DNA of 20,321 bases from a virus: IMG/VR virus record IMGVR_UViG_3300004448_000019, positions 1 through 20,321 of that record; one strand, given 5' to 3'. A model generated the notes under the pieces. It was not told the origin of the DNA. It did no database searches and saw nothing but the letters and a program-made list of their open reading frames with translations. Below are positions 1-20,321 of this stretch, in pieces. A program made the position numbers and the translations under genes. Position 1 is the stretch's first letter. Every line of letters starts with the position of its first letter.

Positions 1-57
1 ATCCCGGTTTTTAATGTTGGTTTTAACGTGGTCGTATAGACTCATTATTGTTTCCAT
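1..57 (-). CDS. 5' end of a gene cut by the window edge
   Basis: An open frame runs off the lower edge, from ATG at 57 (METIMSLYDHVKTNIKNRD). An in-frame ATG at 102 would add MRCGFWGFCHLKEYR. The 19-34 residues are too few to name. It follows the helicase on the same strand and is probably the next gene of the operon. Positions 58-158 hold no other gene I can support. Confidence 0.4.
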   Translation of the reverse strand, partial: METIMSLYDHVKTNIKNRD

Positions 58-158
58 GCGGTATTCTTTTAAATGACAAAAACCCCAAAATCCGCAGCGC
101 ATCCACTCGCCGTTTCATTTGAGGTTTAAATAATTTCTTTACGCGTTCGTTGTGGATG

Positions 159-1874
159 TCACGCGCTTATTGATTGCAATTTTAGTTGTTCTTTTCTTTC
201 TATCCAAAATATATTTGTCTTTTCTGCGAACTCCTTTTGCCAAAACCCTGTTGTGATCCGCTGCGGCTTGTAGGTTTCGGGGTCAATTTCGCACATGGTT
301 AGATAGTATTTTTCGAATAGTTGCCAAAGTCTTGTTCTTAGTTTGGTTTCGTTCGTGTCCCATTGCTCCGGCGTTATTTGGTGGCGTTCTATCGTTGTCT
401 CGAATAGCTTTTCGATCATCAAATAAATTGCGCGGCTTGGTTTGTGGCTCCTGCGGTGCATGGCTTTTATAGCGTGCCTGCAAATCGTTTCGATTTCCTT
501 GTCTTCGTTTGTTTTCGAATAAAGTTTTGAATCTTGACGCGCCAAAAGTTCGGGAACGTTAACCGATTTTGGAAATTCTGTTCCGCACTTTTCGCAGCTT
601 TTCGCCGTTATCCTGTTTTCGTGTTCGCACTCGGGACACGCTTTCGTTGGCATTGCCTCGGTTTCCAACGAAAAGTTGTTCCACTCTTTTTGCCATTGCT
701 TTGCGCGTGGTTTTTCCCATGTTCCGTGACCTCTGAAAACGCCCTCAACGCCCTCGATGTTGAACCCTAAGTCTACAAAGTTCCATGATGTTTTGATGTA
801 GTCGTCCCCGGAATAAGAGCGACCCCCGCGCCCTGCTATCTGCAGGAACAAAGAGAGAGAACGCGTAGACCTTGCAAGAAGTACGCAACCAACAGTTTTA
901 CAATCGAACCCCGTTGTGAAAACGTCCACGTTGATCAACACGGCGTCCGGGTTGCTTTTGAACCATTGTACCACCTCCCTGCGGCTTTCGATGTTGTCCC
1001 CTTTGGAATGGTAGACGCGGGCATTGATTCCTTTTTTTATAAAATGCTCATGTAGCAAATTGGCGTGTTTTACTGACACGGCGAAAACTAGAGTTTGACG
1101 CCCGAACCCGTGTTGCATGTACTCGGTAAAAACGGACGCGATCATTTCCGGGGTGGTGAATATCCCGTTTAATGAGGGGGACGAAAAACCGGCGGCGTTG
1201 TTTGCAGCTTCTAAGTTTTGGAACGACTGCGGGTCTATTGGTGCCACGTAAGTGTTTGGTTGGACCAACGACCCAAAATTGATCCGTTCGTCGATGTCTG
1301 CGCCTGCAATTAGCTTGTCGTAATACAAAGCCATTGCGCGTTTCTTTTCCATGAAAACCGGTGTTGCTGTAAATCCAATTCGGCGTCGGTGTTGCAATAG
1401 CCCGTCGATGTATTCGAGTTGCCCCGTTTTCTTTGAGTACTCCCAACCCCCTGTGATTTTGAAGAACTCCCCGCGGTGGCACTCGTCAATGACTACGGTG
1501 TCAACTCCTGGGAATGTGAACCCCTTTTCTATTCGTGCCGCTAAAGTCTCAACCATAGCGACGACAAATCGAGGTTCCTTTGTTACCTCTCCATAGTTCC
1601 GCGGCTGCAATTCGAGTGTTGTTCCTGTGGCGCAAACAACGTCGGGGTCCTGCCCTAAATCTCTAAACGATTCGATTGTTTGTTGCAATAGTTCTTCTCT
1701 GTGAACCAAAACCATGAAACGCACCGTGGTTGTTTTCTTTGCCTGCTCTATTAGGTAGTGCGCAAACGTGAAAGTTTTTCCGCCTCCGGTTGCAAGCTGA
1801 ACACAACAATTTTCGGTGTTGTGCTTGTCCAACTCGCTTTCGATGTGGGTTTGGTAGTCGTATAATTTGATCAT
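159..1874 (-). CDS. Superfamily 2 DNA/RNA helicase with zinc ribbon
   Basis: 571 aa with all main helicase motifs: Walker A ATGGGKT (28-34), motif Ia around VLVHREEL, motif II DECH (130-133), motif III FTATP (168-172), and motif VI QIAGRGGRS (345-353). A zinc ribbon follows, with CPEC (Cys413, Cys416) and CEKC (Cys427, Cys430). The C-terminal 120 residues are helical and charged. This is the layout of phage DEAD/DEAH-type helicases used in replication or repair (the RecG/UvsW-like or restriction-type helicase group); the exact subclass is unclear. It is the last complete gene of the operon and overlaps the previous gene by ATGA. Confidence 0.9.
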   Translation of the reverse strand: MIKLYDYQTHIESELDKHNTENCCVQLATGGGKTFTFAHYLIEQAKKTTTVRFMVLVHREELLQQTIESFRDLGQDPDVVCATGTTLELQPRNYGEVTKEPRFVVAMVETLAARIEKGFTFPGVDTVVIDECHRGEFFKITGGWEYSKKTGQLEYIDGLLQHRRRIGFTATPVFMEKKRAMALYYDKLIAGADIDERINFGSLVQPNTYVAPIDPQSFQNLEAANNAAGFSSPSLNGIFTTPEMIASVFTEYMQHGFGRQTLVFAVSVKHANLLHEHFIKKGINARVYHSKGDNIESRREVVQWFKSNPDAVLINVDVFTTGFDCKTVGCVLLARSTRSLSLFLQIAGRGGRSYSGDDYIKTSWNFVDLGFNIEGVEGVFRGHGTWEKPRAKQWQKEWNNFSLETEAMPTKACPECEHENRITAKSCEKCGTEFPKSVNVPELLARQDSKLYSKTNEDKEIETICRHAIKAMHRRSHKPSRAIYLMIEKLFETTIERHQITPEQWDTNETKLRTRLWQLFEKYYLTMCEIDPETYKPQRITTGFWQKEFAEKTNIFWIERKEQLKLQSISA

Positions 1875-2077
1875 TTTTTAAACCTGTTATCCTGTTTGAT
1901 CCATTCTTTAAACTTCTTGAAAATGTCGTCCGGCATGAGTGTTCCGGATTCTCGGTGACCCTGTCTCGTTATCACTCGCGCCCGTTCTTCTGCGGTAATT
2001 TCGTGGCGTAGAAAATAGATGATCCGTTTACCCTCTCCGATGACGTTTTCCCGTCTATATTGTGTTGCGTTGTTCAT
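1871..2077 (-). CDS. 68-aa protein, unknown
   Basis: No family recognised. It is small, basic and helical (EITAEERARVITRQGHRESG, then DDIFKKFKEWI). I chose the ATG at 2077, one base after the preceding stop, preceded by ACTAAAGTTTATTAAA. An upstream ATG at 2143 would overlap the previous gene by 65 bases. It shares an ATGA overlap with the helicase start, so translation of the helicase is probably coupled to it. Confidence 0.6.
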   Translation of the reverse strand: MNNATQYRRENVIGEGKRIIYFLRHEITAEERARVITRQGHRESGTLMPDDIFKKFKEWIKQDNRFKK

Positions 2078-2078
2078 T

Positions 2079-2345
2079 TTAATAAACTTTAGTGTTTCCA
2101 ACCGCTTTTTTGTGGACAATAGCCACAATTTTGATTGCTTCACGGTTTTTAATTCCTGTTAATTTGCAAATCATCGAAATCATGTGCGCCCGTTTGTTTA
2201 ATGCTTCGATGTCCTCACCTGTCCACACGCACCAATCGACGTTGCGATATTCTTTGAGGTGTTCCGGTACCACTTTTCGTTTCCCTCTCGGTTTTATGTG
2301 GGCGTTCGTTTGAACACGCAACGCCCCGCAGTAAATCACTTGCAT
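2079..2345 (-). CDS. 88-aa basic protein, unknown
   Basis: No family recognised. It is Lys/Arg-rich with a possible N-terminal DNA-binding stretch (AHIKPRGKRKVVPEHLKEYR) and a helical C-terminus. There is one Trp-Cys-Val-Trp segment but no paired cysteines for a metal site. It overlaps the previous gene by ten bases. The next ATG lies one base after its stop. Confidence 0.55.
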   Translation of the reverse strand: MQVIYCGALRVQTNAHIKPRGKRKVVPEHLKEYRNVDWCVWTGEDIEALNKRAHMISMICKLTGIKNREAIKIVAIVHKKAVGNTKVY

Positions 2346-2572
2346 AAATCCGCTAGTTCCTCGATTGTCATTATTTCCGGCTCCATTACTCGGACCGTTA
2401 ACCGTTCTCGTCGGTTGTCGTCAACTAGAGACACCATAGCTTTACCGGATGGCAAAACCTCAACAACTTTGTATGTCTGTTGTATCATTGCAACGCCGTT
2501 GATTGTTTGCCCGACTCCTATATTTCGAACCCTGTGTTGTCCCGTCATTTCGGGAGTGAATTTGATTTTCAT
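2336..2572 (-). CDS. 78-aa protein, unknown
   Basis: No family recognised. It is a small, probably beta-rich protein (KVVEVLPSGKAMVSLVDD, then RLTVRVMEPEIM) with a short C-terminal helix, perhaps an SH3-like or KOW-like fold; that is a guess from alternating hydrophobic residues. No motif or membrane segment. It overlaps both neighbours (by one base upstream, ten bases downstream), so it is part of the same operon. Confidence 0.6.
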   Translation of the reverse strand: MKIKFTPEMTGQHRVRNIGVGQTINGVAMIQQTYKVVEVLPSGKAMVSLVDDNRRERLTVRVMEPEIMTIEELADLCK

Positions 2573-2829
2573 TACTTAAATATTTTTTCTTTTATTCTCT
2601 TTTCTGCTTTCTCGTATTCTTCAAAAACAACCGCAATTGCTTTTTTTACCTCCGGAGACGTTGGGCGCTGCCCGTCTGTTATTCTCCAAAATTGGTCCGG
2701 TCTAATCCCTATGAATCCCGCCAATGCTACTTTACTGATTTTTAAAGCTGTTATCCTGGCATTAACTAGAGCGCCATATTCTCGACGCTCTAGTTTTTCC
2801 TTTTCTGTTAGCTTTTTTATTTTTCGCAT
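2572..2829 (-). CDS. Small HTH protein
   Basis: 85 aa. The segment ISKVALAGFIGIRPDQFWRI, followed by TDGQRPTSPEVKKAI, matches a helix-turn-helix of the XRE/Cro kind: residues about 30-65 with the usual helix, turn and recognition helix. Charged helices flank it. It may be a phage regulator, but its place inside a replication-type operon also allows a DNA-binding accessory role. The ATG at 2829 overlaps the ATPase gene by 13 bases and the stop overlaps the next start by one base. Confidence 0.65.
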   Translation of the reverse strand: MRKIKKLTEKEKLERREYGALVNARITALKISKVALAGFIGIRPDQFWRITDGQRPTSPEVKKAIAVVFEEYEKAEKRIKEKIFK

Positions 2830-4004
2830 ACCTCAATTTTCAAGTCGTCGCCGTTACGGTCCACAAGTTCCACAAATAGTTGAATACCTCTTTGTTCTGC
2901 CCAGGCTTCCACTTCTTTTAAGTTTTTAGAGTCTAACAATGAACCGTCGAACCTTGCAATTTTCACGTCCTGCATAAGTTGGAATTGAAGTTCTAAGCCT
3001 GCAATGATTCTGCGGGCGGTGTTTATTTGGTTATCGTTAAACGGTAATCCATCTAATAACAATTTGTCGTCGTCAAGTTCCAATCCGGAAACCGGCAATG
3101 GCGTGTTCTCCAACTCTCGTTTTTTGGCTTCTGTTATCTCGTCCATTTCGTTTTGGATTTCGTCAACCTCGGTTGCTACGGTCCCGGCTTTGTCCCTAAG
3201 TTCTCCAACTTTGGTGTTTTCTTGGATGCTTGCGTTGTGTTCCGCCGCCTCGTTTAGTTCCTTTTGAATTGACGACACCGGAGTTTGTTGGTGGTCTTTT
3301 AGCCACGTTTCACCCTTTGAAATTTCGTTGTCGAGGTCAAACACTCGTTCGTTTAAAACTCTTATTTGCTCGGCTATCGATGCCCGTTCCGCCATTTTGT
3401 TTTCCACTCCCGAGTTTATGCGGTCAATATTGGCATTGTTCTTCATTGCGGCGTTTAGTCTCTCGGTAACTTCTGAAACATCAACCGGTTTGATCTCGGT
3501 ATCAAAAAAGCGCCCTGCTATCTCGCCCTCTAGCTCTTTTAACTCTCGACTTTTGAATCGTCTTTCGTCGTATAGTTCTTTGAATCTCGCGTCTACGTCG
3601 GACCAATCAATCCCCGTGATTTCTTTAATGAAATCAATCTGTTTTGATACCGGTTTATTTATGAAAGTGTCAATATTGAAGTCTGTAACACCGAATAACT
3701 CTTTGAACAACGTTGCTGGCTTTGTTTGCGCGTTTCCGTTGGCGTCGAAAATGTTCATTTTTGGTTTTTGGCTCCTTGCTGAGAACTTGAACTCAACTAT
3801 GTAGTCTCCAATATTTATTTTTACGTTGCCACTTTTCGCCCCGTCTCTCAATGGCTGTTCCGGCATCGCTCCAAAACACGCGTCTATAAAAGACGTTTTA
3901 CCCATCCCGTTTGGTGCTACCAAAAATACGTTGTTTCCGTTTAATTGCTTTGCAACGTTTTTAATCGACTTGAAATTCTGAATTTCTACGCTTTGAATTT
4001 GCAT
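2817..4004 (-). CDS. SMC/RecF-like ATPase
   Basis: 395 aa. It begins with a RecF/SbcC-type strand (IQSVEIQNFKSI) and has Walker A APNGMGKTS at residues 30-38. A long, charged coiled-coil region follows (about 160-290). The C-terminal part has a signature-like segment (FNDNQINTARRIIAGLELQF) and a short aspartate-containing strand (IARFDGSLLDSKNL). It is much shorter than full SMC proteins, like small phage recombination or repair ATPases related to T4 gp46. No nuclease partner is next to it. It likely acts on DNA ends or replication intermediates together with the helicase and SSB-like protein in this region. A 13-base overlap joins it to the next gene. Confidence 0.8.
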   Translation of the reverse strand: MQIQSVEIQNFKSIKNVAKQLNGNNVFLVAPNGMGKTSFIDACFGAMPEQPLRDGAKSGNVKINIGDYIVEFKFSARSQKPKMNIFDANGNAQTKPATLFKELFGVTDFNIDTFINKPVSKQIDFIKEITGIDWSDVDARFKELYDERRFKSRELKELEGEIAGRFFDTEIKPVDVSEVTERLNAAMKNNANIDRINSGVENKMAERASIAEQIRVLNERVFDLDNEISKGETWLKDHQQTPVSSIQKELNEAAEHNASIQENTKVGELRDKAGTVATEVDEIQNEMDEITEAKKRELENTPLPVSGLELDDDKLLLDGLPFNDNQINTARRIIAGLELQFQLMQDVKIARFDGSLLDSKNLKEVEAWAEQRGIQLFVELVDRNGDDLKIEVCEK

Positions 4005-4393
4005 TATTTTTTTATTTTAAAATTTGACCATGAGCTCAATTCGTCGTTCGCATAAACAATTCTAATTGTAAAAAACGACCTACCAACGGCGCCGAACCCG
4101 TTTTGGCTATCCACATAAGAATTGATTTCGAACGTGTTTTCGTCAATCTTTGTAATATGTTTGACGTATTCGTAAGCCCCTGGGAACTCTGCGGTTGACG
4201 GTGAACGAAGTTTGTTTTTTACAATCTCCTTTGCTTGTACGTAGCATTCGATTTTCTTTGTTGACTCGCTTTTGGGCGCCTTGTTGCCGTCGTTACCCAT
4301 GCAATTGTACATGATTAATCCCGTGAGTAATACCGAAATTGCGAAAACCTCCCAATTTGGTTTTTTGTGTTGTGGTTCTGTTCTTGTTTCCAT
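4004..4393 (-). CDS. Small membrane-anchored protein, SPSTAxFP-type domain
   Basis: 129 aa. A short polar N-terminus, one hydrophobic helix (about residues 15-31, FAISVLLTGLIMY), a polar linker, then a compact domain with KNKLRSPSTAEFPGAYEY and YVDSQNGFGAVGRSFFTIRI. The domain pattern (SPSTA-FP and VD-QN-FGA) is widespread in small membrane or lipoproteins of bacteria and phages, but I know of no fixed function. The predicted topology puts the domain outside the inner membrane if the helix is a simple anchor. First gene after the promoter, it overlaps the ATPase gene by one base (TAATG). Superinfection exclusion is possible, without direct evidence. Confidence 0.7.
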   Translation of the reverse strand: METRTEPQHKKPNWEVFAISVLLTGLIMYNCMGNDGNKAPKSESTKKIECYVQAKEIVKNKLRSPSTAEFPGAYEYVKHITKIDENTFEINSYVDSQNGFGAVGRSFFTIRIVYANDELSSWSNFKIKK

Positions 4394-4437
4394 CTTAATT
4401 TGTATCTGATTTCCTCGCCCCGTTGCGATTCCATACC

Positions 4438-4468
4438 CAAAAGTATAAAAAGCAAATTACTTTGCAAA
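4438..4468 (-). promoter_or_regulatory. Bacteroidetes-type promoter of the early operon
   Basis: Minus strand: TTTG (4468-4465), a 19-base spacer, TACTTTTG (4445-4438). This is a full match to the known Bacteroidetes consensus TTTG / TAnnTTTG with the usual spacing. It lies after the terminator at 4499 and about 45 bases before the ATG at 4393, so it should drive the operon from the membrane protein through the helicase. Confidence 0.7.
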
Positions 4469-4498
4469 GTATGCGAGGACTTTTTTTTGCTTATAAAC

Positions 4499-4530
4499 AA
4501 AAAACGCTCCCAGGAACCCCCAAAAGCGTT
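4499..4530 (-). terminator. Strong rho-independent terminator
   Basis: On the minus strand AACGCTTTTGGG pairs with CCTGGGAGCGTT through 12 positions (including G-U wobbles) around a GGTT loop, followed by six Ts. It closes the transcript that contains the candidate noncoding RNA. Confidence 0.85.
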
Positions 4531-4739
4531 TTTATTTTTCATAAAGTATCTAACATAGTCAAAGGCTTCTCAATTCCTCCGGCTGAAACGTGACCACTCG
4601 GTCACTAGAGATTAAGGGAACAACCACGATCCTTAATCTCTTGCTCCGTGGTAGGCTCTGACACCACCCACGGATTGCATGTTTACACGATTTGTTTTGA
4701 ATGGACAGCGTTCGAAACATGCAAAGCGCGAACCCGTTA
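4499..4739 (-). ncRNA. Candidate structured noncoding RNA with own terminator
   Basis: No convincing ORF lies here. On the minus strand there are four back-to-back hairpins. A: TTGCATGTTT/AAACATGCAA, 10 bp, 30-base loop (4724-4675). B: TCCGTGG/CCACGGA, 7 bp (4674-4645). C: AGAGATTAAGG/CCTTAATCTCT, 11 bp, 13-base loop (4641-4607). D: GTGACC/GGTCAC, 6 bp, GAGT loop (4605-4590). Only four bases in total lie between the stems. About 60 bases further is a strong terminator. It could be a stand-alone RNA or a structured 3' untranslated region of the SSB-like operon. I matched no known RNA family. Confidence 0.6.
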
Positions 4740-4745
4740 ATGTCT

Positions 4746-4994
4746 TTACCCTATTTTTAAGTGCTTTCCTGTTACCTGGACCCACACGTATTCGGGTTTG
4801 TTTTTTACCGTGTCAATGTAGAATTGAATTAGTGGTAAATTCTCTTTTTTGAATAGTATTTTTATTCCCCTTTTTTGTTTCTGCAACCAATCAAACATGA
4901 TCCAAAACTTTTCGTGGTTCCATTCGCCGTTGTAATTACGCCGGAACCAATCCAATGATTCCGGCGAATAATAAACTTTAGAATGGCAATTCAT
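4746..4994 (-). CDS. 82-aa protein, unknown
   Basis: No family recognised. It is basic and aromatic-rich (YYSPESLDWFRRNYNGEW, then FWIMFDWLQKQKRG), perhaps a small DNA- or protein-binding factor. I chose the ATG at 4994, inside the end of the SSB-like gene, giving a 17-base overlap. A longer form from 5075 would overlap the SSB-like gene far more and starts with a low-complexity Arg-rich segment, as shadow frames do. It is followed by the structured, gene-free stretch. Confidence 0.6.
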   Translation of the reverse strand: MNCHSKVYYSPESLDWFRRNYNGEWNHEKFWIMFDWLQKQKRGIKILFKKENLPLIQFYIDTVKNKPEYVWVQVTGKHLKIG

Positions 4995-5727
4995 CGTTCG
5001 CCACGTCACCCTCTCCAAAAGCCTGTTCAACCGCTTTAATTGCCTCCGGCTTTGGCTCCGGCTCAGTTGGTGCAACCGCCTTAACTTTTGGTAAAATCTC
5101 GTTCAACATCATGTTTTTGATAAACTCCAAAGCGTCGGTTTTATCCTTCACCTTTTTACCGTTGACCGTGACTGTTTTCCATTTCGGCATCCCTCCCGGG
5201 TTGTCCTTAGTGAAAAACGGCGATACCTTAACCGCTCCGCCCTCATAAAGCGCAACCCCTAAACGTGCGTATTCCATTTTGTTACCCTCTCGGTCCGTAT
5301 CTAGTGCGTACGCCATGACGCGCATATCTTGTGCAAAATCCGTTATGCTTGGCATTTTTAAAACTATTGAATTTGCAATATCTGAATCCGCGTTGAACTG
5401 TAAGTTGATAAACTCCGGCGCTGCTCCTGGTTCTGTTACGTCAAATCTTAACGACCATTCGTCCCCGTAGTTTCCCGAGTCGTCGAACCTTATGTCCACG
5501 AGTTGCCCCTCAAACTCTTTTATCTTACGTTCCCAAACGATTTTTCCCTCGTTAGGTCCTTCTGTTAGCGTTCGGATTGTTATGTCCTTAGTTCGTTCGT
5601 GATCCTTTGCCGCGTGTTCCTCGCTTGTCATAGCTGACCCAATTCGTTGAACGAATTTTCCGTCCGGTGAGACTCTAACGTATTTCGTATTCGAAACCCC
5701 CGTGTCGATTGTAATTCCTCTTGCCAT
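4978..5727 (-). CDS. Putative ssDNA-binding protein with SSB-type tip
   Basis: 249 aa. The body is beta-rich and polar (for example WSLRFDVTEPGAAPEF, then FINLQFNADSD), followed by a Pro/Glu/Lys-rich linker (APTEPEPKPEAIKAVE). It ends in GEGDVANDELPF. An acidic tail ending in Pro-Phe after a flexible linker is what SSB proteins use to recruit replication and repair partners. I cannot show a canonical OB-fold from sequence, so it may be a divergent SSB or an unrelated DNA-binding protein that adopted the tip. It is the first gene after a terminator and overlaps the next by 17 bases. It opens a replication-type region with ATPase and helicase genes. Confidence 0.55.
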   Translation of the reverse strand: MARGITIDTGVSNTKYVRVSPDGKFVQRIGSAMTSEEHAAKDHERTKDITIRTLTEGPNEGKIVWERKIKEFEGQLVDIRFDDSGNYGDEWSLRFDVTEPGAAPEFINLQFNADSDIANSIVLKMPSITDFAQDMRVMAYALDTDREGNKMEYARLGVALYEGGAVKVSPFFTKDNPGGMPKWKTVTVNGKKVKDKTDALEFIKNMMLNEILPKVKAVAPTEPEPKPEAIKAVEQAFGEGDVANDELPF

Positions 5728-5750
5728 TTTAATTTGTGTTTAATTGGTTC

Positions 5751-5759
5751 GTAATATAC
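5751..5759 (-). promoter_or_regulatory. GTATATTAC motif, possible promoter box
   Basis: The minus-strand 9-mer GTATATTAC lies directly after the tail-tube terminator and about 24 bases before the ATG at 5727. The identical 9-mer occurs at 18551-18559 after the cassette-end terminator and before the terminase genes. A -7-like role is guessed from this shared position; it matches only the first part of the TAnnTTTG consensus. Confidence 0.3.
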
Positions 5760-5793
5760 AAAAAAAAAGGATGTCAAACGACACCCCCTTTTT
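5758..5793 (-). terminator. Terminator after tail tube
   Basis: A T/A-flanked hairpin: TGTC and GACA around the loop AAAC or its complement, with GG/CC and A/T runs outside. On the minus strand it is followed by about nine Ts. The symmetric A/T flanks could make it work on both strands. It separates the structural genes from the replication-type genes. Confidence 0.75.
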
Positions 5794-5816
5794 TCTCTAA
5801 CACAAATTAACTGTTT

Positions 5817-6254
5817 TTAAACTGTCGCGTTCCACTCAATGTTGGACGGTACCATTTCCAACGATGCAACAACGTTCGAATCACCCTCAGATGCTCCGCC
5901 CGACATGGTTTTAAACTTACAGTTTTTGATGATGTCCGCAACCGGTGCCGACCCCTCGGGTAAATATGCAACCACCAAATCAAAATTTGGTATGTTCATT
6001 AAGTTTTTACCTGGTGCCGCAGCAACTAAAGCGTTGTACTCTGCGCGGTCAATTGTCATTGACGCGGTCACTTCTATTTTTCCGTTTGACTGCGAAACGG
6101 GTCTGCGTCCTGCGCCGTAATTGTTCACTACGTCGGCTGTTTCCTCGTATGTGATTTCAGTTATGCCGGCAATTGGCACCCCGAAAATTGAAGTGGTCAT
6201 ATCCACCCACGAATATGCAACCCCGTTTATTAATGGTGTTCTATCTACTGCCAT
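5817..6254 (-). CDS. Tail tube protein
   Basis: 145 aa, beta-rich, with a pattern common to tube proteins: N-terminal LINGVAYSWVDM, then ITEITYEETADVVNNYGAGR, a central strand (GKIEVTASMTI) and a C-terminal strand (NVVASLEMVP). It would polymerise into the inner tube inside the sheath encoded just upstream. It is followed by a terminator, so it is the last gene of the tail unit. No chaperone pair or tape-measure gene follows, which is unusual. The call is mainly from position and size. Confidence 0.65.
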   Translation of the reverse strand: MAVDRTPLINGVAYSWVDMTTSIFGVPIAGITEITYEETADVVNNYGAGRRPVSQSNGKIEVTASMTIDRAEYNALVAAAPGKNLMNIPNFDLVVAYLPEGSAPVADIIKNCKFKTMSGGASEGDSNVVASLEMVPSNIEWNATV

Positions 6255-6257
6255 ATT

Positions 6258-7442
6258 TTAAGAATTTACGTTTGGAACAAATCCAACATTTACAATAATT
6301 GAACGCGCAACATTAACCGGTACAAGTTCCAAAGAAACAACCAATTCTGAAGTTGAAACAACGTTCTGTTCCGGGTTTATAATTGTAGCCGACGCGCTCA
6401 ATTCGCCGTCTGCCTCCATTTGTTTTAACCCTTGATCGCAAAGCCCCTTAAACGTTGCTATCGTGTCAAGTGTCAACGTGCCGTCCGGGTTAACATACAA
6501 CGGCGAACCTAATTTTGGCAATAACAATTGGCGCGTTCTGCGGACCGCTTTGTCAATAGTTCGGTTTCTCTCGATTGTGTACAAATCATCGTTTGCGGCT
6601 GTTGCCGTGTATGAATCATTATTAAACGTCCCTGAATAGCCCACAAAATTAACTAAGAAAATGTATCCCAAACCGTCCAACGCTTCGATTTGCGCTTTCG
6701 GTGTGTTCTTTACAAAATCACCGTTCGAAAACGCCGGCTCTGCAAACTCTCCCGAGGCTGTTACCATTGGGAATTTCTCGACATAAGAAATTGACTCGTG
6801 GACCGCTGCGCGTGATACCGCACCCAATTTCGCACCCAAATCTGTTATGGATTTTAAGTCGATTCCATAAAGTGTCGCACCAAATCCGGCTCCATCTTGT
6901 CCGATTGTTACAGAAACGTTGTTCGCTGTCCCTGTCCTCAAATCCGGTAACGTTGTTAAATCTTCTCCGAAAATATCCGGTGCAAAAATAACGTTCAACG
7001 GCATGTCGTTCCCTTTTAGGATGTCCACTTGCGATTGTATCGCTGTAACCCTAATTAACATTGTCGAAGAGTCCGTTAAAGTGTCATCCAACCAAATACC
7101 TATTTGGCGAATTTCACCGTTGGCGAATGTTTGCATTGTTTCAATCTCTGCGAAATCCGGCGTTGCTCCTGGCTCGTCAAAAATACCGATGTATAATTCA
7201 CCTTTTGTTTGCTTTTCAAAAAACTCTGAAATGTGATACCAAAGCGATGAATAACTCCCCTCTTTCTCAATTCCCAGGTCCTCCGCTTGTTCTAGACTAA
7301 ACACCTTTTGAATGTTAGTCGTAGCAAACCCCGTTGGTACTGACGATCTATAAAACACCAACCCCGAAATATGGTCGTTGTTTAGTAGTGGTCCACCCAA
7401 TCCGGATTTGTTCCTATTAAATACTATACTATTTAAAGCCAT
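6258..7442 (-). CDS. Contractile tail sheath protein (DUF2586-like)
   Basis: 394 aa. The N-terminal segment (GLGGPLLNNDHISGLVFYRS) and the C-terminal domain, with a long mixed region ending in TIERNRTIDKAVRRTRQLLLPKLG, a PDGTLTLDTIATFK stretch and a terminal beta strand (SIIVNVGFVPN), fit the sheath proteins of Mu-like Bacteroidetes phages. The Arg-rich helix and closing strand are what sheaths use for inter-subunit links. It drives tail contraction. A tube gene follows three bases later, the classic sheath-tube pair. This gene, with baseplate J, shows the phage is a myovirus-type particle. Confidence 0.75.
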   Translation of the reverse strand: MALNSIVFNRNKSGLGGPLLNNDHISGLVFYRSSVPTGFATTNIQKVFSLEQAEDLGIEKEGSYSSLWYHISEFFEKQTKGELYIGIFDEPGATPDFAEIETMQTFANGEIRQIGIWLDDTLTDSSTMLIRVTAIQSQVDILKGNDMPLNVIFAPDIFGEDLTTLPDLRTGTANNVSVTIGQDGAGFGATLYGIDLKSITDLGAKLGAVSRAAVHESISYVEKFPMVTASGEFAEPAFSNGDFVKNTPKAQIEALDGLGYIFLVNFVGYSGTFNNDSYTATAANDDLYTIERNRTIDKAVRRTRQLLLPKLGSPLYVNPDGTLTLDTIATFKGLCDQGLKQMEADGELSASATIINPEQNVVSTSELVVSLELVPVNVARSIIVNVGFVPNVNS

Positions 7443-7636
7443 TACTTAGTGCTTTTTTTGGTTTCCTTTTCTTTTTTAGGCTTCTTTTCCGCCTCAATTG
7501 CTTTGTCCGCCTCTTCAGCCGTTAAAAACACTTTTGTGTTTCCGCTTTCGTCGGTCAAAACCTCGCCGAATCTTGCACCCTCTTTGTGCTTTGTGACTTT
7601 TAAGCCCCCTATAACTTCAACTTTTTTGTACTTCAT
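7442..7636 (-). CDS. 64-aa Lys-rich protein between capsid and sheath
   Basis: No family recognised. The first two thirds look beta-rich (KKVEVIGGLKVTKHKEGARF, then TKVFLTAEEADKAIEA) and the last 15 residues are almost all Lys, Glu, Thr and Ser. It may be a small capsid-decorating or head-tail protein, but only position supports that. The ATG at 7636 is close after a terminator. Its stop overlaps the sheath start by one base (TAATG), so the two are translated together. Confidence 0.65.
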   Translation of the reverse strand: MKYKKVEVIGGLKVTKHKEGARFGEVLTDESGNTKVFLTAEEADKAIEAEKKPKKEKETKKSTK

Positions 7637-7653
7637 AACGAATTTTTTTAAAC

Positions 7654-7688
7654 AAAAAAACCGGGTTGGATGAACACCCCACCCGGTT
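7654..7688 (-). terminator. Rho-independent terminator after capsid gene
   Basis: On the minus strand, AACCGGGT (7688-7681) and ACCCGGTT (7666-7659) form an eight-base stem around a 14-base loop, and the T run continues to 7654. It separates the capsid gene from the small gene and tail sheath downstream, so those need read-through or their own promoter. Confidence 0.8.
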
Positions 7689-7718
7689 CCAATTAAATTG
7701 AAAACTTTCTTTTTTCGC

Positions 7719-8609
7719 TTATGCGAAAGTGTCTTGTATTAACACCGCTACACCCTCGCCGTTTGTTCTACCTTTAGAACCTCCGGCTCTTACCATTGCG
7801 TTTACAATAGAGCCTAAGTATTCCGGATCATCGAAACGACCGTATGTCTTAGCGTTACCCTCCGCACGTCTCACAAAAGACTTATGCCACGCAATTATTG
7901 CGTCGCGGTCCGTAGTTTGCGCACTTGTTCCCGCTGCGATTTTTTGGAATGTGTTGTCGTATCTTACCGATTTTGAACGTTTGTAGACTTTAAACCCTAA
8001 AATCTCACCTACAACGCCATTCTCAACCGGAACACCTTTTTGGAAATCACTAGAGGTAAACTCCGGTAATTTTAACAAATCCGCGTACATGTTCGCCGAC
8101 GCTAAAAGGTAACGACCGTCTGCTGGGATGTCCTGCGCATCTAAAGCCGTCATTAAGTTTAAAATATCGTTGTATGTTACCGCTTTAACCGCAGCACCAC
8201 CCGCCGAACTTGGACGTGTCGCCCCTGTTGTTTTTAATGAACTTGAACCATCCGCCGGACACCAAGCCGTTCCGATTCTCTCCGCAATTGTTGTGTTTAA
8301 CATTGCGATATGGTCGCCCATAATGTCCATTCTTTTTGAATAGTTGATTACCGCCTCGTTTGCGTCCTCAACATAAATTGGTGGTGTGTTGAATTTGTGC
8401 ACTGAATAAGTCAATACGCTGTCAACTCTCGCCTCCGGAGTCAATGGCACCGTTGCGTCAACCTCAACGGTTGGTTTTGATCCACTTTGAGGGACCTCAA
8501 CAGTTCCACCGTTTACAGAATCCAATTTTGATTGCTTGTAAAACTCATTCGCCGGGAATAAGTTTTTTTGCAAGTCTTTGCTAAATACTTTTAATATTTG
8601 TTCAGCCAT
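7719..8609 (-). CDS. Major capsid protein (HK97-like fold)
   Basis: 296 aa, directly after the protease/scaffold. Typical features are a short N-terminal helix, a central helix-rich part (FNTPPIYVEDANEAVINYS, then IAERIGTAW), a spine-helix and loop segment ADGRYLLASANMYADLLKLP, then VVGEILGFKVYKRSK. The C-terminus has an Ala/Gly-rich segment. Position and pattern together give a confident call; exact processing is not visible. It starts at the ATG at 8609 with an AT-rich leader and no Shine-Dalgarno. A rho-independent terminator follows within about 30 bases, as often seen after the most highly expressed structural gene. Confidence 0.88.
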   Translation of the reverse strand: MAEQILKVFSKDLQKNLFPANEFYKQSKLDSVNGGTVEVPQSGSKPTVEVDATVPLTPEARVDSVLTYSVHKFNTPPIYVEDANEAVINYSKRMDIMGDHIAMLNTTIAERIGTAWCPADGSSSLKTTGATRPSSAGGAAVKAVTYNDILNLMTALDAQDIPADGRYLLASANMYADLLKLPEFTSSDFQKGVPVENGVVGEILGFKVYKRSKSVRYDNTFQKIAAGTSAQTTDRDAIIAWHKSFVRRAEGNAKTYGRFDDPEYLGSIVNAMVRAGGSKGRTNGEGVAVLIQDTFA

Positions 8610-8621
8610 TTTTCAATGAAA

Positions 8622-9758
8622 TTATGCTATGTAAGCGTTGAATAATTTTTCATACTTCGCGTTGTTTTCCACTTGCATTTGTGAAAGCCCCGCCGGGTCA
8701 TTTTTCGACCAATCTTCGAAAGTCCACGTTGAGTTTTCAACCGTTTCGATTGTCTTACCCGCGTCTCCTAGTTCACCCATGATCTTTGGCGCTTTCGCTC
8801 CTTTGATTGAGTCTAACAAAATCGACGTGTTTTCGATGTCTCCAATTGCTTTTGCGAGCCATTGAGATTTCGATTCCGAACTAATTTTTCCGCCTGCAAT
8901 AGCGTTATCAATTAATTCAATCGCTTTGGATTTGTTGATAGTTGCCAACTCGTTTTGCATTTGCTCAACTTGTTCGACTAACCCATCATTTTTAGATTTC
9001 AATTCGTTGTTGATTTTCTCAACGTCTGAAATCGTGTTTTGCAACCCTTGAATTGCTTCTACTGTTGAGCTTTCCGCAGCATCCGCCGACAAAGACAACA
9101 ATTCGTTCACCTGTTTCATTTTTTGAACTTTTTGTTTCCCGGAAACCGCCGGGTCGGATGTAAATTCGTTTACTATATTCATAATCTGTTCGGCGTCCAT
9201 AGATTCCGAAATCTTTGGTGTTCTCCCTGTTGTTGGGATTACCTCATCGAACAAACCATTGTTTATTGCTGTCTCAGCATTGAAAAACGTTTCCCCGCTC
9301 AACATTTCGTTGACCTCGTTTTCTCCCATTGCTGAATTTTCATTGAAAACCGTTTTAATTTGGTTATAAACCTGGTTCAAAACTCCCGCGCCAACTTGTT
9401 TTCCATCTTCGGGGCGTGGTGCGTGTGCGTGAAACAAACCGTTTGATTTTATGGTCCTTTTATCCCCCGCTTGACTGATCACGCCCGCCATTGACGCCGC
9501 AACCCCAACAACTTGCGTTTCCGTTTTCATAGGTGAACCCGCAATTGTTGAGAATATTTCCCAACCTTGAAACGTGTTCCCACCGCTTGAATTTATCGTT
9601 ACCAAAAGATTTTGCACTCCTGCATCAACTAAAGCATCATGTTCTTTTGTGAACATTTCGCCCGTTATCCCCTTTTTTGGGTCCGCATCAATTTTTCGGT
9701 TTATCCGCATAATTGCCGACGCGCCGTTATTCTCAATATTTGCTAATTCAAAATTCAT
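8622..9758 (-). CDS. Prohead protease (ClpP/S14 type) with scaffold-like C-terminus
   Basis: 378 aa. Residues about 1-180 form a ClpP-like serine protease: INSSGGNTFQGWEI near 55-68, catalytic Ser89 in GVAASMAG, likely His112 in HAHAP, and Asp171 in NNGLFDEV. The remainder is a long, charged, Gln/Glu/Lys-rich coiled coil (about 190-290) ending in a less ordered tail, as in phages that fuse the maturation protease to the capsid scaffold. It would help assemble the prohead and then trim capsid and scaffold. It sits 12 bases before the major capsid gene, its substrate partner. The ATG at 9758 is the first plausible start. Confidence 0.88.
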   Translation of the reverse strand: MNFELANIENNGASAIMRINRKIDADPKKGITGEMFTKEHDALVDAGVQNLLVTINSSGGNTFQGWEIFSTIAGSPMKTETQVVGVAASMAGVISQAGDKRTIKSNGLFHAHAPRPEDGKQVGAGVLNQVYNQIKTVFNENSAMGENEVNEMLSGETFFNAETAINNGLFDEVIPTTGRTPKISESMDAEQIMNIVNEFTSDPAVSGKQKVQKMKQVNELLSLSADAAESSTVEAIQGLQNTISDVEKINNELKSKNDGLVEQVEQMQNELATINKSKAIELIDNAIAGGKISSESKSQWLAKAIGDIENTSILLDSIKGAKAPKIMGELGDAGKTIETVENSTWTFEDWSKNDPAGLSQMQVENNAKYEKLFNAYIA

Positions 9759-9816
9759 ATAAACAATTTACGTGTTTAACTTGTTTTAGTGCCCTTTTTA
9801 AGCCATATTGAGCCAA

Positions 9817-9847
9817 CAAAATACATTAATATGGCAATTCCTACAAA
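9817..9847 (-). promoter_or_regulatory. Promoter-like match for protease/capsid operon
   Basis: On the minus strand, TTTG (9847-9844), a 20-base spacer and TATTTTG (9823-9817). This approximates the Bacteroidetes TTTG / TAnnTTTG promoter, with one base short in the second box. It would give a leader of about 50 bases to the protease ATG at 9758. It straddles the start of the plus-strand ribbon-helix-helix gene. Confidence 0.3.
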
Positions 9848-9968
9848 AACAGTCCGCGTACAACTGCGAGGACGTCGAAAAGTACAATTCGAGAACCTAC
9901 AAAAAGAAACGGAAACAACAGACGCCGAATTGCTCCGACGCATTATTGATTCCTATTTTAAAAATTAG
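9831..9968 (+). CDS. Ribbon-helix-helix (Arc-like) small DNA-binding protein
   Basis: A 45-aa ORF and the only plus-strand gene I accept. The sequence fits the fold: a beta strand TKTVRVQL, a charged helix RGRRKVQFENLQKET, a turn, then a second helix TDAELLRRIIDSYF. Such proteins dimerise through the strand and bind operators. It overlaps the fibre gene convergently by four bases (stop 9966-9968) and diverges from the protease gene with a 72-base gap. A promoter-like match for the protease/capsid operon lies across its start codon, so repression of that operon or of itself is a reasonable guess. It is shorter than classic Arc but complete. Confidence 0.65.
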   Translation: MAIPTKTVRVQLRGRRKVQFENLQKETETTDAELLRRIIDSYFKN

Positions 9969-10990
9969 TAGTCGATACAAACACTGTCAAGGTATGCTAT
10001 TGCTGCGCCTGCGTCTGCGTTAGAGTCTGCACCCATGTACAAGCCACCGTCTGTTCTTATCTCTAAATAGCCCGAAATGTTCTTCGTACTGTCTTGGGAC
10101 AAAACACACGCTATTTTGTGGTTTCTATTCAGTAAAAATCCGGTTGGTAATTGAGCAACCTTCAACACGGAACCACTCAAATCGTCAATGTATATTTCAC
10201 CTTGAAACCTAATCAATTGATTTATTGATTCTTTTCTAACAAGAACGCCTTGTCTTTGTGAGCCGGAATACGTCCCCCCACCTCCTACGCTTACCCATGA
10301 ACCTATATTTAAATCACTTTTCTTTAGTGGCTCGTATGCTTGTTGTACCGCTCCACCGATACCCAACAAATCCCAATTTGTGTTGGGGTGGTTCATGTGG
10401 TAAAGATTAATAAAACCGGAAGTTTGGTTTGATCCGCCCGGCGTTGCCCCGTTCCCATCATGGAACGCAGGAACCAAAGCAACCGCGTATTTGTCTTTTA
10501 TGCTGGAATTATAATCCCAACCGCTTGTGCCTTGCGTCATAGGCGTTAGTTTCACGCTATTAGAAACAACAACGTCGTGTGTTTGCCCGTTCCGAAAAAC
10601 TCTAGCTTCCTTTAATTCGTCGCCCTCAGTAACCGCAATGGCTGTTGGCGTTGCTGCAAAAAGACTTCGAACCTCAATTGAACCCCCTGGATAGTAACAA
10701 ACTTTTTCCCCTAATAAAACTGTGAACGGTGAAACGTCACAAGTCGTAACGCTCGACCCCGTTTGAATATTTGAGTAAACCGGTGGTGTGATAAACGCGC
10801 CCGCTTTTGTGTTGTAAAGAATGTCTGTCCCCGATACTCGACTAAACCGAAAACCGTTTTTTTCTGCGTTGTATTTCAAAGCGCCTAAACCAATAGTCTT
10901 TGCGTTCTCTTGAATTTGTGCGAGGTCTTCAATATAAATTGGTGCCCCTCCTGGTTGGGGTTGTGCTATTATTTCCTTTTCGTAATCCAT
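9965..10990 (-). CDS. Probable tail fibre / receptor-binding protein
   Basis: 341 aa, rich in Gly, Ser, Thr and Asn and predicted mostly beta, as in phage fibres. The N-terminal 30 residues (including PQPGGAPIYIEDLAQIQENA) look like an attachment segment that docks to the baseplate; PIYIEDL followed by a helix is common at the start of such proteins. Glycine runs (SVGGGGTYSG) and a C-terminal segment GADSNADAGAAIAYLD also fit. It follows the baseplate genes and is the last gene of that block. It meets the plus-strand ribbon-helix-helix gene tail to tail with a four-base overlap. No chaperone gene is visible next to it. The receptor cannot be told from sequence. Confidence 0.6.
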   Translation of the reverse strand: MDYEKEIIAQPQPGGAPIYIEDLAQIQENAKTIGLGALKYNAEKNGFRFSRVSGTDILYNTKAGAFITPPVYSNIQTGSSVTTCDVSPFTVLLGEKVCYYPGGSIEVRSLFAATPTAIAVTEGDELKEARVFRNGQTHDVVVSNSVKLTPMTQGTSGWDYNSSIKDKYAVALVPAFHDGNGATPGGSNQTSGFINLYHMNHPNTNWDLLGIGGAVQQAYEPLKKSDLNIGSWVSVGGGGTYSGSQRQGVLVRKESINQLIRFQGEIYIDDLSGSVLKVAQLPTGFLLNRNHKIACVLSQDSTKNISGYLEIRTDGGLYMGADSNADAGAAIAYLDSVCIDY

Positions 10991-10991
10991 T

Positions 10992-11498
10992 TTAATATCG
11001 TTTTATTTTGTAAGTGGTCCCGGCAATCCTAAACCGGTTTATCTCAAAGTTTATTTTTTCAATTGGTGTAACGTCGTAAACATGCCCAGGAACCCAAACC
11101 GTGAAACCCTCTATGGTTTCCAATATTGATTTTGCATCGAAATAAACCGGTTCGTTGTCTGCGCCCCCAACGTTTGATCCAAAAAAGTTTTTTAGATAAT
11201 AGTTCTCGTTCTGCGTGTGGAAATACAAAGGTTCAAAACTTTCGCTGTTATTCTCTATTGCTATTTGTGGACCCCCTAACGGGTTCAATTCTTCATTCAA
11301 TACTGATTCAAACGATAGTTTTTGAGCCGACCGCCTCGCCTCTCTTTGCAGTCTCTCAAAGTATATTAAAAAAATAGCGTTATTTAGCACGTTCATTTGC
11401 CCCACGCAAGAGCGTAAAAAAGCAACGTGTTTTTGTTCACGCTTATTCACGGGGAACAAACGCGAAACCATCAAAGAGAAGTCTATTCTAAAATTCAT
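10992..11498 (-). CDS. Baseplate-associated protein, unknown
   Basis: 168 aa, no family recognised. The N-terminus is basic (RLFPVNKREQKHVAFL), the middle is helical with many Arg/Gln, and the end is beta-rich (RFRIAGTTYKIKRY). Sitting between baseplate J and the probable fibre, it occupies the place where Mu-like phages keep a second small baseplate or fibre-connector protein (Mu gp48 position), but I see no shared motif. Translation appears coupled to baseplate J through an 11-base overlap. The ATG at 11498 is the first good start. Confidence 0.7.
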   Translation of the reverse strand: MNFRIDFSLMVSRLFPVNKREQKHVAFLRSCVGQMNVLNNAIFLIYFERLQREARRSAQKLSFESVLNEELNPLGGPQIAIENNSESFEPLYFHTQNENYYLKNFFGSNVGGADNEPVYFDAKSILETIEGFTVWVPGHVYDVTPIEKINFEINRFRIAGTTYKIKRY

Positions 11499-12315
11499 TT
11501 TTTGCCGTCATTGTGATGATTGAGTCCGTTTCGTCATACTCTAAATAGCCCGCATCTGAATTGTAAAGTCTGTCTATTACTTCGAACGACTGCCCCGATC
11601 GTTGCCCCCACATTTTCAACCCCTGTGTATCGATACCGTAAACCCCTGGCACCTGTTGAATTGCGTCAACGATTTGTTCCCTAACAACCGTACCGTTGAA
11701 ATTATCAATTGATAAATTCGCTAAGTAGTTTTTTAATGCTGTTACAATGTCCTCTTGTACCGTATCACGTAGGTACTGCCCCGAATAGATGATTTCAACG
11801 TCTATTTTGAATATGTCTGCGTCTAATGATTCCGAACGAATAACCACGCCCGCAAAGCCTATTTTGTCGATATAATCACGTAAAGCATTGATTTCGTTTT
11901 CTGTCAATTTCTCCAATGGATCCGAACCTTTAGCGACTTTTACAACAACGGCGGATTCCGTCTCGACTACTGCGCAGCGTGAAATAATACGCAACGACTC
12001 GTCGATTGTGGTGTAACCCACCGAGCCGTCCGGCTGTTCTGTGACAAACTGCCTGTTGTCTTCGTCATATTGGAACTCCAAAACACGGCGCTGTAACCAC
12101 CCCGGCGTCCCTGGTACTGCGTCCCGCGCGATTGTCTCCATAGTTTCAATTCCTATGTCCATAAACCGTTCGTGAACGTGAATTGCTGTTGCTATTACAA
12201 AAGTCCATAGCCTCCAAATAGCCGTGGCGGATGGACTATTCAATCCCCCCAATGTTGTGTCCGCTTGGATGTCCGCAATGATAGCGTTTTGAATTTCTGT
12301 TATTGATCTAGCCAT
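11488..12315 (-). CDS. Baseplate J-like protein
   Basis: A 275-aa baseplate wedge protein of contractile-tailed phages. The N-terminus has the typical helical beginning (a segment ending in IHVHERFMDI). The C-terminal half shows the gpJ pattern: a strand DADIFKIDVEIIYSG, a long helix (VQEDIVTALKNYLANL), a GTVVREQIVDAIQQVPGVYG segment and a terminal strand. It anchors the baseplate around the tail hub, which fits the sheath gene further along. The ATG at 12315 lies two bases after the previous stop. The gene ends inside the next by 11 bases. Confidence 0.75.
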   Translation of the reverse strand: MARSITEIQNAIIADIQADTTLGGLNSPSATAIWRLWTFVIATAIHVHERFMDIGIETMETIARDAVPGTPGWLQRRVLEFQYDEDNRQFVTEQPDGSVGYTTIDESLRIISRCAVVETESAVVVKVAKGSDPLEKLTENEINALRDYIDKIGFAGVVIRSESLDADIFKIDVEIIYSGQYLRDTVQEDIVTALKNYLANLSIDNFNGTVVREQIVDAIQQVPGVYGIDTQGLKMWGQRSGQSFEVIDRLYNSDAGYLEYDETDSIITMTAKNEF

Positions 12316-12317
12316 TT

Positions 12318-12809
12318 TTAAATTTTGTCTACGTATTTCGCCGAAACCTCGCCCGCAACTGTTACCGGGATTCTGTCGTTGTCTACGAACCTACTTGTCG
12401 AAATTATGTTTGTCTTGAAATCTACTTGAAACACGTAAATATTGCCGTGCAACTCGTCGGCGGCTTCTGCTATGCGTTCAAACGATCCCGAACCGCTGGG
12501 CTGGAATTTGTGGAACGCCTCGAAAACCTTTTCTTTGAAGTCGAAAATATCCAACACGTTTTTGTCGTCGAGTATTCGAAAGCCTATATTAAAACGTATT
12601 GTGAAAGTATCGGACCGCTGCGCCCCACTCCCGTTTTGTTGGTACTCGATGCCCTCGGGAAACGACAAATAAATAGCAGGCAACCGAATGCCGTTTTCGT
12701 CTCCCTGCGAAATTCGTTCGAATGTGTTGTTGAACACCCCAAACGCTTTTACCTCCGGCAAATCCGAGGCTATTTTGTCAAATATTTGTTGGATCAGTTC
12801 GCGTGTCAT
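12318..12809 (-). CDS. Tail terminator / neck-like protein (putative)
   Basis: A 163-aa protein between the tail-completion gene and baseplate J. The first part (helix, then AFGVFNNTFERISQGDENGI, then LPAIYLSFPEG) and the middle beta-strand segment (TFTIRFNIGFRI) followed by a helix (FEAFHKFQ) resemble small alpha/beta tail-terminator or gp37-like head-tail proteins. I rely on this fold-like pattern and on the neighbours, as there is no diagnostic motif. The ATGA overlap with the gene upstream and a two-base gap to the next argue for one operon. Confidence 0.45.
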   Translation of the reverse strand: MTRELIQQIFDKIASDLPEVKAFGVFNNTFERISQGDENGIRLPAIYLSFPEGIEYQQNGSGAQRSDTFTIRFNIGFRILDDKNVLDIFDFKEKVFEAFHKFQPSGSGSFERIAEAADELHGNIYVFQVDFKTNIISTSRFVDNDRIPVTVAGEVSAKYVDKI

Positions 12810-13171
12810 TTCGGCGTCATTCTCTTTAAAATCAATTTACGTATTTTTGTGTTTAAATAGGTACTTCGACCTATAAATTGTCTCTTTGGCATTTTAAACG
12901 GCGCAGCTTTACGCCCCGACATCAACCCGTAATTGTGAACAGGTGCATATTTTACGTTCGAACCTACTAAAACGGATTTCATTGTCACCCGTTTTTTAAC
13001 TATTGAGCGCGAAAGTTTTTTGCCACTCCCTTTTCCTATTAAAACGCCTCGCCCTGGGTCGGTGTTCCCTTTACGCGGTCGCCACGGGACAGTTACTTTA
13101 TTTTTGAACCCTCCGCGCGTGAAATTGGCCGTGTATTCGTTCACGGCCTCGTTCGCAATCAACTTTGGCAA
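12806..13171 (-). CDS. Tail completion / virion morphogenesis protein (Mu gpG / P2 gpS-like)
   Basis: A 121-aa basic protein that fits the phage virion morphogenesis family, which closes the tail for head joining. The pattern is an N-terminal AVNEYTANFTRGGF, a basic WRPRK segment, then SRSIVKKRV, VLVGSNVKYAPVHNYG and a Pro-Lys-Arg-Gln-Phe-Ile-Gly segment. The only in-frame start is TTG at 13171. An in-frame stop at 13222-13220 blocks any far extension, and the N-terminus seems roughly 15-20 residues shorter than usual. A different frame just upstream offers ATGATG at 13218. This may be a TTG start or a frameshifted 5' end. It overlaps the next gene by ATGA. Confidence 0.65.
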   Translation of the reverse strand: MPKLIANEAVNEYTANFTRGGFKNKVTVPWRPRKGNTDPGRGVLIGKGSGKKLSRSIVKKRVTMKSVLVGSNVKYAPVHNYGLMSGRKAAPFKMPKRQFIGRSTYLNTKIRKLILKRMTPK

Positions 13172-13248
13172 TGTCCGTGAATCTTGCTGTACATGTCTGT
13201 GATAGAAAACTCCATCATTTTAGCCGCTGACTTCCAAGTTTTAGGCAT
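13159..13248 (-). other. Short open frame over the start of the tail-completion gene
   Basis: ATG at 13248 opens 29 codons (MPKTWKSAAKMMEFSITDMY and nine more), ending at TGA inside the next gene in another frame. It could be a tiny gene, a relic of an earlier MuF end or displaced gene, or the true N-terminus of the next gene separated by a one-base frameshift. It begins inside the end of the preceding gene. Confidence 0.25.
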
Positions 13249-13429
13249 ACTTCAAAATTTCTCCGTCCATCATTCCCGGTTTAAATACTATTTTTACTCT
13301 TCGACCATTTCTTTTTTTTAAAAAATTATTTATGTATTCAACCCCCGTTTGTGATTCTATCGAATACGGGTTTTCATCGTTTGGATATTGTTTCGCGTAT
13401 TGCAACAACAATTGGTCTTTATCACTCAT
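13241..13429 (-). CDS. 62-aa protein, possible immunity partner of the MuF toxin
   Basis: Not a family I recognise. It is a small soluble protein with an acidic first half (MSDKDQLLLQYAKQYPNDEN) and a basic second half (NNFLKKRNGRRVKIVFK). The ATGAGTGA overlap with the end of the MuF gene means translation is probably coupled. The DNA is AT-rich like the toxin domain, unlike the flanking structural genes, which suggests toxin domain and this gene moved together. Effector genes of this type are commonly followed by a dedicated immunity gene, so that is my best guess. A plain structural role cannot be excluded. Confidence 0.6.
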   Translation of the reverse strand: MSDKDQLLLQYAKQYPNDENPYSIESQTGVEYINNFLKKRNGRRVKIVFKPGMMDGEILKYA

Positions 13430-14951
13430 AAATACGTTTTATTAATTTTTTACCTAATTCATAAGATTCGGGCAAAAATTGTTTCCATACATTGTTTCCT
13501 AAGAAGAAATTTTCATGTAAATGGGCAAAAACCTCTTTCGCTCCCCCATTTGCTGTTTGATAGTATTTCATAGAATGACCTTCTCCAAATTCCCCCCCGG
13601 TAATACCTCCTATTGAGTCCAACAAAGCGTTTAAATCCCTAGATAATTTATTTTGGTCTGATTTACTTAGTTTTGACCTTATAGGGTGGTTTTTATATTG
13701 AATTTCCTCTATTTCATCAATTAATTTTTTGAACCCTCCCAACTTTTCGACCTCTCTTTTTGTTCTTTTCATCAACCCCTTAATTGGCATAGAAATATAA
13801 TTGTTGTTTACATGTCCGGTTTCATTATGGACGCTGTGCCCTAATTCATGGATAATATTCTTTTTTATGTCATACTCTGTATACTTTGTGCCGCTTGGGT
13901 TTGTTTTAGGTATTGACATTTTAACCTCATCACCTTTATATTCAATGTACGTTTGAGAGTCGTCTATTATTTTTATATTCTCGTTTATTTTAGTATAAAT
14001 TCGATCATCAATTGATGAACCTGTTTTTTCCTCGATTTGTTTTTTTACACTTAATTGATTCTTGTTTAACTCAACCCCCGACGCCTTAACCTCAACGGGT
14101 TTAACTCTCTGCGATGGCTTAACAGCCGGCAACGTGTCCAAAACGCTTTTGAACTGTGGACCTACTGCAAAATAATCATGTTCGGGGCTATACAAAACCC
14201 TATGTGTTCCAACGTTTATATTGAACTCGTCGGGCTGCTCGATTCTCGGTATCTTTGATTGTGGCGTCACCTTTTCGCCGTATTCCTCCAACAAATCCGA
14301 CATTTTAATAACGGTACAACGGCAATTCCACCCGTTCGGCGGGTAAAAGTTGTGCCAAAACGTATGCTCTTTTGGTAAAGTTGTTCCGTTTAATCTCGCG
14401 TGTTCACCACGGACCCGACCGTCTCCGGCTGTTACGTACTTTAAATACGGGAAATCGTCGTCGTTTGTCAAATCTTCCCACTTTGACGCCATTTGAGCCG
14501 ACGACGTAGCGTTGTTATACTCAGCTTTCAACCAATGGTCGCGGTGGTTTTCCACGATTTGAAACGCGTTCTTTTTAAATTGGGACCATGTACGTGCGTT
14601 CCCGTTTTCGTCCAATAAAGCATCCGACAATTTGCGCGTCTCGTCCAATGTTTTAGCCCCTGCAAATTTAAACGCGTTGTCCTGTAATGCGTCATAAAAT
14701 GATTGATCCGGGACCATGCCCAACCCCAACAACTGTTCGTTGTTTATACCCTCAACCATTCCGCGCGTTAATATCTCGCCCGTTTTGTTGTATGTATCAA
14801 TGGGTAAGTTTTCCGGGTCGACTTCACCATTGAACACGTCCGCCAATGCTTTGAGCATTTCGGCGTCGGTGTACGGTTTACCGTCGAAACCCGGCATGTC
14901 CTCCCAATCTGCGGGTGGTTGTTCGTTTATAATGTTATGAATTGAACACAT
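13422..14951 (-). CDS. MuF-domain protein with C-terminal metallopeptidase (toxin-like)
   Basis: A 509-aa two-part protein starting at the ATG at 14951 (a longer form from TTG at 14966 is less likely). Residues about 1-240 are a MuF (Mu gp30-type) minor head protein; the signature stretch near 169-212 includes YLKYVTAGDGRVRGEHARLN and PPNGWNCRC. After a Pro/Val-rich linker (about 270-295) comes an unrelated zinc-protease-like domain: HELGH (His368, Glu369, His372) and a downstream KEVFAHLHENF with Glu473 as probable third ligand, a gluzincin-like or anthrax lethal-factor-like arrangement. The C-terminal coding region is markedly AT-rich compared with the MuF part. MuF proteins with swapped C-terminal effector domains are known as phage-borne polymorphic toxins, and this fits. 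Protease activity and target are inferred. It overlaps the next gene by eight bases. Confidence 0.85.
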   Translation of the reverse strand: MCSIHNIINEQPPADWEDMPGFDGKPYTDAEMLKALADVFNGEVDPENLPIDTYNKTGEILTRGMVEGINNEQLLGLGMVPDQSFYDALQDNAFKFAGAKTLDETRKLSDALLDENGNARTWSQFKKNAFQIVENHRDHWLKAEYNNATSSAQMASKWEDLTNDDDFPYLKYVTAGDGRVRGEHARLNGTTLPKEHTFWHNFYPPNGWNCRCTVIKMSDLLEEYGEKVTPQSKIPRIEQPDEFNINVGTHRVLYSPEHDYFAVGPQFKSVLDTLPAVKPSQRVKPVEVKASGVELNKNQLSVKKQIEEKTGSSIDDRIYTKINENIKIIDDSQTYIEYKGDEVKMSIPKTNPSGTKYTEYDIKKNIIHELGHSVHNETGHVNNNYISMPIKGLMKRTKREVEKLGGFKKLIDEIEEIQYKNHPIRSKLSKSDQNKLSRDLNALLDSIGGITGGEFGEGHSMKYYQTANGGAKEVFAHLHENFFLGNNVWKQFLPESYELGKKLIKRIYE

Positions 14952-16227
14952 TTTTAACCTTATCAATTAGCGAGTCCTTTTCGTTTTCCTCTCCTGGTTT
15001 TGGGTCGTCCCCCTCCGGTGTTAATGCCTCCGGTGTTTCCTTTTCCTCAACCGGTGTTCCGTATTTCTCAGTTATGTAAGTAGTTGGCAACGTATAGAAC
15101 GCCAACAACTCTTTGTCGATCTCGAATTGCTCTCCAATACTCAACACCTCCGTGGTATCAAACATAAAGCGCCCTGTTATGTTATACCCGTGGTACTGTC
15201 TCAGAAACGGAATAAAACAATCGTTTACCCACGATTCCATCCAACGCGAATCGCTTTTGGCAATTTGGTTTGTTGTGTTCTCGTGAACCTCAGATTGTGA
15301 ACGGCTGCTCCCGTCGTCCATTGTCATTGTTGACCCTAAAATCAATTTGGACATTTCAGAATTTAAACGCTCGATTTGTTTGTCAAACGTTTGGTGCGAA
15401 TCCGTAGATGATCCCGCCACCATTTCCACTTCGTCGTCGGTATTGATCACCGCCCAGGTTGACGACTCCATGTTCTCCAACATTTCCGCCATGTTGTCCC
15501 GTGTTTCTGCGTCCCGAACGTTGGTTTTGCCAACCCTTAACGGTGTGCCGTAAATGTCGGTATAGTCCGCCCACGCGCCCAAAGCTGTTTTTTTGTAAAC
15601 AGTTAATGGCACCGCTTTTGATAAAATCCCTAAGTCGTTCGGGTTTCCTGCGGGTAACACCCAAGCCGCAAACGATGAAAAAGCCTTTCCCGTTGTTGAT
15701 GTGGACGCGTCACGAACTAACGATTTTTGTGCATAGACAAACTCACGCGGTACAACGTCCACGGTTTCGAAATCCCCGTTCCCGTTTTTGTCTCCGAACT
15801 GTAACAAACTAAAACCAAAGAATTTAGAGTCCAAAGCGTGCGACATCGCATCCACAAACCATTGTTTGTCGATCATTGCGGTTTGGTCCTCGATTTCCTC
15901 GCCCTTTTCGTCTACAATTTTGAAGTCCGAACCGGTGGTTTTTTGCTTTCTCGCCTCTATTAGTGCGTACAAATGAGCATCCAAAACAGCGTCGTTGTAA
16001 ACCCTTATCAAATCCTCATTTAGTGGGTAGTACGGGTTTTCAAAGTCCTCAATTGCCGATTTCCACAACGAAATTGAATTATGGAAACGGTACAATTGAT
16101 TGTGAATAATTTTATTCATTATCCTTTTAGCCTTTGTGCGTCCTTGCTTGGATTGGTCGCTCTTGACGTTATCAAGTTCGTTTCTTAGGTGCGAAATTTG
16201 CGTTTCCAACGCTTTTATATTTGCCAT
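14935..16227 (-). CDS. Portal protein, Mu gp29-like (DUF935)
   Basis: A 430-aa portal, forming the dodecameric channel at the head vertex through which DNA is packaged. The N-terminal region is a charged coiled coil. The core follows the DUF935 pattern: DLIRVYNDAVLDAHLYALIE near residue 75-95, then FFGFSLLQFGD, then VVPREFVY, and in the second half QIERLNSEMSKLILGSTMT. The C-terminus is acidic and disordered (rich in Pro, Glu, Asp). Position after the terminase and before a MuF protein is the Mu order. The ATG at 16227 lies two bases after the preceding stop. The gene overlaps the next by 17 bases. Confidence 0.9.
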   Translation of the reverse strand: MANIKALETQISHLRNELDNVKSDQSKQGRTKAKRIMNKIIHNQLYRFHNSISLWKSAIEDFENPYYPLNEDLIRVYNDAVLDAHLYALIEARKQKTTGSDFKIVDEKGEEIEDQTAMIDKQWFVDAMSHALDSKFFGFSLLQFGDKNGNGDFETVDVVPREFVYAQKSLVRDASTSTTGKAFSSFAAWVLPAGNPNDLGILSKAVPLTVYKKTALGAWADYTDIYGTPLRVGKTNVRDAETRDNMAEMLENMESSTWAVINTDDEVEMVAGSSTDSHQTFDKQIERLNSEMSKLILGSTMTMDDGSSRSQSEVHENTTNQIAKSDSRWMESWVNDCFIPFLRQYHGYNITGRFMFDTTEVLSIGEQFEIDKELLAFYTLPTTYITEKYGTPVEEKETPEALTPEGDDPKPGEENEKDSLIDKVKNVFNS

Positions 16228-16229
16228 TG

Positions 16230-16640
16230 TTAATAGTGATTATTTTTAGAGGCTGACCCGTAACGAATTGAAATACCTCGTTCCGGCTCTGCTAACTGTT
16301 GCAATGATGGTTGGATTTTACCCGAGGCACATTCGTTCGCCCATTCGTTTGCGTTCTTAAATGAAATCACCCTGTTTTCCGGTAAAGCATCAAACGCGAT
16401 TCTCTCACAAAGGAAATACAACGACACCGCAATGGTGTGTTTTAACAACGTTCTATGGCGGTTCGGTGCTGTTTTCGCAAACTCAACCGCAACGTCGTAT
16501 CGTTGGCGCAACTTTTCCGAAATATGCTCGATTGCGTCGTCAATTGCAGCGTCCAAAACGGTTTGGTCGCCCTCAGTTATTTGGTTTAGGTCCTCCGGTG
16601 TTACGTAGTTTTCAAGGTCCGACTGCTCAATAAATGCCAT
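16230..16640 (-). CDS. Mu gp36-like head/adaptor protein (DUF1320-like)
   Basis: A 136-aa protein between large terminase and portal. It has a mostly helical start (the segment beginning MAFIEQSDLENYV), a helix with SEKLRQRYD and a central hydrophobic helix with a Cys-Glu-Arg. This pattern and the length resemble the Mu gp36 family, which in Mu-like phages belongs to the head-neck genes. I place the start at the ATG at 16640, one base after the terminase stop. A longer reading from GTG at 16661 overlaps the terminase and is less likely. The family call comes from overall pattern and context, so confidence is moderate. Confidence 0.55.
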   Translation of the reverse strand: MAFIEQSDLENYVTPEDLNQITEGDQTVLDAAIDDAIEHISEKLRQRYDVAVEFAKTAPNRHRTLLKHTIAVSLYFLCERIAFDALPENRVISFKNANEWANECASGKIQPSLQQLAEPERGISIRYGSASKNNHY

Positions 16641-16641
16641 C

Positions 16642-18153
16642 TTAAATTCTGTTTTTGCCACGATTCAAAACACGGCGTTTGCCAATTTTGTGTTCGTGCC
16701 TGTTGTTCCCGTTAATATACGATAAATAGTCGACTTTGAACGCGTGAATGTGTACGTAGTCGTTGGCGTCACTTGTATGCCCGAAACGCTCAAAAGAAAC
16801 GCCGCTTTCCTTGTCTCTCGTCTTTGCTTTGTGCTTTGTCCCGTCCGGTGCTTCAACAACATTAAGGTAGTCCGCAACGGTTGTTGTGCATTGCGAACCG
16901 ATCACTATTTCCAAATGCGGGTGACGCCCTGCGAATACGTCGTTTACAAACTCACCCCTCGATTTCACGTTAGGGTTTTGATTAGGTAGCATTACAACCG
17001 GATTGAAACGCTCCAAATGCTTTTCTGCTAACGTGAAAAAGTTCTGCCCTTTCTCCAATTTCGCATCCGCTTTTTTCGACGTCCTGTCCCCTGTAATTAC
17101 CACGCTTTCGGTGTGGTCACGGTATCGTTCTCTAAACTCTGCGCAAACGTCCACCAACGTGTTTTTTGGGTGTTCCAACAATATTTCGTCGATTTGATGT
17201 ATAGATGTTTTTTCGCCCTGGTGCAATTGGTGAATTGTTAGCGTTAAATACGGGTTGACGTTTTCGTCAAATGACAATAACAACGGTAAAGTTGGGTCGT
17301 ACTCAGTCGGTTTAACGTTGTCCGACATTTTAAAAGTTTTGTAGAATGGCGCATCGTTTGCCCTGTTACCCCAATGACCCAATGCAAACACCTGGTAATA
17401 GTATGGATTGTCAATTTTTAGCGTTTCTAACTGCGCAATAAATGTGTCGGTCACAAACGGGTTGTTGTGATACGTGGACCAAATCGACGTGTACTTTAAT
17501 TGAACAGGCTCGATTTTGCCGGTTTTCGGGTTTCTTCGTTCTGTTACTATCGACGATTTAAACGTCTTTAGAGTTGTTTTAGCAAAGAATTTTTTGTATA
17601 ACCAAAACGATTCGAAGTCCTCGCCGTGTGTTTCCGGGTTGAACGAAAACAATTGCTGTAAATGTGGCGCCACGATCTCTCCCCCGTGTTCCCTCGGTTC
17701 CATGTTTCCACGTAATGAGGTGGAAACCGTCACCCACGCGCTTTCACTTATTTGGTTTCCCTCCTCGAACCACGCGAACGTGGGTTCCTTTATACCCCGC
17801 AGCTTCTCGGGCTTGTCTAGTCCCCTACAAATGAATTTACCACCCGTCACCGTGTTGGTTATTTCCATAGGGTTTTTTGTAAAATGGAAATGATCAATAA
17901 CACCGAACGTTTCGCACTCGTCCCGTATCGCTTCCCACATACTGTCCTTTATGTCTGCGTAAACGTTTCGGATCAAAACACATTTAAACCCTGGGTCCGT
18001 GAATGATTTAATAATGAGGTAACGCAAGACCGCAATTGATTTCCCACCACCACGACCACCCCAATTGAAAATGATGTCGTCCCGGTTGTTTTCCATCGAC
18101 CAAAACGGTTCGTTGACAACCTCGCGCCATTTAGGCAAATTGATCTCAACCAT
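16642..18153 (-). CDS. Terminase large subunit
   Basis: A 503-aa DNA-packaging motor, PBSX/Mu-type terminase. The N-terminal ATPase has Walker A GGRGGGKS at residues 32-39 and a Walker B-like strand ending in acidic residues (TFAWFEEGNQ, about 125-134). SFNPET at about 169 fits the coupling motif. The C-terminal RNase H-like nuclease is shown by the acidic strand LLSFDENVNP (Asp295) and by TGDRT (Asp355). The length is normal and no key residue appears lost. It translocates DNA into the prohead through the portal encoded two genes downstream. It is tightly coupled to the small subunit upstream and the gp36-like gene downstream. Confidence 0.95.
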   Translation of the reverse strand: MVEINLPKWREVVNEPFWSMENNRDDIIFNWGGRGGGKSIAVLRYLIIKSFTDPGFKCVLIRNVYADIKDSMWEAIRDECETFGVIDHFHFTKNPMEITNTVTGGKFICRGLDKPEKLRGIKEPTFAWFEEGNQISESAWVTVSTSLRGNMEPREHGGEIVAPHLQQLFSFNPETHGEDFESFWLYKKFFAKTTLKTFKSSIVTERRNPKTGKIEPVQLKYTSIWSTYHNNPFVTDTFIAQLETLKIDNPYYYQVFALGHWGNRANDAPFYKTFKMSDNVKPTEYDPTLPLLLSFDENVNPYLTLTIHQLHQGEKTSIHQIDEILLEHPKNTLVDVCAEFRERYRDHTESVVITGDRTSKKADAKLEKGQNFFTLAEKHLERFNPVVMLPNQNPNVKSRGEFVNDVFAGRHPHLEIVIGSQCTTTVADYLNVVEAPDGTKHKAKTRDKESGVSFERFGHTSDANDYVHIHAFKVDYLSYINGNNRHEHKIGKRRVLNRGKNRI

Positions 18154-18536
18154 TAAACCGTCGGGATTTCCTGGTCTTGGTCGTCATCCGATACGGGTTT
18201 ATTTATCGCAAATTGTACCGTTGTGACTTTGGTGTCAACTTCTGTTTTCTCAATGTACCCGCGTTTTTTGCCTTTTGTTTTAAGGTAGAAAATTATAGAT
18301 GTCTCTTTTTGCTCTTTGATGTTTTCTAATAGTTTACTCTCGGCAAAATCGAGTGCCACGTCCCCGACAGATTCAACGTCTTTTTTGAATTCCTCGTCTG
18401 TCTTTATCCAATGATAAAATTGAGTCGTCGAAATGTCTGTTTCTTTGCACGCTGTCGTAACTATCCCCAACGATTTCACGAGTGCTTTTAACACTCGCTT
18501 TTTATTGTGTACGGTTTTATTTGTCTTTGTAGGCAT
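18153..18536 (-). CDS. Terminase small subunit (putative)
   Basis: A 127-aa protein directly upstream of the large terminase, ending in a one-base stop/start overlap (TAATG). The N-terminal half carries a helix-turn-helix-like segment (about residues 15-45, including TTACKETDISTTQFYHWI), as in small terminase subunits that recognise packaging sites. The rest is charged and helical, suitable for oligomerisation. The ATG at 18536 is preferred over one at 18599: the extra 21 residues would be encoded by the terminator hairpin and the preceding attC-like site, and the basic segment after the chosen ATG is a natural N-terminus. The call rests on position plus the HTH; the sequence alone is not decisive. 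Confidence 0.65.
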   Translation of the reverse strand: MPTKTNKTVHNKKRVLKALVKSLGIVTTACKETDISTTQFYHWIKTDEEFKKDVESVGDVALDFAESKLLENIKEQKETSIIFYLKTKGKKRGYIEKTEVDTKVTTVQFAINKPVSDDDQDQEIPTV

Positions 18537-18558
18537 GTCTTTTTTTTTGGTAATATAC

Positions 18559-18581
18559 GAAAAACGCCATTGAAACGGCGT
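18559..18581 (-). terminator. Terminator hairpin duplicating the core of palindrome 4
   Basis: The 18-base block at 18564-18581 is an exact direct copy of 18598-18615, the heart of attC-like site 4. Each copy folds ACGCC with GGCGT around an eight-base loop. On the minus strand the downstream copy is followed at once by a T run, giving a rho-independent terminator between the cassette-like array and the terminase genes. Confidence 0.55.
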
Positions 18582-18629
18582 ATAACATTCAGCAAACACG
18601 CCATTGAAACGGCGTTTGCTTCAATGTTA
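18580..18629 (-). repeat. attC-like palindrome 4
   Basis: Minus strand: TAAC (18629-18626), spacer ATTGA, stem AGCAAACGCC, loop GTTTCAAT, stem GGCGTGTTTGCT with a two-base bulge, spacer GAAT, then GTTATAC (18586-18580). ATAACATT and AATGTTAT close the whole element as a further outer stem. Spacers and boxes closely match site 1 (TAAC-RTTGA and ATT/AAT-GTTATAC), although the stem sequences differ. Confidence 0.62.
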
Positions 18630-18632
18630 TCA

Positions 18633-18866
18633 TTAATTGAGAAACTTCTCTTTTATTAATAATTCTCTAGCTTCCTCGTGTGTAGTGTATTCGTTTGTTT
18701 TCAGTAAGTGAATTACAGCAGTGTAGTCATTCATATTTCCACTAGCTACCTTTCTCCATCCTTTACCTTTTATTTGTAGCATAAAGGCACATTTACCGTT
18801 CCTTTTACGTCCTGTAAACTCGTAGGCTGTTCTATGTATTAAATCGTTTTTCTTGAATGTGTGCAT
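18633..18866 (-). CDS. 77-aa basic protein, unknown
   Basis: No family recognised. The N-terminal half is Lys/Arg-rich with beta-like stretches (for example CAFMLQIKGKGWRKV). The C-terminal half looks helical and ends in a charged segment. No membrane segment or signal peptide is visible. The ATG at 18866 follows the leader ACTAAACTTAATAAATATG, which resembles that of the preceding ORF. The stop codon lies four bases before the TAAC box of attC-like site 4. It is the last unit of the cassette-like array before the terminase genes. Confidence 0.6.
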   Translation of the reverse strand: MHTFKKNDLIHRTAYEFTGRKRNGKCAFMLQIKGKGWRKVASGNMNDYTAVIHLLKTNEYTTHEEARELLIKEKFLN

Positions 18867-18890
18867 ATTTATTAAGTTTAGTATAGTAAT

Positions 18891-19016
18891 GATAACAAGA
18901 TGTATAAAATAATAAGGCTCGACCTATCTCAATTCAATATTAAACAAGCTACTTAGTTAACATTTTCGCTTGTAAGGTTTGCTTAGTATGCCTTACTATT
19001 CATACATTAACCGTTA
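18891..19016 (-). repeat. attC-like palindrome 3 (long form)
   Basis: Minus strand: TAAC (19016-19013), spacer GGTTA, an 18-base arm at 19007-18990, a 71-base centre, a 19-base arm at 18918-18900, spacer CTT, then GTTATC (18896-18891). The arms pair along nearly their whole length with one G-T wobble and one single-base bulge. The centre holds no gene. The total of about 126 bases is inside the known size range of attC sites. Confidence 0.58.
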
Positions 19017-19214
19017 GCTTTCATTTTTAATAGCTTCTTTATAAAGCTCTTTGTTGTCTGTGTCTTGTAGTTCACAGTTACCGCTTTTAAGTACTGGACA
19101 GTCTACATCACAGCCGTAAGTCATTCCATATTTATAGCAGTCACTCATTACGCTTGATGCGGTAACCCCTAAGTCTTGTTCTGTAATAGCTTTTGCAAAT
19201 TCTAGTTTTCCCAT
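19014..19214 (-). CDS. 66-aa cysteine-containing protein, unknown
   Basis: No family recognised. The central part carries four cysteines (residues 26, 35, 39 and 47; two appear as CDVDC), a spacing that could bind a metal or form disulfides. There is no signal peptide or membrane segment. The ATG at 19214 sits in the leader ACTAAACTTTATTAATATG, nearly identical to the leader of the next ORF. Its stop codon TAA is itself the first three bases of the TAAC box of attC-like site 3, so ORF and site are fused end to end. Coding status is supported by a clean ORF filling the gap between two sites; function is unknown. Confidence 0.6.
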   Translation of the reverse strand: MGKLEFAKAITEQDLGVTASSVMSDCYKYGMTYGCDVDCPVLKSGNCELQDTDNKELYKEAIKNES

Positions 19215-19252
19215 ATTAATAAAGTTTAGTGGTTAGCAATCCAAAACGGAAA

Positions 19253-19306
19253 GCTAACAATTTGTATAATGTAACTCGTTCCTCGCTCCACATACAAGGA
19301 GCGTTA
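19253..19306 (-). repeat. attC-like palindrome 2
   Basis: Minus strand: TAAC (19306-19303), spacer GCTCC, stem TTGTAT, a 24-base centre, stem ATACAA, spacer ATT, then GTTAGC (19258-19253). The spacer plus centre can instead fold a local hairpin, CGCTCC with GGAGCG (19303-19284). The GTTAGC box can also pair with GCTAAC at 19237-19232, forming a second small hairpin in the leader of the next gene. The architecture matches sites 1, 3 and 4, though its stem is the shortest. Confidence 0.5.
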
Positions 19307-19319
19307 TAAACTACAAAAA

Positions 19320-19538
19320 TTAAAAAGGCATAGATTCATCAATCTCCTCACCTATTTGTTTTTGTTCTTGTTCCTTTTCGCTCTGCTTCTTCGTGTACTC
19401 TTTATATTCTTCCTCGCTCATACCTTCCATTTGTTGGTTCTGTTGGTACTCTGGGTTGCTGTGGTGTCCGTAAAATGCGTGGTCAGAACTATTATCGAAA
19501 CCCGTCATCATTCTCCCGAAATCGCTATATTTTTCCAT
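19320..19538 (-). CDS. 72-aa protein ending in an SSB-like acidic tip
   Basis: I do not recognise a family. The protein is polar, Gln- and Glu-rich and probably largely disordered, and ends EEIDESMPF. An acidic run closing in Pro-Phe is the hallmark of the C-terminal tip by which bacterial SSB recruits partner proteins, so it may bind the same host partners; that is inference. I chose the ATG at 19538. An in-frame ATG at 19661 would add 41 residues, but it lies inside the end of the methyltransferase gene and would run through attC-like site 1. The chosen start lies just after that site's GTTATAC box, as expected for a cassette ORF. No signal peptide or membrane segment is visible in the 72-aa form; the longer form would have a hydrophobic stretch. 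Confidence 0.55.
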   Translation of the reverse strand: MEKYSDFGRMMTGFDNSSDHAFYGHHSNPEYQQNQQMEGMSEEEYKEYTKKQSEKEQEQKQIGEEIDESMPF

Positions 19539-19561
19539 ATCTACTTTTTTAATTTGTGCGT

Positions 19562-19614
19562 GTATAACAATATACATAAGCCATGCTACGCACAGGCTCA
19601 TGTACTCAACGTTA
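19562..19614 (-). repeat. attC-like palindrome 1
   Basis: On the minus strand: TAAC (19614-19611), spacer GTTGAG, stem TACATGAGCC, a 12-base loop, stem GGCTTATGTA, spacer TATT, then GTTATAC (19568-19562). The stem arms pair over ten positions with one G-T wobble. Terminal TAAC/GTTA boxes, short unequal spacers and an imperfect stem are the layout of an integron attC site. It lies between the methyltransferase and the next ORF in the same orientation as three further sites. Box and stem are seen; recombination function is inferred. Confidence 0.6.
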
Positions 19615-19623
19615 CCCTTAATA

Positions 19624-20289
19624 TTAAAAAAGGGATAGTGATGTTGCAAATAATCTTTCATTCGCTACTTTGCAGTAATCTTCTTCAATTTCAAAGCAAA
19701 TACAATTCCTTTCTTTTTGTCTACTTGCAATCGCAGTTCCACAACTCCCAGCAAAAGTATCCAAAACTAAATCACCTTTGTTACTGCTTTTTTCAATCAA
19801 ATAGCTTATTAGGTTAATTGGTTTCTCTGTTGGGTGGTTTTCATTCTGTGTTCTTTTAGCTTTTAGTATATTAGAATCACGCCCACCTTTCAATTTTTTT
19901 GTTCCGTTACTACAGAAAAGTATCATTTCATATTTCGGTGCATAATCTCCTTCAAGGTCACCCATTCCAGTATTGTTCTTTTCCCAAATCAAAATATTTT
20001 TCACATTAAATAAAGCACCTACTTCTTGCTTAAATTTATCTATGTGATGCCACGAGCAAAAAATGTAAAGGTGTGCTTCGTCTTTACAAACACGTTTTAG
20101 TTCTTTAACCCAACCACCCAACCAATCAAGGTTCGTGTCGTTTTGGATACTTTTATGTTTTACTTTTCGGTGGTTGCTTTGAAATGCCATTCCGTAAGGT
20201 GGGTCAGTTACTACTAAGTCAACGCTATCATTTGCAATACGCTTCGTGCCTATTTGCCAATCTTCGTTATAAATCGTTTGTTCTGTCAT
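19624..20289 (-). CDS. DNA adenine/cytosine-N4 methyltransferase
   Basis: A 221-aa S-adenosylmethionine-dependent DNA methyltransferase of the N6-adenine/N4-cytosine class. The catalytic motif IV DPPY is at residues 29-32, and the cofactor-binding motif I (DTFAGSCGTA) is at about 177-186. HPTEKP, typical just ahead of motif X, is at 152-157. Motif IV before motif I is the beta-class order, and the length suits a compact solitary enzyme. No restriction endonuclease lies beside it, so self-protection or regulation is likelier than a complete restriction system. The ATG at 20289 follows an AT-rich leader without Shine-Dalgarno. The ORF ends ten bases before an attC-like palindrome, and its leader begins with GTTACCC at the window edge, so it reads as the first unit of a cassette-like array. 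Family call is firm; modified base and target are not visible. Confidence 0.93.
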   Translation of the reverse strand: MTEQTIYNEDWQIGTKRIANDSVDLVVTDPPYGMAFQSNHRKVKHKSIQNDTNLDWLGGWVKELKRVCKDEAHLYIFCSWHHIDKFKQEVGALFNVKNILIWEKNNTGMGDLEGDYAPKYEMILFCSNGTKKLKGGRDSNILKAKRTQNENHPTEKPINLISYLIEKSSNKGDLVLDTFAGSCGTAIASRQKERNCICFEIEEDYCKVANERLFATSLSLF

Positions 20290-20321
20290 ATTAAATCTTT
20301 TTTAAAACTAAGGGTAACACT

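Follow-up and report, generated by a model that had tools for sequence, protein, structure and literature searches.

A 45-amino-acid open reading frame that opposes the virion genes of a phage fragment is, by its retention in relatives, a real, conserved and apparently unannotated gene, and it probably acts as a switch for late virion genes. The window, that is, the whole stretch of DNA analysed, is a complete IMG/VR record of 20,321 bases and probably a fragment of a virus genome. The small protein is likely to have a ribbon-helix-helix fold, and a putative tandem operator precedes its start codon at a spacing that appears tied to the promoter of the neighbouring protease and capsid genes. 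That this arrangement controls late virion genes, whether by activating or by repressing them, we regard as probable.

In the list of open reading frames the gene occupies the plus strand, with an ATG at 9831 and a stop ending at 9968; an in-frame GTG at 9789 would extend the product to 59 amino acids. It meets a 341-amino-acid minus-strand gene (9965-10990) tail-to-tail with a 4-nt overlap and stands head-to-head with the head protease gene (8622-9758, minus strand). All window genes with a family match (protease, capsid, sheath, baseplate-J-like and small terminase) lie on the minus strand. The lone plus-strand gene of a preliminary description, convergent with one neighbour and divergent from the protease, was thus borne out in both coordinates and orientation. 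That description labelled the convergent gene 'fibre'; in Pfam and PHROG it had no family match of useful score. In the window the neck genes are separated from the head protease by three genes spanning 9965-12315, one of them baseplate-J-like (11488-12315); in lotta8-2, by contrast, the annotated genes preceding the protease are neck-type and hypothetical. When the capsid protein of the relative L020 was used as query, 22 named phage records matched at 27-34% identity, including 11 from Flavobacterium and 10 from Porphyromonas, and four capsid relatives in host genomes were titled Bacteroidales, Massilibacteroides, Hymenobacter and Mesonia. Because these capsid relatives are from Bacteroidota phages and genomes, the host was taken as Bacteroidota, which the phage group probably infects.

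Features of the window and of antisense genes at other loci
Feature	Position	Strand	Basis
Small ribbon-helix-helix-type gene	9831..9968	+	ORF; antisense conservation in relatives; dN/dS 0-0.14 in 14 pairs
Head maturation protease, divergent neighbour, presumed target	8622..9758	-	PHROG 2976 E 2.7e-31; Pfam CLP_protease E 7.5e-15
Major capsid protein, next gene after protease	7719..8609	-	PHROG 267 E 5.7e-28
Sheath gene	6258-7442	-	Family match
Convergent 341-aa gene, 'fibre' in the preliminary description	9965..10990	-	ORF; relatives in same place
Putative tandem operator TTAAGCCATATTGAGCCAA	9798..9816	.	Boxes AAGCCA (9800-9805) and GAGCCA (9810-9815), 10 bp apart
-7-like box TAAATTGT, candidate protease/capsid promoter	9763..9770	-	Fits TAnnTTGY; 27 nt from operator
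HTH-like antisense gene	L050:18366-18545	-	AAAGAC boxes 11 bp apart beside gene
HTH-like antisense gene	L051:6338-6529	-	AAAGAC boxes 11 bp apart beside gene
HTH-like 58-aa gene	L137:2674-2847	-	Resembles 60-aa protein by eye; HTH_11 E 0.02
ParB_N-like 165-aa gene	L139:2286-2780	-	Antisense before protease; E 1.6e-4, 22.1 bits, cut-off 26.3

The preliminary description had named lack of conservation in related genomes, together with lack of a plus-strand transcript, as grounds for giving the gene up; as to conservation, place, strand and sequence were all found to be kept. The small frame stays antisense to and head-to-head with the protease gene in relatives down to ∼35-45% identity. A capsid-anchored scan gave 21 loci, 19 of them with a protease match (L017 begins inside the capsid gene and L019 is without a matching protease), and an antisense small frame lay beside the protease in 17 of the 19. 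The two loci without it, L004 and L005, look like one phage, a close relative of the window phage (86% in the capsid). Scanning with the small protein's own alignment gave 22 loci with the protease alongside in 20; in L031 and L041 the frame sits at a contig end. From a protease-anchored scan 80 of 106 loci were kept, and an HMM built from alignment A3 found the gene in 32 of the 77 loci scanned, always on the strand opposite the protease; the remaining three (L008, L013 and L014) carry it as well. The 45 negative loci comprised L124, which begins 9 nt before its protease match, the L004/L005 contigs (L128 and L129), and 42 loci with distant or partial protease matches. Loci overlap between the scans, so these counts are not additive. 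dN/dS was 0-0.14 in 14 of 16 pairs, many of which share a member, indicating purifying selection; the other two pairs were out of register (L006 is short of one codon) and were dropped. A spurious frame, antisense to nothing and surviving by chance, would fit the shortness of the gene and its want of a confident family match, but it is contradicted by the 32/77 and 17/19 loci and by the dN/dS values, and we give it practically no credence. In tblastn searches of named phages the window protein had one match at E 3 and the L020 protein none, and a profile scan of genome contigs with alignment A1 gave 34 pattern matches, none of which was confirmed as a relative.

Length, sequence pattern and one homologue close to a family threshold agree with the earlier designation of the protein as an Arc-like ribbon-helix-helix protein, whereas no profile exceeded its cut-off and no structure matched. 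The L011 homologue scored 23.0 bits against RHH_9 (cut-off 23.4, E 7.3e-5), in register over positions 6-46. Among the 20 members of alignment A3, RHH_9 was matched by three (E up to 1) and the unrelated family HMA_2 by ten (best E 0.015), more than RHH_9, both being weak. Across 16 records RHH_9 appeared in two, in neither over the cut-off, and it also matched 7 of 14 control genomes; RHH_1 was matched in none of the 16. In Pfam the window protein itself had no match, and its 59-amino-acid reading matched MetJ at E 0.11. The predicted monomer of the window protein has helices at 15-25 and 31-43 and no strand (pLDDT 75.4), and that of L020 has an extra helix at 2-10, where the ribbon-helix-helix strand is expected (pLDDT 75.3); monomer models are unable to show the strand pair of a dimer. 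A structure search with the two models gave no useful PDB match, which is uninformative because a protein of 45-50 amino acids would fold as a dimer. Three further hits were left unused: an adenovirus-type protein name (E 0.049) and the transcription regulator Reg576 (E 0.69) from a PDB-chain profile search with A1, and a PHROG 'transcriptional repressor', too weak at E 0.034 for the window protein and in 2 of 12 A1 members. We therefore call the protein ribbon-helix-helix-type, a weakly supported designation, rather than filing it as a proven member of the family.

The preliminary description saw the gene and missed the tandem operator that precedes it at 9798-9816. In the family this operator is 19 bp long, with consensus TTRRNCCANNNNRRNCCAA and boxes 10 bp apart, and ends 4-14 nt before the small-gene ATG. 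The window copy has zero mismatches to the family consensus and is the only window site at ≤1 mismatch. Its boxes differ at one of six letters, and a repeat search of the window did not list the two boxes by themselves, so the case for the window operator rests on relatives. A direct repeat at exactly 10 bp was strongly enriched upstream of the gene (z 11.5, reached in 0 of 300 dinucleotide shuffles), the next-best spacing being 11 bp (z 2.4); the sample was 28 loci, reduced to 20 distinct 60-nt upstream sequences and to 16 after removal of those ≥80% alike. The operators from 34 loci fell into 16 distinct sequences. In 8 of these the two boxes are identical, with five kinds represented (GGACCA, AGACCA, GGCCCA, GGGCCA and GAGCCA), so that both boxes change together. 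Twelve operators fit the consensus at 0-1 mismatch and the L007 and L036 types at two. In L036-L038 and L041 the site is instead an inverted repeat, TTGTCCCAA and TTGGGACAA separated by one base, and the protein they encode departs from the others close to its N-terminus (IKIFLKVGISG versus IKIEVKAWIHG). In a later test on contigs not used before (8 of 32 loci), all eight had the operator at ≤1 mismatch; since six are closely related to L016 and the other two to each other, they amount to about two independent cases. L004/L005 have neither the small gene nor any operator. Lone half-sites elsewhere were discounted, 53 of 66 matches in the eight records scanned being inside genes.

PMC9723704 places the Bacteroidota -7 box, TAnnTTTG, at -12 to -5 and gives TAnnTTGY as one of its promoter motifs. 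Toward the protease, a TAnnTTTG-like box begins 39-40 nt from the operator with at least 5 of 6 letters in 12 of the 16 upstream sequences, against at most 6 at any offset in 300 shuffles, and the summed -7 box score was 71, the shuffles not exceeding 51; shuffling does not remove the common descent of the 16 sequences. L010, L015 and L016 have 4 of 6 letters at 39-40 nt. The distance from operator to small-gene ATG varies from 4 to 14 nt while the spacing to the -7 box stays set, and the DNA between operator and box has diverged with its length kept. The window is an exception in spacing and box type: upstream of the small-gene start codon come the operator and then, 27 nt further, the minus-strand box TAAATTGT at 9763-9770, which has 4 of the 6 fixed letters of TAnnTTTG, the 39-40-nt position being already inside the protease gene. 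The predicted transcription start in the window is the A of the protease ATG (9758). In the eight later contigs 5 of 6 letters at 39 nt were found in only two, with at least 4 of 6 in all; in five of them (L084-L088) a better-fitting box lies at 47 nt and overlaps the presumed TTG start.

A promoter-like match reported earlier across the small-gene start codon did not recur: in a scan of 9500-10200 no sigma-70-type match spans it, and the only one (1.6 expected) lies at 9709-9736 on the minus strand, within the protease gene. TTTG was found 18-21 nt before the 39-nt position in none of the 16 upstream sequences; six records hold 12 intergenic TTTG-N18-20 promoters, including G008 2179 and G005 33989 beside early genes. 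The missing -33 element is not peculiar to these late promoters. In G004 an alternative protease promoter can be read as TTTG-N18-TACTTTTA, but its start would fall inside the gene. With the start placed from a box at -12 to -5, predicted protease leaders are 0-3 nt in all 16 cases (those of L006, L013, L020 and L032 counted as 3 nt from the ATG, disregarding an upstream TTG). A promoter for the small gene itself was sought by eye and none was found.

In some relatives a ∼50-bp gap before a baseplate gene that lies outside the window (homologue of MSRDFKLENNDL...) holds a second site, which is tandem in G003 and G005, a half-site in L007 and G008, and a degenerate copy in L017. From the end of the first box to a -7 box with at least 5 of 6 letters the distance is 27 nt in all five, with leaders of 0-1 nt; these boxes were picked by eye, and in G003, where another 5/6 box lies 1 nt from the half-site, the box at 27 nt was used. 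Since predicted leaders are so short at all 16 protease promoters and at these five, the late protease and baseplate mRNAs may be nearly leaderless. Second sites thus occur in four of the six readable regulator-bearing phages (G003, G005, L007 and G008); the contig of L017 stops short of the regulator's place and is outside the six. G004 and G006 have the small gene and neither gap nor site before the baseplate gene, and L004/L005, which lack the regulator, have no site there. Matches at G008 13160 and G004 12765 were set aside as coding, and a two-box-like match at G006 28995 was not used, being far from a start and in a repeat-rich gap. Between primase-like and VRR-NUC-like genes, G003, G004, G005, G006 and G008 (28359-28738) have repeated GTTAC/GTAAC words in what is perhaps a replication origin; in G008 this gap also contains the half-site TTGGACCAA at 28412.

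These second sites bear on the idea that the operator serves the small gene alone, the protein doing its real work elsewhere (for example at host promoters) with the late promoters as bystanders. The operator is indeed nearest to the small gene's own start, at 4-14 nt, and G004 and G006 manage without a baseplate site; the fixed distance to the -7 box of the protease operon and the sites at a distant late operon speak against it, and we consider it unlikely.

We infer that a small DNA-binding protein of predicted ribbon-helix-helix type controls late transcription. Immediately before the regulator's start codon its dimers would occupy, side by side, the two boxes spaced by one helical turn, and so limit the regulator's own synthesis. 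The same site would serve to activate the divergent protease/capsid operon, and several relatives would activate a baseplate operon as well. As a whole, this proposal of an autoregulated late-gene activator is close to evenly poised in our judgement. Between the two modes, activation is somewhat likelier than repression. Relative to the predicted starts the operator centres lie at about -61 for most protease promoters, -49 in the window and -39 at the baseplate gene. These centres are separated by nearly integral numbers of helical turns, which favours contact with RNA polymerase and thereby activation, short of proof.

The alternative, a pure repressor, would hold its own, the head and the baseplate promoters until late and then be titrated or removed. 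It would have the same anatomy as SvtR (gp08) of the virus SIRV1, the closest analogue, which the review PMC5569661 describes as a 6.6-kDa ribbon-helix-helix protein; according to this account SvtR is a repressor of its own gene, and its strongest binding is upstream of a tail-fibre gene, ∼80 nt from the core promoter of that gene. Both are very small viral regulators with a site at their own gene and, on the account of SvtR given there, another well upstream of a virion-gene promoter; here the operator, its -7 spacing and the baseplate sites in four of six phages supply that pattern at the level of sequence. In contrast, SvtR belongs to a rod-shaped archaeal virus with TATA/BRE promoters, its site differs in sequence and forms an imperfect inverted repeat, and its ribbon-helix-helix structure is solved whereas the fold of the 45-amino-acid protein is predicted; a PDB-chain search found no sequence relation between the two. 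The baseplate site is so placed (about -30 to -48) that a protein bound there could obstruct RNA polymerase. However, most protease sites, at about -52 to -70, are badly placed for blocking unless the protein spreads on DNA, and simple blocking does not need a fixed spacing, leaving repression the less probable reading of the two. For a ribbon-helix-helix protein that both activates and represses there is a precedent in AmrZ of Pseudomonas aeruginosa; AmrZ is a chromosomal bacterial regulator and is likened here by function, not sequence.

The preliminary description had left a choice between a late-gene switch and a lysogeny-linked repressor. The former is supported by conservation of the operator, by its fixed distance from the -7 box in relatives and by the second sites that some of them have at another late operon; for control of lysogeny, which is not supported, we found nothing. 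A small DNA-binding-type gene opposing late transcription would suit a lysogeny repressor, and arc and mnt of P22 are precedents for small DNA-binding genes in a temperate phage. Arc and Mnt are tiny ribbon-helix-helix repressors encoded among late virion genes, and they control an antirepressor, not head genes; their likeness to the 45-amino-acid protein is one of small size, predicted fold and gene placement rather than of sequence. Against this role, ten proteins from the early region of G008, a relative of 33.6 kb, matched replication families or nothing, with no integrase or repressor among them, the genome-contig scan confirmed no relative, and the putative sites are at late, not early, promoters. 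A lysogeny repressor thus seems very improbable. PMC7077304 treats the Pippivirus phages, which are more distant relatives, as lytic. Nor did inspection by eye of the window and 17 loci find a toxin gene in an operon with the small gene, as a type II antitoxin would have; in all of these the small gene is flanked by the protease on one side and a virion gene upstream on the other, with no recurring further antisense gene behind it.

The Flavobacterium phages lotta8, pippi8 and FPSV (Winoviridae) likewise have an antisense gene, of 60 amino acids, immediately preceding the head protease gene, and AAAGAC boxes spaced by 11 bp lie between the two; in lotta8-2 and FPSV-S1 a -7-like TAATATTG follows 33 nt on, ending 4-5 nt before the protease ATG. 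In these phages, however, the protein is of other sequence, HTH-like by look and without a Pfam match, a second antisense gene follows, and the boxes have another sequence and spacing. The 60-amino-acid protein was found in 11 Flavobacterium records, which include duplicates, and its gene is unannotated in FPSV-S1; the L050 and L051 genes tabulated above are from Flavobacterium phages. No repeats were found beside the 58-amino-acid gene of L137, and the gap beside the ParB_N-like gene of L139 holds a 12-bp repeat array (2829-2936). Where 20 of the 42 distant loci were viewed, no such gene was evident in 18, one of which, L162, has a small-terminase-like gene in that place. The slot proteins are unrelated (ribbon-helix-helix-type here, HTH-like in lotta, pippi, FPSV and L137, and ParB_N-like in L139), mostly accompanied by tandem boxes and, where viewed, by a putative late promoter that lies at a fixed distance and is nearly leaderless. 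This antisense position ahead of the head protease might tentatively be read as an exchangeable late-switch module of Bacteroidota phages, a lead rather than a rule.

To our knowledge, little is known of how virion genes are turned on in Bacteroidota phages. A full-text literature search, whose coverage mostly excludes subscription journals, found no paper on such a phage regulator, and regulators of 45-50 amino acids can escape annotation. The candidate regulator, operator and predicted promoters named here are open to ordinary gel shifts and reporter assays, and L004/L005 offer a natural experiment on why the switch is needed. Protein/operator pairs whose boxes vary from phage to phage are useful for asking how very small proteins choose DNA. 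If the slot is indeed an exchangeable module, swapping a pair of protein and boxes would rewire the timing of late genes.
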